This document shows, in pieces, positions 1 to 64,000 of a stretch of 64,000 nt of DNA. The stretch's first letter is position 1; every line of letters begins with the position of its first letter. The position numbers and the translations under genes were made by a program. Source of the stretch: Gammaproteobacteria bacterium (GTDB lineage Bacteria; Pseudomonadota; Gammaproteobacteria; Thiohalomonadales; Thiohalomonadaceae); assembly GCA_026196275.1 (NCBI GenBank), contig JAPHTQ010000053.1, forward strand, positions 1 to 64,000. The letters run 5' to 3'. The notes under the pieces are model-generated. The model did no database searches. It was not told the origin of the DNA and saw nothing but the letters and a program-made list of their open reading frames with translations.

Positions 1-170
1 AGCCCTTGAAAAGGACGGGCCATTCCCTGCGGGCTGCGCCTTGTCTTGGGGCATTTGCGGGCCTCTGAAAGCGCCAATCAGTATGAAACACTACACTAGG
101 CTAAACATTCCACGACTGCGACACCACACTGAAATCGTTGACCTCCCGCTCCGGCACAGATCTCATCCCG

Positions 171-184
171 TTGACCTGGATCAA
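171..184 (+). promoter_or_regulatory. FNR-type box in front of ubiT
   Basis: TTGACCTGGATCAA differs from the FNR/Anr consensus TTGAT-N4-ATCAA at one position. A -10 hexamer CATAAT lies at 207-212, which predicts a start near 219, so the box is centred at -41.5, the class II activator position. A GGAGGA ribosome site (225-230) and the ATG at 238 follow. This spacing and the anaerobic role of the downstream gene make regulation by an FNR homologue likely; the start site itself is inferred. Confidence 0.7.
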
Positions 185-237
185 TAGAACTATGGCTCAG
201 CTTTGTCATAATTCCATTAACCGTGGAGGATCCTCTC

Positions 238-726
238 ATGCAACCGCCCCTGAAACCCCTTTCATTGCTGCTACGCTCACTGCCTGGCGCGATACATAGC
301 GACCTGCTCAGCCGCCTGTTCAACCACCTGCTGCAGGGGCAATACGGCCGCGAGCAGCTTGACGATCTGGAGGGGAAACGGCTGGTGATCCGCATCAGCG
401 ACACGGGCCGCGAGCTGGGTTTTCTCGTCCGCGAGCAGCGACTGCATCGCTGCCACCCCGGCGGCTGGAATGTGCGCATCAGCGGCAAACTGGAGAGCTT
501 CTGGCTGCTGGCGAGCCGTGCCGAGGATCCCGACACCCTCTTTTTCAACCGTACCCTGGCACTGGAGGGGGAGACCGAAGCGGGACTCTATCTCAAGAAC
601 CTGCTCGACGGCTTCGAGTTCGACAGTCAGGCGCACCTGGATGCAGTGTTCGGCCGCCGCATTGGTCGGCTGCTGGGAAAACTCACAGCAAGGGCCGAAA
701 CGCTGCGGCTTTCCGTCAACCGATAG
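238..726 (+). CDS. ubiT: UbiT, SCP2-domain accessory factor of O2-independent ubiquinone synthesis
   Basis: The 162-residue product has the SCP2/YhbT fold signature in its central part (a segment like DTLFFNRTLALEGETEAGLY around residues 99-118). In Escherichia coli UbiT binds the hydrophobic ubiquinone intermediates that UbiU and UbiV hydroxylate without oxygen. I chose the ATG at 238 because GGAGGA lies 7 bases before it; a GTG at 223 is in frame but would place the start inside that site. It converges on ubiV, 23 bp away. The FNR-type box upstream fits expression at low oxygen. Confidence 0.93.
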   Translation: MQPPLKPLSLLLRSLPGAIHSDLLSRLFNHLLQGQYGREQLDDLEGKRLVIRISDTGRELGFLVREQRLHRCHPGGWNVRISGKLESFWLLASRAEDPDTLFFNRTLALEGETEAGLYLKNLLDGFEFDSQAHLDAVFGRRIGRLLGKLTARAETLRLSVNR

Positions 727-749
727 CCCCAGCCCCACCGGCACCGTTT

Positions 750-1646
750 CTAATCAACATCGCCAACCCGGCTCATCCCGGGTTGACCATGCCAGAAGCC
801 GTTACTCAGCTCGCCTATCGCCAGTTTTTCCAGTGCCTCACTCCGCTCACTGCTAACACTCCCCTGCGCCAGCGCCTCAGCAAAGAGTGAGACGATCTGC
901 GCCATGCCATGCGATTGTGGCGACAGCCGCAGCAGGTCGACCCCCATCTCACGCAGTTGCGGCAGATCATCCAGCAAAGAGCAGGTGGTGGCAGACTGGG
1001 TCTGGATACCGTTCATCGACAGGAAGCCTTTCTCATCCTGGGACTCCAGCAGCAGCCCATCGCTGTAGTCGATACAGCGCAGCTGACAATCGTCCTTGGG
1101 CAGCCCCTCGGCGCGAGCGACAAAACAGCGCGCCGAGAAGGCCAGCGGCAGACGGCCAAAACCGAATACCTCAGTCTCCATCCCCGAGGGCAGACCGGCC
1201 ATGATCCGCTGCAGAGTCTCGGCGGAGAGTTCCACCGGCATCACCCAGCGCTTCGCCCCCAGCTCATGCAGCAACTCCAGAGTATCGTGGTTGTAGGCAT
1301 TGAGGTGCGGACCGGCGACAAAGGGCACCTTGCCCGCTACGGCGTTAACCGCAGCCATGTCATTGGCCTCGACCATAAAGCGACCATTCTCGGCGATGCG
1401 GCGCATGCGCTTTAGCTCCGACTCGGCCTCCAGCAGCGCCAGGGTGGAGAGCACGACCTCCTTGCCCGCCGCGGCAAGCTCATCGGCGATCTGCAGCCAG
1501 TCATCCAGCTTCAGCGCGTTGCGTTTGGAACAGACCACCTCGCCCAGATAGACCGTATCCACCGGCCAGTCGGCCGCCTCACGGTAAAAATCGAAGACCT
1601 GCTCGCGGGGCCACAAATAGAGGATCGGTCCAAGAGATAGTTTCAT
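750..1646 (-). CDS. ubiV: UbiV, U32-family O2-independent ubiquinone hydroxylase subunit
   Basis: This 298-residue peptidase-U32-family protein starts MKLSLGPILYLWPREQVFDF, typical of UbiV/YhbV. Conserved cysteines in the middle of the chain (ARCFVAR, then DDCQLRC) are the expected 4Fe-4S ligands. With UbiU it forms the heterodimer that hydroxylates the quinone ring precursor using prephenate instead of O2. It lies 22 bp downstream of ubiU on the same strand, so the two are almost certainly co-transcribed. The true peptidase label often attached to this family is misleading here. Confidence 0.94.
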   Translation of the reverse strand: MKLSLGPILYLWPREQVFDFYREAADWPVDTVYLGEVVCSKRNALKLDDWLQIADELAAAGKEVVLSTLALLEAESELKRMRRIAENGRFMVEANDMAAVNAVAGKVPFVAGPHLNAYNHDTLELLHELGAKRWVMPVELSAETLQRIMAGLPSGMETEVFGFGRLPLAFSARCFVARAEGLPKDDCQLRCIDYSDGLLLESQDEKGFLSMNGIQTQSATTCSLLDDLPQLREMGVDLLRLSPQSHGMAQIVSLFAEALAQGSVSSERSEALEKLAIGELSNGFWHGQPGMSRVGDVD

Positions 1647-1668
1647 TTAAAAAAACCCTTTTTCATGT

Positions 1669-2676
1669 TCATTGCCACTGGCGCTCCAGGGCACCGAGGG
1701 TATGGGTGCTGCCCTCGGCGACCTTGTCCAGTTGTGCTACCCACTCGCTGAGGGGGGTATAGCCGGCGGGATTGGCCTCGGCGGCGTCGAGCGCCTGGCG
1801 CAATACCTTTGTTACCTGACCCACATAGGCGGGGCTACGCTGTCGCCCTTCGACCTTGATCGCGGAGACCCCTGCCTCAATCAGTTGCGGCAGAATATCG
1901 AGCACCGACAGTGAGGTGGGCTCTTCGATGGCATAATCGAGCTTGCCGTTGACCCAGAAACGCCCCTTGCAGATAACCGGGTAGCCGGCGCTTTCGTTTT
2001 CACCATAGCGATCGATGAGCACCTCACCGAGATGGACATTACGCCCCTGCGGCGTCTCCTCCCAACGTACCGATTTGGCCGGTGAACAGGCCCCGCACGT
2101 GTTGGGTGATTCACCGGTGACGTAGGAGGAGAGGTAACAGCGCCCCTCCACCATCACGCAAAGCGAGCCGAAGGCGAACACTTCCACCTCCACGTCGGTC
2201 TCGTTGATCACCCGTTTAACCTGGGAGAGGGAGAGCACCCGCGGCAGCACTACCCGCTGGATATTGAACTGCTCGCGGTAGAAGGCGATGGCATCGGCGC
2301 TGGTGGCCGAGCCCTGTACCGACAGGTGCAACCGCAGATCAGGGTGCGTCTTCGCCGCGTAACGCATCAGCCCCGTATCGGCAAGGATCAGCGCATCGAC
2401 CCCTATCTCCGCTGCCTTGTCCACCGCCGCGGTCCAGATCGGCCAGTTGTGTGGCTGTGGATAAGTGTTTAGCGCCAGCAACACCTTACTGCCGCGGCTG
2501 TGCGCGTACTCGATCCCCTGGCGGGCGGCACGCTCATCAAAATTGAGTCCGGGGAAGTTTCGCGCATTAGTGCCATCACGAAAGCCCATGTAGACCGTAT
2601 CGGCGCCATTATCCACCGCCTGACGCAATGCCGGCAGGCTTCCCGCAGGACATACCAATTCAACCTTGTTGCTCAT
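1669..2676 (-). CDS. ubiU: UbiU, U32-family O2-independent ubiquinone hydroxylase subunit
   Basis: The 335-residue protein starts MSNKVELVCPAGSLPALRQA and carries the U32 signature GSLCVMVEGRCYLSSYVTG followed by a CGACSPAK motif, the cysteine set that binds the 4Fe-4S cluster in E. coli UbiU. It is the partner of UbiV, encoded immediately downstream. Having ubiT, ubiU and ubiV together means the organism can make ubiquinone under anoxia, which fits nitrate or other anaerobic respiration. I saw no FNR box as clear as that of ubiT directly upstream; the upstream gap holds a CGCAAAG-type repeat arm. Confidence 0.95.
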   Translation of the reverse strand: MSNKVELVCPAGSLPALRQAVDNGADTVYMGFRDGTNARNFPGLNFDERAARQGIEYAHSRGSKVLLALNTYPQPHNWPIWTAAVDKAAEIGVDALILADTGLMRYAAKTHPDLRLHLSVQGSATSADAIAFYREQFNIQRVVLPRVLSLSQVKRVINETDVEVEVFAFGSLCVMVEGRCYLSSYVTGESPNTCGACSPAKSVRWEETPQGRNVHLGEVLIDRYGENESAGYPVICKGRFWVNGKLDYAIEEPTSLSVLDILPQLIEAGVSAIKVEGRQRSPAYVGQVTKVLRQALDAAEANPAGYTPLSEWVAQLDKVAEGSTHTLGALERQWQ

Positions 2677-2693
2677 ACACCCTCCAATAAAAT

Positions 2694-2899
2694 CTTTTAA
2701 CGCAAAGGCACTATGGCGCTATGGACGCAAAAAACATTAATGATTTAAAGTATCTGTAAGAGCGGTATTTTAAAAAGATTACCGCCAGTTCGCAGTCAGG
2801 GCGTCTGCGCCTACCTAAGCATTCCCATCACGGAACGTTTTATCCAAGACCCATTATCCCCTTTACGGCCTCTGTGCCTTTGCACCTTTGCGTTGAGGT
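2694..2899. repeat. CGCAAAG-family imperfect inverted repeat, right arm inside a gene end
   Basis: The left arm (about 2697-2731) reads ACGCAAAGGCACTATGGCGC and on; the right arm (about 2853-2899) is its imperfect complement, with CCTCTGTGCC, TTTGCACC and TTTGCGTTGA. Between them lie about 120 bp with no gene apart from the last codons of the neighbour. The right arm overlaps the 3' end of the radical-SAM gene (stop at 2840). Related elements occur at 13219-13384 and 17796-18065. Confidence 0.75.
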
Positions 2900-3820
2900 G
2901 TTTTCCTCAATGCAAGAACCCTGGCGCGTACCGCGGCTGGCCAGTTCCCGCTCGATGGCGTTGAGTACGCGCCACTTCCAGTTGCACCAGCCGGGGGCGA
3001 GCAGGATCTTCTCATCGGCGGTACCGGTGAGGCGGTGGTAGCACACCTCGGGCGGGGTACGCTCAACCATATCGGCCACCGTCTCCACATACTGGTGCAG
3101 GTGCCATGGCACGTATTCACCGCGGCGCCACTGATTGGCCAGCATGGTTCCCTTGACCACGTGCAGCGGATGGAGCTTAAGTCCTTCGACACCCAGATCC
3201 AGCACACGTTCCAGCGAGAGCAGGTTGTGCGCCGGCTCCTCACCGGGCAGGCCGACGATAAGGTGGGTGCAGACCGGCAGTCCCCGTTCATGGGCCGCCA
3301 GCACCGCCTCGCGGTACTCGGCGAAGCCGTGACCGCGGTTGACCCGCTCCAGAGTGTAATCAAAGGCCGACTGCAGCCCCAGCTCCAGCCAGATCTCATA
3401 CCCCTGCTCGCGGTAGCCGGCCAGCAGATCGAGTACTGCCGGAGGCACACAGTCGGGGCGGGTACCGATGGCCAGACCAATCACCCCGGGCTCGGCCAGC
3501 GCGCTATCATAACGTGCCTTGAGCTGCGCCGGATCGTCATAGGTGTTGGTATAGGCCTGAAAATAGGCGAGAAACTTTTTCGCCCCGGTGCGCTTTGCCA
3601 GCACCTTTCGACCCGCCTCGATCTGCTCGGAGACATCCGGATCCTGCCGCGCGTTGGGGCTGAAGGAGCTGTTATTGCAAAAGGTACAGCCGCCTCGCCC
3701 CTTGCTGCCGTCGCGATTGGGACAGGTGAAGCCCGCATTGATGGCAAGCTTGTGCACCCGCTCACCGTAGCGCCAGAGCAGTTGCTGGCCAAAGGTGTGG
3801 ACGTAGTCGCTCAGCGCCAT
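2840..3820 (-). CDS. YhcC-type radical SAM protein (TIGR01212 family)
   Basis: The 326-residue protein has the family's extended cluster motif CPNRDGSKGRGGCTFC (about residues 34-49), which supplies the three cysteines of the 4Fe-4S cluster, followed by the LIVGLPGEE and LKLHPLHVVKGT segments typical of YhcC. The reaction is unknown. Its start codon overlaps the stop of the upstream radical-SAM gene (ATGA), so translation is probably coupled. The last 22 residues or so are encoded by an arm of a CGCAAAG repeat, so the native C-terminus was probably replaced by repeat-derived sequence. Confidence 0.9.
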   Translation of the reverse strand: MALSDYVHTFGQQLLWRYGERVHKLAINAGFTCPNRDGSKGRGGCTFCNNSSFSPNARQDPDVSEQIEAGRKVLAKRTGAKKFLAYFQAYTNTYDDPAQLKARYDSALAEPGVIGLAIGTRPDCVPPAVLDLLAGYREQGYEIWLELGLQSAFDYTLERVNRGHGFAEYREAVLAAHERGLPVCTHLIVGLPGEEPAHNLLSLERVLDLGVEGLKLHPLHVVKGTMLANQWRRGEYVPWHLHQYVETVADMVERTPPEVCYHRLTGTADEKILLAPGWCNWKWRVLNAIERELASRGTRQGSCIEENTSTQRCKGTEAVKGIMGLG

Positions 3821-4449
3821 CAGCCGACCACATCAAGCATTCGGTGGCGAAACTCGACACCCAGCGACCTGGCGATTCTCTCACAGGCAGCGATATCAAC
3901 CCCCTCCAGACCGTCGATGGCGGTCAGGCTCACCGCGATACCCCGCTCATGGGCCAGCCGGGCGAACTCCAGCATCGCCTCAAAGGCGCCGTCCATCTTG
4001 GGCCGGGTGTGTTTGATGTAGGTTTGCTCATCCTGGGCATTCATGGAGATGGAGAGAGTGTCCACCACCTCGGCCAGTGCCGGGGTCACATCCCGACCCT
4101 CGCGCAGATTGGCCAGACCATCACTGTTGACCCGTATCCTCGCCCCCTTCTTTTTCAGCTCACGGGCAATGGCCAGCAGGGCATCAAGGCGCACCGTCGG
4201 CTCGCCCAGGCCACAGAAGACGATCTCCCGGTACCGTCCGGGATCGCCAACCGCCTCCAGCACCTCTTCCACTGTCGGTTCACGGTGCAGGCGCAGATCG
4301 TAGCTCTGCACTTCCCAGCTACGGTTGTATTTCGGGCAAAAGGCACAACGTAAGGTACATCGGCTGGTAATGTTCAGATAACAGTTGCCGTGCAGTGGGT
4401 ATGCTATGATCGATTTGAAATCTTCGTCTGATTTCTCTACTGCTTGCAT
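3820..4449 (-). CDS. TatD-linked type radical SAM protein
   Basis: The 209-residue product has a canonical CxxxCxxC cluster motif (CTLRCAFC, about residues 31-38) followed by CPKYNRSW and the GLGEPTVR strand. This matches the small radical-SAM family often found beside tatD; no tatD is present here. The substrate is unknown. It is the first gene of a two-gene operon with the YhcC-type protein. An FNR-type box lies upstream, so the iron-sulfur pair may be induced at low oxygen. The family assignment rests on motif pattern and length rather than on a search. Confidence 0.82.
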   Translation of the reverse strand: MQAVEKSDEDFKSIIAYPLHGNCYLNITSRCTLRCAFCPKYNRSWEVQSYDLRLHREPTVEEVLEAVGDPGRYREIVFCGLGEPTVRLDALLAIARELKKKGARIRVNSDGLANLREGRDVTPALAEVVDTLSISMNAQDEQTYIKHTRPKMDGAFEAMLEFARLAHERGIAVSLTAIDGLEGVDIAACERIARSLGVEFRHRMLDVVG

Positions 4450-4503
4450 GGGTATACCTGTTCTATGGGCGGCTAAGTCTAGGTGAATTTCACTGCATTC
4501 ATA

Positions 4504-4517
4504 ATGATGCAGATCAA
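4504..4517 (-). promoter_or_regulatory. Possible FNR-type box before the radical-SAM pair
   Basis: ATGATGCAGATCAA matches TTGAT-N4-ATCAA with one mismatch. On the minus strand a weak -10 (TAGACT, 4481-4476) would give a start at 4469, exactly 41.5 bp from the box centre. On the plus strand the best -10 (TATGAT, 4533-4538) gives about 34.5 bp, a less usual spacing. Assignment to the minus-strand operon is therefore preferred but not certain. Confidence 0.45.
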
Positions 4518-4575
4518 TGACCAGGCTTCCTGTATGATACCCTACTTTTGTGCGTTATAAATCCACAGGTGTTGC

Positions 4576-5739
4576 ATGATCAAGACCCCACTTCCGCTAT
4601 TGAAACTCCGTGATCGCGAGTTGTTACCCATCATCCAGGGAGGTATGGGGGTCGGTGTCTCAGCCCATAGGCTGGCTGGTGCCGTTGCCCGCGAAGGCGC
4701 CGTTGGCACCATCGCCAGTATCGACCTGCGGGTTCATCACCCCGATCTGATGGAGCGCACCCATCGGGTCAAGGATCGCAAAATCATTGATGATGCCAAT
4801 CTTGAGGCGCTGGACCGCGAGATCAAGGCCGCCCGAGAAATCGCCGGTCCCGAAGGCTACCTGGCAGTGAATGTGATGCGCGCCGTGGATCGCTATCCGG
4901 AACTGGTCAAGCAGGCGTGCGAGAGCGGCGCCAATGCCATCATCATGGGTGCCGGACTGCCCTTTGAGCTGCCCGAACTGGCCAAGGACTACCCCGAGGT
5001 GCACCTGATCCCGATCCTCTCCGAGGAGCGCGGGGTACGCGCCGTACTCAAGCGCTGGCTGCGCAAGGGCCGCCTGCCCGATGCCATCGTGCTGGAGCAC
5101 CCACGCTACGCCGGCGGTCACCTGGGCGCGCCAAAGCCGGAGGATATCAACAATCCGCGCTTCGATTTCAAACGTGTGCTGGCCGAGATCCCCAAGGTGT
5201 TCGAGCAGCTCAAGCTCGATCCCATCCCGCTGCTGCCGGCCGGTGGCGTGAACTCCTTTGAGAAGATCAAGGAGCTGTTCAGCCACGGTGCCAGTGGTGT
5301 ACAGATCGGCACCCCCTTCGCCGTTACCGAAGAGGGCGACGCCCACCCCAACTTCAAAAAGGTGCTGCTGGAGGCCAAACCCGAGGACGTGGTCACCTTC
5401 ATGAGCACCGCCGGACTGCCGGCCCGCGCCGTACTGACCCCCTGGCTGAAGAAGTATCTGCTGCGCGAGGAGCGGGTGCGCTCACGCGCCACCCCGGAGA
5501 AGGGCAAATGTGCCGTCTGGTTCGAATGTCTGACCCACTGTGGCCTCAAGGACGGCGACCCTGACGCCGGCCAGTTCTGCATCGATACGCAGCTCGAAGC
5601 GGCAGTGATGGGCAATGTGGAGAAGGGGCTGTTCTTCCGCGGTTCCGAGCCGCTACCCTTCGGCGACCAGATGCGCTCGGTCCACGATCTGCTGAGCTAC
5701 CTGCTGACCGGCAACGATCCCAGGACCTCCACCGTCTGA
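4576..5739 (+). CDS. Nitronate monooxygenase (2-nitropropane dioxygenase family)
   Basis: This 387-residue TIM-barrel flavoprotein has the N-terminal FMN-site pattern IIQGGMGVGVSAHRLAGAVA, the central EHPRYAGGHLGAP strand containing the conserved histidines, and LPAGGVNS plus GASGVQIGTPF phosphate-binding loops. Members oxidise alkyl nitronates or propionate 3-nitronate. The C-terminal part with several cysteines (WFECLTHC) is usual for the longer bacterial group. It stands alone, divergent from the radical-SAM pair. Its substrate here is unknown; a link to nitrosative chemistry with the neighbouring hemerythrin operon is only suggestive. Confidence 0.9.
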   Translation: MIKTPLPLLKLRDRELLPIIQGGMGVGVSAHRLAGAVAREGAVGTIASIDLRVHHPDLMERTHRVKDRKIIDDANLEALDREIKAAREIAGPEGYLAVNVMRAVDRYPELVKQACESGANAIIMGAGLPFELPELAKDYPEVHLIPILSEERGVRAVLKRWLRKGRLPDAIVLEHPRYAGGHLGAPKPEDINNPRFDFKRVLAEIPKVFEQLKLDPIPLLPAGGVNSFEKIKELFSHGASGVQIGTPFAVTEEGDAHPNFKKVLLEAKPEDVVTFMSTAGLPARAVLTPWLKKYLLREERVRSRATPEKGKCAVWFECLTHCGLKDGDPDAGQFCIDTQLEAAVMGNVEKGLFFRGSEPLPFGDQMRSVHDLLSYLLTGNDPRTSTV

Positions 5740-5742
5740 TAA

Positions 5743-5756
5743 GGCGGCTATCCGCC
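5743..5756. terminator. Small hairpin between convergent genes
   Basis: GGCGG-CTAT-CCGCC follows the nitronate monooxygenase stop and precedes the end of the convergent membrane-protein gene. There is no U-run, so it is at best a weak bidirectional terminator. Confidence 0.3.
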
Positions 5757-5767
5757 AAATAAAGCGT

Positions 5768-7048
5768 TCAACCCTCCCGCAGATTCGCGCTGATGCGCCA
5801 GTACAGGCGCAGCGCCTGCAACAGGTTCCATCCCAGTGACAGCGAACTGAGCAGCCAGACCACGGCAGCGGCCTGCAAGACCATCCCGGGCAGATAGAGT
5901 GCCACCAGAAGCAGCGCCAACGCCGCCAGGTGCAGGTAAAATTGCCTGCGTGCGGGGCGCTCCGGGATCACCTGCTTCATATTGGGTACCCGCCCCTGCC
6001 AGCTTCCGGCCTGCTGCAGGCGGTTGTTCAGATGTAACCAGATGAGAAAGGGCACGATTTTATAGAGCATGCCGTTGACCGCCGAGAGGGCGAAGCCGAC
6101 AAAGAACAGCAGGCCGAGCGCCAGCTCCAACCCCGGTGAAGAAGGAAACAGCTGCCCCGCCGCCCATGCAACAACCGCCAGCAGCAGGCTTATCATCGCC
6201 AGGCGCCAAAAATCGAGGGTCACATCGTTCAGCCGCCGGCGCCGTTTCGTCTGCAACCGCAGTGTCTGCAGCGCAAACAGCGCCACACCCGCCGCCAGCG
6301 ACCAACCCAGCAGAGAGAACCCCGGCCACCAGTGCTGCAGACTCCACAGCAGCAACAACAGCACCATCACCGGGGCCAACCAGCGTCGCAGCTGTGCAGG
6401 ATACTCCGGTGTGATCTGGAACATCGGCACCACCTGATAGGCCACCCCCGTCAGCAGCAGGAACAGCCAGCCCAGGCTGGCCCAACCGATATGCAGGGTA
6501 GTCAGCGGATGGGCCAGTGGCAGCTGGCCGGCGAAACGCAGCAAAAGATAGAGTGCGATGGTGACGGCAATGGCAAAACCGATGACCGCCAGCCCCATCG
6601 CCCGCACCGTGGCATGGCGGGAGGAGGAGCGCCATACGCTGCGCAATACCAGCGCCGTTAACACGGCCACCGCCAGAGTGAGTGCGCCGCCGCCAAACCG
6701 CAGTAGCGTGGGCCAGCCGGCGGCCATGGCGCTGATCAGCAGCACGCTTCCCGCCAGCCATAGCAGAAACAGACCCCAGGCCACCGGTCGCTGCGCCGGT
6801 AGCGGGACCCCGACCAGCACCGGCACCAACTGCTGCAACGCGCCGAGCATGGTCGTTCCCAGCACCCCGATCGTCATCAGATGAGTCAGTGCCAGCATCG
6901 TCGGCGACCAGCGCGTCGCCAGAGCCTGCGGCCCCTCCAGCAGCAGTAACAGGGCGGCTGTCGCGGCAAACAGGGGGGTGAGCAGAAAGTAGGGTAGCGG
7001 GACAGAGGGCGGCGGGGTCTGACTCAGCGAGAGTGCAGTGTAGTTCAT
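5768..7048 (-). CDS. Polytopic membrane protein, NnrS / heme-copper oxidase-like
   Basis: The 426-residue protein is nearly all hydrophobic, with about a dozen predicted membrane segments. Histidines within or beside helices (LALTHLMTIGVLGTTMLGAL near residue 75, PLTTLHIGWASLGW near 190, WLHLNN near 345) recall the NnrS and NorB-like membrane proteins found with denitrification genes. Function is not established. Its start overlaps the DUF2249 stop by 4 bp, and the hemerythrin gene lies just before that, so all three form one operon. A role in handling NO or in low-oxygen electron transfer is inference from this context. Confidence 0.72.
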   Translation of the reverse strand: MNYTALSLSQTPPPSVPLPYFLLTPLFAATAALLLLLEGPQALATRWSPTMLALTHLMTIGVLGTTMLGALQQLVPVLVGVPLPAQRPVAWGLFLLWLAGSVLLISAMAAGWPTLLRFGGGALTLAVAVLTALVLRSVWRSSSRHATVRAMGLAVIGFAIAVTIALYLLLRFAGQLPLAHPLTTLHIGWASLGWLFLLLTGVAYQVVPMFQITPEYPAQLRRWLAPVMVLLLLLWSLQHWWPGFSLLGWSLAAGVALFALQTLRLQTKRRRRLNDVTLDFWRLAMISLLLAVVAWAAGQLFPSSPGLELALGLLFFVGFALSAVNGMLYKIVPFLIWLHLNNRLQQAGSWQGRVPNMKQVIPERPARRQFYLHLAALALLLVALYLPGMVLQAAAVVWLLSSLSLGWNLLQALRLYWRISANLREG

Positions 7049-7332
7049 CCCTCCTCCTGCGGCCAGGGTGACAACAACGAGGCGGCAGCGCGCGCCTGCG
7101 TCGCTGCCGCCTCATCATCCTCACGCCAAATCAGAACCTCACACTCACAGCGCTTGCCCTGGCGGGTCTCGGCACAAAAACCGTTCTCTTCAAGATAACG
7201 GTAGAGGTGGCAGGGCTTCATCCGGTGGCAGAACCGCAGATACTCCCCGCCAGCCAGATCCTGCAGGGCATCGATGGCCAGCAACAGCGGCTCCGGTGCC
7301 TCCAGCTCGCTGACATCCAGCAGTCGTTCCAC
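7045..7332 (-). CDS. DUF2249 small protein
   Basis: This 95-residue protein matches the DUF2249 pattern: an N-terminal LDVSELEAPEPLLLAIDALQ helix-strand, a GEYLRFCHRMKPCHLYRYL core and a GF turn. The fold is predicted to be TusA-like. It starts with GTG directly after the hemerythrin stop codon (no gap), and its end overlaps the membrane-protein start. The family repeatedly occurs with hemerythrins and respiratory or NO-related genes, but no biochemical role is settled. Three extra cysteines (FCAETRQGKRCEC) lie in the C-terminal half. Confidence 0.82.
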   Translation of the reverse strand: MERLLDVSELEAPEPLLLAIDALQDLAGGEYLRFCHRMKPCHLYRYLEENGFCAETRQGKRCECEVLIWREDDEAAATQARAAASLLSPWPQEEG

Positions 7333-7773
7333 CTACTCCCCCCGCGCCTGCATCCTCTGCAGCAGCTCTTCCTGCTCGGCGGCGAGCACCTGTTCGCTCA
7401 TCGGATAGAGCATCTGCTCCTCCTTGGCGTTGTGCTGCTGCATCAGGATCAACAGTGTTTCGCTGGCACCCAGATAGTCATCGGCACGCTGCTGCGCCAA
7501 CGCCTGATCCATCTCGGCGAACAGCGCCCGCATCTGCTCATGCTCATGGCGCATCACTGCCGTCGGCCCCATGGTGCTGCCGCTGGCCGCCTCAAAGGCA
7601 GGGAACAGCACCTCCTCCTCCATCCCGAAGTGATGCTGCATACCGTCGATAAAGGCACGGTGGGCATCTCCCGCCTTTTGCCAGTCACCGCCCTCCACCG
7701 CCGCCTCGGCGTCGGCAAAGAGTTGATCGCAGCGCTGGTGATCGCCGCCCATATAGTCGCTAAATGTCGTCAT
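7333..7773 (-). CDS. Hemerythrin HHE-domain protein
   Basis: The 146-residue four-helix protein has the non-heme di-iron ligand set: H12, H48 with E52 (HHFGMEEEVLFP), H76/H78 (MRHEHEQM) and H114 with E118 (QQHNAKEEQMLYP). Such proteins bind O2 or NO. It is the first gene of the three-gene operon. A strong AGGAGG site lies 8 bases before the ATG, and an FNR/Dnr-type palindrome is upstream, which favours a role in nitrosative or oxygen sensing or scavenging over storage. Confidence 0.92.
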   Translation of the reverse strand: MTTFSDYMGGDHQRCDQLFADAEAAVEGGDWQKAGDAHRAFIDGMQHHFGMEEEVLFPAFEAASGSTMGPTAVMRHEHEQMRALFAEMDQALAQQRADDYLGASETLLILMQQHNAKEEQMLYPMSEQVLAAEQEELLQRMQARGE

Positions 7774-7820
7774 GGTTGTTTCCTCCTGCGGCTATTATCG
7801 ACAACATCGCGGCGTCGGCC

Positions 7821-7834
7821 TTGACATACGTCAA
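7821..7834 (-). promoter_or_regulatory. FNR/Dnr-type palindrome before the hemerythrin operon
   Basis: TTGACATACGTCAA is a perfect TTGAC-N4-GTCAA dyad of the CRP/FNR superfamily type. On the minus strand a -10 hexamer GATAAT (7799-7794) puts the start near 7787, about 40.5 bp from the dyad centre, a class II position. The resulting leader is very short (about 14 nt, beginning with the AGGAGG site). Whether FNR, Dnr or NnrR binds cannot be read from the box alone. Confidence 0.68.
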
Positions 7835-7889
7835 CGGCGCCGGGCGGATAGGGTATCCCTGGCCGGCAAACCGCTGATCCCGCTGCCGT

Positions 7890-8780
7890 TCAGGTACCCC
7901 GGATGCGGTCAAAATAACGCGCGCGATAGAGCAGTCGCGGTGGAGTATCGGGCCGATCAATGAAACCGTCGCGGGTATGTAGCACATTGTTGCAGATAAG
8001 GCCCATCCCCGCCTCGAGCCGGGCACGAAAGATATAGGGGTGGTTCTCGCCGTCCAGGATACGTGTCAGCGCAGCCAGGGCGGCGCGGGTGGCCGCATCA
8101 TCCCGCCAGACGACATTGCGTTTGCGTGCCGTGTAGCGCATGTGCAGCGAACCGGTGACCTCGTGGATGGAGAAGACCGGGCCAACCGAGGCAGGGCGTT
8201 CGTCCCCTTCACCGTCTTTGCCGGGGGGAATGGTCATTACATCGGGCTGCATCAGGGCATGGATGTGGTCGGGGTTCTCATCACGCAGCAGCAGGTAGAC
8301 GATCTCCGGATCGAGCAGCCGATTTTCGCCCCCCTCCGCTGCCGGCTGTACACAGTGCAGCAGCATGCCGCGGATCTGCTGCTCGCCGGTGTTGTAGTAG
8401 CCGTCGCAGTGCCAGTTGATCGGCCGGTTGGTGTAGGGGATGTAGTGCGGATGGTCCCCTTCGGGATTGACGGTGATCGAGGTCAGGCCGTCGTCATCGG
8501 CCAGCAGGTTGCTATCGAGGTGAACCAGACCGAAGCGTTCGGCAATGGCGCGCGGGATCGCCTTGTCCGGGTTGCCGTCCGGTGGGGTACGATAGATCGC
8601 CATGTTGGTCTTGCGCAGGCGCTCCAGCAGCGCCTGATATTCGTGCTCGCCAAGCGCAGGGGGGGCGGCCAGATCGACGACCAGTGCCGCCGTAGCGGCA
8701 GGATAGCCGGCCAGCTTCTGGTCACGCCATCGCTGGTAGGCCGTCTCGTTGTCCGGCAGAAAGGGGGAATCCTCAAGCAT
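7890..8780 (-). CDS. TauD/TfdA-like Fe(II)/2-oxoglutarate dioxygenase
   Basis: From the ATG at 8780 the protein is 296 residues with the iron facial triad visible: H124 and D126 (INWHCDGYYN), and H268 (NNVLHTRDGF), with arginines near 282-288 to hold 2-oxoglutarate. I preferred this ATG, which has GAGGT 8-10 bases upstream, over an upstream in-frame TTG at 8846 that would almost touch the preceding gene. The substrate is unknown. It is the last gene of a same-strand run with DUF302 and cytochrome genes, 72 bp after DUF302. Confidence 0.85.
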   Translation of the reverse strand: MLEDSPFLPDNETAYQRWRDQKLAGYPAATAALVVDLAAPPALGEHEYQALLERLRKTNMAIYRTPPDGNPDKAIPRAIAERFGLVHLDSNLLADDDGLTSITVNPEGDHPHYIPYTNRPINWHCDGYYNTGEQQIRGMLLHCVQPAAEGGENRLLDPEIVYLLLRDENPDHIHALMQPDVMTIPPGKDGEGDERPASVGPVFSIHEVTGSLHMRYTARKRNVVWRDDAATRAALAALTRILDGENHPYIFRARLEAGMGLICNNVLHTRDGFIDRPDTPPRLLYRARYFDRIRGT

Positions 8781-8852
8781 CTCTCTATACCTCGACTTCG
8801 GCCTGGCAGGAGAGAAGTGCTTATCCGGCGCACCCCTCTCAGCCAAAGGGAA

Positions 8853-9242
8853 TCAGCCCTGCAGCGCGTCGCGCACCCGCTCGAGCTTGCCGCGCACCTC
8901 GGCGCCAAGAGAGTTGAGCTCTTCGTTGCCAACCAGACCCAGCACCGTCACCGGATCCATGAAACCGACCACAATACGGCCCTCCTCGTCCTGGCGCACC
9001 ACGACGTTGCAGGGCAGCAGCAGCCCGATATCGGGTTCGGCCTCGATCGCCTGATTGGCCAGCTTCGGATTGCAGGCACCGAGGATTTTGTAGGGAGGCT
9101 TGTCGAGATCCAGCTTGGCCTTAAGGGTGGCCTTGACGTCGATCTCGGTCATTACGCCGAAACCCTCGGCCTTGAGCGCCTCGATCACGCGGGTCACGGC
9201 GGCATCGAAATCGCCGCTGAGTGTAGTGGAAAATCCGTACAT
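8853..9242 (-). CDS. DUF302 protein
   Basis: This 129-residue protein begins [20 protein letters not shown] and carries the DUF302 core [17 protein letters not shown] followed by [13 protein letters not shown]. The start follows AGGAG by 6 bases. DUF302 proteins are small alpha/beta proteins often linked to sulfur metabolism or redox stress, without a proven reaction. The two conserved cysteines (GACNP and LPCNV) are notable. It sits between a cytochrome c lipoprotein gene and a dioxygenase gene. Confidence 0.88.
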
Positions 9243-9357
9243 GGTAACTCCTGTTACTATCGTTGAGATGGGATAGATGATGAAAGGGATATGGCGTCCC
9301 GACGCCTCCGCTTCAAGGTCGGAGAAGAGGCGGCGGCGGGGCCGCCACCAATACCTG

Positions 9358-9837
9358 CTAACCGCCCTGGCCGCGGCGGCGGTCCATCTGATGCCAGGCG
9401 GCATAGACCTGATCGGGCCACCGGGAGATAAACCACTCGATAATGGCATCGATCTCCTCGTCGTTGAGTTTGTCACCCCAGGCGGGCATCTTGCCCTGTC
9501 CACCCGGGCTGCCGTTGGCGATCACATAGTGCAGCATCCGTTTCGGGTGATGCCAGGCGTGACCGGTACCGTTCAGTGGCGGGGGCGGGAACATGCCGTC
9601 GGCATCACGCTCACGCCAGTTCGGCGCCCCCTGCCCTACGCTGCCGTGGCACTCGGCACAGTTCATCTGGTAGAGCCGCGAACCGCGCGCCACCTTGGCC
9701 ATATCCACTTCACGGTTGACACTCACCTCATTCGCTATCTCCTGTACCTGGGTTTGCGTTGCACTACTGCTGTTACCTTCACTGCATGCACTGAGCAGGG
9801 GTAACAGGATAATTGCTGTAAATAGCGTCTTTTTCAT
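9358..9837 (-). CDS. Monoheme cytochrome c lipoprotein
   Basis: The 159-residue precursor has a lipoprotein signal ([18 protein letters not shown], lipobox LSAC), so the mature protein is probably anchored to a membrane facing the periplasm. One heme site CAECH follows [15 protein letters not shown], and a KMPAW segment offers the methionine axial ligand of a class I cytochrome c. I used the ATG at 9837, which has an AAGGA site 9-10 bases upstream. It is a candidate electron carrier for the neighbouring, otherwise uncharacterised, exported proteins. Confidence 0.88.
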
Positions 9838-9895
9838 AAAACAGTCCTTACTACTCTGTGCCGCACGGCCTCCCTGCCGACACGGCAATTGTTAT

Positions 9896-10384
9896 CTACT
9901 CGTCGGTCCGACCTGGTCCGTAACCGTAGGGCATCATGGGGCCGTAGTGACCCTGTCCCGGATAAGGGCGATACCCCGGAGGCGGCCCATATCCACCGCC
10001 ACCCTGAGGCCCATAGCCGTAGCCGGGGCCATACATCATGCCCGGCCCCGTACCCTGACCCTGATGCATGCCGGGACCCATACCCTGACCTTGCCGCATC
10101 CCGGGCCCCATACCCTGACCCTGATGCATGCCGGGACCGTAGTAATATCCGGGCCCCGGACCATAGCCAGGTCCTGGTGCATAGCCTGGCCCGGGTGCAT
10201 AGCCCTGGCCCGGCGCGTAGCCTGGAGCAGGGCCATAACCCGGACGGCAGGGAAGATTGCCCGAACCGCCACCCGGGCCATACATCATCCCCGGCCCACA
10301 GGGGGGCAGCTCGGTGTCGGCGGCCTGCAGGCCCATTGAAGACAACCCCAGCAGGGCGGTCACTATCATGCTTTTGTAGTTCAT
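9896..10384 (-). CDS. Exported Gly/Pro/Tyr/Met-repeat protein
   Basis: The 162-residue protein has a signal peptide (MNYKSMIVTALLGLSSMGLQAA) and then almost pure low-complexity sequence. First come GYAPGPGYAPGPGYGPG-type repeats, then three 10-residue units of the form GPGMHQGQGM (one with R for H, one ending T), then a GYGYGPQ tail. The units are also visible as 30-bp DNA repeats at about 10040-10135. Composition recalls sulfur globule envelope proteins of purple sulfur bacteria, or Met/His-rich metal-binding periplasmic proteins. I cannot decide between these from sequence. AGGAG lies 7 bases before the start. Confidence 0.8.
   Translation of the reverse strand: MNYKSMIVTALLGLSSMGLQAADTELPPCGPGMMYGPGGGSGNLPCRPGYGPAPGYAPGQGYAPGPGYAPGPGYGPGPGYYYGPGMHQGQGMGPGMRQGQGMGPGMHQGQGTGPGMMYGPGYGYGPQGGGGYGPPPGYRPYPGQGHYGPMMPYGYGPGRTDE
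10040..10135 (-). repeat. 30-bp tandem coding repeats
   Basis: About three copies of a 30-bp unit (plus-strand core CATGCCGGGACCCATACCCT) encode the GPGMHQGQGM decapeptides of the exported repeat protein. Copies differ by a few bases (CAT to CGC, ATA to GTA), so the array has begun to diverge but could still change copy number by slippage. Confidence 0.75.
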
Positions 10385-10482
10385 GGTGAAACTCCTCTTG
10401 CGCGCTACACCGCCACAGGACGGCGGGATCGCTGCACCTGTCTGGCAGAGCACAGGCGACAGCCATTTCCTTTCAGGAGCGA

Positions 10483-10824
10483 TCAGCTGTGGCGCGGAGG
10501 AGGTGTGTCGGTAGGAGGGTAGAGGACGCGGATGCGCGTGCTGAAGTGACTAAAGTCCGTGGTGGGCACTACGGCAGCACCCGCTGTGCCGGCAACCAGT
10601 GCCGCCGCTGTGCCGCAGTGCGAACAGCCACTGCAGACGGCACACTTATCACAACTGCTCTGGAGGCAGTCATCGACGACCATCTCATCGCCGTCGGCCA
10701 TCTCCATCATCATACAGGGGGGTTCTGCCTGCTGCGGGAGAGTAGCGGCATAGAGGGTTGCCGGCAGGACGACGGCCGTCGCCAGCAATAGCAATGTTAT
10801 CAATGTGTGCCGCAGCTTTCTCAT
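10483..10824 (-). CDS. Small exported Cys/Met-rich protein
   Basis: From the ATG at 10824 the product is 113 residues: a signal peptide (MRKLRHTLITLLLLATAVVL, then PATLYA), a PPCMMMEMADGDEMVVDDC segment and a dense CDKCAVCSGCSHCG cluster. The Met run and the CxxC-CxxC-CxxC pattern suggest a metal-binding or redox protein in the periplasm. I do not recognise the family with certainty; it resembles small proteins annotated near copper-resistance genes. It heads the same-strand run of exported proteins and is preceded by a 22-bp dyad. Confidence 0.7.
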   Translation of the reverse strand: MRKLRHTLITLLLLATAVVLPATLYAATLPQQAEPPCMMMEMADGDEMVVDDCLQSSCDKCAVCSGCSHCGTAAALVAGTAGAAVVPTTDFSHFSTRIRVLYPPTDTPPPRHS

Positions 10825-10864
10825 ACCACTAAGATAGACCGCCGTTGATAAAGAGACAACCTGG

Positions 10865-10886
10865 GCACCGCCTTTAATTACGGTGC
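10865..10886. promoter_or_regulatory. 22-bp dyad before the Cys-rich gene
   Basis: GCACCG and CGGTGC form perfect 6-bp arms separated by 10 A/T-rich bases, about 40 bp upstream of the Cys-rich gene start. The size and layout suit an operator for a dimeric repressor or MerR-type activator, but no convincing -35/-10 pair frames it. Speculative. Confidence 0.3.
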
Positions 10887-10943
10887 AGTACACTCACTAT
10901 TGTGACTGCAACAGGGTGGCAGGGTTCCCATCAAGGCGATCAG

Positions 10944-13202
10944 TTATTTGGTCAGTGACATGAACAGTTGCGGCAGCCGTTCCGGCAGGCGCTCGATACG
11001 GTCTATAACGGTATATTGCTTGCCGAAGATATCGCCCACATACTCATCCGCCCGCGCATCGAGATTGATGCAGTAGGTGTAGATACCGTCCTGATCCAGC
11101 TCGCCCACCGCCTTGTGTGCATCCTGGATCAGTAGTTGCGAATCCCCCACATCGATATCGGAGGGTTCACCATCGGTCAGCACCAGCAGCAGCTTCTTGT
11201 CGGCCTTGCGCGCCCCGAGATAGTGCCCGGCATGACGCAGGGCTGCACCCATACGGGTCGAGTAGCCCGCCTCCATCGCCGCCAGGCGCGCCTTGACCGT
11301 GTCATCCCAATGCTCGGAGAAGCCTTTGATGTGCTGGTAGAAGACCTCGTGGCGGGTATTGGAGGAGAAGCCGGCGATGGCAAAGTCATCTCCCAGCCCC
11401 TCGATGGCCAGACTGAGCAGCGAAACCGCCTCCTGCGACAGCTCGAGAATGCTCTGCTCACACCCTTCCGGGATATCGTTCAGTGAGGCGGAAAGATCCA
11501 GCAGCAACAGCACGGCGATATCCCGACCGTCGTGTCGATGGCTCATGTTGATCCGCGGATCGGGCTGGGAGCCCGCCTTGTATTCGATCAGTGAGCGAAT
11601 TGCCACATCCAGATCCAGCTCGCTGCCCTCTTCCTGATAGCGTATACGCACCATCTGCTGAGGTTTGAGCAGGTCGAGGACACGTTTAAGCTGTTTGGCC
11701 AGGGCCTCGTGCTTGGCCAGCAGACGGTCGATGTGTCCGGCATCGCCGGAGGGGTGCAGGTGCTCGTAGACGCTGACCCAATCGGGACGGAAGGTCTTGG
11801 TGTTGTAGTCCCACTCATGATAGAGACGCGGCGGCAGACGATCGGTCAGCTTCTCGTCGGGGTTGAGCTTGCGATCCTCTTCGAACATCTCCTCCTCATC
11901 GCCCTCCTCGATGAAGCGCCACATGTGGCGGTTGTCATCGCGGTACTCCACCTCGGTGTCGGTGAAATGTATCTTCGGTGACTGATCCGACTGCAGCCGG
12001 GTCTGGGCGATATAGCTGATCGCCAGCTGCGCCACATCACTGGTGGAACTTACCCCGGTGCTGACCATTTCGTGGAAACGGGCAGTAAATTCCAGCACCT
12101 TCTCATTCTCATAACCGTGGCTATCGGGATTCTGGATCGCATGGGAGAGCATCGCCAGGCGGTGGCGGATGCAGGACTCCTCCTCGGGCTTGCAGGCCTC
12201 CTCCTCGGGACGCGGGTGCAGTGCACGCCAGATGCGGCGCAATCCCGGATAGATCTGCATCGCCAGGTACTCCACCCGGGAGTCCTCGAGAAACTCAATC
12301 GCCACGCGCTGAAACGGACTGAAATTGTCAGCCACGATCGGTGTGGTCCAGCGGCGATGGGCCGCCATATGCGCCAGCACCGCACGATAACGGTCGATAC
12401 CGGAGATCCCCGCCCGGTCATCAAAGACGTCGGGCACGCGGATGCCGTAGGCATCGTAGTAGGGCATCGGCTTGCGCAACTCATCGAAGGCGTGCGAATA
12501 GGGCACGAGATGATCACCATCGAGCCACAGTGAACGCAGGTAGAGATCGAGCTTGCGCTCGTTGTCCATAAACAGGGTGCCATGGCGCTCACGCTGCAAC
12601 ACCGCACGGCTGTCCGCCGACTGCAGGCTGAAGTAGTCCTTCTGCCGCTCCGGGTGATTGGAGTAGTTGCGGATGCCGTACTCGATCCAGTTCTTCACCC
12701 CCGAGCAGGAGAGGCTCTTGAACAGTACCGGCACCTTCTCCAGAAACTCCGGCAGGCCGGGGCTGGGAATAGTGGTATGAAAGCCATGGATGGAGCCCGT
12801 GGTGCGCTCCATAAAGTCGAAGATCATCTCGATATAGCCGCGCAGTAACTCCAGACTGCCGAGTCGGCGCGAGACCTCCGCGATGGTCTGCAGAAACGGC
12901 GGGATCGCCTTGCCGTTGGGAGTACGGGACATGTTCCACACCGACTGGGAGACCAGTGAAAGCGCCCCCTCCCCCAGTCTGTCGGCGACCTCAGGCATCT
13001 CCTCCAGATAGACCAGCACCGGCTCGAAACCGCGACCGATCTTGCAGATGAGGCCGGCCCCCTCGAGATAATCCTTCACCCCCTGCTCGGAGAGCAGCTT
13101 CAGCGCCTCCTCCATGCACAGGGGGAAAAACTCGTCGAGATCCTTAAACCCGCACCCGAGCTCCTCGCGATAGGCCTGTAACTGTTCGTCATTGAGCGGC
13201 AT
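10944..13202 (-). CDS. cbbO: CbbO/NorD-family von Willebrand A protein, RuBisCO activase partner
   Basis: This 752-residue protein ends in a von Willebrand A domain whose metal site DLSAS (DxSxS, near residue 565) and a later TDGEP motif are intact. The N-terminal two thirds are the helical CbbO/NorD region. In autotrophic proteobacteria CbbO binds inhibited RuBisCO and, with the AAA+ ring CbbQ, removes tight-binding sugar phosphates. Its position after cbbM and cbbQ on the same strand selects CbbO over NorD of nitric oxide reductase, since no norB or norC is near. A 190-bp gap with a CGCAAAG repeat separates it from cbbQ. Confidence 0.93.
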   Translation of the reverse strand: MPLNDEQLQAYREELGCGFKDLDEFFPLCMEEALKLLSEQGVKDYLEGAGLICKIGRGFEPVLVYLEEMPEVADRLGEGALSLVSQSVWNMSRTPNGKAIPPFLQTIAEVSRRLGSLELLRGYIEMIFDFMERTTGSIHGFHTTIPSPGLPEFLEKVPVLFKSLSCSGVKNWIEYGIRNYSNHPERQKDYFSLQSADSRAVLQRERHGTLFMDNERKLDLYLRSLWLDGDHLVPYSHAFDELRKPMPYYDAYGIRVPDVFDDRAGISGIDRYRAVLAHMAAHRRWTTPIVADNFSPFQRVAIEFLEDSRVEYLAMQIYPGLRRIWRALHPRPEEEACKPEEESCIRHRLAMLSHAIQNPDSHGYENEKVLEFTARFHEMVSTGVSSTSDVAQLAISYIAQTRLQSDQSPKIHFTDTEVEYRDDNRHMWRFIEEGDEEEMFEEDRKLNPDEKLTDRLPPRLYHEWDYNTKTFRPDWVSVYEHLHPSGDAGHIDRLLAKHEALAKQLKRVLDLLKPQQMVRIRYQEEGSELDLDVAIRSLIEYKAGSQPDPRINMSHRHDGRDIAVLLLLDLSASLNDIPEGCEQSILELSQEAVSLLSLAIEGLGDDFAIAGFSSNTRHEVFYQHIKGFSEHWDDTVKARLAAMEAGYSTRMGAALRHAGHYLGARKADKKLLLVLTDGEPSDIDVGDSQLLIQDAHKAVGELDQDGIYTYCINLDARADEYVGDIFGKQYTVIDRIERLPERLPQLFMSLTK

Positions 13203-13218
13203 GTGAAAAACCCTGGCT

Positions 13219-13384
13219 CACCGCAAAGGCGCAAAGTACGCGAAGGTCTATACCTGCAACCGTCTCCACATACAGTAGAGGCCTCCAGTCGCGAACGAAT
13301 AAAGGCTCACCGAACAAGTCGCGGCAAGATGCCGCTCCTACTGCTGTATTCATAACCTTTGCGTACTTTGCGTCTTTGCGGTGA
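13219..13384. repeat. CGCAAAG-family inverted repeat between cbbQ and cbbO
   Basis: The left arm (13219-13247, CACCGCAAAGGCGCAAAG and on) and right arm (13357-13384, TTTGCGTACTTTGCGTCTTT and on) are near-perfect complements across about 110 bp. The interior also holds a REP-like stem, GCGGCAAGATGCCGC, at 13321-13335. The element fills the gap inside what should be one cbbQO operon and could form a long hairpin in the mRNA. Confidence 0.85.
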
Positions 13385-13392
13385 ATAATGTT

Positions 13393-14202
13393 TTATGCGA
13401 ACACGGCGTCGATGGCGTGGTCGAGGGTGTCGCGGATGTCCTTGTCGTCGGTGATCGGACGCGCCAGTGCCATGCGGCAGGCCGGACGGGGCTTGATCCC
13501 CTTGTTGATGAGGCTTGCCGCATAGACCAACAGGCGGGTGGAGATCCCCTCATCCAGGCCGTGGCCCTTGAGATTGCGGGCGGTCTCGCCGATCTTCACC
13601 AGCTTCATCGCGGTATCGTTGTCGATGCCGGTCTCCTTGGCGACGATCCCCGCCTCGGTCTCGGCCTCGGCGTAGTCGAAATCCATCGCCACGAAGCGCT
13701 GCTTGGTGGACTGCTTGAGGTCCTTCATCAGCGACTGGTAACCGGGGTTATAGGAGATCACCAGTTGAAAATCGGGATGCGCCTCAACCACCTCGCCCTT
13801 TTTGTCCAGCGGCAGGGTACGGCGATGGTCGGTCAGCGGATGGATCACCACAGTGGTGTCCTGGCGCGCCTCGACCACCTCATCGAGGTAGCAGATGGCG
13901 CCGATACGCGCGGCAACGGTCAAGGGCCCATCAAGCCATCGCGTGCCATCGGCATCCAGCAGATAACGGCCGACGAGATCCGAGGCGGTCATGTCCTCGT
14001 TACAGGCGACGGTAATGAGCGGCTTACCCAGTTTCCACGCCATATGCTCGATAAAGCGGGATTTTCCGCAACCGGTCGGCCCCTTCACCATCACCGGCAG
14101 GCGCGCCTCATAGGCTGCCTGATAGAGCTCGACCTCATCATCCTGCGGCTGGTAGAACGGCTCATCCTTGATCACGTACTGTCCCTTATCGATGCTGCTC
14201 AT
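13393..14202 (-). CDS. cbbQ: CbbQ, MoxR-type AAA+ RuBisCO activase
   Basis: The 269-residue AAA+ protein has Walker A GPTGCGKS, Walker [12 protein letters not shown] and a sensor-1 [10 protein letters not shown] segment. CbbQ hexamers, with CbbO, remodel inhibited RuBisCO in an ATP-dependent way. The ATG at 14202 is preferred: GGGAG lies 6 bases upstream, whereas an in-frame TTG at 14208 overlaps this spacing. It is separated from cbbM by a strong terminator, and has its own promoter with a CbbR-type palindrome 90 bp upstream. Confidence 0.94.
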
Positions 14203-14241
14203 GGCCAACTCCCGAGAAATTGTTCGCTAATACTTAAGTTA

Positions 14242-14307
14242 ATTGTACCCGCATATTTCATAAACATAACTAACAATTACTGATTAGATGCATAAGTAAT
14301 ATCTTAT
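14242..14307 (-). promoter_or_regulatory. cbbQO promoter with CbbR-type operator
   Basis: ATAAGTAATATCTTAT (14292-14307) is a perfect ATAAG-N6-CTTAT dyad. A -10 hexamer TACAAT lies at 14247-14242 on the minus strand, predicting a start at 14235, so the dyad is centred at -64.5, where LysR-type regulators place their recognition site. No consensus -35 is seen, as expected of an activator-dependent promoter. The same dyad precedes cbbM and cbbR. Confidence 0.7.
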
Positions 14308-14357
14308 CATTCTATTCATCACTAGCGGTTACAGCCGTTTAGCGCTTTTCTTTCAAC

Positions 14358-14383
14358 AAAAAAGCCCCGCTTGCGCGGGGCTT
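14358..14383 (-). terminator. Rho-independent terminator of cbbM
   Basis: On the minus strand GCCCCGC-GCAA-GCGGGGC is followed by TTTTTTG, a perfect 7-bp GC stem with a U-run, 36 bp after the cbbM stop. It should end most cbbM transcripts before cbbQ. Confidence 0.93.
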
Positions 14384-14419
14384 CCTGTTTCAGCGGTGCT
14401 GAAAAATGGGGCGACAAAT

Positions 14420-15799
14420 TTACTTGTGCACGCCCAGCTTCTCGCGCCAGCCGGGGAAGATCTTGTCGGCATCTTGCGGGAAGGACTCGAATGCGCGGGC
14501 GAACTCTTTGTGCTCTTTCGCGAACTCGATGGGATCGGCACCCTGCTTCCAGCACTCATAGGACTGGCGCAGAGAGGTCGCACCGGCAGCCGGGCTGTCG
14601 ATGTGGCCGTAGGAACCACCACCAGAGGTGTTGATCACGTTGCCGTGGCCCAGGTTCTCGAAGAAGCCGGGCAGACGCAGGGCGTTCATACCACCGGAGA
14701 TGATCGGGGTGGTGGGCTTCATACCGTACCATTTCTGGTTGTATACCGGACCCTGGCACTCGTCACGCTCGATCATGTAGGCGATGATCTTGTCGTCAGC
14801 GGAGCCTTCCATCTTGCCGTAGCCCATGGTGCCGACGTGGATACCGGAGGCACCCTGCAGACGGGACATCTTTGCCAGAACGAAAGCAGTGTAGCCGCGC
14901 TTGGCACTCGGAGAGGTCACGGCACCGTGACCGGCGCGGTGGTAGTGCAGGTACTGGCTGGGGAACCAGCGGCGGGCGGTGGTCACCATCCCCGGGCCAC
15001 CGACGTAGCCGTCAACCAGGAAGGCCACCTTGTCGGCATCGGGACCGAAGGTCTCGAGGATGTACTCACCGCGGGCAACCATCTCGCTGTGGTCATCAGC
15101 GGTGATGTTGGCGGAGAACAACTTCGCCTCACCGGTCTCATCCTGGGCGCGCTTCATGGCGTCGGCCACGAGGGGGATAACCTTCTTGGTGGGGCAGAAG
15201 ACCTGGTTACCCTGGGGTTCGTCGTTCTTGATGAAGTCACCACCCAGCCAGAACTGATAGGCCGCGTTGGCGAAGGGCTCGGGGCGCAGGCCCAGCTTCG
15301 GCTTGATGATGGTACCGGCGATGTAGCCACCGTTCTCGACCGGACGACCGAGGATACGCCACATGTCGCTGATGTCCTTAGCCGGACCGTCGAACAGCTG
15401 GATCATGCGCTCGGGCATGTAGAAGTCGTACATCTTGGCGTGCTCGACATCGCCCATACCCTGGTTGTTACCGATGGTCAGGGTCAGGAAGGAGACCAGC
15501 ATGGTGCGGCCATCGGTGATGTTGCGATCGAACAGATCGACGGGATACGCGATGCGCATCTCTTCGGTGGCCTCGTCGATGTGGTAGACCAGCGCATCGA
15601 CGCCCTTGGTGAACTCATCGGTGGTGGAAACCTCGACGTTGGTACCGGTGGAGGACTCGGCGGCGAAGTGGGCAGCCACTTCCAGGTAACCGTAGCCCGC
15701 AGCCGGCTTCATCTTATAGGCACACAGGACGTGCTTGCCGCCTGCGATCAGATCCTCTTCCTTCAGCGAGAGGTCAGAATAACGTGCAGATTGATCCAT
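14420..15799 (-). CDS. cbbM: RuBisCO form II large subunit
   Basis: The 459-residue protein aligns with form II RuBisCO without gaps at the active site as far as I can count: K166 ([10 protein letters not shown]), carbamylated lysine K191 with D193 and E194 ([12 protein letters not shown]), the HRAGHGAV histidine and the loop-6 lysine in MGYGKMEG. Numbering is identical to Rhodospirillum rubrum. It fixes CO2 onto ribulose 1,5-bisphosphate and favours high-CO2, low-O2 conditions. The ATG at 15799 follows GAGGG. No small-subunit gene is present. cbbM has its own promoter and terminator. Confidence 0.98.
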
Positions 15800-15912
15800 T
15801 GGATTCACCCTCAATCAAGTTAATAAACCGTGCCACGGCAAAACGAAGAGAACTCCGTGGGCTTCCTCCCGGGATGGTGCCAGTACTGACTACACATCCA
15901 ACCGGGAGAGCA

Positions 15913-15979
15913 AATATATAGGCATTAGTCTCATAAGAAAATTAAAATAAAATGATGGAAAACATAAGTCTCACCTTAT
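15913..15979 (-). promoter_or_regulatory. cbbM promoter with paired CbbR-type sites
   Basis: The recognition dyad ATAAGTCTCACCTTAT lies at 15964-15979. A second, degenerate site sharing AGTCTCA and ATAAG lies at 15925-15937. A -10 of TATATA/TATATT at 15920-15913 predicts a start near 15907, so the dyad is centred close to -64.5 and the second site overlaps -35. This recognition plus activation layout is typical of LysR regulators. The leader to the ATG would be about 108 nt. Confidence 0.75.
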
Positions 15980-15999
15980 GATTCTATAAGCCTGAAACC

Positions 16000-16590
16000 T
16001 CAATCCTGTTTCTGTGCCGCCGCCACCGTGTAGCGCTTGCCCTGCTTGAGCTTGTCGTAGTTGCCGAAGACCTCGTTGAAACTGCGTTTGATGAACTGGC
16101 GCAGACCGGTGATGGTCACCACATAGAGTCGACCACCCGGTTTGAGATGGGCCAGCGCATCGTAGAGAAACAGGTAGAGCATCTCGTTACCCACCTTGGC
16201 GGGAATGTTGGAGGCAATGACATCGAACTTCCGCTGGCCGACCCCGGCCAGGCCGTTGCTGAGGACCGCCTCGGCATTGGTGATGCCGTTGGCCCGGATG
16301 TTTTTGTTGGCGTAGTCGACGGCGACGAAGTCCTTGTCCACCAACACTGTTCTGCCCTGCGGCGCCAGCCGCGCCATGGTCATGCCGATGGGGCCATAGC
16401 CGCAGCCCAGGTCCAGGCAGTCATCCGTCTCGTTGATCACCATGTGATCGAGCAGCATGAGCGAACCTTCATCGATCTCCCGCGGTGAAAAGACGCCCCA
16501 GGTGGTATGGAAGGTGAAGTGTTGTCCACACAGGGTCTCACTAAAGACGATATCCTGGCGCAACTTGTCGAGAAAGGCCTTGGTATTCAT
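16000..16590 (-). CDS. RsmC-like class I SAM-dependent methyltransferase
   Basis: This 196-residue protein has SAM motif I DLGCGYGPIG (about residues 59-68), an acidic strand end VLVDKD, and SNIPAK in the place of the catalytic NPP[YF] motif of N-methyltransferases. It resembles the MTS domain of RsmC/RlmG. The loss of the aromatic residue in the catalytic motif leaves its substrate doubtful. It lies between cbbR and cbbM, reading towards cbbM and away from cbbR. Whether it is functionally linked to RuBisCO is unknown. Confidence 0.82.
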   Translation of the reverse strand: MNTKAFLDKLRQDIVFSETLCGQHFTFHTTWGVFSPREIDEGSLMLLDHMVINETDDCLDLGCGYGPIGMTMARLAPQGRTVLVDKDFVAVDYANKNIRANGITNAEAVLSNGLAGVGQRKFDVIASNIPAKVGNEMLYLFLYDALAHLKPGGRLYVVTITGLRQFIKRSFNEVFGNYDKLKQGKRYTVAAAQKQD

Positions 16591-16661
16591 TATCTATCCG
16601 CTCGGCTCAAATCGGGCCTATTATGGCCACATCGTCCTCGCAATTACAGTCTATAAAGCCT

Positions 16662-16743
16662 TGCCACAGAGCACACAGAGGGCACAGAGGCTCCATCACT
16701 GGCAGATTTCTTTTAACTCAGTGTGCTCTGTGCCCTCTGTGGC
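16662..16743. repeat. CACAGAG-family inverted repeat
   Basis: Left arm 16662-16690 (CCACAGAGCACACAGAGGGC and on) pairs with right arm 16719-16743 (GTGTGCTCTGTGCCCTCTGT). The two arms are separated by about 28 bp. Sister elements lie at 27067-27170 and 48209-48328. Confidence 0.85.
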
Positions 16744-16810
16744 TTAGGATTTTTCAACCCCACTCCATCTCGATTTATGCTTTAATGGGCTTATCGAATA
16801 AAAAATTGGC

Positions 16811-16825
16811 ATAAGTTACGCTTAT
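16811..16825 (+). promoter_or_regulatory. CbbR-type operator at the cbbR start
   Basis: ATAAGTTACGCTTAT is the ATAAG/CTTAT dyad with a 5-bp centre, and a further CTTATG half-site overlaps the ATG at 16833. Position over the translation start suggests negative autoregulation, common for LysR regulators. Confidence 0.55.
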
Positions 16826-16832
16826 ATATCTT

Positions 16833-17774
16833 ATGAACATCACCCTGCGCCAACTCAAGGTCTTCGCCTCGGTCGCCAAACACCTGAGCTTCACCCGTGC
16901 CGCCGAGGAGATGCACCTGACCCAGCCCGCCGTCTCCATGCAGGTCAAGCAGCTCGAGGGGCAGCTTGATATCCCGCTGTTTGAACAGCTGGGCAAAAAG
17001 ATCTACCTGACCGAGGCCGGTGAAGAGGTCTACCAATACAGCCGCTCCATCTCGCAGCAGCTCGATGAGCTGGAGACCGTTCTGGCCAACCTCAAGGGGC
17101 TTGAGCACGGCAAACTGCGGATCTCCGTCGCCACCACCGCCAACTACTTCGCCCCCCATCTGCTGGCAGCCTTCTGTCAGCTCTACCCCGGGGTCAATGT
17201 CATTCTCAACGTTACCAACCGCCAGACCCTGCTTGCCCAGCTAAGCGACAATGAGGTGGATATGGTGATCATGGGACAGCCGCCGGCCGGTATGGAACTT
17301 GCGGCGGAGGCCTTTATGGACAACCCGCTGGTCACCATCGCCCCGCCGGACCATCCGCTGGCGGGCAAAAAGCGCGTGCCGATCAAGGAGCTGGAGAAAG
17401 AGATGTTTCTGCTTCGGGAAAGCGGCTCCGGCACACGTAACGCCATGCAGCGCTTCTTTGATGAGCACGGCATTACCATTACCACCAGCATGGAGGTGAG
17501 CAGCGACGAGGCGATCAAACAGAGCGTGCAGGCGGGCCTGGGATTGGGCGTGATGTCACAGGATGCCGTGCAGCTTGAGCTGAGTCTCGGCAAACTGGCG
17601 ATTCTTGATATCGAGGAGTTTCCGCTGATGCGCCACTGGTACCTGGTGCACCGCAAGGGCAAGCGCCTCTCTGCCATCGCCGAAGCCTTCAAGGAGTTCC
17701 TGCTCAACGATGCCGCCGCCTCGCTCGGTGAGCGCTTCCCGCTACTGGCCAGGGCAGGGCGTGGCAAGCGCTGA
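16833..17774 (+). CDS. cbbR: CbbR-type LysR regulator of carbon fixation
   Basis: The 313-residue protein has the LysR helix-turn-helix at the N-terminus (MNITLRQLKVFASVAKHLSF, then TRAAEEMHLTQPAVSMQVKQ) and a periplasmic-binding-like effector domain with the CbbR-typical GSGTRNAMQRFF and GLGLGVMS segments. CbbR activates Calvin-cycle genes in response to metabolites. Location beside cbbM, and three copies of one palindrome in this locus, support the assignment. It is the only regulator gene in the carbon-fixation region. Confidence 0.92.
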   Translation: MNITLRQLKVFASVAKHLSFTRAAEEMHLTQPAVSMQVKQLEGQLDIPLFEQLGKKIYLTEAGEEVYQYSRSISQQLDELETVLANLKGLEHGKLRISVATTANYFAPHLLAAFCQLYPGVNVILNVTNRQTLLAQLSDNEVDMVIMGQPPAGMELAAEAFMDNPLVTIAPPDHPLAGKKRVPIKELEKEMFLLRESGSGTRNAMQRFFDEHGITITTSMEVSSDEAIKQSVQAGLGLGVMSQDAVQLELSLGKLAILDIEEFPLMRHWYLVHRKGKRLSAIAEAFKEFLLNDAAASLGERFPLLARAGRGKR

Positions 17775-17795
17775 TGCTACGACTTATAAAGGCTC

Positions 17796-18065
17796 TCACC
17801 GCAAAGGCGCAAAGGACGCAAAGTTTTCTGGAAATTTTCCTTTTGCTTCGTCAGCAAGTCGAACCTTAAACGCACTGGTATCTCAGTCACGTAGCTCACG
17901 CAACGTGACCTACGACTCTGTCCCACACACAGCTACGTCGGCAAATTCGACTGTGAAACGTAAGAGCAATTATTTTCTTTGCGCCCTTAGCGTCTTTGCG
18001 CGATGTGCAAGGATGCACAAGTGCCGCGGTGGCAGGACGCCATTGAGCGGCCCTTTGCGTTGAGA
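17796..18065. repeat. CGCAAAG-family element filling the cbbR-fba gap
   Basis: The 350-bp gap between the convergent cbbR and fba genes contains no supported gene. Its left arm (17796-17823, ACCGCAAAGGCGCAAAGGAC and on) pairs with a right arm at 17977-18002 and a further CCCTTTGCGTTGA copy at 18051-18063. Inside, GTCACGT and ACGTGAC form a 7-bp dyad near 17887-17910. The element looks like the composite of two insertions. Confidence 0.8.
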
Positions 18066-18076
18066 TCTTTTATCCA

Positions 18077-18104
18077 ATAAAAAAGGCGACCGAATGGCCG
18101 CCTT
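18077..18104 (-). terminator. Rho-independent terminator after fba
   Basis: On the minus strand GGCGGCC-ATTC-GGTCGCC (one G-U pair) is followed by TTTTTTATTGG, 24 bp after the fba stop. It ends the tkt-gap-pgk-pyk-fba operon. Confidence 0.92.
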
Positions 18105-18127
18105 CGTGGTCTTGGCGAGGTCCGGGC

Positions 18128-19192
18128 TTAGTTGACCTTGGGCTCCAGCTCGCCGGCTTCGTACTTCTTGAACATAGTCTCCAGGGAGATCGGCTTGATC
18201 TTGGAGGCCATGCCGGCAGAGCCGAAGGCTTCGTAGCGTGCCTGGCAGATGCCGGCCATCGCCTTGGTCGCTTCCTTGAGGAATTTGCGCGGATCGAAGT
18301 TGGCCTTGTTCTCGGCCAGGTGCTTGCGCACCGCACCGGTGGAGGCCATGCGCAGGTCGGTATCGATGTTGACCTTGCGCACGCCGGTCTTGATGCCTTC
18401 AACGATTTCATCGACCGGTACGCCGTAGGTCTGACCCATATCACCGCCGTAATCGTTGATGATCTTGAGCCAGTCCTGCGGTACGGAAGAGGAGCCATGC
18501 ATAACCAGGTGTACATCGGGAATACGGTCGTTGATCTCCTTGACGCGGTCGATGCGCAGGATCTTGCCGGTCGGCTCCTGGGTGAACTTGTAGGCGCCGT
18601 GGGAGGTACCGATGGCGATCGCCAGAGCGTCCACACCGGTTTTCTTGACGAAGTCAGCCGCCTCATTCGGATCGGTCAGCAGCATATCCATATCCAGCTT
18701 GCCTTCGGCGCCGTGACCGTCTTCCTCACCCATCATGCCGGTTTCCAGGGAACCAAGACAGCCCAGCTCACCTTCAACGGAGACACCGCAGGCGTGAGCC
18801 ATCTCAACGACCTGCCTGGTCACGTCGACGTTATATTCGAAAGATGCCGGGGTCTTGCCATCTTCCATCAGCGAGCCGTCCATCATCACGGAGGAGAAGC
18901 CGGACTGAATGGAGCGGGCGCAGATCGCCGGGGAGGCACCGTGATCCTGGTGCATAACCACCGGGATGTGCGGGTACATTTCGGTAGCGGCGATGATCAG
19001 GTGGCGCAGGAAGGGCTCACCGGCGTAGGAGCGGGCACCGGCGGAACCCTGCAGGATCACCGGGCTGTCAACGGCATCGGCAGCCTGCATGATGGCATGC
19101 ACCTGCTCCATATTGTTGACGTTGAACGCGGGCAGACCATAGCCGTTCTCGGCAGCATGGTCCAGCAGTTGACGCATGGATACTAGGGCCAT
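18128..19192 (-). CDS. fba: Class II fructose-bisphosphate aldolase
   Basis: This 354-residue zinc-dependent aldolase shows the metal and substrate motifs VVMHQDHGA (catalytic/zinc region), [11 protein letters not shown], and the VMHGSSS glycine-serine loop, matching the CbbA subgroup. It condenses dihydroxyacetone phosphate with glyceraldehyde 3-phosphate, and in autotrophs usually also with erythrose 4-phosphate for the Calvin cycle. It is the last gene of the five-gene operon, 70 bp after pyk, and is followed by a strong terminator. Confidence 0.97.
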
Positions 19193-19262
19193 TTCGACCT
19201 CCTTCAGTTATCGTTTGGATCCAAAAAAAACTGTTAACTACCACTCGCCGTAAATTACGGCA

Positions 19263-20696
19263 CTAAATCATTTCCCCCACCTTGACGATCTTCATCGCAT
19301 TGGTACCGCCATGGATACCCATCAGATCACCCTTGGTGATAATAACCAGATCGCCGTCACGCACCGCGCCACGACGGCGCAATTCGTCGATCGCCTCGCG
19401 GTTGAGCTCCACGTGATCCGCAGCGGTGACATCGAAACTGACCGGGTAGACGCCGCGATAGAGCGTCACCTTGCGGCGAGTCTCCACATGTCGGGTCATG
19501 GCGTAGATCGGGATTCCCGAGCTGATTCGCGACATCCACAGTGTCGTCGAACCTGACTCGGTCAGGGCCGCGATCGCCTTCACTTTAAGGTGATTGGCAC
19601 TGTACATCGCCGCCATCGCGATGGCCTCATCAATGTAGGTGAACTTGGAATGAATGCGGTGATCAGACTCGATAGCGATACGCTGTTTTTCCGCCTCCAG
19701 GCAGATACGGTGCATCGCGCCGATAGCCTTGTCGGGGAACTTGCCGGTAGCGGTCTCGGCGGAGAGCATTACCGCATCGGTACCATCGAGTACCGCGTTG
19801 GCGACATCGAACACCTCGGCACGGGTCGGGATCTGGTTCTCGATCATCGACTCCATCATCTGTGTCGCGGTGATTACGGCACGATTCATCTCGCGGGAGC
19901 GGCGGATCAGCATCTTTTGCACCGGCGGCAGCGCCGCATCGCCGATCTCTACTCCGAGGTCGCCACGGGCGATCATGATCACATCGGAGGCGGCGATGAT
20001 CTCATCGACCACATCCAGCGCCTCGGCCCGCTCGACCTTGGCGACAATGCCGCCTTTGCCACCGGCAGCCTCAAACAGCTTGCGCGCCTCGTGGATATCC
20101 TCGGCACTGCGCGGGAATGAGACGGCCAGGTAGTCGGCCTCCATCTTCGCAGCGGTCTTGATGTCCTCCCGATCCTTTTCGGTCAGCGCCGGCGCGGAGA
20201 GCCCACCGCCCTGGCGGTTGATCCCTTTGCGATCAGAGAGTGTGCCGCCGACCACCACGCGGCAGATAATACGTGCACCCTCAACCTGGTCGACCCACAG
20301 CACCAGGCGACCGTCATCAAGCAACAAGGTGTCACCACGGCCAACATCGTCCGGCAGCTGTTTGTAGGCAAGACCGACACGCTCCTGGTCACCTGCATCG
20401 GTAGGACATTCTGCATCCAGGGTAAAGGTGTCACCCTCTGCCAGGTCTATCTTTCCCTCAGCAAATTTCTCGATACGGATCTTGGGCCCCTGCAGATCAC
20501 ACAAAACACCTACCTGACGGCCGTGGGCACGCGCACGATTGCGTACACGCTCAGCCCGTTCAACGTGTTCCTCCGGCGAACCGTGCGAGAAATTAATGCG
20601 GACAGTGTCGACACCCGCCTCAATAATCTTGTCCAGCATTTTCGGATCGTCCGTTGCTGGGCCCAGTGTAGCGAGAATTTTGGTTCGTCTTTGCAT
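19263..20696 (-). CDS. pyk: Pyruvate kinase
   Basis: The 477-residue protein starts [20 protein letters not shown] and contains the family signature [12 protein letters not shown] and the [17 protein letters not shown] segment. It converts phosphoenolpyruvate and ADP to pyruvate and ATP. Placement between pgk and fba ties it to carbon-fixation output: newly made triose phosphate can be drained to pyruvate. Such an order is known from purple sulfur and other autotrophic Gammaproteobacteria. Confidence 0.97.
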
Positions 20697-20783
20697 AGTC
20701 GTCTATTTAGGGTTTCGTGCACCGGTCAGGAAACGACGACACAGGATGTGCCGCCGCCCCGCCCGGACACCCGAAACGGGTTA

Positions 20784-21962
20784 TTACTTTGCGCGCTCTT
20801 CGAGCATCGCAACGGCCGGCAGAGTCTTGCCCTCGAGGAACTCGAGGAAGGCGCCGCCGGCGGTGGAGATATAGGAGACGCGATCGTAGATATCATATTT
20901 CTGGATGGCAGCGATGGTATCGCCGCCACCCGCGATGGAAAAGCCGTTGGAGTCCGCAATGGCCATACCCATCGCCTTGGTGCCTCCACCGAACTGGTCG
21001 AATTCGAAAACACCAACCGGACCGTTCCAGACGATGGTACCGGCGTTCTTCAGCATCTCGGCGTACTGACCGGCGGTCTCGGGTCCGACATCGAAGATCA
21101 TGTCATCATCGGCCACTTCGTCCACCTTCTTGATGGTCGCCTCGGCAGACTCGGAAAACTCCTTGCCCACAACCACATCAACCGGCACCGGAATGGAACC
21201 ACCCTTGGCCTTGGCCGCTTCCATCAATCGTTTGGCCTCATCGATCAGATCCGCCTCATACAGCGATTTGCCGACATTATAGCCACAGGCGGCAATAAAG
21301 GTATTGGCAATGCCGCCGCCGACGATCAGCTGATCCACCTTGGTGGAGAGGGCCTCCAGCACAGTCAGCTTGGTAGAGACCTTGGAGCCGCCGACGATGG
21401 CGACCATCGGCCGGGCCGGGTTGGCCAGCGCCTTGTTCAGTGCATCCAGCTCCTCGGCCAGCAGCAGACCGGCGCAGGCGGTGGGGGCGAACTTGCCGGC
21501 ACCGTGGGTGGAGGCCTGGGCACGGTGGGCGGTACCGAAGGCATCCATCACATAGACGTCACACAGGGCGGCGTACTTCTTGGCCAGCGCCTCGTCGTCT
21601 TTCTTCTCACCGGCGTTGAAACGCACGTTCTCCAGAAGAACCACCTCACCGTCGGCAACGTCGAAACCGCCGTCGAGGTACTCCTTGACCAGGCGAACCT
21701 CCTTGCCCATCTTCGCGCTCATGTCGGCGGCGATGGGGGCCATGGAGTTCTCCTCATCCACCTTGCCCTCTTCCGGGCGTCCGCGGTGTGACATCACCAT
21801 CACCTTGGCACCGGCCTTGGCACAATGCTCAATGGTGGGCATGGAGGCGGCAATACGGGCATCGGAAGTGACCTTGCCGTCCTTAACCGGAACGTTGAGA
21901 TCCGCACGAATCAGAACCCGCTTGCCGGCGAGATCCAGATCAGTCAGTTTGATAAAGGACAT
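20784..21962 (-). CDS. pgk: Phosphoglycerate kinase
   Basis: From the ATG at 21962 (GGAG 6 bases upstream) the protein is 392 residues and shows the RADLNVP signature near the N-terminus, SHRGRPEEG, and the C-terminal GGGDTIAA nucleotide loop. It phosphorylates 3-phosphoglycerate in the Calvin direction. An in-frame start 8 codons earlier lacks a ribosome site. It lies between gap and pyk in the operon. Confidence 0.98.
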
Positions 21963-22035
21963 GTTTCTACTCCGTCTAATTTTCAAAGAATTTTGCTAAA
22001 CAGGGCTTAGCAAAAAACTCTGTGGTTCAGATAAA

Positions 22036-22060
22036 AGTTTCAAGTTTAAAGTTACAAGAG
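22036..22060. repeat. CAAGTTT-type word repeat
   Basis: AAGTTTCAAGTTTAAAGTTA is made of overlapping CAAGTTT/TTTAAAG words, the same vocabulary as the element at 49231-49350. It is the left neighbour of the hairpin at 22061-22085 and the heptamer array at 22092. Confidence 0.6.
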
Positions 22061-22085
22061 TGTCGGCAGGCAATGCCTGCCGACA
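22061..22085. other. 12-bp perfect hairpin between gap and pgk
   Basis: TGTCGGCAGGCA and TGCCTGCCGACA are perfect complements around a single A. There is no U-run on either side, so it is unlikely to be a full terminator; inside a gap-pgk transcript it could stabilise an mRNA end or be part of a repeat element. Confidence 0.7.
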
Positions 22086-22091
22086 ATTATT

Positions 22092-22140
22092 GCAACTAGC
22101 AACTAGCAACTAGCAACTAGCAACTAGCAACTAGCAACTG
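22092..22140. repeat. Heptamer tandem array (GCAACTA)7
   Basis: Six exact copies of GCAACTA and a seventh ending in G lie immediately after the gap stop codon, followed by a partial copy reaching the stop. The unit is unrelated to codons of gap. Together with the neighbouring hairpin it fills the gap-pgk spacer. Confidence 0.95.
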
Positions 22141-22144
22141 CAAC

Positions 22145-23170
<1,026 letters not shown>

Positions 23171-23221
23171 TTATCAAAATGTGTTGCGAGGCGGCCAAAC
23201 CACCCCGCAGCGAATGGGTTA

Positions 23222-25198
23222 TCAGAGTACGCTGTTGACCGCGTCGACAACGTTTTCGACAGTAAAGCCGAACTCCTTGAACAGCAGGTCGGCCGGGGCG
23301 GACTCGCCAAAGCGGTCGATACCCACAACCTTGTCCGCGTACTTGTACCACAGCGGGGTGACGCCGGCCTCGACCGCGACGGTGGGCACGCCCTTGGGCA
23401 GTACAGCAGCACGGTAGGCGTCGTCCTGGGCCTCGAACGCATCCACTGAGGGCATGGAGACCACACGGATCTTCTTGCCGCTCATCGCCTCGGCGGCACC
23501 CATGGCCAGGGCCACTTCCGAACCGGTGGCGAGGATGATCGCGTCGGGGGTACCGTCACAATCTTTCAGCACGTAACCACCCTTGGCAATGTCGGCGATC
23601 TGCGCATCACTACGGCTCTGGTGGGGCAGGCCCTGACGAGAGAAGCAGAGACTGGTCGGACCGTCGTTACGCTCTACCGCATAACGCCATGCAACAGCGG
23701 TCTCGACCGCATCGCAGGGACGCCAGACGCTCATGTTGGGGATCAGACGCATGGAGGCGATCTGCTCGACCGGCTGATGAGTCGGGCCGTCCTCACCCAG
23801 ACCGATGGAGTCGTGGGTGTAGACGAAGATGCTGCGCTGTTTCATCAGAGCGGCCATGCGCAGGGCGTTGCGCGCGTACTCCATAAACATCAGGAAGGTA
23901 CCGCCGAAGGGAATGAAACCGCCATGCAGGGCGACACCGTTCATGATGGCGGACATGCCGAACTCGCGCACCCCGTAGGAGATGTAGTTGCCATCGGCCA
24001 CGGTGTTGGTGATCGCATTGGACCCGCTCCAGGAGGTGAGATTGGAGGGGGTCAGGTCGGCGGAGCCACCGAGAAACTCGGGCAGCACTTCGGCATAGCC
24101 GTTGATGGCGTTCTGCGAGGCCTTGCGGGTGGCTGGGCCCTCGGCCTTGGCGTTAACCTCGGCGATGAACTTGTCGGCATGCTCGGTCCAGTTGGCCGGC
24201 AGCTCGCCCTTCATACGGCGCTCGAAATCGGCCGCCAGTTCAGGGTAGGCGGCCTTGTAGGCCTCGAATTTTTCATTCCAGCTCTGCTCGGCCTCGGCAC
24301 CCTTGGCCTTGGCATCCCAACCCTCGTAGATCTCCGCAGGGATCTCGAACGGGGCATGGGACCAATCCAGATTCTCGCGAGTAGCCTTGATCTCGTCATC
24401 ACCCAGCGGCGCACCGTGGCAATCGTGGCTGCCGCACAGATTGGGTGACCCGAAACCGATCACGGTCTTGCAGCAGACCAGGGTGGGCTTGTCGTTAACC
24501 GACTTGGCCTCGTGGATCGCCTTGTCGATCGCATCGGCATTGTGACCGTCGACATCGCGGATGACGTGCCAACCATAGGCCTCGAAGCGCTTGGCCACAT
24601 CCTCACCGAACCAGTTATCGGTGTGACCATCGATGGAGATGTTGTTGTCATCCCAGAAGGCAACCAGCTTGCCCAGTCCCAGGGTACCGGCCAGCGCACA
24701 GGACTCGTGGGAGACCCCTTCCATCATGCAGCCATCGCCGAGGAAGACATAGGTGTAGTGATCGACGATGTGGTGTCCATCACGATTGAACTGGGCCGCC
24801 AGGGTGCGCTCGGCCAGTGCCATGCCGACACCGTTGCTGATCCCCTGACCCAGTGGACCGGTGGTGGTCTCGATGCCCGGCGCGTAGCCGTACTCCGGGT
24901 GACCCGGGGTACGGGAGTGGAGCTGGCGGAAGTTTTTCAGATCTTCCATGCCCAGGTCGTAGCCGGTCAGGTGCAGCAGGGAGTAGATCAGCATGGAACC
25001 GTGGCCGTTGGAGAGGACAAAACGGTCGCGGTCATACCACTCTGGATTCGCCGGGTTGTGCTGCATGTGGCCGTTCCAGAGCACCTCGGCAATATCTGCC
25101 ATGCCCATCGGGGCGCCCGGGTGACCGGATTTTGCCTTTTGCACCGCATCCATACTAAGAGCACGGATTGCGTTTGCTAAGTCTCTACGGCTTGGCAT
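23222..25198 (-). CDS. tkt: Transketolase
   Basis: The 658-residue thiamine-diphosphate enzyme has the cofactor motif [12 protein letters not shown] with the downstream DDNNISIDG, the [17 protein letters not shown] segment near the N-terminus and the C-terminal pyrimidine-binding domain ([16 protein letters not shown]). It moves two-carbon ketol units in the regenerative phase of the Calvin cycle and the pentose phosphate pathway. It is the first gene of the operon tkt-gap-pgk-pyk-fba and has an AAGGAGA site 6 bases before the ATG. Confidence 0.98.
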
Positions 25199-25658
25199 GT
25201 GATTCTCCTTCGAAATGTAAAATCAAAATATAGTGGTAAAACGTAATATTCCCGTACGGCAGGCCCCTCTCCGGGAGACACATTGTCACCCTGCTCCCCC
25301 GATTTGTCAGAAGTGCCGTATCTGTTCTGAAATCCTCTTCCCCAACACTGGAAGCTTTTTTACTTTTGCTTGTACCCGGACGCCACACCCTGCGGCCGTC
25401 CAGATCGCGCGGTACGGGCAGTGACATTGCACTCCCACCTTCTCATACCCGCTTTGTAGCAAGGCAGATCGCGCATGGAACAGATGATTTTCGCCCATAT
25501 TAGCCATCGGAGCAATAGTGCAATACCCTGAAAAGTTGAATAGCGACATAAAATCAAACAGTTAGTTATCCATATCCCAGCCTGTAAGCAGGTTACATCC
25601 GGCATATTCAACTGGCAGGGAGCGCATACGCACATAAAGTCCGTGCCCAGGCCGATGA

Positions 25659-25746
25659 AACTTGCTGATTTCCGGTTGTAGGTCGCAGGGATGCGGACTT
25701 CAAGCCTACATCGATGTGTTCACGGCGTGCCGGAAATCAGGAAGTT
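25659..25746. repeat. 88-bp element with 17-bp terminal inverted repeats
   Basis: The left end AACTTGCTGATTTCCGG (25659-25675) and right end (25730-25746) are complements with one mismatch. An inner TGTAGG/CCTACA pair (25677-25682, 25705-25710) nests inside. No target duplication is obvious. It resembles a small miniature element or REP-type palindrome. Confidence 0.7.
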
Positions 25747-25798
25747 ACACCGGCCTTTGAATAATATGCGGTTGCCCTGATCAACTGGTTCAGTCGTG

Positions 25799-25825
25799 TT
25801 GAAATCGAGGCGTTTCGTATATAAT
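25799..25825 (+). promoter_or_regulatory. Candidate metK promoter
   Basis: TTGAAA (25799-25804) and TATAAT (25820-25825) are good hexamers but only 15 bp apart, shorter than the usual 17. A start near 25832 would give a leader of about 64 nt containing the hairpins described next. Confidence 0.45.
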
Positions 25826-25832
25826 TCAAGGT

Positions 25833-25895
25833 TTGGTCCCACCGCATGGGTCGGCAAGGGCAACCTGCCCCTTCATCACGGGAAGTTGGAAAAAA
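25833..25895 (+). promoter_or_regulatory. Possible structured leader of metK
   Basis: Two stem candidates are visible: CCCA/TGGG within 25838-25850 and AAGGGCA/TGCCCCTT around ACC (25857-25873). The strand is GC-rich and ends in GGAAGTTGGAAAAAA before the ATG. A SAM-responsive leader would be plausible for metK, but the sequence does not match the SAM-I, SAM-II or SAM/SAH consensus as I know them. Recorded as an unassigned structure. Confidence 0.3.
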
Positions 25896-27056
25896 ATGAA
25901 AAACAATTACTTATTCACCTCTGAGTCGGTATCGGAAGGCCATCCCGATAAGATGGCAGACCAGGTCTCAGATGCAATCCTCGATGCCATCCTGGCCCAG
26001 GATGTCAACGCTCGCGTTGCCTGTGAGACGGTGCTCAAAACAGGTATGGTTCTGCTTGCCGGCGAGATCACCACCTCTGCCAGCATCGATTATGAAAAGA
26101 TCGTGCGCGGGGTGGTCAACGACATCGGCTACAACAGCTCCGAGGTCGGCTTCGACGGTTCCACCTGTGCCGTCCTCAATGCGTTGGGCGAGCAGTCACC
26201 CGACATCGCCATGGGCGTTGATCGCGAAGATCGTGAAAACCAGGGCGCCGGCGACCAGGGACTGATGTTCGGTTACGCCAGCAACGAGACCGATGTGCTG
26301 ATGCCGGCACCGATCACCTATGCCCACCGCCTGGTACGTCGCCAGGCTGAGGTGCGCAAGAACGGTGAGCTCTCATGGCTGCGCCCCGATGCCAAGAGTC
26401 AGGTCACCTTCCGCTACGAGAATGGTAAGCCCGTGGGGATCGATGCCGTGGTCCTCTCCACCCAGCACGCGCCGGAGATCACCCAGGAGAAGCTGCGCGA
26501 GGCGGTGATGGATCTGATCATCAAGCCGGTGTTGCCGGAGCTGTGGGTTCACGCCGATACCCGGTTCCACATCAACCCCACCGGCCAGTTCATCATCGGC
26601 GGTCCGATTGGCGATGCCGGCCTGACGGGCCGCAAGATCATCGTCGACACTTACGGCGGTATGGCCCGCCACGGCGGAGGCGCCTTCTCCGGCAAGGATC
26701 CCTCCAAGGTCGACCGCTCAGCCGCCTATGCCGGTCGTTATGTCGCCAAGAACATCGTCGCCGCCGGCCTGGCCGAGCGCTGCGAGATCCAGGTCTCCTA
26801 TGCCATCGGTGTATCAGAGCCCACCTCGATCAGCATCGACACCTTCGGTACCGCCAGCATCAGTGAACACCGGATCATCGAGCTGGTGCGCGAGCACTTC
26901 GACCTGCGCCCCTACGGCATCACCACCATGCTGGACCTGCTCAAACCACGCTACCGCGACACCGCCGCCTACGGCCACTTCGGCCGCGACGACCTGGACC
27001 TGCCGTGGGAGCGCACCGACAAGGCCGAGATGCTCCGCAAGGAGGCGGGTCTATAA
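25896..27056 (+). CDS. metK: S-adenosylmethionine synthetase
   Basis: The 386-residue enzyme begins [20 protein letters not shown], with the methionine-binding GHPDK motif, then [12 protein letters not shown], and the [22 protein letters not shown]/phosphate loop. It makes SAM from methionine and ATP. It starts the methyl-cycle cluster metK-ahcY-metF. The start is the ATG at 25896 that aligns with the family N-terminus. Confidence 0.98.
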
Positions 27057-27066
27057 ACGATTTTTT

Positions 27067-27170
27067 AGCCACAGAGGGCACAGAGCTCACTGAGAATATA
27101 AGCTGACGGCGGATACTTAAGGCTCTCCGCCGACTTGCCCAACCTCTGTGCACTCTGTGTTCTCTGTGGC
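27067..27170. repeat. CACAGAG-family inverted repeat between metK and ahcY
   Basis: Left arm 27067-27092 (AGCCACAGAGGGCACAGAGC and on) and right arm 27143-27170 (CCTCTGTGCACTCTGTGTTC and on) are imperfect complements. A CGGCGGA/TCCGCCG pair nests inside (about 27105-27133). The element ends about 20 bp before the SAH riboswitch. Confidence 0.88.
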
Positions 27171-27190
27171 AATATAAATATCCCTATCAC

Positions 27191-27264
27191 TCCCCGAGGA
27201 GCGCTGCAGCGGGTTCACCGTCAGGCTCGGGGAGGTGCGTTTTACCGTTCCAACGGCGCTCCCA
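27191..27264 (+). promoter_or_regulatory. SAH riboswitch
   Basis: All hallmarks of the S-adenosylhomocysteine aptamer are present: P1 CCCCGAG (27192-27198) pairs with CTCGGGG (27226-27232); the core GAGGAGCGCTGCAGCGGG follows; and GGAGCGC (27198-27204) pairs with GCGCTCC (27256-27262) to close the pseudoknot. ahcY starts 21 bases later. In known examples SAH binding turns on expression of the gene that removes SAH. Confidence 0.95.
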
Positions 27265-27285
27265 ACGACACTAGGAGAGAGACTG

Positions 27286-28707
27286 ATGTCTGAATTTACA
27301 GACTATAAAGTCGCGGACATCTCCCTGGCCGATTGGGGCCGTAAGGAGATCGCGATTGCCGAAACCGAGATGCCGGGGCTGATGGCCCTGCGCGAGGAGT
27401 TCGGCGCAGCCAAACCGCTCAAGGGTGCCCGCGTCATGGGCTCCCTCCACATGACCATCCAGACCGCAGTATTGATCGAAACCCTGGTCGAACTGGGCGC
27501 CGAGGTGCGCTGGGTCTCGTGCAATATCTTCTCCACCCAGGACCACGCCGCTGCTGCCATCGCCGCCGAGGGTATCCCGGTGTTCGCCTGGAAAGGCGAG
27601 ACCATCGAGGAGTACTGGTGGTGCACCGAGCAGGCTTTCACCTGGCCCGACGGCCCCAACGGCGAGAAGAGAACCGCCAACATGATCCTGGATGACGGCG
27701 GCGACGCCACCCTGCTGCTGCACAAGGGGGTAGAGTTCGAGAAGGCCGGCGCCGTGCCTGAACCCCAGGCGGATGACAACGAAGAGTGGGTCGCCGTACT
27801 CGGGGTACTCAAGCGTAATCTGGAGAAGAACCCAGGTATGTGGACCGGGATCGCCGAGAACATCCGTGGCGTTACCGAGGAGACCACCACCGGGGTACAC
27901 CGTCTCTACCACATGGAGAAGACGGGCGAGTTGCTGTTCCCAGCGATGAACGTCAACGACTCGGTTACCAAGAGCAAGTTCGACAACCTCTACGGCTGCC
28001 GTGAGTCGCTGCTCGACGGCATCAAGCGCGCCACCGATGTGATGATCGCCGGCAAGATCGCCGTGGTCCTCGGCTACGGGGATGTCGGTAAGGGCTGCGC
28101 CCAGGCCTTCCGCGGCATGGGCGCCACCGTACTGGTCACCGAGATCGACCCGATCTGCGCCCTGCAGGCGACCATGGAGGGCTACCGCGTGGTCACCATG
28201 GAGGAGGCGTGCAAGCTTGGCGACATCTTCGTCACCACTACCGGCAACGTCAACGTCATCGACCACGACCACATGGTGGCAATGAAGGACCAGGCGATCG
28301 TCTGCAACATCGGCCACTTCGACTCCGAGATCAACATCGCCTCGCTGCGCCAGTACCCCTGGGAAAACATCAAGCCGCAGGTGGATCACGTCATCTTTCC
28401 CGACGGCAAGCGGATCATCATTCTCGCCGAGGGACGGCTGGTGAATCTGGGCTGCGCCACCGGCCACCCGAGCTTCGTCATGTCCGCCTCCTTCACCAAT
28501 CAGGTACTGGCACAGATCGAGTTTTTCACCAAGGGGGGGGAGTACGAAAACAGGGTTTATGTGCTACCCAAGTTCCTGGATGAGAAGGTCGCCCGACTGC
28601 ACCTGAAGAAGATCGGCGCCCAGCTCACCACCCTGAGTCAGGAGCAGGCCGACTACATCGACGTGCCGCTGGAAGGCCCCTACAAGCCGGACCACTACCG
28701 TTATTAA
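27286..28707 (+). CDS. ahcY: Adenosylhomocysteinase
   Basis: The 473-residue NAD-dependent enzyme has the N-terminal [20 protein letters not shown] strand, [15 protein letters not shown], the NAD loop [14 protein letters not shown] and the C-terminal PDHYRY end. It hydrolyses SAH to adenosine and homocysteine, restoring methylation capacity. I chose the ATG at 27286 with GGAGAGAG upstream; an in-frame upstream start would lie in the riboswitch. Confidence 0.98.
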
Positions 28708-28715
28708 GGGAGGTG

Positions 28716-28798
28716 AAAGGTACAAAGGTAAAAGGTACAAGATATGTCGACACGGTCTCTGTTTGGCCTTGCCCCTTGTACCTTGCCCCTTGTACCTT
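28716..28798. repeat. AAGGTACA/TGTACCTT inverted repeat abutting metF
   Basis: Left arm 28716-28741 (AAAGGTACAAAGGTAAAAGG and on) pairs with right arm 28768-28798, which is built of three CCTTG(T/C) words (CTTGTACCTTGCCCCTTGTA). It ends 7 bases before the metF ATG and leaves no recognisable ribosome site there. Confidence 0.85.
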
Positions 28799-28805
28799 CG
28801 ATGTT

Positions 28806-29660
28806 ATGGAATCGCAAAAACAGCACCCCAAACAGTTCAGTTTCGAGTTCTTCCCGCCCAAGTCCGAAGAGGGCGCGGCCAAGCTGCGTCTCGCACGCGA
28901 TGAGTTGGCGAAGCTTGGTCCCAAATATGTCTCGGTTACCTTCGGTGCCGGCGGCAGTACCCAGGCGGGGACGGTAGAGACGGTACGGGAGCTGCTTGCT
29001 GCCGGCCTCGACACCGCGCCGCACCTCTCCTGCATCGGCTCCAGCCGCGAGGAGATCCGCAGTCTGCTCAACGGTTACATTGAGATGGGGGTGAAACGCA
29101 TCGTCGCCTTGCGCGGTGATATGCCGTCGGGCATGCGCGAGAGCGGCGCCTTTCACTACGCCAATGAGCTGGTCGAATTCATCCGCCAGGAGACCGGTGA
29201 TCACTTTCACATCGAGGTGGCCGCCTATCCGGAGTTCCATCCCCAGGCGCCGTCAGCTGAGGCAGACCTCGATAACTTCGCTAACAAGGTCGGGGCAGGC
29301 GCCAACGCTGCCATCACCCAGTATTTCTACAATCTTGATGCCTACCTGCGTTTTGTCGAGGAGTGCGAGAAGCGCGGTGTGGAAATTCCCATCGTCCCCG
29401 GCGTCATGCCCATCACCAACATTAAGCAGCTGGCACGCTTCTCCGCCATGTGCGGTGCGGAGATCCCGCGCTGGCTGCGGCTGCGTCTGGAGGCCTACGG
29501 TGAGGATATGCGTTCATTGCGTGCCTTCGGCCTGGACGTCACCACCGAACTGTGTCGGCGACTGCTGGAGGCCGGCGCACCGGGCCTGCATTTCTACACC
29601 ATGAACCAGGCCGAGGCAACGCGCATCATCTGGACCAACCTCGGCCTCAAGGGCGACTAG
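28806..29660 (+). CDS. metF: 5,10-methylenetetrahydrofolate reductase
   Basis: The 284-residue protein has FSFEFFPPKSEEG at the N-terminus, VTFGAGGST, the LRGDMP flavin loop and ITQYFYNLDAYLRFVE, all typical of MetF. It produces 5-methyltetrahydrofolate for homocysteine remethylation, completing the cycle begun by metK and ahcY. The ATG at 28806 fits the family start. Just upstream is a GTACCTT repeat instead of a Shine-Dalgarno sequence, so translation may depend on the repeat's structure or on an unusual signal. Confidence 0.96.
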   Translation: MESQKQHPKQFSFEFFPPKSEEGAAKLRLARDELAKLGPKYVSVTFGAGGSTQAGTVETVRELLAAGLDTAPHLSCIGSSREEIRSLLNGYIEMGVKRIVALRGDMPSGMRESGAFHYANELVEFIRQETGDHFHIEVAAYPEFHPQAPSAEADLDNFANKVGAGANAAITQYFYNLDAYLRFVEECEKRGVEIPIVPGVMPITNIKQLARFSAMCGAEIPRWLRLRLEAYGEDMRSLRAFGLDVTTELCRRLLEAGAPGLHFYTMNQAEATRIIWTNLGLKGD

Positions 29661-30394
29661 TGGTCCCGCGGATCTTCCACCCCGAGCGACTCACCGATGG
29701 CGAGACGGTGACACTTGATGAGAGTGCTGCACGCCATGTTGCCAGGGTGCTTCGGCTTAATCCGGGAGGGCAACTGATCCTCTTTGATGGCACGGGGGGC
29801 GAGTTCAATGCTGTGATCAGAGAGATCGGCAAGCGCCGTGTCATGGCAGAGCTGGGAACACGTCAACATGTCGAGACAGAGTCACCGTTGCGGATCACCC
29901 TGGCCCAGGGGGTCTCACGCGGGGATCGCATGGACTTCACCATTCAGAAGGCGGTAGAGCTGGGCGTCAGCCGTATCGTTCCGCTCAGCACAGAGCGCTC
30001 GGTAGTTAATCTCAAGGGTCAACGGCTGGAGAAAAAGCTGGCGCACTGGCAGGGGATCATCATCAGCGCCTGTGAGCAGTGCGGTCGCAACACCTTGCCA
30101 CAACTGTTGCCCATGCAATCGCTCGCCCGCTGGCTGGAGGACGACGGTGCAAAAGGAACGGGAGTGCTGCTCGACCATCGCGCCAATGCCACCATTGCAA
30201 CGCTATCATTGCCGCCAGGCGTGGCATTGACTCTTTTGATTGGACCTGAAGGGGGACTGTCCGGGACAGAGCAGGAACGTGCGCTGGTCGCCGGTTACCA
30301 AGGCCTGCGTCTCGGACCGCGTGTCCTGCGCACGGAAACGGCAGCCCTTGCCGCGCTGGCTGCCCTGCAATCCCGCTTTGGAGATCTCCGCTAG
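29660..30394 (+). CDS. rsmE: 16S rRNA (uracil1498-N3)-methyltransferase RsmE
   Basis: Read from the GTG that shares one base with the metF stop, the protein is 244 residues, the family's usual length. It has the N-terminal PUA-like part (VPRIFHPERL) and the SPOUT knot motifs LLIGPEGGLS and LGPRVLRTETA at the C-terminus. It methylates U1498 of 16S rRNA using SAM. Overlap with metF suggests co-expression. It converges on the cytochrome gene with only 6 bp between them. Confidence 0.95.
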   Translation: MVPRIFHPERLTDGETVTLDESAARHVARVLRLNPGGQLILFDGTGGEFNAVIREIGKRRVMAELGTRQHVETESPLRITLAQGVSRGDRMDFTIQKAVELGVSRIVPLSTERSVVNLKGQRLEKKLAHWQGIIISACEQCGRNTLPQLLPMQSLARWLEDDGAKGTGVLLDHRANATIATLSLPPGVALTLLIGPEGGLSGTEQERALVAGYQGLRLGPRVLRTETAALAALAALQSRFGDLR

Positions 30395-30400
30395 GACAGG

Positions 30401-31102
30401 CTACTTCAGCAACGCGATAAAGTGTGCCAACGCCTCGATATCGCTATCACTCAGTTTCGCGGTCACCTGCTCCATACTGGCATTGGTACGGCGAATCTCA
30501 TCGCCCCTGGCTTGCCTGTTGGCATTGGCACGATAGCGCTTGAGCGTCATCTGCACATAGTCAGTCTGCTGTCCGGCAAGCCGTGCATAACCCTCTTCAC
30601 CACGCCCGGTCGCGCCATGGCAGCGGAAACAGACACTCTCATAGATCCGTTCGCCACTGGCCGCCTTGATCGGATCGCCCTCGACCGGCTTGATCTCCTG
30701 GCTGGTAAAAAAGACAGCGAGGTTAACCTTATCCTCAAAGGTAAAGTTACTGGCCAGCGTCTGCATCACGAAGTTCTTTCGCTCGCCGGTGGCGAATTTG
30801 CCGATTTGCTCAACGAGGTAGGCCGGGTTCTGTCCGGCCAGGTTGGGAGTACCCGGCTTGGTGCTGTTGCCGTCAACCCCGTGGCAGTGGCCGCACAGAA
30901 TTGAACGCTCCTTGCCGGCACGAATAGCTGCCTGCCTGGCCTCTTCGTTATGAAGGTCCTTTTCGATCTCGGCCATGATCCGTTCACGCTCACCGGTCTC
31001 CAGCTGCTGCGCAGCAGAGGCTGTCAAGGATACCGCCATAAGCAGACCAGCAAACACGCTAACGGGGAAGAGCACGCCAGAGAATGAGTTATTTCGTACC
31101 AC
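30401..31102 (-). CDS. Diheme cytochrome c4-like protein
   Basis: The product has an N-terminal signal sequence (NSFSGVLFPVSVFAGLLMAV and on to SASAAQQ) and two heme sites, CGHCH and CFRCH, each in its own class I domain, as in cytochrome c4 or c-553 diheme proteins. I favour the GTG at 31102 (233 residues) because GGGGG lies about 9 bases before it; a TTG at 31117 is also open. It follows the CheW-like gene closely on the same strand but belongs to respiration, not chemosensing. Confidence 0.9.
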   Translation of the reverse strand: MVRNNSFSGVLFPVSVFAGLLMAVSLTASAAQQLETGERERIMAEIEKDLHNEEARQAAIRAGKERSILCGHCHGVDGNSTKPGTPNLAGQNPAYLVEQIGKFATGERKNFVMQTLASNFTFEDKVNLAVFFTSQEIKPVEGDPIKAASGERIYESVCFRCHGATGRGEEGYARLAGQQTDYVQMTLKRYRANANRQARGDEIRRTNASMEQVTAKLSDSDIEALAHFIALLK

Positions 31103-31126
31103 TATTACTACCCCCAAAATTATTGT

Positions 31127-31636
31127 TTAACCGGCTGCAAAACCGAGATGTTCAAGCATTTTCTCCATCACATCGACATTCGGCACCGTTACACTTTCCT
31201 CATCCAGGCGCAAACGGGCAAGCACTGCCGGCTCGCTTTGCCGGTCTTCAGTATCATAGTCCAGCATCGTATTGCTGACCTGCGTCAGGTGCGGAATGCC
31301 CTGGACCTCAAGCGCGATAAAGGGTATACGCTCATTGTTGTTCAGCGTGTTGCAGATCACATATCGGCGCTCTTGCGCAGGAGATTCCACTGTATCGCCA
31401 AGCAACCTCTCGAACGAGATCACCGGCACGTTTCTGCCACGCCAGGAGAGCATGCCGGTCATCCACTCCGGCATATGGCCGGCACTTTCAGCAGGCCTGT
31501 AGTCGATCACCTCTGCCACCAGTGTATTCGGTACCAGCAACGTCAGAGAGGATAACGGCAAAACCAGACAGCGGACGCTCAGTTCGTCCAGCTCCTGTGA
31601 AGAAAGTGTATGGCTCTGTGCTGCATGCTCCATCAT
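31127..31636 (-). CDS. chpC: CheW-like protein, probable ChpC
   Basis: This 169-residue protein is a CheW domain: a VRCLVLPLSSLTLLVPNTLV strand, a WMTGMLSWRGRNVPVISFERLL core and the C-terminal half. It lies 7 bp downstream of the chpA-type kinase gene, where Pseudomonas has chpC. It may act as an additional adaptor between receptor and kinase. The symbol rests on position as well as on domain. Confidence 0.8.
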   Translation of the reverse strand: MMEHAAQSHTLSSQELDELSVRCLVLPLSSLTLLVPNTLVAEVIDYRPAESAGHMPEWMTGMLSWRGRNVPVISFERLLGDTVESPAQERRYVICNTLNNNERIPFIALEVQGIPHLTQVSNTMLDYDTEDRQSEPAVLARLRLDEESVTVPNVDVMEKMLEHLGFAAG

Positions 31637-31643
31637 CGTCTCT

Positions 31644-34600
31644 CTAGTCGTTTGCCGTCGATTGGGAGTGCTTCATCAACGCTTCGATGTTTTTCAGCAA
31701 GTCCGCCTCGGTATACGGTTTACCCATATAGACATTAACCCCGATATCCATTGCCCTCTGTCGGTGCTTGTCACCGGTACGCGAGGTGATCATGATGATC
31801 GGGATATCCTTGAGCCGCCCGGAATTACGCATATGCGTCGCCAGCTCGAAGCCGTCCATACGCGGCATTTCGATATCCAGCAGCATCACATCGGGGATAT
31901 TCTCCTCCAGTGCCGCCAGTGCATCGACACCATCCTTGGCGGTAACACAGCGCATATTGTGCCGCTTGAGCAGACGCTCGGTAACCTTGCGCACGGTAAT
32001 GGAGTCATCCACCACCATAACTACCGGCTCCTTCTCGACTTTGGCGACAGAAACAAGCTCCGCATCGGCGCGACTCTTGTGCGCAAGGCCGCGACGGATC
32101 AACGCTGGCATGTCGATAATCAGCGCCACATTTCCGTCGGCAAGAATCGTGGCGCCGGCCAGCTCATGCAGGGTGCTGAGCTGCGGCCCCAGCGACTTCA
32201 CCACGATCTCGCGACTGCCGATAAGGTTATCGACGGCAAAGGCAATCCTGCTGTCACCACTTCGTGCCAGCAGCAGCGGCTGCTTGGTCAACTCGCGGCT
32301 GACCAGCCCCTGACCGGCGCCAAGCACATTGGTCAGGTGCATCAAATCATACTCTTCACCAACCCAGCTAAAGGTGGGAGCCTCGCTCGCCAGCAGCTGC
32401 TCAAGCTCTGAGGCCTCAATTCGCTCGATCCCGCTGATGCTCAGCAGGGGGATCGCATAGGTATCGTCGGCAACCTCAACCAGCAGTGCCCGACTGACCG
32501 ACAGGGTCAACGGGATACGCACGCTGAAGGTTGTCCCCTGGCCCGGCGCCGTATCGATATCCATGACACCACCGAGCTGCTTGATCTCGCTGTTGACCAC
32601 ATCCATGCCGACTCCGCGCCCGGCGATCTGGCTGAGCGACTCGGCGGTGGAGAAGCCCGACTCAAGGATAAAGCGAATGATCTCCTTGTCGCTCAGCCTG
32701 GCATCGGCCTTCATCAGGCCCCGTTCTACCGCCTTTTGACGGACAGTTTCGACGGGAATACCCGCGCCGTCATCGCGCACACGAATGACAATCTCGGAAC
32801 CCTCGCGGGACAGGGCGATGGTGATATTGCCCCCTTCGGGCTTGCCGGCCTTTTTCCGTACCGCTCCCTCCTCGATGCCGTGGGCAATCGCGTTACGCAA
32901 CATGTGTTCGAGCGGCGCCATCATACGCTCGACCACATTGCGGTCCATCTCAACCTCAGCCCCCTCGAAGCGCAGCGTGGCACGCTTGCCCAACTCCGAA
33001 GAGATCTGTCGAACGATACGGCGCAGCCGCGGTGCATTCTCCACCAGCGGCACCATGCGGGTATGTACCAGACTCTCCTGCAGTTCGGTATTAACGCGTG
33101 ACTGCTGCAGCAACAGCGTTTCGGTTTCACGGGTCAACCCGGTCAGGATCTCCTCGATACTCAACAGGTCATTGAGACTCTCCGCCATGGAACGTGACAA
33201 CTGCTGCATATGGGTAAAGCGGTCAAACTCGAGCGGGTCGAAGTCCTCGTAACCCTGCTTCTGCGCCTCTTCACGCCGGGACTCGATCTGGGCCTCGTTC
33301 TCGATCTCAAACTGGCGAACCTGAGCGCGCAGTCGATCAACGGTCTGATCCATCTCATCAATGTTCGAGCCGAAGGCACCGATCTGCTGCTCAACCCGTG
33401 AGCGGTAGATACTCACCTCACCGGCGAAATTGACCAGGTTGTCCAGCAGATCGGCACGAACCCGTACCATCTCATGCTGGATGCGCCCCCCGTGGCGTTT
33501 GTTATCTTCCGCTTCGGCCATGCTGACAGCGGATGCCTTGCGCGTCTCTGCCACCGGTTTGAGTCGCGCTGCTTCAGCAGGCTCCCTGACACGCTCCTCC
33601 TCCACCTCCTCCGGTGAAATGGCCTCTTCCTCTGCGATACAGCGGCGGATCAACTCATCGATGTCGCTGATCAGGAAATCGCCGTTGTCCAGTGCTACCT
33701 GTTGGCGGCACTGCTTGATAATGAGGTGCATGCAGTCCATCACCAGAGAGAGCATGTCATTGACTTTTTTCGAGGCGGGAACATGGCCATCCCGGATCGC
33801 TTCAAGCAGCCTTTGCACCGCCACGGCGATGTTCAGCAACTCTTCAACATTGCTCTCTGCGCTATTGCTCGAAAGCGAAACAGCACTGTTAATCAATTGA
33901 TCAAAAACACTCTGGTTATCGACGTTCCGAAGCCAGCTACTGTGATTCAGTTCCAGCTCCGCAATGGCTTTCTCAACGGCGGCCAGCCGCTCTTCATTGA
34001 TCTGCCTCGGCAGCACCTCAGACGCCGACTCTTGCTGGCCGGCCTGTACGGGCGTTTCGTCGGCCGCTGCAGCGGTCTCAGGCTGCAGCTCCCCTCCCTG
34101 CCCCAGCACCTCCACCTGGCGAATCAGATCATCGCCGTCCACCACGGGCTCGTGGTTACTCACCTGCTCCAGCATGGCCACCAGGCGGTCATGGGATAAC
34201 TGCAGCAGATCCAGCATCTGCGGTGTGCGCTCCAGGCGCCCCTCCTCCACCGCCTCGAAGGTTGACTCAAGACTATGACTCAAATCACCAATGGCCTTGA
34301 TGCCGGCCATCCTCGCGCCGCCCTTGAGTGTGTGCAGCTGACGCTGCAACGACTCGATCAAGGAACGGTCATCCGGACTGTCCACCCACGCCTGCAGCGT
34401 CTCTTCACTGGCATCGAGGATATCGCGTCCCTCTTCAAGAAAGATATCCAGCAGATCCTGGTCATACCCCTCTTCCCCAGAGGAGCCTGCTGCTGCCTCA
34501 GTAGCGGGCATCTCGGCCTGTCGCGAGGGGGTGGCGGCCTCAGTTGCCGGCAGCTGTCCGAACTCGAAGCTCTCTTTCTCTTCCTGGCGAGCCAGCCCTG

Positions 34601-37472
34601 CTTCGGGTTGTGCACTGGCGGCATGCTCCAGATGCTGAACCCCGGCATAAACCTCATCAGCCATTGCCCTGGCTGCAGTGCTGTCAGGGACATTTTCACC
34701 CCTGCCCCCACCACCTCCCGCCAGGTAGCCCAACATCGCCCTGACATATTCAAGGCAGGATGCCAGCGCATCAATCCCTTCTGCCTCCACGCCCTGATGG
34801 CTTGCCTGCAGTGTCTTGGCATATTTTTCCAGCGATACGCAAACATCGGCCACACTCATCACGCTAGCCATGCGGGAACTTCCCTGCAGCGTATGCAGCG
34901 CGCGAATCAGCGGCTCACTCACCTTGTGGCTTCCGCCCTCGCGCCATTCGGCAATAAAGCGTTCGAGCTCCTGCAGGTGGCCCTCCGCTTCCTTGGCGTA
35001 GATCTCCAGCAAAGCCGGATCCAGCTGCGGGATCTCCGCTGTCACTGCTTCGGCAGCCTGCTCCACTGAGGCCGCTGGCTTCGTCTCCTGCTCTGCAGCC
35101 GTCCCACCCTGTGCCGCTTCGGACACCGCAGGTTCCGTCAGCTTAAGTCCGCCAGGCTCAATAATCTCGGTGGCCATCTGCCGCAACATCTCGGCATCGG
35201 CTTCAGGGGTCTTGCCACTGCGGAACTGTTCGATGAGTTCAGGGAGGACCTCAAGCGCCTGTTCGAGCAGGTCAAACATGGTGGCAGTGGGCGTGGCGGC
35301 GCCATCGATGACGCGGTTAAGCATGTTCTCGAATGCCCAGGCAAACTCGCCAACCTCAAGGGCGCCAACCAGGCGGCCACTTCCCTTGAGCGTATGAAAA
35401 CTGCGCCGCAGGGTTTTCAGACTCTCCTCATCGGAGGGGTCACGACTCCATGCCGGCAGCATCTGGCTGATGCTCTCCAACTCCTCTTCCGCCTCCTCGA
35501 TGAAGATCTCAAGGATCTCATCGTCCACCTCAACACCGGTCGACGCCCTTTCCGCGGCGGGCGTGGTCGGGAGTTTCTCCGCTGACGCCGCCACTTGCTC
35601 AGCAACGACATCCTGCGCCGTCTCGGCCTCGGCAACGGCCGGCGTCTCATCCATTGCGCTATCAGTCTCTGTGAGGGCCTGCTCTTCGGCCTCAACGTCA
35701 AACTGCTCAGCGGACTCAATGACCTCTATACCCGTCAGATCCGGGCCCTGCTCCGCGGTGAGAATATCTGTCTCGACCACGGTGCCGCAGGGATAGCCGA
35801 GCGCCTCAACAGCACTTTCAGCCACATCCAGCACCGTTCCCGGATGGACACGGCTCTGAATGAACGCCTCCAGATAGTATTCGACACTCATCACCGCATC
35901 AGCCAACGCATCGAGCCTGGTCTGTTCGGGGATGGCGTCACCGCTGATGAGTTCGTGTTCAATAAAGGCACGAACTGACACCAGAATCTGGGCCACCCGC
36001 TTGTAGGAGAGCATGGTCAGACTGCCGATGATGTTGTGCAGCATAACCGGCAAGGGCTGCAGAATCGTTTTATCCTGCGAATTTTCCAGATAGTTGTTAA
36101 TTGCCTCGCGTATCCGGGTCAGGTCATCCTTGGCCTCTTTCATAACCTGGCGCGTAACGCGCTGGTGCTCGGCGATGGCCTGGGGGGAATTTTCCGCATC
36201 GTCTACCTGCTCTTCGCTGGCATCGGCCTTCACCACCGGGGCACTGTTACCCCAGTCGCACAGCGCTGACTCCACCGCGAGAACCGCACCAGCCACACCC
36301 ATCAGGATATCGTCATGACTCTCCTGCTCCCCGCTGACCAGCTGGCGGATCACTGCCACCTGCTGCAGCAGCGTCTGACGCAGTGACTCTTCCTGCAACA
36401 TACTCAGTGTCTCGGCAATATTGCCGAGACTGTCTGCCAGCTCGGCGAGACTTTCCGGATGGCGCCGATCACTGCGCACAAAAATGTCAAAGCTATCCTT
36501 GACCCGGGTCAGCTCTTCCATAATATCGGCCGACACCGTCTGCTTGAGTTCGGCATTCAGACCGCCAGGGCCGACTGAGCTCCCAGGCAGAAGGCGATCC
36601 AGATCGAAAGCCAGACGAACGCTGGCGGCATAGTCCCCTGCGGCACCGGACTGCGCGATCTGGTACAGCATCGCCTGCAACAGCTCGCCAAGACTCTCCT
36701 CGACCAGTGCCGACTCGCCTTTTCTCCCGATCAGTTTGATTTGCTGCTCAAGTTTCCCCAGCGGCGGCTTGCCCTGACTATCCAGCTCGATACTGTGATC
36801 CGCCAAGGCCTCGATAAAGGCCTGGGAAACCCACAGCAAGCGGCGTAACGTCTCACCCTCCGCTACGGCATAGAGTCTGTCGATCACCGTTGCCGCAATT
36901 TTCAGGTTTGCTTCAACATCCACCCCTTTGATGATCTTGGCCAGTGCCGTCAGATAGAAGCGGTGGAGTTTTTTTGCCGCATCCTGACTGTTGATACCCT
37001 TTGCCGTGGCGGTCCGTTTCTGCGGTGGTGCTACGGCCAGGTTGGGGCGGAAGAACTGTGCGCTATCCAGCGCCTGCTCGCCACGCAGCTGACGCAGCTC
37101 GTTAAGCAGCGGCACCAGCACGACCGGATTGTCGCTTTTTCCGTCAAGAAGACTCTCAAGATAATCGGGAAGCTGCAAAATGGCGCGCATCAGCAGTTCG
37201 TAGGCCTGCTCTTTATGTTCAACTTCGTCCTGCCGCAAGGAGGTCGCGAACTGCTCTACCTCCGTTGCAAACAGGGCGGCACCGCGCAGTTCCACCATCT
37301 GCAGGGTACCCGCAACCTGATGGATAGAATCAATGCACGAAACGAGCTCTGCCTCATCATCAGACTCATCGACATAGCGCTCAAGGGCAGTCCTCGCCTG
37401 TTTGAGCGTTTCGTCAATTTCACCCTTGACCCATGCCAGAGTGCTGATATCAAACTGTTCGGCCATCTGCAT
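31644..37472 (-). CDS. chpA: ChpA/PilL hybrid histidine kinase of the Pil-Chp system
   Basis: The 1942-residue protein is a CheA-type kinase with several phosphotransfer domains. Clear sites are H693 (FHTLKGSGR), H860 (LHTLQGSSR) and H1047 (LHTLKGGAR); degenerate ones are near H51 (IHQVAG) and H479 (HNIIGS). They are followed by a dimerisation region (about 1330-1480), an ATPase domain (about 1510-1655, HMLRNAIAHG and GRGVGMDV), a CheW domain, and a C-terminal receiver with D1866. Pseudomonas aeruginosa ChpA is longer, about 2470 residues. It controls twitching and surface responses through PilG and PilH. Confidence 0.96.
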   Translation of the reverse strand: MQMAEQFDISTLAWVKGEIDETLKQARTALERYVDESDDEAELVSCIDSIHQVAGTLQMVELRGAALFATEVEQFATSLRQDEVEHKEQAYELLMRAILQLPDYLESLLDGKSDNPVVLVPLLNELRQLRGEQALDSAQFFRPNLAVAPPQKRTATAKGINSQDAAKKLHRFYLTALAKIIKGVDVEANLKIAATVIDRLYAVAEGETLRRLLWVSQAFIEALADHSIELDSQGKPPLGKLEQQIKLIGRKGESALVEESLGELLQAMLYQIAQSGAAGDYAASVRLAFDLDRLLPGSSVGPGGLNAELKQTVSADIMEELTRVKDSFDIFVRSDRRHPESLAELADSLGNIAETLSMLQEESLRQTLLQQVAVIRQLVSGEQESHDDILMGVAGAVLAVESALCDWGNSAPVVKADASEEQVDDAENSPQAIAEHQRVTRQVMKEAKDDLTRIREAINNYLENSQDKTILQPLPVMLHNIIGSLTMLSYKRVAQILVSVRAFIEHELISGDAIPEQTRLDALADAVMSVEYYLEAFIQSRVHPGTVLDVAESAVEALGYPCGTVVETDILTAEQGPDLTGIEVIESAEQFDVEAEEQALTETDSAMDETPAVAEAETAQDVVAEQVAASAEKLPTTPAAERASTGVEVDDEILEIFIEEAEEELESISQMLPAWSRDPSDEESLKTLRRSFHTLKGSGRLVGALEVGEFAWAFENMLNRVIDGAATPTATMFDLLEQALEVLPELIEQFRSGKTPEADAEMLRQMATEIIEPGGLKLTEPAVSEAAQGGTAAEQETKPAASVEQAAEAVTAEIPQLDPALLEIYAKEAEGHLQELERFIAEWREGGSHKVSEPLIRALHTLQGSSRMASVMSVADVCVSLEKYAKTLQASHQGVEAEGIDALASCLEYVRAMLGYLAGGGGGRGENVPDSTAARAMADEVYAGVQHLEHAASAQPEAGLARQEEKESFEFGQLPATEAATPSRQAEMPATEAAAGSSGEEGYDQDLLDIFLEEGRDILDASEETLQAWVDSPDDRSLIESLQRQLHTLKGGARMAGIKAIGDLSHSLESTFEAVEEGRLERTPQMLDLLQLSHDRLVAMLEQVSNHEPVVDGDDLIRQVEVLGQGGELQPETAAAADETPVQAGQQESASEVLPRQINEERLAAVEKAIAELELNHSSWLRNVDNQSVFDQLINSAVSLSSNSAESNVEELLNIAVAVQRLLEAIRDGHVPASKKVNDMLSLVMDCMHLIIKQCRQQVALDNGDFLISDIDELIRRCIAEEEAISPEEVEEERVREPAEAARLKPVAETRKASAVSMAEAEDNKRHGGRIQHEMVRVRADLLDNLVNFAGEVSIYRSRVEQQIGAFGSNIDEMDQTVDRLRAQVRQFEIENEAQIESRREEAQKQGYEDFDPLEFDRFTHMQQLSRSMAESLNDLLSIEEILTGLTRETETLLLQQSRVNTELQESLVHTRMVPLVENAPRLRRIVRQISSELGKRATLRFEGAEVEMDRNVVERMMAPLEHMLRNAIAHGIEEGAVRKKAGKPEGGNITIALSREGSEIVIRVRDDGAGIPVETVRQKAVERGLMKADARLSDKEIIRFILESGFSTAESLSQIAGRGVGMDVVNSEIKQLGGVMDIDTAPGQGTTFSVRIPLTLSVSRALLVEVADDTYAIPLLSISGIERIEASELEQLLASEAPTFSWVGEEYDLMHLTNVLGAGQGLVSRELTKQPLLLARSGDSRIAFAVDNLIGSREIVVKSLGPQLSTLHELAGATILADGNVALIIDMPALIRRGLAHKSRADAELVSVAKVEKEPVVMVVDDSITVRKVTERLLKRHNMRCVTAKDGVDALAALEENIPDVMLLDIEMPRMDGFELATHMRNSGRLKDIPIIMITSRTGDKHRQRAMDIGVNVYMGKPYTEADLLKNIEALMKHSQSTAND

Positions 37473-37619
37473 ATGAATCGCGCCCTTAGTCCCTCACCTT
37501 AAATACCGTCCCCAAGCTGGCCGCCTCTACGCTACTCAACGCTTCCCTGCGTTCCGCATAGCGCCCTGGCATTACGCGAAGGCCACCGGCAACCGTATCC
37601 TCGCCACTGCTCGCCAAAT

Positions 37620-39710
37620 TTAACCCGGCAGCTTGAAGCCAGATACTGAGTGCTTCAGCTCACTGGCCAGCTCGGAGAGATTACCGATTGATGAAGCGGT
37701 CTGTTTGGTACCCTCGGAGGTTTGAGTGGTGATCTCCTGGATAACGTTCATGGTATCGGAGATATTTGCCGCCGCCGTGGCCTGCTGGCGGGTGGCGTTG
37801 GTGATGCTCTGTACAAGATCAGCCAGATTGGTCGCCACGCTCTCGATCTCACCCAGCGCGGAACCCGCATCCTCGGCCAGCCGTGCCCCCGCAACTACCC
37901 CGGAGGTGCTCTGCTCCATCGAGATAACCGCTTCGTTGGTATCGGTCTGGATGGTTTTTACCAGCGCCTCAATCTGCTTGGTCGCATCGGAGGAGCGTTC
38001 CGCAAGTCGGGTCACCTCGTCCGCAACCACCGCGAAGCCCCGGCCCGCTTCACCCGCCATCGCCGCCTGGATCGCCGCATTCAACGCCAGGATATTGGTC
38101 TGCTCGGCGATGTCGTTAATCAGCTCAACGATATCACCGATCTCCTGGGAGGATTCACCCAGACGTTTGATTCGCTTTGAGGTCTCCTGGATCTGCTCGC
38201 GGATGACATCCATACCGGTAATGGTTTTCTGTACCGCCTCGGAACCTTTTTTCGCGATGCTTACCGAGCGCTGTGACTCTTCCGCCAATTGGTCCGCGTT
38301 GCGCGATACACCTTCGATGGAGGTCGCCATCTCAGTCACCGCCGAACTGGCCGAGGCGATCTGCTGGGCCTGGTGGCTACTCGCCTCGGCCAGATGGGTC
38401 GCCGTGGCCTGCGTCTTCTCGGCCGCCGAAGTTACCTGGCCGGCAGTGTCGTTAATCGCCTCAACCAGGCTGCGTAGCGCGTCGATGGTGAAGTTCATAG
38501 AGTCGGCGATCGCCCCGGTGATGTCCTCGGTTACCGTGGCGTTTACGGTAAGGTCACCATCCGCCAAATCGCCCATCTCATCCAGCAGCCGCATGATCGC
38601 CTGCTGGCTGCGACGGCTCTGCTCCTCGGTCGCCTCACGCTCGGCCTCGGTCGCCGCCAGTCGTGCATCACCCTCTCTCTTCAGACGCCACCCCAACAGG
38701 ACCAGTAGCACCACAGCGGCTAGCGCGAAGATGTTACCAACGAAGTTGGTCAGCGGGCGGGTTTCGATCTCATTTCGGTAAGCCGTATCCAGGGCCGACA
38801 ACGCATCCAGCAGAGGGTCGGAGTCGTCCAGAATACGCTGAACACTTCCTGATACCTGGAATACTTCGGGGCTTCGTTCAAGGATGCCACTCACCTGCCT
38901 GCCGATCATGTCAAACAGGTCGCTGACCTCTTCAACCCGCTCAACGATCGCATCGTCGGTCACTTCGCGAATACCGAGCGCCTTATCCCCCTCGAGCAGA
39001 CCGTTAACCACCCGTCCATACAGCGCCGCATCACGACCAAAACGGTCGGCAGCGGTTACCGCGCCTTCGCCACCTTCCAGCACACGGTTTACGTTGTTGA
39101 TGATGCGTTGGCTGAGCATCAACTGGCGGCTGGCGATATAGACCTGATCGGCGCGCGCGCCCTTCTGCGCCAGCATGGTAGCAACCTCATCGGTCATCGC
39201 CAGCAGCTGTGCGGAGTTATCGTTGATGTGCTTCACGATCTCGCGCAGGGCAATGACCACCTCGCGCGCATCGATAATGACCTGTATGTTTTCGTTATAG
39301 CGCTCCCACTGGCGAACCGCTTCGTTCAGTCTGCCGATTACCTGCTCATTAGCCGAAGGGGGCATACCTGTATCGGGGTTACCGGCACGCAGCAAACGCA
39401 GGTTATGGGCAAACTCATCGCGGTATTTCTCCAGCTGATCGAAGGTCACCGGCAAACCGCGGTTGGCCTGACCGGCGAATTTGGAGATCCGCTGAGACAG
39501 TACTCGCTGCTCACCCAGCAGGCCGAGATACTCATTATCGTGGCCACCCTGGATGGCTACCATGGAGTAAACAACACCCATCGCCACCACTGCTGCCAGG
39601 AGCAAGGCAATCAGCAACCTCAGCCCCTTGCCACCCGCGGATGCTGTAGAACTCGCCTTTACGCCACCTTCTGACTTTGAGCGCATTTTTGCGATTAACG
39701 GTAACTTCAT
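37620..39710 (-). CDS. pilJ: PilJ, methyl-accepting receptor for type IV pilus sensing
   Basis: The 696-residue protein has an N-terminal membrane segment ([22 protein letters not shown]), two PilJ periplasmic repeats ([14 protein letters not shown] and [14 protein letters not shown]), a second membrane segment near residue 330 ([16 protein letters not shown]) and a long coiled signalling domain with the hairpin tip [20 protein letters not shown]. It is the receptor that feeds ChpA. Length and order match Pseudomonas PilJ. Confidence 0.96.
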
Positions 39711-39797
39711 CTTCTCGGCTCCTGACTCAATTCCCTAAATACTGAAAGATTCTTTTTTACTGCTTTCCGTGATACTCAAATCTGCATGGTCGGCCTC

Positions 39798-40343
39798 TCA
39801 TGCAGCAACCTGCATAAACTCCGGCAGGTCCACCAGTTTATGAATATCAAATACCCCCCACGCCTCACCGCTCTGGCGAAAAACACCGTTCAACAACGGC
39901 TGGAGAGTTGTATTCATCTGGCTGATATCGTTACTGAACTCATCCTCAAGGAAGTGGCGCATACCCAGCACCTCACTGACCATCAAGCCAGCCGCCACAC
40001 CCTTGTGCTGCATCACCAGGACTCGACTGTGTCGCGTTATCCTGGAAGTCTCACCAAAGATAAAACCGTTAAGGTCAAGTATCGGCAACAGATTGCCGCG
40101 CACGTTGGCGACACCACGCACCCATTCCCTGGCGCCGGGGATGCGGCTGACCGTCACGCTGGTAAGGATCTCCTTGACCTGCTCCATGGGCACCACCAGC
40201 GTCACCTCCCCCAGCCGAAGACCAATCCCGTCGCGGGTGGTTTTGACCTCTATCTGCTGCGGCAGGGCATGGGCATGCTGGCGGCTTCGCTGATCCAGCT
40301 CGTGCAGAATAAGGATCGGGGGGTTCTGTGTACTATCGACCAC
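39798..40343 (-). CDS. pilI: PilI, CheW-like adaptor
   Basis: This 181-residue CheW-domain protein has ARTWVRGVANVRGNLLPI-type core (here AREWVRGVANVRGNLLPILD) and the LVVPMEQVKEIL strand. It should couple PilJ to the ChpA kinase. It sits between pilH and pilJ in the standard order. Confidence 0.94.
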   Translation of the reverse strand: MVDSTQNPPILILHELDQRSRQHAHALPQQIEVKTTRDGIGLRLGEVTLVVPMEQVKEILTSVTVSRIPGAREWVRGVANVRGNLLPILDLNGFIFGETSRITRHSRVLVMQHKGVAAGLMVSEVLGMRHFLEDEFSNDISQMNTTLQPLLNGVFRQSGEAWGVFDIHKLVDLPEFMQVAA

Positions 40344-40354
40344 GGCGGTTCGTC

Positions 40355-40714
40355 CTAGAGCAGACTGTTGATCTTCTCAACCAGCATCGCCTCTTCCACC
40401 GGCTTGGTGACATAGTCCTTGGCTCCCTGGCGCAGGCCCCACACCCGGTCGGTTTCCTGATCCTTGGTGGTGACAATGATGATCGGAATCTCCGCAGTCT
40501 CACTGTCCTTGGTCAGCTGGCGGGTGGCCTGAAAGCCGTTCATCCCGGGCATGACCACATCCATGAGGATCAGATCCGGTTTGTGTTCCTTGGCCTGGGC
40601 AATGCCATCTTCGCCGTTTTCTGCGGTCACAACGGAATGACCCATCTTTTCCAGCATCGAAGAGAGTACGTGGATCTCGGTGGGTGAGTCGTCCACAATC
40701 AGGATTTGTGCCAT
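40355..40714 (-). CDS. pilH: PilH response regulator
   Basis: A single 119-residue receiver domain without an output domain: acidic pocket VDDS, phosphorylation site D52 (LILMDVVMPGMNG), threonine in IIIVTTKDQ and lysine in VTKPVEE. PilH is one of two CheY-like outputs of the Pil-Chp system and is thought to oppose or tune PilG signalling. It lies 11 bp before pilI. Confidence 0.95.
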   Translation of the reverse strand: MAQILIVDDSPTEIHVLSSMLEKMGHSVVTAENGEDGIAQAKEHKPDLILMDVVMPGMNGFQATRQLTKDSETAEIPIIIVTTKDQETDRVWGLRQGAKDYVTKPVEEAMLVEKINSLL

Positions 40715-40803
40715 TGTAAAGTCTCCTGCGAATATCGGTTGGTTATTTTCCCCTGCCCCGCGCAGCTACTGAAGAGTGCGAGACAGCTCTAATCACGGCG
40801 GCT

Positions 40804-41211
40804 TCAGGAGGCGCTCTTCAGCGCATGATCCTGAATCGCTCCAAGAAGCTCTTCTTTGGTAAAGGGTTTGGTCAGATACTGCTCTGAGCCGACGATGCGC
40901 CCACGTGCACGGTCGAACAGCCCATCCTTGCTGGAGAGCATGATCACCGGAGTATTTTTGAATTTCTGATTGTGCTTGATAAGGGCGCAGGTCTGATAGC
41001 CATCGAGCCGTGGCATCATGATGTCCACAAAAATGATGTCCGGGTTATGGTCGGCGATTTTCGACAGCGCCTCGAAGCCATCATTAGCGGTGATGACCTC
41101 ACATCCCTCTTTTTTCAGCAAGGTCTCTGCTGTCCGCCGGATCGTCTTGCTGTCATCGATTACCATGACCTTGAGGCCCTGCAACCCTGTTGCTGCCGCT
41201 TCGCTAGTCAC
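40804..41211 (-). CDS. pilG: PilG response regulator
   Basis: Read from the GTG at 41211 (GGGGGA 5 bases upstream), the protein has 135 residues, the same as Pseudomonas PilG. D63 in IIFVDIMMPRLDGYQT is the phosphorylation site and the lysine in YLTKPFTKEE completes the receiver. A longer in-frame reading to 41313 would add a tail without homology and is not adopted. PilG links surface sensing to pilus motors and, in Pseudomonas, to cAMP production. It is the first gene of the operon. Confidence 0.93.
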   Translation of the reverse strand: MTSEAAATGLQGLKVMVIDDSKTIRRTAETLLKKEGCEVITANDGFEALSKIADHNPDIIFVDIMMPRLDGYQTCALIKHNQKFKNTPVIMLSSKDGLFDRARGRIVGSEQYLTKPFTKEELLGAIQDHALKSAS

Positions 41212-41513
41212 GCATCCCCCATTTTTATCATCGATACACGGTCCCGCCGCTAAGCTACCACGTAGAAAAGTTTTTGTATTGTGTTGGATATTTAACACAC
41301 ATTCTAGTTTCAAGCCATAAGCTCGTGGTATTTAAAGGACTATTTTCAAAAAAATGGCATTGACAGCCAGTGTAATCACCTTGCCGGCAGCCCATACTCC
41401 AATGGAACTTCGACAGGTTTGGGGCTCCGCCCTCCATTTAATTTCTGATAGAGTACCGCAGTTGGCCGTCAAGAGCAGCACCCGCAACCCCAGTTACCAG
41501 CAAAGGTCATAAT
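41212..41513. other. 302-bp divergent spacer pilG / gshB
   Basis: AT-rich in the middle (41260-41350) with TTGACA at 41360-41365 but no matching -10 at the right distance. I see no operator, repeat or coding frame that I can support; both promoters must lie here. Confidence 0.6.
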
Positions 41514-42473
41514 ATGCCAATATCTCTCGGTGTCATTATGGACCCCATCGGGTCAATCAAATACCACAAGGACAGTACCCTGGCCATGCTGCTGGCCGCC
41601 TCTCGCCGGGGCTGGGAACTGCACTATATGGAGATGGATGATCTCTCTATGCAGGGGGGAGAGGCCCTGGCAGAGATGCGTCCGCTAAAGGTACATGCCG
41701 ACGAGCAAAACTGGTATGAGCTGGGGGCGACAGAGACCCGCCCGCTGCACACACTGGATGCGATATTGATGCGCAAGGACCCGCCCTTCGACATGGAGTA
41801 TATCTACGCCACCTACATGCTGGAGCAGGCGGAGCGCCAGGGCACCCTGGTGGTCAACCGCGCCCGCAGCCTGCGTGATGCCAACGAAAAGGTCTTTACC
41901 AGCTGTTTTCCGCAGTGCACACCGCCGACGCTGATCTCCCGGCGCGCCACGCAACTGCGCGAATTCGTGCAGCGGCAGGGCGAAACCATTCTCAAGCCGC
42001 TGGAGGGGATGGGCGGCGCCTCCATCTTCAAGACCGCCCCCGGCGATCCCAACACCAGCGTCATCATCGAAACCCTGACCGGCCACGGTAGTCGTTATGC
42101 CATGGCCCAGCGCTTCATCCCCGAGATCGCCGCCGGTGACAAGCGCATTCTGCTGGTCGACGGCGCACCGGTCCCCTACGCCCTGGCACGCATTCCCGCC
42201 AGCGGCGAGCTGCGCGGCAACCTGGCTGCGGGCGGCCAGGGGATAGGGGTCAATCTCAGTGAACGGGACTACTGGATCTGCGAGCAGGTGGCACCGACCC
42301 TGCGTGAAATGGGACTCCTCTTTGTCGGCCTGGATGTCATTGGCGACTACCTCACCGAGGTCAATGTCACCAGCCCGACCTGCATCCGCGAACTCGATCG
42401 CGAATATGGCCTGGATATCGGCGGACAACTGATGGACGCCATTGCGCAGCGACTGGAGGGAACTTCGCAATGA
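41514..42473 (+). CDS. gshB: Glutathione synthetase
   Basis: The 319-residue ATP-grasp enzyme begins MPISLGVIMDPIGSIKYHKD, with MRKDPPFDMEYIYATY, the PLEGMGGASIF lysine/glycine loop and the metal-binding end LDVIGDYLTEVNVTSPTC. It adds glycine to gamma-glutamylcysteine. Divergent position next to pilG is the conserved Pseudomonas-type arrangement. Its stop overlaps the next start (ATGA). Confidence 0.97.
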   Translation: MPISLGVIMDPIGSIKYHKDSTLAMLLAASRRGWELHYMEMDDLSMQGGEALAEMRPLKVHADEQNWYELGATETRPLHTLDAILMRKDPPFDMEYIYATYMLEQAERQGTLVVNRARSLRDANEKVFTSCFPQCTPPTLISRRATQLREFVQRQGETILKPLEGMGGASIFKTAPGDPNTSVIIETLTGHGSRYAMAQRFIPEIAAGDKRILLVDGAPVPYALARIPASGELRGNLAAGGQGIGVNLSERDYWICEQVAPTLREMGLLFVGLDVIGDYLTEVNVTSPTCIRELDREYGLDIGGQLMDAIAQRLEGTSQ

Positions 42474-43468
42474 GTCGATTGCCTGCACGCTGGTCCCTCC
42501 TGGCCGGTCTCCTTCTGCTGCTGGGCGCACTCACTGCCTGCACACAGGAATCGCCGTCCCACACCAGCACTGCCACCGCCTTCTCCCGGCCACTGGAGCT
42601 GACCCTGCGTGGCGTGGCGCAGAACGAGGCGGAAAAGGCCGCACACACTGCCATCGAGGACCTGTTGTTCATCGCCGAGGTGTCACACCCCTGGAACCCC
42701 GGCCCCTTGGGACGCACCAACCAGCTGTTCTCATTTGGAGCGGAGTTTTCCGCCAACCCCTCCATCCTGCCGATGATCCGGCTAGCCGGTCGCCTGGAGC
42801 AGCAGACCGCCGGCTACTACGCCCCGGCCCTCGGCCGGTTGCAGCAGCTGTGGGGGTTCCACAGCGAATTTCCGCAACCGATGGTCCCATCCCGGGAAGA
42901 GATTGATACCCTACTTGCAGCCCGTCCACGCATGAGTGAGATCCAGATCGACGGTATCCGCATGCGCTCGGGCAACAGTGCGCTACAGATCGATTTCGGC
43001 CCCTTCGCCCAGGGCTACGCCCTCGACACCGCGCGTGCCCGCCTTGCCGAGCAGGGTGTCACCAGCGCCCGCATCGACAACGGCAATGCCGTCGCGGTCC
43101 TGGGCGAGGACTGGAAGCTGGAGCTGCCCGGTCAGGCCGCAGGGCCGCTCTCCCTACACGATGGTGAGGCGGCGGTCACCCTGTCCACCGCCGACGTCAC
43201 CTTCGCCGATGAGGAAGGACGCTACCACCCCTATATCGATCCCTACACCGGTTACCCCAGTCGCGGAATGGATTCGGTCACGGTGCTCCACCCCAGTGCC
43301 GCCACCGCCGCCGCACTGGCACAGGCGCTGCTGGCCGGCGGGGAGACGAAACTTGCCAGCCAGCTACAGGTCCTATCTATAGACTACGCCAGCATCATCA
43401 CCGAAGATGGTCGCACGGTAACCACCCCGGCGCTGGCCAGACGGCTGGGTAGTGTGCGCGCAGAGTGA
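42470..43468 (+). CDS. ApbE-family FAD:protein FMN transferase-like lipoprotein
   Basis: The 332-residue precursor has a lipoprotein signal ending LLLLGALTAC. The ApbE core is recognisable: DFGPFAQGYALDTAR in place of the usual DLGGIAKGYAVD, and HPYIDPYTGYPSRGMDSVTV near the end. The lysine to glutamine change in GxxKGY and other drift leave transferase activity uncertain. ApbE proteins flavinylate Rnf/Nqr and other extracytoplasmic redox proteins. It is inserted between gshB and tonB, overlapping gshB by 4 bp. Confidence 0.82.
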   Translation: MSRLPARWSLLAGLLLLLGALTACTQESPSHTSTATAFSRPLELTLRGVAQNEAEKAAHTAIEDLLFIAEVSHPWNPGPLGRTNQLFSFGAEFSANPSILPMIRLAGRLEQQTAGYYAPALGRLQQLWGFHSEFPQPMVPSREEIDTLLAARPRMSEIQIDGIRMRSGNSALQIDFGPFAQGYALDTARARLAEQGVTSARIDNGNAVAVLGEDWKLELPGQAAGPLSLHDGEAAVTLSTADVTFADEEGRYHPYIDPYTGYPSRGMDSVTVLHPSAATAAALAQALLAGGETKLASQLQVLSIDYASIITEDGRTVTTPALARRLGSVRAE

Positions 43469-43516
43469 CCCGGCGTTATAATCCCCGCAACCGAAACCAA
43501 GGACCCACCCGCTGTC

Positions 43517-44407
43517 GTGACGACCAGCTCACTGCCCATCAAGGTATCCGCCTCGGACCGCCTCGGCCTCACCCTGTTTCTCGCCGTCGCAGTGCATGCC
43601 CTGCTCATTCTCGGGATCAGCTTCGACTTTGAACAGCTGGTTCCCCGTGAGATCCCGATTTCACTGGAGATCACGCTGGTGCACAGCAGCGACAGGGAAA
43701 AGCCGGATGATGCCGACTACCTGGCGCAGGCCAGCCAGAAGGGGGGCGGAAATGTCGAGGAGAAGCTGCGCCCCTCCAGTCCGGCCTTTAACCCTTTGCC
43801 CAACGAAGATCCCGGCGATGCCGAACAAAACACCCCGATGGTCGCCCCACCGCCGCAACAGGTACGGGAGGAGACTCTGGTGATGACCACCGAGGCCGAC
43901 AGCCCCACCCGGATAGAGCAGCCGGAGCAATCGCCTCGGCCACAGACCCCGGAGGCCCCCACCGCGGCTGAACTGCTCAACCGCAGTCGCTCCATCGCGC
44001 GGCTGAGCGCGCAGATTGAACAGCGCCAGCAGGCCTATGCGCAAAAGGGGCGGGAGAAGACCATCACCGCCAGCACCAGCGAGTACCGCTACGCCGCCTA
44101 CATGGATGCCTGGCGACAGAAGGTGGAGCGTATCGGCAACCTCAACTACCCGGATGAGGCCAAACGCCGGGGATTGAACGGCCATCTGACACTGGATGTG
44201 GCACTGAGGCCCGACGGCAGTGTCGCCAGCATCGAGGTGATACGTTCCTCCGGGCACAAGATACTGGATGACGGGGCGATCCGCATCGTCAAGCTCGCCG
44301 CCCCGTTCAACGCCTTCCCACCGGAGGTACGCAAGGAGACCGACATCCTGCATATCATTCGCGTCTGGCAATTCCAGAATGACAGTTTTCAACAAACCCG
44401 CCGCTGA
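43517..44407 (+). CDS. tonB: TonB-family energy transducer
   Basis: The 296-residue protein (GTG start) has one N-terminal membrane anchor (RLGLTLFLAVAVHALLILGI), a proline/glutamate-rich linker spanning the periplasm and a C-terminal TonB domain (GLNGHLTLDVALRPDGSVAS, then IRVWQFQ). It corresponds to the tonB3-type gene beside gshB in Pseudomonas, which has been tied to pilus assembly and twitching rather than iron uptake. No exbB or exbD is next to it. Confidence 0.9.
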   Translation: MTTSSLPIKVSASDRLGLTLFLAVAVHALLILGISFDFEQLVPREIPISLEITLVHSSDREKPDDADYLAQASQKGGGNVEEKLRPSSPAFNPLPNEDPGDAEQNTPMVAPPPQQVREETLVMTTEADSPTRIEQPEQSPRPQTPEAPTAAELLNRSRSIARLSAQIEQRQQAYAQKGREKTITASTSEYRYAAYMDAWRQKVERIGNLNYPDEAKRRGLNGHLTLDVALRPDGSVASIEVIRSSGHKILDDGAIRIVKLAAPFNAFPPEVRKETDILHIIRVWQFQNDSFQQTRR

Positions 44408-44446
44408 CACTTGCGCCGATGCCAAGCGCTGGCCGATACTTCCCCC

Positions 44447-45010
44447 ATGAGTGATATCCCGAACCTGCGTAACCATTTTCTGATCGCCATGCCCGCGCTT
44501 GCCGATCCCAACTTCAGCCACACTGTCACCTATATCTGCGAGCACACCGAAGAGGGTGCCATGGGCATTGTCATCAATCGCCCAATGGCGATCCCGCTGG
44601 CCGAGGTGCTGTGTCAGATGGAGATCGAACCGAGCAACAAACTGGACACCTCGGTGATGGTCAACGAGGGCGGCCCGGTGCAACTCGAGCACGGTTTTGT
44701 CATCCATACCCCGGTGGGGGCCTGGGAGGCGAGCCTGCAGATCAGTGATGACATTGCGCTGACCACCTCGCGCGACATCCTCACCGCTATCGGTCACGCG
44801 GAAGGACCCGCCCGCTACCTTATCGCCCTCGGCTATGCCGGCTGGGGTCCGGGACAACTGGAGGAGGAGCTGAAGCAGAACGCCTGGTTGAGTGGGCCGG
44901 CCAATCACGAGATCCTCTTCGACCTGCCCCTGGAAGAACGCTGGGCGGCCGCCGCCCGGCTGCTGGGGGTCGATCTCAATCTGCTCTCCAGCGATATCGG
45001 CCACGCGTGA
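44447..45010 (+). CDS. yqgE: YqgE/AlgH family protein
   Basis: The 187-residue protein shows the UPF0301 pattern: LRNHFLIAMPALADPNFSHT, then HTEEGAMGIVINRPM, VNEGGPVQ and LGYAGWGPGQLEEEL. Function is not known beyond its conserved pairing with ruvX. The ATG at 44447 aligns with the family start. It overlaps ruvX by 4 bp. Confidence 0.95.
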   Translation: MSDIPNLRNHFLIAMPALADPNFSHTVTYICEHTEEGAMGIVINRPMAIPLAEVLCQMEIEPSNKLDTSVMVNEGGPVQLEHGFVIHTPVGAWEASLQISDDIALTTSRDILTAIGHAEGPARYLIALGYAGWGPGQLEEELKQNAWLSGPANHEILFDLPLEERWAAAARLLGVDLNLLSSDIGHA

Positions 45011-45444
45011 GCGAGAGCAAACCCCGCGTCCTGCTCGGCTTCGACTTCGGCATCAGGCGTATCGGCGTGGCTGTAGGCCAGGAGCTGACCCGCACCGCCC
45101 GTGCCCTGGAGACCCTGAGCAGTCCGGACGGCGGCCCCGACTGGCGCGGCATCAGCCGCCTGATCGAACAGTGGCAGCCGGATGCACTGGTGATCGGCCT
45201 GCCGCTCAACCTTGATGGCAGCGAACATGAGGTGACCCGTCTGGCGAGGCGTTTTGGTAATCGCCTCAAGGGCAGGTACAATCTCCCAGTGTTCACCATC
45301 GATGAACGGCTAAGCTCTGTTGAGGCCGAACGGTACCTCACTGAACAGGGACGCTTCAGCAAAGGGGATGTGGACAAACAGGCCGCCCGTATCATCCTGG
45401 AGAGCTGGCTGGCACAACAACCGGACACAGATAACGACGCATGA
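45007..45444 (+). CDS. ruvX: Holliday junction resolvase-like YqgF/RuvX
   Basis: The 145-residue RNase H-fold protein carries [17 protein letters not shown] with the first catalytic aspartate, [10 protein letters not shown] and [13 protein letters not shown]. In E. coli YqgF processes pre-16S rRNA. GTG start inside the yqgE stop; its own stop overlaps pyrR (ATGA). Confidence 0.95.
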
Positions 45445-45956
45445 GCCACGACATACCCTCGGATCCCGCAGCGCTGATCGAACAGATGACAGGCCGGCTC
45501 GATGAGCTGATGCAACAGCACGCCATCAGCAACCCCTGCATGATCGGCATCCACACCGGTGGTGCCTGGGTGGCCGAGGCACTGCACCGCAGGCTGGGGA
45601 TCGGCGAGCCGCTGGGCACACTGGATATCAGTTTCTACCGCGACGACTTCTCGCGGATCGGCATGCATCCCCAGGTCAAACCCTCCAACCTCCCCTTCGA
45701 GGTCGAGGATCGCAGCATCATTCTGGTGGACGATGTCCTGCAGAGCGGACGCACCATCCGCGCCGCGCTTAACGAGATCTTCGACTACGGCCGTCCAGCC
45801 AGGGTGGTACTGGCGGTACTGGTTGACCGCAGCGGTCGCGAACTGCCCATCCAACCCGACGTCAGCGGCTTTCAGATCTCCCTCGGCCCGCACGAACAGA
45901 TTAAACTCAACGGACCTGAACCCCTGAGCCTCAGCCTGCAAAACAGCCATGAATAA
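45441..45956 (+). CDS. pyrR: PyrR, bifunctional pyr regulator / uracil phosphoribosyltransferase
   Basis: The 171-residue PRTase-fold protein has the PRPP loop [18 protein letters not shown] and the [14 protein letters not shown] segment. In Bacillus PyrR binds pyr mRNA; in Gammaproteobacteria its role at pyrB is less clear. It overlaps pyrB by 8 bp. I found no obvious PyrR-type anti-antiterminator ahead of the cluster. Confidence 0.94.
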
Positions 45957-46929
45957 TCCGCAACTGGACAGTAACGGCAACCTTAAGCACTTCCTCACCA
46001 CCGAGGGGCTGGGCAAGCAGCATTTAACCAAGATCCTCGACCTGGCCGAATCCTTCGCCACGGTCGCTGGCAAGAGCGTGAAAAAGGTACCGCTGCTGCG
46101 CGGCAAGACCATCATTAATCTCTTTTTCGAGACCAGTACCCGCACCCGCACCACCTTTGAACTGGCCGCCTCGCGTCTCTCCGCCGATGTGCAGAGCATT
46201 AACATCGCCACCTCCGCCACCAGCAAGGGCGAGAGCCTGCTGGATATGCTGCACAACCTCGAGGCGATGCACTGCGATATGTTCGTGGTGCGCCACGGTG
46301 ACAGCGGCGCGGCCCACTTCATCGCCAAACACGTCGCCGACCATGTGAGCGTGATCAACGCCGGCGACGGCCGCCACGCCCACCCCACCCAGGCGATGCT
46401 CGACATGTTCACCATCCGCCGCCACAAGGGGGAGTTTCACAACCTCAAGGTGGCCATCGTCGGCGACATCCTCCACTCCAGGGTTGCCCGTTCGCAGATC
46501 CACGCCCTCAACACTCTGGGGGTCGGCGAGCTGCGGGTGGTCGGACCCAAGACTCTGATCCCCGCCGCCTTCGGCCAGATGGGGGCACACATCTTCCACA
46601 ACCTGGAACAGGGGCTCGACGGGGTGGATGTGGTGATCATGCTGCGATTGCAGAAAGAGCGCATGCAGGGGGCGTTACTGCCCAGCGAGAACGAATACTT
46701 CCAGCGCTATGGCCTCACCAGAGAGACGCTCAGGCTGGCCAAACCCGACGCTATCGTGATGCATCCCGGCCCCATTAATCGCGGTGTGGAGATCGCCTCC
46801 AGTGTCGCCGATGGCCCCCAATCGGTGATCCTGGAACAGGTCAGCAACGGCCTGGCGGTACGCATGGCAGTGATGAGCATGGTGCTGGGACGTCAGCCCG
46901 GGGTCGAAAGCAGTGCGGAGGGACAGTGA
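45949..46929 (+). CDS. pyrB: Aspartate carbamoyltransferase catalytic subunit
   Basis: The 326-residue enzyme contains the carbamoyl-phosphate motif [25 protein letters not shown]-type loop (here [14 protein letters not shown]) and [11 protein letters not shown]. It catalyses the first committed step of pyrimidine synthesis. No pyrI regulatory subunit follows; instead pyrC' does, so the enzyme should be the class A dodecamer formed with a pseudo-dihydroorotase. Confidence 0.97.
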
Positions 46930-46930
46930 C

Positions 46931-48205
46931 ATGGGAAGCGTGATCCGCGGCGGACACATTATCGACCCGGCCAACCGGCTCGATCGCATCGCCGATCTCT
47001 ATATCGAGCATGGCCGCATCGCCGCTATCGGTGAGGCGCCGGAGGATTTTCGTGAGGAGACGGTGATCGATGCCGGCGGCCAGATCGTCTGCCCTGGTCT
47101 TGTCGACCTACAGGCGCGGTTGCGCGAGCCGGGCGAAAAACACAAGGGCAGCATCGCCGGCGAAACCGCGGCCGCGGCCGCCGCCGGCATCACCACCCTC
47201 TGCTGCCCGCCCGATACCCGACCGGTGATCGACACCCCCGCCGTCGCCGAACAGATCTGTCACCGCGCCACCGCGGCCGGCAAAACCAATGTCCTGCCCA
47301 TCGGCGCCCTGACCCAGGGGCTGCAGGGCGAGCAATTGGCCTCGATGCAGGCCCTGCACGGTGCCGGCTGCGTGGTGATGGGCAACGCCCGCCACGCCAT
47401 CCGCTCCACGCTGGTCCAACGCCGTGCGCTGGAGTACGCCGCCACGCTGGGGCTGACCGTCTTTATCACTGCCGAAGACCCCTGGCTCGGCGCCGATGGC
47501 TGCGTCCACGAGGGACCGGTCAGCACCCGTCTCGGGCTGCCCGGCATCCCCGAGTGCGCCGAGGTGATCGCCGTTGGCCGGGATCTGATGCTGGTCGAGC
47601 AGACCGGGGTACGCGCCCACTTCGGTCAGCTCTCCACGGCCCGGGCAGTGGCGATGATCGCCGAGGCGCGGACCAAGGGGCTCCCGGTCAGCGCCGATGT
47701 AAGCGCTCACCAACTCTATCTGACCGAAATGGATGCCAGCGACTACAACAGCTTCTGTCACGTACGTCCCCCGCTGCGCAGCCAGCGTGACCGGGACGGC
47801 CTGCGCGAGGCGGTGGCCAGCGGGGTGATCAGTGCCATCTGCTCCGATCACCAGCCCCACGACCGTGATGCCAAATTGGCCCCGTTCGCCGCCACCGAAC
47901 CGGGCATCAGCGCCCTGGAGACACTGCTGCCCCTAACCCTGCGACTGGTGGATGAAGGTCTGATGGAGCTGAACGAGGCGCTTGCCCGCCTGACAAGTGA
48001 ACCGGCGCGTATTCTTGGCTCTGACCGCGGCCAGCTGACCGTCGGTGCGGTAGCCGATATCTGTATCTTCGATCCGCAGCAGCACTGGACGGTCAGCGAG
48101 GAGACACTGATCTCTGCCGGCAAGAATACCCCGTTTCTCGGCTGGGAGCTGCGCGGGCGAGTCACCCGTACCCTGCTCGGCGGCCGGACGGTTTATAAAA
48201 TTTGA
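46931..48205 (+). CDS. pyrC': PyrC', inactive dihydroorotase-like structural partner of PyrB
   Basis: The 424-residue amidohydrolase-fold protein lacks the metal ligands of active dihydroorotase: the D-x-H-x-H-x-R motif reads D59-L-Q61-A-R63-L-R, so both histidines are gone. This is the signature of the pseudo-dihydroorotase that Pseudomonas PyrB needs for assembly. It follows pyrB after one base. A separate active pyrC must exist elsewhere in the genome. The start is the ATG at 46931, since an earlier in-frame GTG would overlap pyrB. Confidence 0.93.
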   Translation: MGSVIRGGHIIDPANRLDRIADLYIEHGRIAAIGEAPEDFREETVIDAGGQIVCPGLVDLQARLREPGEKHKGSIAGETAAAAAAGITTLCCPPDTRPVIDTPAVAEQICHRATAAGKTNVLPIGALTQGLQGEQLASMQALHGAGCVVMGNARHAIRSTLVQRRALEYAATLGLTVFITAEDPWLGADGCVHEGPVSTRLGLPGIPECAEVIAVGRDLMLVEQTGVRAHFGQLSTARAVAMIAEARTKGLPVSADVSAHQLYLTEMDASDYNSFCHVRPPLRSQRDRDGLREAVASGVISAICSDHQPHDRDAKLAPFAATEPGISALETLLPLTLRLVDEGLMELNEALARLTSEPARILGSDRGQLTVGAVADICIFDPQQHWTVSEETLISAGKNTPFLGWELRGRVTRTLLGGRTVYKI

Positions 48206-48208
48206 TTA

Positions 48209-48328
48209 GCCACAGAGGGCACAGAGAACACTGAGAAAAGCAGCACTTCAGGATTTCATGCCCATGATTTCGGGCGTGTACTGCACCCATGATCATATAG
48301 CTCCGTGAACTCTGTGACCTCTGTGGCA
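48209..48328. repeat. CACAGAG-family inverted repeat between pyrC' and pyrK-like gene
   Basis: Left arm 48209-48236 (GCCACAGAGGGCACAGAGAA and on) and right arm 48303-48328 (CCGTGAACTCTGTGACCTCT and on) are imperfect complements about 66 bp apart. Third copy of this family in the window, starting 3 bp after the pyrC' stop. Confidence 0.86.
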
Positions 48329-48354
48329 GAAAATTATTTGAAACAGGCACAACC

Positions 48355-49230
48355 ATGAAGAAAGCACATCGCGATACGATTTTTGTCGAGCAGGCGGAGA
48401 TCCTGCGGCATCAGGCCCATCAGGGGGCGCAGTTCACCCTGCGCGTCCACGCCCCGCAGATCGCCGCACATGCCGAGCCGGGCAGCTTCGCCCACATCCA
48501 GGTCAACCCCAACCGGCCGCTGCGCCGCCCCATCTCGATCATGGGCACGGACAAGCGCAACGGCACCGTCGATTTCCTCTACAAGGTCTTCGGCGAAGGC
48601 ACAGCGCTGCTGTCGCAGCGCAAGGTCGGTGAGAAGCTCGATATCATGGGTCCCATAGGTAACCTCTTCCAGCCCCACATGGAGCGACCGCGGCCGCTGC
48701 TTATCGGCGGTGGCGTCGGGATCCCGCCGATGATCTTCCTCGCCGATCGGCTGCGCGAGATCAAAGGGGCCTACCAGCCCTTTGTCATCATGGGCTCGGA
48801 GGTACCGTTTCCGTTCCAGCCACGCCCCTCTCAGATCATGTTGCCCGGTGTGCCGGCCGAGGTGATCGCCGCCATGCCGTTGCTGGAGGACTGGGGTATC
48901 GCCTCACGGCTGGCCAGCCTGCAGGGCTACGTCGGTTGTTATGAGGGTTATGTTACCGATCTGGCCCGCCACTGGCTCAACGCCCTGAGCGAGGAGCAGC
49001 GTAGTGAGGTGGAGGTATTCAGCTGCGGCCCCCATCCGATGCTGGAGGCGGTGGCAAGACTGGCGGCTGAGTACCAGCTGCCCTGTCAGGTCTCCATGGA
49101 GGAGTTCATGGCGTGCGGCGTGGGTGGCTGCGCCGGCTGCGTGGTCGAGGTGCAGACGGATAAGGGGCCGGCGATGAAGCGGGTCTGTGTCGACGGACCG
49201 GTCTTCGACGCCAAAACGGTCTTCGCCTAA
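48355..49230 (+). CDS. PyrK-like dihydroorotate dehydrogenase electron-transfer subunit
   Basis: The 291-residue ferredoxin-reductase-fold protein has the FAD motif RPLRRPISIMG (about residues 53-63), the NAD loop PLLIGGGVGIPPM, a CGPHPMLEAV strand and a C-terminal 2Fe-2S motif MACGVGGCAGC plus a later cysteine. PyrK normally pairs with the class 1B dihydroorotate dehydrogenase PyrD, but no pyrD lies here. It follows pyrB-pyrC' after a 149-bp gap with a repeat. Function with a remote PyrD partner or in another electron transfer is open. Confidence 0.85.
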   Translation: MKKAHRDTIFVEQAEILRHQAHQGAQFTLRVHAPQIAAHAEPGSFAHIQVNPNRPLRRPISIMGTDKRNGTVDFLYKVFGEGTALLSQRKVGEKLDIMGPIGNLFQPHMERPRPLLIGGGVGIPPMIFLADRLREIKGAYQPFVIMGSEVPFPFQPRPSQIMLPGVPAEVIAAMPLLEDWGIASRLASLQGYVGCYEGYVTDLARHWLNALSEEQRSEVEVFSCGPHPMLEAVARLAAEYQLPCQVSMEEFMACGVGGCAGCVVEVQTDKGPAMKRVCVDGPVFDAKTVFA

Positions 49231-49350
49231 AAGTTTCAAGTTCGAAGCTTCAAGTTTAAAGAGACGCTCTTACGCTCACTCGCCTTGAGATACATGCTTC
49301 GCGCACAGTGTTTGCTACGCCTCTTTAAACCTTCAGCCTGAATCTTTAAA
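49231..49350. repeat. CAAGTTT-family inverted repeat after the pyrK-like gene
   Basis: Left arm 49231-49263 (AAGTTTCAAGTTCGAAGCTT and on) and right arm 49321-49350 (CTCTTTAAACCTTCAGCCTG and on) are imperfect complements. The left arm shares a 16-17 bp word with the gap-pgk spacer at 22036. Confidence 0.75.
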
Positions 49351-49364
49351 AACTGGTAGCCAGC

Positions 49365-50510
49365 TCAGCGGATCATCCCCGGGTCATCCCCCGACTCTTC
49401 AAGGGTCAGGCCGTTCAGGCTGGAGCCCAGCTCGTCTTCGCCCATCTCCTGATCCTTGAGCTTGATCATCAACCGCACCTCATTGGGCGAGTCGGAGTTG
49501 CGCAGTGCATCTTCCATGCTGATGATCCCCTTGTGGTACAACTCGTAGAGCGCCTGATCGAAGGTCTTCATACCGTGCTCGCCGGACTTCTTCATCAGGG
49601 CCTTCATTTCGTGGATCTCGCCCTTGAGGATGAGATCGGCCATCAGCGGGGTATTGATCAGGATCTCCACCGCGGCGTATCGCCCCTGGCCATCAGCGGT
49701 GGGGATCAGGCGCTGTGAGACCACCGCCTTGAGGTTAAGCGAGAGATCCATCAGCAACTGCTGGCGACGATCTTCGGGGAAGAAGTTGATGATCCGATCC
49801 ATCGCCTGATTGGAGTTGTTGGCATGCAAAGTGGCCAGGCAGAGGTGACCGGTCTCGGCGAAGGCGATCGCGTGCTCCATCGTCTCGCGGTGGCGGATCT
49901 CGCCGATGAGAATAACATCAGGCGCCTGGCGCAGGGTGTTGACCAGGGCATCATCGAAGGTATTGGTGTCGATCCCTACCTCGCGCTGGGTAACAATACA
50001 CCCCTTGTGCTGGTGCACATACTCGATCGGATCCTCGATGGTGATGATATGGCCGTGGCTGTTGGTGTTACGGTAGTCGACCATGGAGGCCAGCGAGGTC
50101 GATTTACCGGTACCGGTGCCGCCGACGAAGAGAATGATGCCACGCTTGGTCATCGCCAGGTCTTTAAGGATCTCGGGCAATTTCAGATCCTCAAAGCTGG
50201 GGATCACGGTCTCGATCTTGCGCAGCACCATTCCCACCTGGTTGCGTTGCTGGAAAACATTGACCCGGAAACGGCCGATACCGGAGCGGCTCAGGGCAAA
50301 GTTGCACTCGTGATTCTCTTCGAAATCCTCACGCTGGCTTTCGTTCATAATGCCGAAAACGATCTGGCGCGCCTGGTCGGGCGTCAGGCTCCCCTTGGCC
50401 ACCGGGGTGATGGTACCGTTGACCTTCATACTCGGCGGAATTCCGGTTGTGATGAACAGGTCCGACGCGTTCTTGTGGACCATCAATTTCAGCAGCTGAT
50501 CGAAATCCAT
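49365..50510 (-). CDS. pilU: PilU, type IV pilus retraction ATPase
   Basis: The 381-residue secretion ATPase has a Walker A loop GGTGTGKST, the aspartate box, Walker B VILIGEIRHRETMEHAI and a C-terminal extension (LGSSLNGLTLEESGDDPGM) beyond PilT length that is characteristic of PilU. It supports PilT in pilus retraction. It lies 50 bp downstream of pilT. Confidence 0.96.
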   Translation of the reverse strand: MDFDQLLKLMVHKNASDLFITTGIPPSMKVNGTITPVAKGSLTPDQARQIVFGIMNESQREDFEENHECNFALSRSGIGRFRVNVFQQRNQVGMVLRKIETVIPSFEDLKLPEILKDLAMTKRGIILFVGGTGTGKSTSLASMVDYRNTNSHGHIITIEDPIEYVHQHKGCIVTQREVGIDTNTFDDALVNTLRQAPDVILIGEIRHRETMEHAIAFAETGHLCLATLHANNSNQAMDRIINFFPEDRRQQLLMDLSLNLKAVVSQRLIPTADGQGRYAAVEILINTPLMADLILKGEIHEMKALMKKSGEHGMKTFDQALYELYHKGIISMEDALRNSDSPNEVRLMIKLKDQEMGEDELGSSLNGLTLEESGDDPGMIR

Positions 50511-50560
50511 TTTTTACCCTCTCTTGCGGTGAAGCGTGTGTTAATGTCGTTCACCGTTCG

Positions 50561-51598
50561 TTACATGAAATTGTCTTTGTTGGCCGCCTTGGAGCGCGCC
50601 TCCTGCTTGCTCACCACCCCTTTCTCCACCAGCTTCTTGAGGTTCTGATCGAGGGTCTGCATGCCGTACTGCTGACCGGTCTGGATGGCGGAGTACATCT
50701 GCGCGATCTTGTTTTCGCGGATCAGGTTGCGGATAGCCGGTATGCCGATCATGATCTCGTGCGCCGCCACCCGGCCGCCACCGACCTTCTTCAGCAGGGT
50801 CTGGGAGATAACCGCGCGCAGTGACTCGGAGAGCATCGAGCGGACCATATCCTTCTCGGCAGCGGGGAACACATCAACGATACGGTCAATGGTCTTGGCT
50901 GCCGAGCTGGTGTGCAGGGTACCGAACACCATGTGGCCGGTCTCGGCCGCCTCCAGCGCCAGCCGAATGGTCTCCAGATCACGCATCTCACCGACCAGGA
51001 TTACGTCCGGGTCCTCACGCAGCGCCGAACGCAGCGCCTCGTTAAAGCCCAGCGAATCACGGTGGATCTCGCGCTGATTGATCAGACACTTTTTCGACTC
51101 GTGGACGAATTCGATCGGGTCCTCCAGAGTCAGAATGTGGCCGTGATGGTTGTCGTTAATGTAGTCGATCATCGCCGCCAGGGTGGTCGACTTACCCGAA
51201 CCGGTCGGCCCGGTGACCAGCGCCAGGCCTCGCGGGTTATCGGCGATCTCCTTGAAGATCGGGGGACAGTTGAGCTCCTCCAGGGTGAGGATCTTGGAGG
51301 GGATGGTACGGAGCACTGCACCGGCCCCCCGGTTGTGGTTGAAGGCATTGACACGAAAGCGGGCAAGCCCCTTGATCTCGAAGGAGAAGTCGGTTTCAAG
51401 GTACTCTTCGTAGTCCTTGCGCTGCTTGTCGTTCATAATATCGTAGACAAGGCGGTGGACATCCTTGTGTTCCATCGGCGGCACATTAATACGCCGCACG
51501 TCACCGTCAACGCGAATCATCGGCGGCAGGCCCGCCGAAAGATGGAGGTCGGAGGCACCGTTTTTGACGCCGAATGCGAGTAATTCCGTGATATCCAT
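50561..51598 (-). CDS. pilT: PilT, type IV pilus retraction ATPase
   Basis: The 345-residue protein carries the PilT AIRNLIRE motif (here IPAIRNLIRENKIAQM), Walker A at residues 130-138 (GPTGSGKST) and Walker B ILVGEMRDLETI. It powers pilus retraction and twitching motility, the output of the Pil-Chp system encoded at 31-41 kb. It is divergent from yggS. Confidence 0.98.
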   Translation of the reverse strand: MDITELLAFGVKNGASDLHLSAGLPPMIRVDGDVRRINVPPMEHKDVHRLVYDIMNDKQRKDYEEYLETDFSFEIKGLARFRVNAFNHNRGAGAVLRTIPSKILTLEELNCPPIFKEIADNPRGLALVTGPTGSGKSTTLAAMIDYINDNHHGHILTLEDPIEFVHESKKCLINQREIHRDSLGFNEALRSALREDPDVILVGEMRDLETIRLALEAAETGHMVFGTLHTSSAAKTIDRIVDVFPAAEKDMVRSMLSESLRAVISQTLLKKVGGGRVAAHEIMIGIPAIRNLIRENKIAQMYSAIQTGQQYGMQTLDQNLKKLVEKGVVSKQEARSKAANKDNFM

Positions 51599-51698
51599 TA
51601 CAATGCCCTCAACACGAAGTTTTTGTATATATTCTTTGCCATCCTGAGTCTTTGCGCCCGCTCAACTCCATCCGAAGGATAAACTATACCGTAAGGCT

Positions 51699-52403
51699 AT
51701 GACAGACAACCTCTCCTTCTCCAATCGACTGCAAACCGTTCGACAACGCATCCAGCGCGCCTGCGAGGCATACGGCAGGGATCCCTCCCAGGTCACCCTG
51801 CTGGCGGTCAGCAAGACCCGCCAAAGTGAGGAGCTGCGCAGCATGGCGGCAGAGGGGGTGCGGCGCTTCGGTGAAAACTACCTCCAGGAGGCGTTGCAGA
51901 AAATCGAGCTGCTGGCCGATCTGGGACTGGAGTGGCATTTTATCGGCCCCATCCAGTCCAATAAAACCCGCACGCTGGCCGAACAGTTCGACTGGGTACA
52001 CAGTGTCGATCGCCTGAAGCTCGCCCGCCGCCTCAGCGAGCAGCGCCCGCGACACCTTGAGCCGCTGAACCTCTGCCTGCAGGTCAATATCAGTGGTGAG
52101 CAGAGCAAGTCCGGGGTGAGTCTGACAGCGTTGCCGTCACTGGCCCACCAGGTCGCCGCGCTGCCGAACCTGCGCCTACGTGGCCTGATGGCCATTCCGG
52201 CGCCGGCTGAGAATTTTGAACAGCAGCGCATCCCCTTTCGTCTGATGCGCCAGGCGCTGGAGCAGCTCCAGACCGAGGGTCTACAGTTGGATACCCTCTC
52301 CATGGGGATGTCCTCCGATCTGGAGGCGGCGATCGCCGAGGGGGCGACCCTGGTGCGTGTCGGCACCGCCCTGTTCGGCCCGCGTCCGCCCAGAACAGTA
52401 TAA
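51699..52403 (+). CDS. yggS: YggS/PLPBP, pyridoxal phosphate homeostasis protein
   Basis: The 234-residue alanine-racemase-fold protein has the PLP lysine in VTLLAVSKTRQ, then FGENYLQEAL and WHFIGPIQSNKT. It binds PLP without enzymatic activity and balances amino acid and PLP pools. Its place beside pilT and proC is conserved. Confidence 0.96.
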   Translation: MTDNLSFSNRLQTVRQRIQRACEAYGRDPSQVTLLAVSKTRQSEELRSMAAEGVRRFGENYLQEALQKIELLADLGLEWHFIGPIQSNKTRTLAEQFDWVHSVDRLKLARRLSEQRPRHLEPLNLCLQVNISGEQSKSGVSLTALPSLAHQVAALPNLRLRGLMAIPAPAENFEQQRIPFRLMRQALEQLQTEGLQLDTLSMGMSSDLEAAIAEGATLVRVGTALFGPRPPRTV

Positions 52404-52504
52404 ACCACCGTGCACTACACTAAGCGGTGGGATATCTTGTAGTCTGTTAGACAGATAACAGAATAGTTGACGTTCAACCTGACAACCAACCACAGACGAG
52501 CACT

Positions 52505-53332
52505 ATGCAAACACGAAATATCGGATTTATCGGCGGCGGCAACATGGCCGCCAGTCTGCTTGGCGGACTGATCAGTGATGGTTTTGATGCCAGTAACATC
52601 TGGGTGGCCGAGCCCGACACCGGCCGCCGCGAGGATCTCTCAGCGCGCTTCGGTGTGCATACCGGCGCCGACAACAGTGAACTGGTCAATGCAGTGGATG
52701 TTCTGGTGCTGGCGGTCAAGCCACAGCTGTTGCATGAGGTCTGCCACGACATCAGCGCCGCCGTACAGGGGAACCGCCCCCTGGTTATTTCGGTGGCCGC
52801 GGGCATACGCGCCGCCGATATCGACCGCTGGCTGGATGGCGACAACGCCATCGTCCGTACCATGCCCAACACCCCGGCACTGGTCAAAAGCGGCGCCACT
52901 GCCCTCTATGCCAACAACCGGGTCGATGCCGGGCAGCGTGAGCTGGCCGAGGCGATCATGCGTGCCGTGGGTCTGACCTTGTGGGTCGAAGAAGAGGCGC
53001 TGATGGATGCGGTAACCGCCCTCTCCGGTAGCGGGCCGGCCTACTTCTTTCTGCTGATAGAGATCCTGCAACAGAGCGGCCAGCGGCTGGGGCTGCCGGA
53101 AAAGAGCGCCCACCTGCTGGCGCTGCAGACCGCTTTCGGTGCCGCCAAGATGGCACTGGAGAGCCAGGAGGACTGCGCCGAGCTGCGTGCCCGTGTCACC
53201 TCGCCCGGCGGCACCACCGAGCGGGCCATCACCCTGCTTGAGGAGGGCGGTATCCGTGAGCTGTTTGACAAGGCACTGCACGGCGCCCGTGATCGTGCCG
53301 CGGAGCTGGCGGATCAACTGGGAGAGGAATAG
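52505..53332 (+). CDS. proC: Pyrroline-5-carboxylate reductase
   Basis: The 275-residue enzyme starts with the NADPH fold IGFIGGGNMAASLLGG and contains the signature RTMPNTPALVKSGATALYA and the substrate helix VTALSGSGPAYFFLLIE. It makes proline from pyrroline-5-carboxylate. It follows yggS after about 100 bp and precedes yggT by 3 bp. Confidence 0.97.
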   Translation: MQTRNIGFIGGGNMAASLLGGLISDGFDASNIWVAEPDTGRREDLSARFGVHTGADNSELVNAVDVLVLAVKPQLLHEVCHDISAAVQGNRPLVISVAAGIRAADIDRWLDGDNAIVRTMPNTPALVKSGATALYANNRVDAGQRELAEAIMRAVGLTLWVEEEALMDAVTALSGSGPAYFFLLIEILQQSGQRLGLPEKSAHLLALQTAFGAAKMALESQEDCAELRARVTSPGGTTERAITLLEEGGIRELFDKALHGARDRAAELADQLGEE

Positions 53333-53335
53333 GCA

Positions 53336-53917
53336 ATGGGGGCGATGACCACAGCACTGGATTTCCTGCTCACCACGCTTTTTCAACTCTACATCGCGGT
53401 GCTCCTGCTGCGCTTCCTGTTGCAGTGGGCCAGGGCCGATTTTTACAACCCGCTGTCCCAGTTTGTGGTCAAAGTGACCACGCCACTGGTCCGTCCGGTA
53501 CGGCGCATTGTTCCGGGACTGGGGGGGCTGGATCTGGCCACCCTGTTGGTGGCCTGGCTGCTGACCGTGCTCCAGGTAACCCTGGTGGGTACCCAGATCG
53601 CCCAATTCCAGATCCCCGGCCTGATCGATGGCCGGACCCTGCAGCCGCTGGCGATCGTCCTGGTGGCACTGCTGGACATGTTCGCCCTGACCATCAGCCT
53701 GTTTCTCATCGCCATCATCATCCAGGCATTGGGCAGCTGGTTCAATCCGGGCCAGTACAACCCGGTCACCGCACTGCTGCACGGCCTGACCGAACCGCTG
53801 CTGCGCCCGGCACGGCGTCTGCTGCCTCCCATCTCCGGCATCGATCTCTCACCACTGCTGGTACTGCTGGCACTGCAGGTGCTGAAAATGCTGGTAATCG
53901 GTCTGACTCTTGGCTGA
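53336..53917 (+). CDS. yggT: YggT family membrane protein
   Basis: The 193-residue protein has two copies of the YggT unit, each a hydrophobic pair around a PL..P.R motif (TPLVRPVRRIVPGLGGLDLA near residues 50-70 and TEPLLRPARRLLPPISGIDL near 147-167). It is an inner-membrane protein of unknown role, linked in other bacteria to osmotic tolerance. It overlaps the next gene by 8 bp. Confidence 0.92.
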   Translation: MGAMTTALDFLLTTLFQLYIAVLLLRFLLQWARADFYNPLSQFVVKVTTPLVRPVRRIVPGLGGLDLATLLVAWLLTVLQVTLVGTQIAQFQIPGLIDGRTLQPLAIVLVALLDMFALTISLFLIAIIIQALGSWFNPGQYNPVTALLHGLTEPLLRPARRLLPPISGIDLSPLLVLLALQVLKMLVIGLTLG

Positions 53918-54233
53918 ACGCGGCGCATGGTACCGCTGGCAGGGGGATAAACTCATCCTCCAGGTACGGGTGCAGCCACGGGCCAGTCGCGACGAGATCG
54001 TCGGTCCCTACGGCGAGGGGAGCCTCAAGATACGCATCAGTGCCCCGCCGGTGGACGGCAAGGCCAACCAGCACCTGCTCAAATTTATCGCCAGGGCCTT
54101 CGGTGTGACCAGGAGCCAGGTGGCACTGCTCAAGGGCAGCACTGGCCGCGACAAGCAGCTGGAGATCACTGCCCCGGGCCGTATTCCGACCGCGGCGCAG
54201 ATCGATAACCGGATAGTCGGGCAAACCAGATAA
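53910..54233 (+). CDS. yggU: YggU/DUF167 protein
   Basis: The 107-residue protein shows the DUF167 pattern LQVRVQPRASRDEIVG, then KIRISAPPVDGKANQHLLKF and LLKGSTGRDKQLEI. Function is unknown. The best start is a TTG inside the yggT end, since no ATG is available in frame near the family N-terminus. Confidence 0.9.
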   Translation: MAERGAWYRWQGDKLILQVRVQPRASRDEIVGPYGEGSLKIRISAPPVDGKANQHLLKFIARAFGVTRSQVALLKGSTGRDKQLEITAPGRIPTAAQIDNRIVGQTR

Positions 54234-54275
54234 CCCTTGTTATTATCCAAATTTTCAATATATTAGGTGGACATG

Positions 54276-54367
54276 CAGCAGCCGGAACGGGGCAAACTTT
54301 GACCCCCATCTCAAAACCGGAAGGAACTCTGGAAAACCGCATATGAATATGGAATAACCGGCTGCTG
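54276..54367. repeat. 10-bp inverted repeat upstream of the dynamin-like gene
   Basis: CAGCAGCCGG (54276-54285) and CCGGCTGCTG (54358-54367) are perfect complements 72 bp apart in the otherwise empty yggU-dynamin spacer. The enclosed sequence has no frame I can support. It could be a decayed mobile fragment or a structured leader. Confidence 0.5.
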
Positions 54368-54403
54368 ACAGCACATCAATACCCAGCATAAAGAAGACAG
54401 TAA

Positions 54404-56377
54404 ATGGCCAACAAACGTTTTACCGAACAGATGCACGCCTACGGGCAATGGAAGGAGGATCTGATCGCCGGCATCAACCACTACCAAAAATGGTTGGATG
54501 CCAATGAGATGGCCAGCGCGGAAGACGAGTTGCGGATCTACGAAAGCATCAGCACCCTGCGTTCGGACACACTCACCATCGCCTTCGTTGCCGAATTTGC
54601 CCGCGGCAAGACCGAACTGATCAACGCTATCTTCTTCTCCGAGTACGACCGCCGCCTGCTGCCCTCCGAGGCCGGTCGCACCACCATGTGTCCGACCGAA
54701 CTGTTCTACGACAATGAACACAAGCAGGCCTATATCCGCCTGCTGCCCATCGAGACCCGGCTCAAGGAGACCAGCATCGCCGAATACAAGGACGATCCCA
54801 TCCACTGGAGCCATATCGACCTGGATCTTGATAATGCGGACAATATGGCAGAGGCCTTCCGTGAGATCGTCAAAACCAAGCGGGTGCCGCGTCAGGAGGC
54901 CCAGAAACTGGGGCTCTACTCCGAGGCCGACAGCCATCTGAACAGGCCCGATGGCTCCGCGCCGGAGGAGATCGACATTCCGCTGTGGCGCCACGCCCTG
55001 ATCAGCTTCCCCCACCCGCTGCTCAAGCAGGGACTGGTGATCCTCGATACCCCCGGCCTGAACGCCCTCGGCAGTGAGCCCGAGCTGGCCCTCAACATGC
55101 TACCCAAGGCACAGGCGGTGATGTTCGTCCTGTCGGCCGACACCGGCGTGACCAAGTCTGACCTCGACATGTGGGTACACAACGTCAAGCCGATGCGCCA
55201 AGGCAAGGAGAAGGGCACTATCGTCATCCTCAACAAGGCCGACACCCTGTGGGATGACCTGAAAACCCATGAAGAGATCGAGCGCACCATTGCCGATCAG
55301 TGCAAAAAGGCCGCACAGACCCTGGATATCCATAGCAACACCGTCCATCCGGTCTCGGCGCAAAAGGGGTTGCTGGCCAAAATCCGTCACGATCAGGAGT
55401 TGCTCAAGCGCAGTAATATCCTCAGCCTGGAATCCATTCTGGCCAACGAAATCCTGCCCTATCAGCAGGAGATCGTCAGGGAACACGTCCAGAGCGATGT
55501 TGGCAACATGATCAAGGATTCCCGCGACCTGCTCTCCTCGCGCTTTTATTCGATCAAGAGCCAGCTGGAGGAGCTGCACGGGCTCAGCGGCAAGAACAAC
55601 GAAGTGATCGAACACCTGATGCATAAAACCCGGGAGGAGCAGGTGGCGTACCACAAAAATGTGGAGAGCTTTAACGCCAACAAGCGACTTCTCTCCGAGC
55701 AGAGCAGACGCCTGCTGGGCATGCTCAGTCTCACCGAGCTGGACAAACTGGTCTCCAGAAGTCGTGAATCGATGACCGAAACCTGGACCACCCACGGCCT
55801 GAAGGCAGGCATGAAAACATTCTTCGACGGGATCAGCGCCATGCTCAAGGAGGTCGATGACTACTCCGAACGTCTCAACCGGCTGATCACCACCGTCTAC
55901 CACAAGTTCCAGTCCGAGCACGGCCTGCAGGGTATCGAGCCGGTGCTCTTTGAGATCGACAAATACGTCCGGGAGATGGACAAGCTTTACGATGAGGCAG
56001 AGGCCTTTCGTAACAGTCCGGTGACCGTCATGACCGAGCAGCACTACGTGGTGAAGAAGTTCTTCATCTCCCTGGTCAGTCACGCCAGAAATGTCTTCTT
56101 CAAGGCACACCGTGATGCCGAAAGCTGGAGCAAGGCGGTGATGTCTCCACTGGTCAAGCAGATAAAGGAGCACAAGGAGCAGATGGATCGGCGCCTGGAG
56201 AACCTGCGCAAGATCAACGAATCGCGGGACACCCTGGAGTCACGGATGAACGAGTTGAAGCGTAATGGCGCGGTGCTGAAAAAACAGTATGCGGAAATCA
56301 ACGGTATCCTCAAAGTAATTAACCGCCCGCTGGATACCGATCCCGCCACCGTACGGCCTGCCGCCAGGGCAAGCTAG
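54404..56377 (+). CDS. Bacterial dynamin-like GTPase
   Basis: The 657-residue protein has a dynamin-type G domain: a P-loop at residues 63-70 (AEFARGKT, with A63 where the first glycine is usual), a G2 threonine pair (T93-T94), DTPG at 215-218 and NKAD at 277-280. The remainder is long amphipathic helix and coiled coil with a central VKKFFISLVSHARNVF paddle-like hydrophobic stretch near 555. Such proteins remodel or guard membranes. It stands alone between yggU and metX, so no partner dynamin is encoded beside it. Function is unknown. Confidence 0.85.
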   Translation: MANKRFTEQMHAYGQWKEDLIAGINHYQKWLDANEMASAEDELRIYESISTLRSDTLTIAFVAEFARGKTELINAIFFSEYDRRLLPSEAGRTTMCPTELFYDNEHKQAYIRLLPIETRLKETSIAEYKDDPIHWSHIDLDLDNADNMAEAFREIVKTKRVPRQEAQKLGLYSEADSHLNRPDGSAPEEIDIPLWRHALISFPHPLLKQGLVILDTPGLNALGSEPELALNMLPKAQAVMFVLSADTGVTKSDLDMWVHNVKPMRQGKEKGTIVILNKADTLWDDLKTHEEIERTIADQCKKAAQTLDIHSNTVHPVSAQKGLLAKIRHDQELLKRSNILSLESILANEILPYQQEIVREHVQSDVGNMIKDSRDLLSSRFYSIKSQLEELHGLSGKNNEVIEHLMHKTREEQVAYHKNVESFNANKRLLSEQSRRLLGMLSLTELDKLVSRSRESMTETWTTHGLKAGMKTFFDGISAMLKEVDDYSERLNRLITTVYHKFQSEHGLQGIEPVLFEIDKYVREMDKLYDEAEAFRNSPVTVMTEQHYVVKKFFISLVSHARNVFFKAHRDAESWSKAVMSPLVKQIKEHKEQMDRRLENLRKINESRDTLESRMNELKRNGAVLKKQYAEINGILKVINRPLDTDPATVRPAARAS

Positions 56378-56477
56378 TGTACGACTCCCGGCTAACAACA
56401 GACCTGGACTTGCGCCGGCTACGGGTGCTGATTAGACTTGCCACACTGTCATCTTCGCCTGAGCACAAAGTAACCTG

Positions 56478-57626
56478 ATGCCCGATTCTATCCCGGCCGA
56501 CTCCGTCGGTCTGGTCACCACCCAAACCCTGCACTTTGACACCCCGCTCAATCTTGACTGCGGACGGGTACTGGCGGAGTATGACCTGGTCTATGAGACC
56601 TACGGCACTCTGGCCGAAAACCGCGATAACGCGATCCTCATCTGTCACGCCCTCTCCGGCGACCAGCACGCCGCCGGCTATCACAGTATGGAGGATCGCA
56701 AGCCCGGCTGGTGGGACACCGCTATCGGCCCGGGCAAACCCATCGATACTAACCATTTCTATGTGGTCTGCCTGAACAACCTGGGCGGCTGCAAGGGCTC
56801 AAGCGGCCCGGCCAGCACCAACCCGCAAACCGGCAAGCCCTGGGGACCCGATTTCCCCATCGTCACCGTCCACGACTGGGTCAACAGCCAGGCACGGCTG
56901 GCCGATGCGCTGGGTGTCGGGCAGTGGGCCGCCGTGATCGGTGGCTCACTCGGCGGCATGCAGGTGCTGCAGTGGGCCATCGACTATCCCCGGCGGCTGC
57001 GCCATGCGGTGGTGATCGCCGCCGCACCCAACCTCACTGCACAGAACATCGCCTTTAACGAGGTGGTGCGCCAGGCGCTGCGCTCCGACCCGGATTTTTA
57101 CGACGGTCGTTATTATGAACATGGGGTGGTGCCGGCCCAGGGACTGAAGATCGCCCGCATGCTGGGACATATCACCTACCTCTCGGACGATGCGATGCGC
57201 AAGAAATTCGGCCGGGAGTTGCGCGAGGGCAAGATCAGCTTCGGCTTCGATGTGGAGTTCCAGGTGGAGAGCTACCTGCGCTACCAGGGGGAGAGCTTTG
57301 TCGAGCGCTTCGATGCCAATACCTACCTGCTGATGACCAAGGCGCTGGACTATTATGACCCGGCGGCGGAACATGGCGGTGACCTATCCGCTGCGCTGCA
57401 GGGGGTAGAGGCCCAATTTCTGGTGGTCTCCTTCACCAGCGACTGGCGCTTCTCGCCGGAGCGCTCGCGGGAGATCGTCAAGGCACTGCTCGATGGCGAC
57501 AAGACGGTCAGTTACGCCGAAGTCGAAGCGCACCATGGCCACGACGCCTTCCTCATCCCGATCCCGCACTACTTCGACATCTTCCACGCCTACATGGAGC
57601 GGGTTGCCGCAGAGTGTGAACGATGA
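56478..57626 (+). CDS. metX: Homoserine O-acyltransferase MetX, probably succinylating
   Basis: This 382-residue alpha/beta hydrolase has the nucleophile S157 in GGSLGGMQ, an aspartate in [10 protein letters not shown] and a histidine in [10 protein letters not shown]. It activates homoserine with acetyl- or succinyl-CoA for methionine synthesis. MetX proteins paired with metW in Proteobacteria are mostly succinyltransferases, hence the preference. It overlaps metW by 4 bp. No SAM riboswitch is evident in the 100 bp upstream. Confidence 0.94.
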
Positions 57627-58228
57627 AGGGACTGCGCCCCGATCTGGAGATCATCAGCCAGTGGATCGAACCGGGCAGCCGCGTGCTGGATCTCGGCTGC
57701 GGTAATGGGGCGCTGCTGGAGTACCTCAGACACGAACGCGACGTGGATGGCTACGGCCTGGAGATCAATCCGGAGAATGTCATTGCCTGCGTCCGGCGCG
57801 GGATCAGCGTCATTCAAAGTGATCTGGATGCCGGACTGAGCGACTACTTCGACGACAACTCCTTCGATTATGTAGTGATGACCCAGACCTTGCAGGCCGT
57901 ACACTATCCCTCCTGGCTACTGCAGGAGATGCTGCGTGTCGGTCGCCAGGGGATCGTCACCTTTCCCAACTTCGGTCACTGGAAAAGCCGTCTGCAGATT
58001 GCCCTGGGCGGACACATGCCGATCTCCCGAGCCTTACCCAACGAATGGTATGATACCCCCAATATCCACCTCTGCACGCTCAAGGACTTTGAGCAGCTGT
58101 GCCATAAACTTGAGATCGAGATCCTGCAGCGTAACGTGGTGGATACCGCGCACCGCACCAACATCGGCACCAGATTGATGCCTAACCTGCTGGGTGAGAT
58201 CGCCCTCTATCGCTTCCAGCATAACTGA
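57623..58228 (+). CDS. metW: MetW, methionine biosynthesis partner of MetX
   Basis: The 201-residue class I methyltransferase-fold protein has [15 protein letters not shown] and [14 protein letters not shown] in the SAM-fold positions and a [11 protein letters not shown] segment typical of MetW. It is required with MetX in several proteobacteria. Overlap with metX suggests stoichiometric expression. Confidence 0.95.
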
Positions 58229-58288
58229 TATATAACCAATACCTTTGGTCGATAGTTGCCGGGGTTTATGAAAAGGAGGAGGCCCACC

Positions 58289-58732
58289 ATGCCATACCGC
58301 TACTTGTTGCTGCTCTTTACACTGCTCTTTACGGTGACGATGCAGGCGCAAGCTGAACAATATCGTCAGTTCGGTGATTACCGTATCCACTACAGCGCTT
58401 TCAAATCAGATCTGGTCAACCCTGAAATTGCCAAGGCCCATGGTCTGACCCGCAGCCGCTACCGGGCGATCGTTAATATCACCGTACAGAAAAAGGACGG
58501 TGATAACGGCTTTATCCCGGTCCGCGCCAAGATCGAGGGAACCGCCAGGGACATCTACAGCAAGGTGCATCGGCTGGAAATGGAGGAGATCCGCGAGGGC
58601 GCCGTTATCTACTATCTGGCGGAACTGCCCATCGTCGATGAGCAGCGCCTGACCTTCGATATTCGCGTGATACCCGAAGGGGAGAACAACGCCCATAACC
58701 TGAGCTTCGAGCGGCAGTTCTTCGTTAATTAA
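58289..58732 (+). CDS. DUF4426 exported protein
   Basis: The 147-residue precursor has a signal peptide (YRYLLLLFTLLFTVTMQAQA) and the DUF4426 body (FGDYRIHYSAFKSDLVNPEIA and on). The ATG at 58289 has AAGGAGGAGG upstream, so it is chosen over an earlier ATG. Function unknown; conserved after metXW in Pseudomonas and relatives. Its stop lies in a TTAATTAA palindrome shared with the convergent gene. Confidence 0.9.
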   Translation: MPYRYLLLLFTLLFTVTMQAQAEQYRQFGDYRIHYSAFKSDLVNPEIAKAHGLTRSRYRAIVNITVQKKDGDNGFIPVRAKIEGTARDIYSKVHRLEMEEIREGAVIYYLAELPIVDEQRLTFDIRVIPEGENNAHNLSFERQFFVN

Positions 58733-59411
58733 ACAGATAGGGCCGGGCGATGGTAAACAGTCCAATCAGAACAACCAGCGCACCGGCCAGATGCATCACG
58801 CCCTTGCGGCGCAACAGCGCGGTGAGTTTACCGGCAAAGATCCCCATTGCCAGCAGGTTGGGCAATGTTCCGAGGCCGAAGCTCAACAGCAGCAGCCCAC
58901 CCTTCAGGGCACTGCCGGCCGAGATGGCCCAGATCAGTGCACTGTAGACCAGCCCGCAGGGTAGCCAGCCCCAGATGATACCCATCACCAGTGCCTGCGA
59001 GGGACGACGGACCGGCAGCACACGTCGGCCGTACGGTTCAAGGTAACGCCATAACCTGCCGCCGAGTTTCTCCAGCCGACTCATGCCGTACCACCAGCCA
59101 CCAAGGTAGAGCCCCATGGCAATCATGAACAGCCCGGCAATCACCTGCAGCACCGACTGGGCCTGATTCAGCGCCACCATGTTGGCCGCCAGCGCACCCA
59201 CGCCACCGAACAGTGCGCCCGCCACGGTATAACTGAACAGGCGCCCCAGATTGTAATTGAGCAGGTAGGGAAGCTGCGCCGAGAACTTGCCACGGGTCTG
59301 CTCCGGCAGGCCGAAGCTCAACGCCCCGACAATACCGCCGCACATGCCCACACAGTGAACCCCGCCAAACAGCCCCACCAGGAAGGCCGCAAAATAGGTA
59401 ATTTCAATCAT
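58725..59411 (-). CDS. TauE/DsbD-type membrane protein
   Basis: The 228-residue protein has about six membrane segments and the characteristic GVHCVGMCGGIVGAL motif near the N-terminus, with a matching WGWLPCGLVYSAL later, as in the DsbD-like / sulfite exporter TauE-SafE group often linked to cytochrome assembly or metal handling. Its exact role is unknown. It overlaps the convergent DUF4426 gene by 8 bp. Confidence 0.86.
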   Translation of the reverse strand: MIEITYFAAFLVGLFGGVHCVGMCGGIVGALSFGLPEQTRGKFSAQLPYLLNYNLGRLFSYTVAGALFGGVGALAANMVALNQAQSVLQVIAGLFMIAMGLYLGGWWYGMSRLEKLGGRLWRYLEPYGRRVLPVRRPSQALVMGIIWGWLPCGLVYSALIWAISAGSALKGGLLLLSFGLGTLPNLLAMGIFAGKLTALLRRKGVMHLAGALVVLIGLFTIARPYLFN

Positions 59412-59497
59412 CGCTTGTCTATTCTACCTACCCAGGTCTGCGCCAGAGCGCAGACACAGAAAACTGAAAATCGTGCCCAAAAGGAATTATAGCGGCA

Positions 59498-61069
59498 TCA
59501 GCGGACAGAACCGGAAACGTTTCGCAACAGTCGCCCGGAATACCAGGCCAGAAACAGCACCGGAACGCCTATCAAGGCGGTAAGTATAAAGAAATTTTCA
59601 TAACCCCACGCATCGACAATACCACCCGAATAGCCCCCCAGCAACTTCGGAAACAGCGTCATCATGGAACTGAAAATGGCATATTGCATCGCGGTAAACG
59701 CGATATTGGTCAGGCTGGAGAGAAAGCCGACGAAGGCCGCGCTGGCCAGTCCCGCACTGATATTGTCAGCGGCGATGACCACAGTGAGTATCAGCAGATC
59801 CTGTCCACTATGGGCCAGCCAAAGGAACAGCAGATTGGTCAGCGCCGAGAGCAGCGCACCGATCACCAGCATGCGCATGACGCCGAAACGCACCGTCAGC
59901 GTGCCGCCGACAAACCCGCCGAGCAGCACCATCCCCAGGCCAAAGGTCTTGGTAACGGCGGCGATCTCCTCCTTGCTGAAGCCCATGTCCTGATAAAAGA
60001 CGTTGGAAACCACCCCGAGTACGATATCGGAGATGCGGTAAAAGCCCACCAGCAGCAGCAGGATCAACGCCGCGCTCGAACCATAACGGCGGAAGAACTC
60101 CACCACCGGATCGATATAGGTCTCCTGCAGCAACTCACGCCGGGCCAGGCCCACCGCAACAGCGACCCGCCCCAGCAACAGTGCCACAGCGGCTGCCCCC
60201 AACAGACGAAGCGCCTCACTGATGAAACCGGCAAAATGGGCATTGAGCGCCGCCGCCCCTGTCAGCCACTGCTTCAGCCCTGCCACCGCTGGCTGACTGT
60301 AGAGGTAGGTGACAACCAGTCCGCCCACCATCAACCCGAACAGCAGCAGGAATCGCAGATAGGCCGACAACCCGTGCAGATAGCGGCTTCTGGAGGCAGA
60401 GATGTCGGGCTCGCGGATAAGCAGTGTGGTGACGACCCCCACCAGCATCACCCCGGCCATGCACAGGTAGCTCCACATCCACGCCTGGTAGCTGTAACCG
60501 CCCTTGCTGGAGCCGAAGGCCGAGGCCAGAAACAGCGCCCCGGCACCGGCAACCAGCATACCGATGCGATACCCGGCGATATAGGTGGCCGACATCATTG
60601 CCTGCAGTTCACTCTCCGCCGCCTCGATGCGGTAGGCGTCGATGACGATATCCTGCGTCGCTGCGGAGAAGCCCAGCATCACCGCCGCCAGTGCCATCAG
60701 CGTCAAGGCGCTCTCGCCGCCCGCCGGGTCGATGCTCGCCATCAACACAATGGCGGCGATCACCGCCCCCTGGGCCAGCAGTAGCCAGGCGCGCCGCTGC
60801 CCCAGCAGTGAGGCAAGCAGCGGCAGCGGCAGCTTGTCGATCACCGGCGCCCAGACAAACTTGAACGAATAACCCAGCGCCGCCCAGCTGAAGTAGGTGA
60901 CCGCCGCGCGCTCGACCCCCGCCTCGCGCAGCCACAACGACAAAGAGGAGAAGATCAGCAGGATCGGCACACCGGCGGAGAACCCCAGAAACAGCATGCC
61001 AAGCACCTGTGGCCGGGTCCAGGCACGCCAGGCATCACGCCAGCTGTGCTGGGCACTCTGTACACTCAT
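59498..61069 (-). CDS. ampG: AmpG-type muropeptide permease
   Basis: The 523-residue MFS transporter starts with VLGMLFLGFSAGVPILLIFS and shows SWAALGYSFKFVWAPVIDKLPLP-type AmpG sequence followed by 12-14 membrane segments. AmpG imports anhydro-muropeptides for cell-wall recycling. It is divergent from pyrE across a remnant of another gene. Confidence 0.92.
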   Translation of the reverse strand: MSVQSAQHSWRDAWRAWTRPQVLGMLFLGFSAGVPILLIFSSLSLWLREAGVERAAVTYFSWAALGYSFKFVWAPVIDKLPLPLLASLLGQRRAWLLLAQGAVIAAIVLMASIDPAGGESALTLMALAAVMLGFSAATQDIVIDAYRIEAAESELQAMMSATYIAGYRIGMLVAGAGALFLASAFGSSKGGYSYQAWMWSYLCMAGVMLVGVVTTLLIREPDISASRSRYLHGLSAYLRFLLLFGLMVGGLVVTYLYSQPAVAGLKQWLTGAAALNAHFAGFISEALRLLGAAAVALLLGRVAVAVGLARRELLQETYIDPVVEFFRRYGSSAALILLLLVGFYRISDIVLGVVSNVFYQDMGFSKEEIAAVTKTFGLGMVLLGGFVGGTLTVRFGVMRMLVIGALLSALTNLLFLWLAHSGQDLLILTVVIAADNISAGLASAAFVGFLSSLTNIAFTAMQYAIFSSMMTLFPKLLGGYSGGIVDAWGYENFFILTALIGVPVLFLAWYSGRLLRNVSGSVR

Positions 61070-61117
61070 ACTCCGGCCACCATAGTTATCCTTCGATTCA
61101 TCATTGGCAGGGCACGG

Positions 61118-61183
61118 CTATAGGGGATAGTCGTAGTCGATAATCAGCAGGGCATGATCGGAAAAACACTCCTGCTGACCCCG
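61118..61183 (-). pseudogene. C-terminal remnant of a crc/exonuclease III-type gene
   Basis: On the minus strand the last 18 codons before a TAG read ECFSDHALLIIDYDYPL, matching the conserved SDHAPL..DYD end of Crc and exonuclease III proteins. An in-frame TGA lies just upstream and no further homology is visible towards pyrE. In Pseudomonas crc stands divergent to pyrE at exactly this place. I infer a deletion that removed nearly all of the gene. The match is short but sits in the expected position and strand. Confidence 0.65.
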
Positions 61184-61292
61184 TCTTCAGATCAAAGCCA
61201 AACAGCATAGCGCATCGTCAGGGAATCGTGAAAACCTCCATTCGCTGATACAATGCCCCCTTTCCATCCACAGACGCACGACGGGGTTGACC

Positions 61293-61934
61293 ATGCAGGA
61301 GTACAAGCGTGAATTTATCGAATTTGCCATCGAGAACAATGTGCTGCGTTTCGGCCAGTTCACGCTCAAGTCCGGTCGCATCAGCCCCTATTTCTTCAAC
61401 GCCGGGCTGTTCAACACCGGCGCACATCTGACCCGCCTGAGCCATTTCTACGCTGCGGCGATCCAGGACGCCGGCATCGAATTCGATACCCTGTTCGGCC
61501 CCGCCTACAAGGGGATCCCGCTGGCGGCCACCACCGCAGTGGCGCTTTACGAGCGCTACCAGCGCAACATCCCCTACTGCTTCAACCGCAAAGAGGCCAA
61601 GGATCACGGCGAGGGCGGCAACATTGTCGGTGCCCCGCTGGCCGGGCGTATCCTGATCATCGATGATGTGATCACTGCCGGCACCGCCATTGGCGAGGCG
61701 ATGCAGATCATCGATGACGCCGGCGCCAAGGCCGCTGGAGTGGTTATCGCCCTGGACCGCCAGGAGAAGGGCAGGGGCGAGCTCTCCGCCATCCAGGAGG
61801 TGGAGCAGAACTACGGCCTCAAGGTCGCCAGCATCATCACCCTGGGCGACCTGATGGACTACCTTGAAGGAGATAGTGCCATGGCCGAACACCTCGAAGC
61901 CATCCAGACCTACCGCAACCAATACGGCGTGTAA
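61293..61934 (+). CDS. pyrE: Orotate phosphoribosyltransferase
   Basis: The 213-residue enzyme (same length as in E. coli) begins [20 protein letters not shown] and has [16 protein letters not shown] and the PRPP loop [17 protein letters not shown]. It forms orotidine 5'-phosphate. The ATG at 61293 matches the family start; a TTG two codons earlier is less likely. Confidence 0.98.
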
Positions 61935-61952
61935 ACGCCGGAGGAGAGGCGT

Positions 61953-62189
61953 ATGCCGTTACCTACCAAGGATGCACAGAGCAACCTGGTGCAGGAGCAC
62001 TTCGCGGTGATCTACACCCCGAGGAAGAGCCGGGAGCGCTTTCCCGATAACTGCGTCACCCTCTATGAGAGCGACATCGCGGCTATCGAAGCAGCCGATG
62101 CCGACAAGGGGCTCTATGCCGCCAAAGTGATCGGCCCCTCGCGCTCCTCCGAGGGCTCCATGCTCTACTACCTCGTCCACTGGCTATGA
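61953..62189 (+). CDS. Small protein of unknown function
   Basis: A 78-residue product with a strong GGAGGAGAGG site 4 bases before the ATG, 18 bp after pyrE. It is soluble, without signal peptide; the C-terminal half ([20 protein letters not shown]) looks strand-rich. I do not recognise the family. The ribosome site, spacing and codon pattern make it a real gene, probably co-transcribed with pyrE. Confidence 0.7.
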
Positions 62190-62201
62190 TACCGTGCCGC
62201 C

Positions 62202-62307
62202 CCGGTTGCGGCGCCTGCTGCATTGCCCCTGCCATCAGCTCGTCTATAGCCGGTATGCCGCAACTTTGCCGCCGGCGATGACAGCTGCTGGCGGCATCGT
62301 CCCCCAT
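62202..62307. other. Hairpins after the pyrE operon
   Basis: GCCGC/GCGGC around 62204-62219 and TGCCGCC/GGCGGCA at about 62270-62300 form GC-rich stems without U-runs. They may help end the pyrE transcript; nothing else is seen in this 180-bp gap. Confidence 0.4.
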
Positions 62308-62369
62308 GAAATACCCATAAAGTGTCAGTATACTGTAGCGACTGCTCTCATTACCGGCACAAACTTACA

Positions 62370-63023
62370 ATGAACGATACGATGCAAAAGACTTTCCTTA
62401 TCGGCTGCCTGCTGGGTAGTGCACTGCTGATGCCGTTACACGGCCAGGCTGCAATCAAGTGCTGGACCAACAACGAAGGGGTGCGTGAATGCGGCAACGC
62501 CATTCCGCCCGAGTACGCCCAGCAGGAGTCGGAGACCCTCAACAAGCGCGGAATGACCGTCGATGTGCAGAAACGGGCCAAGACCGGGGAAGAGCTGGAG
62601 GAGGAGCGCCGGCGCAGGGCCGAAGAGGAGCAGCGCCGTGCCGAGCAAGAGCGTCTGCGCAAGGAGCAGGCGAATTACGATCGGGTGCTGCTCTCCACCT
62701 TCCTCTCGGAGCAGGAGATCATCGAGGCACGGGATCGCAAGATCAGCGCCATTGATGCGACCATCGAGCTCAACCGGATCACCGTCGAAAAACACAAGGT
62801 CGATCTTCAGCACGAGCAGCAGCGCGCTGAAAACTACCGGCAAAGGGAGAGGGCGATCCCGGAGAACCTGCAGCAGTCGATCGACTCCCTGGAGCGGCAG
62901 ATCACTGACAAAAACCGTTATATCAAGAGCCAGCAGGAAGAGAAGGCGCGGCTTGAGTTGAAATACCAGCAAGACCTGGAGCGTTTCCGCGAACTCAAGG
63001 CCTCCGGGCGGCGGCTACACTAG
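62370..63023 (+). CDS. DUF4124 exported coiled-coil protein
   Basis: The protein has a signal peptide (QKTFLIGCLLGSALLMPLHG, then QAAIKCW) and a short DUF4124 module (IKCWTNNEGVRECGNAIPPE with two cysteines), followed by about 140 residues of charged, heptad-like helix (EELEEERRRRAEEEQRRAEQ and on). It is probably periplasmic. Two start ATGs (62370, 62382) are possible; neither has a strong ribosome site. Its stop shares a CTAG with the convergent slmA. Confidence 0.8.
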   Translation: MNDTMQKTFLIGCLLGSALLMPLHGQAAIKCWTNNEGVRECGNAIPPEYAQQESETLNKRGMTVDVQKRAKTGEELEEERRRRAEEEQRRAEQERLRKEQANYDRVLLSTFLSEQEIIEARDRKISAIDATIELNRITVEKHKVDLQHEQQRAENYRQRERAIPENLQQSIDSLERQITDKNRYIKSQQEEKARLELKYQQDLERFRELKASGRRLH

Positions 63024-63616
63024 TGGAAGATCGCCGCGGCAAGCAGCGCCCACTGCTCCTCCCACTCGACCATCGGCGAGCGTTTGAAATTGCTGCGCAC
63101 ATACTGATTCATGCGCCCCTCGGCGGCAGCCAGCAGCATGTTCGCTGTCGCGGCCACATGCTGGCGCCCGCGCAACTCGCCGGCCAGCTCCGCCTCACGC
63201 AGGATCTGCTTTAACTGACTCTCGATACGATCGAAAAACTGGCTGATGCGCTGGTGCAACCGCTCGGTCTCGCCGATCAGGGCATCCCCCACCAGGATGC
63301 GGCTGATCCCCGGATTTCGCGCCGAGAAACCGAGCAGAAGCAGCATGATCTTCTCGCTACGGGCAACCGCACGGCTCTCATCCTTGAGGATACGGTTGAT
63401 CAGGCCAAACACGCTCTCCTCGATAAACTCGATCAGCCCCTCGAACATCTTCGCCTTACTCGGAAAATGGCGGTAGAGCGCCGCCTCCGAGACCCCTACC
63501 GCACGGGCCAGGCCGGCGGTGGTAATGCGTTGTCCCGGGCTCTTCTCCAGCTCATGCGCCAGCGCCTCAAGGATCTGTTGACGGCGTGATGGTTTATCTT
63601 TGTTGTTCTCGCTCAT
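63020..63616 (-). CDS. slmA: SlmA, nucleoid occlusion factor
   Basis: The 198-residue TetR-family protein has the helix-turn-helix ITTAGLARAVGVSEAALYRH and the SlmA-specific MFEGLIEFIEESVFGLINRI and GFSARNPGISRILVGDAL helices. It blocks FtsZ assembly over the chromosome. It lies 12 bp after argB on the same strand. Confidence 0.93.
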   Translation of the reverse strand: MSENNKDKPSRRQQILEALAHELEKSPGQRITTAGLARAVGVSEAALYRHFPSKAKMFEGLIEFIEESVFGLINRILKDESRAVARSEKIMLLLLGFSARNPGISRILVGDALIGETERLHQRISQFFDRIESQLKQILREAELAGELRGRQHVAATANMLLAAAEGRMNQYVRSNFKRSPMVEWEEQWALLAAAIFH

Positions 63617-63628
63617 TCCACTCCCCCG

Positions 63629-64000
<372 letters not shown>

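Follow-up and report, generated by a model that had tools for sequence, protein, structure and literature searches.

Most bacterial dynamin-like GTPases (DLPs) are paired, with CrfC named as the exception (PMC6104087). The studied ones mostly come in pairs or lie on islands, and very few in Proteobacteria have an established housekeeping role. Membrane activity is known for SynDLP (PMC10104851) as well as for DynA, a chromosomal DLP of B. subtilis that is active in membrane surveillance and protects the population against phage (PMC8844932). Membership in this superfamily is not proof of a membrane role, since CrfC/RdcA is a soluble protein with a part in nucleoid positioning or c-di-GMP signaling (PMC6374313, PMC6510439). 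The gene described here lies in a window of 64 kb, the whole stretch of DNA that was analyzed, and belongs to a widespread family of solitary DLPs.

Gene, Protein and GTPase Motifs

The gene and the parts of its product are located as follows:

54404..56377, + strand: dynamin-like GTPase (DLP) gene, ATG start, 657 aa, Dynamin_N E 1.1e-15
54590..54613, + strand: G1/P-loop AEFARGKT, residues 63-70, from the translation and the family signature [AG]E[FYV][SA]RGK[TS]
54674..54700, + strand: G2 region GRTTMCPTE, residues 91-99, from the translation, with T93, T94, M95, P97 and E99 invariant in 31 diverse members
55046..55057, + strand: G3 DTPG, residues 215-218, from the translation and the 31-member alignment
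55232..55243, + strand: G4 NKAD, residues 277-280, with N277, K278 and D280 invariant in the 31-member alignment
55451..56323, + strand: C-terminal helical region, residues ~350-640, candidate stalk or trunk, from predicted helices with a local pLDDT mostly of ~55-87

By its motifs and profile matches the window protein is a dynamin-like GTPase, as was originally predicted. Pfam Dynamin_N covers residues 59-279 with 58.5 bits against a cut-off of 27, and the domain carries G1, G2, G3 and G4, the combination that defines the superfamily. When a profile of 31 family members is compared with solved structures, DLPs come first (BDLP, 1e-12; SynDLP, 2e-10; mitofusin-2, 6e-9; LeoA, 3e-6; IniA, 1.6e-5). 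The G2, DTPG and NKAD motifs, which had been reported as intact, are all present (GRTTMCPT with T93/T94, DTPG at 215-218 and NKAD at 277-280). The catalytic motif residues are invariant across the 31 diverse members, and GTPase function is thus under constraint.

The P-loop had been described as changed. Its letters, A63-E-F-A-R67-G-K-T70, were read correctly, but they are not unusual. The general Walker-A consensus, [AG]x4GK[ST], permits Ala at the first position, and 98 of 121 family members have Ala, the majority state, while the other 23 have Gly. These two states have switched at least 6 times on the tree, a minimum that also takes in three more distant DLPs, all with Gly. All sequences of the 31-member alignment have R67, the Arg that precedes GK, and the P-loop of Nostoc BDLP (GDMKRGKS) has an Arg at the corresponding place. 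Because of this majority state, the conserved Arg and the latitude of the consensus, an aberrant P-loop is rejected and the motif is regarded as ordinary biology.

Hydropathy of the sequence reveals no transmembrane helix and no strongly hydrophobic paddle or segment in the window protein, and the best 19-residue value past residue 300 is a weakly hydrophobic 0.85, at 548-566. AlphaFold, given the window protein and two relatives (three sequences), returned a poor whole-protein model (mean pLDDT 54) with long helices predicted after residue 350, and the GTPase part modeled alone was also poor (pLDDT 45). A VIA search with the helical part of the pLDDT-54 model matched the Campylobacter DLP pair (Z 9.7), IniA (9.4), SynDLP (9.1) and LeoA (8.5), in a list where the scores of the DLP stalks are equaled or exceeded by those of designed helical bundles and flagellins.

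Among solved DLPs, Nostoc BDLP1 (PDB 2j68/2w6d) is the best profile match, and it shares with the window protein the P-loop Arg and the order of a GTPase domain followed by a helical region. However, the similarity lies mostly in the GTPase domain, the BDLP1 P-loop starts with Gly, and the hydrophobic paddle of BDLP1 is not evident here. Synechocystis SynDLP (PDB 7zw6), the second-best match, is likewise dynamin-like, but it has 820 aa as opposed to 657, comes from another lineage and has the P-loop GAFSAGKS. The Campylobacter proteins Cj-DLP1/2 show some stalk resemblance to the poor model (rmsd 5.4 over 241 aligned residues, in the same list as unrelated helical bundles that score equally or higher), yet they are encoded by a heterotypic gene pair.

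A Solitary Gene

The earlier statement that this DLP stands alone holds true, as no second DLP adjoins it and it is the sole DLP gene of its genome. A GTPase-domain profile search of the flanks, mostly ~6 kb on each side of the gene, found a second DLP at none of 124 family loci. The window's genome (2.54 Mb, 99% complete) has one bona fide Dynamin_N gene; its other match is partial (26.8 bits), lies in a 306-aa frame and is probably an Era-like GTPase. Side-by-side gene pairs such as BDLP1/2, Cj-DLP1/2, LeoA/LeoBC and DynA/B are therefore found neither at these 124 loci nor in the window's genome. What does not stand is the view of this solitude as a peculiarity, since it is a trait of the whole family with a precedent in CrfC/RdcA. 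The family is a further solitary group of bacterial DLPs, and features that seem unusual in the window gene are normal for this uncharacterized but widespread family.

Other Dynamin_N genes do occur in related genomes. About half of the family's genomes encode a second Dynamin_N protein of ~500 aa elsewhere (G009:C122:901-1404, G008:C1:4042419-4042922 and G010:C5:20251-20661, among others), which is absent from the window's genome. One genome of the same taxonomic family carries, beside the solitary gene, an adjacent pair of other Dynamin_N genes with frames of 651 and 577 aa (G004:C31:1243-3620). Another has a second DLP copy (G002:C372:1941-3851; L166) that groups on the tree with a different taxonomic family (f64), either through assembly contamination or through lateral transfer.

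Distribution and Chromosomal Address

Every one of the 20 genomes from the window's taxonomic family has the DLP. Across the class it was found in 78 of 276 sampled genomes, four of them by weak matches alone, and it spans 58 of the 216 genera sampled. In a phylum-wide sample, the make-up of which is not shown, every strong match belongs to the same class. The neighbors in the window are:

51699..52403, + strand: yggS-type PLP protein (Ala_racemase_N), conserved neighbor
52505..53332, + strand: proC, conserved neighbor
53336..53917, + strand: yggT (YGGT family membrane protein), conserved neighbor
53910..54233, + strand: yggU (DUF167), neighbor conserved in many loci
56478..57626, + strand: metX-like alpha/beta hydrolase (homoserine acyltransferase; Pfam Abhydrolase_1), frequent downstream neighbor
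57623..58228, + strand: metW, frequent downstream neighbor

The name metX is presumed from the place of this gene before metW and from general knowledge. At 79 loci the DLP gene follows proC/yggT and shares their strand without exception, the full order being yggS-proC-yggT(-yggU). In these loci pilT and pilU are usually found further upstream in divergent orientation, and metX is near the other side of the DLP gene in 34 of the 79 as well as in 4 other loci. Loci whose protein is as little as ~34% identical to that of the window (L111) still have this address. Neither a tRNA as a nearby integration site in the 64-kb window nor an Rfam element near the gene was found. A phage or mobile origin was considered and rejected; no relatives were found in phages or viral contigs, and plasmids gave a single remote match (Nostoc). 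The gene is vertically inherited, single-copy and housekeeping-like.

About 7 kb from the DLP gene, window positions 63023-63616 encode a TetR-type regulator. Its C-terminal domain is SlmA-like (Pfam PF22276), and it may be the nucleoid-occlusion factor SlmA itself.

The Upstream Region

Three features precede the gene:

54237..54264, + strand: conserved promoter-like element TTGTTATTATCCAAATTTTCAATATATT (TTGTTA-16-TATATT), from conservation in family genomes
54276..54285, no strand: left arm of a 10-bp inverted repeat, not conserved
54358..54367, no strand: right arm of the 10-bp inverted repeat, not conserved

A promoter scan before the gene gave one site, at 54237-54264, which by itself is no more than would be expected by chance. 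The pattern TTGT-N13-TTCNATATATT is found exactly once in the window's whole genome, and in 10 of 20 family genomes it likewise occurs once per genome, always shortly before the DLP gene. The pattern comes from the very sequences in which it was counted, so the count does not test it independently, but the once-per-genome placement is still informative. The region around the element is otherwise poorly conserved (~50% mean column identity among five relatives). The element is read here as a putative promoter of the DLP gene itself, from which transcription would at least partly start, and it is possibly a dedicated regulatory site. With such a promoter, the yggT neighborhood need not be an operon.

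The inverted repeat noted in the original prediction does exist, with arms 72 nt apart, but it is neither conserved nor rare. Among 18 relatives, the sequence before the gene has neither arm. When the same 221 nt were shuffled 2000 times, such a repeat arose in 23 cases, and of 289 window tiles of equal length, 16 contain one. A role as an operator is therefore rejected.

Two Clades and the mutM/mutY Linkage

The family can be defined by the P-loop [AG]E[FYV][SA]RGK[TS]E, the switch I motif G(R/Q)TTMCP, the sequence DTPGLNA and an address behind yggT/proC (clade A) or mutM (clade B), and the window gene has both the motifs and the address. A maximum-likelihood tree of 124 rows, made by a quick method and with several long branches, separates the two. 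All genes at the yggT/metX site, the window's copy among them, fall in clade A (94 rows, SH-aLRT 99), and all those at the mutM site are divided between clade B (23 rows, SH-aLRT 87) and a basal group of four (95). The address label changes once on the tree. Seven genomes (G074, G092, G115, G194, G221, G282 and G293) have one copy per clade, each at its own address; the clade B copy of G194 keeps the ggt/coaD/fdx/rsmD context, with mutM not detected.

At 21 loci of clade B and the basal group, 8-338 nt separate the DLP gene from the preceding mutM. In 11 loci from three taxonomic families, mutY follows the DLP gene. The mutY start is placed at -4 to +7 nt from the DLP stop codon in 8 of the 11 and within 38 nt in 10. 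Both glycosylases were identified by Pfam (MutM by Fapy_DNA_glyco, H2TH and zf-FPG; MutY by HhH-GPD with NUDIX_4). In 10 of the 11 loci mutM stays with the DLP gene though the coaD/fdx/rsmD context of the other clade B loci is gone, giving the following arrangement:

L112:4895-9061: mutM-DLP-mutY on one strand, seen also in L110, L129, L130, L132, L139, L143, L144, L146 and L147

This order in the sister clade is a specific clue, open to experiment, that points to DNA repair, and it is the single truly interesting lead of the analysis. As evidence of a functional link it is suggestive and not strong, because the tree implies about one joining of mutM and about one of mutY. A search of open-access papers found no relevant literature on a DLP beside mutM/mutY or yggT.

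Possible Functions

The explanation favored here, at roughly even confidence, is that the window protein is a solitary, homo-oligomeric GTPase for remodeling or surveillance of the inner membrane, in clade A of a two-clade gammaproteobacterial family. The DLP would bind GTP and assemble with its own copies through the helical C-terminal part. This GTP-driven assembly would take place at the inner face of the inner membrane and would serve remodeling or surveillance under envelope stress, in the manner of B. subtilis DynA or SynDLP. It is by analogy that we infer both the self-assembly and the action at the inner membrane. The family consists of single genes that have stayed at two fixed chromosomal addresses over long evolutionary times, and both the catalytic residues and an upstream element are conserved. 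Such a family is well suited to a genetic approach to the role of a bacterial dynamin in ordinary growth.

The chief alternative, which is possible though on the doubtful side, is a chromosome-associated or regulatory DLP like CrfC/RdcA, that is, a soluble oligomerizing GTPase that controls the placement of the nucleoid, of the replication or repair machinery or of a signaling enzyme instead of reshaping membranes. The lack of a transmembrane or strongly hydrophobic segment in the window protein would fit such a role. E. coli CrfC/RdcA (YjdA) is also gammaproteobacterial, resembles the window protein in the GTPase domain (hhalign probability 97) and likewise acts without a DLP partner (PMC6104087), the last being a likeness in gene neighborhood only and a shared trait rather than proof of kinship. 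However, hhalign aligns residues ~46-326 only, and similarity in the C-terminal half, as full-length kinship would show, was not detected. The clamp-binding motif that CrfC has near its N-terminus (QLALP) was sought and is absent from the window protein, with matches elsewhere in the family scattered in position. CrfC also differs in its operon with rdcB and in its P-loop, GxxxxGKS. MutM and MutY, to whose genes clade B is linked, are 8-oxoguanine repair glycosylases, and this linkage points away from a membrane role. Beside the clade A genes is yggT, which encodes a member of the YGGT family. In chloroplasts, cyanobacteria and Streptomyces, YlmG proteins of that family influence how nucleoids are distributed (PMC2923531, PMC4852450). 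Yet functional overlap of YlmG and E. coli YggT is doubted by PMC4852450 itself, and with its own promoter-like element, the clade A gene may be beside yggT as a matter of position only.

A broader form of this idea, which seems rather unlikely, is that the whole family is chromosome-linked and not purely membrane-linked, with clade B working with MutM and MutY and clade A having a related task between nucleoid and envelope beside YggT. If true, it would be a second, broadly conserved bacterial dynamin in DNA maintenance, after E. coli CrfC.

A phage-defense DLP of the LeoABC/Eleos type, or a lysis-delaying protein like DynA, is improbable. The chromosomal DynA offers a precedent for protection against phage (PMC8844932), and LeoBC is the best PADLOC model for the window protein (5e-11; 40 bits, for a model given without a curated cut-off) and matches 27 of 31 family members. 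These matches are weak and partial, however, and the LeoA/HP0731 subfamily model reaches 14.4 bits against a curated cut-off of 325. Leo systems are multi-gene operons in islands or mobile elements (island-borne in ETEC) and use partner DLPs, whereas the family gene has no partner at 124 loci, no phage or viral-contig relative, one remote plasmid match, and a fixed address in 79 loci. Its distribution, with 20 of 20 genomes of the taxonomic family, and its fixed chromosomal address among housekeeping genes are unlike those of defense islands and argue against a dedicated defense-island gene, and a dedicated phage-defense role is unlikely. Highly improbable, finally, is a DLP that builds or maintains the intracytoplasmic membranes of phototrophs, methanotrophs or ammonia oxidizers, for although the protein is a large GTPase, its gammaproteobacterial lineage is close to Ectothiorhodospiraceae and both SynDLP and BDLP are cyanobacterial, its presence in 58 of 216 genera across the class is too broad for a special membrane system.
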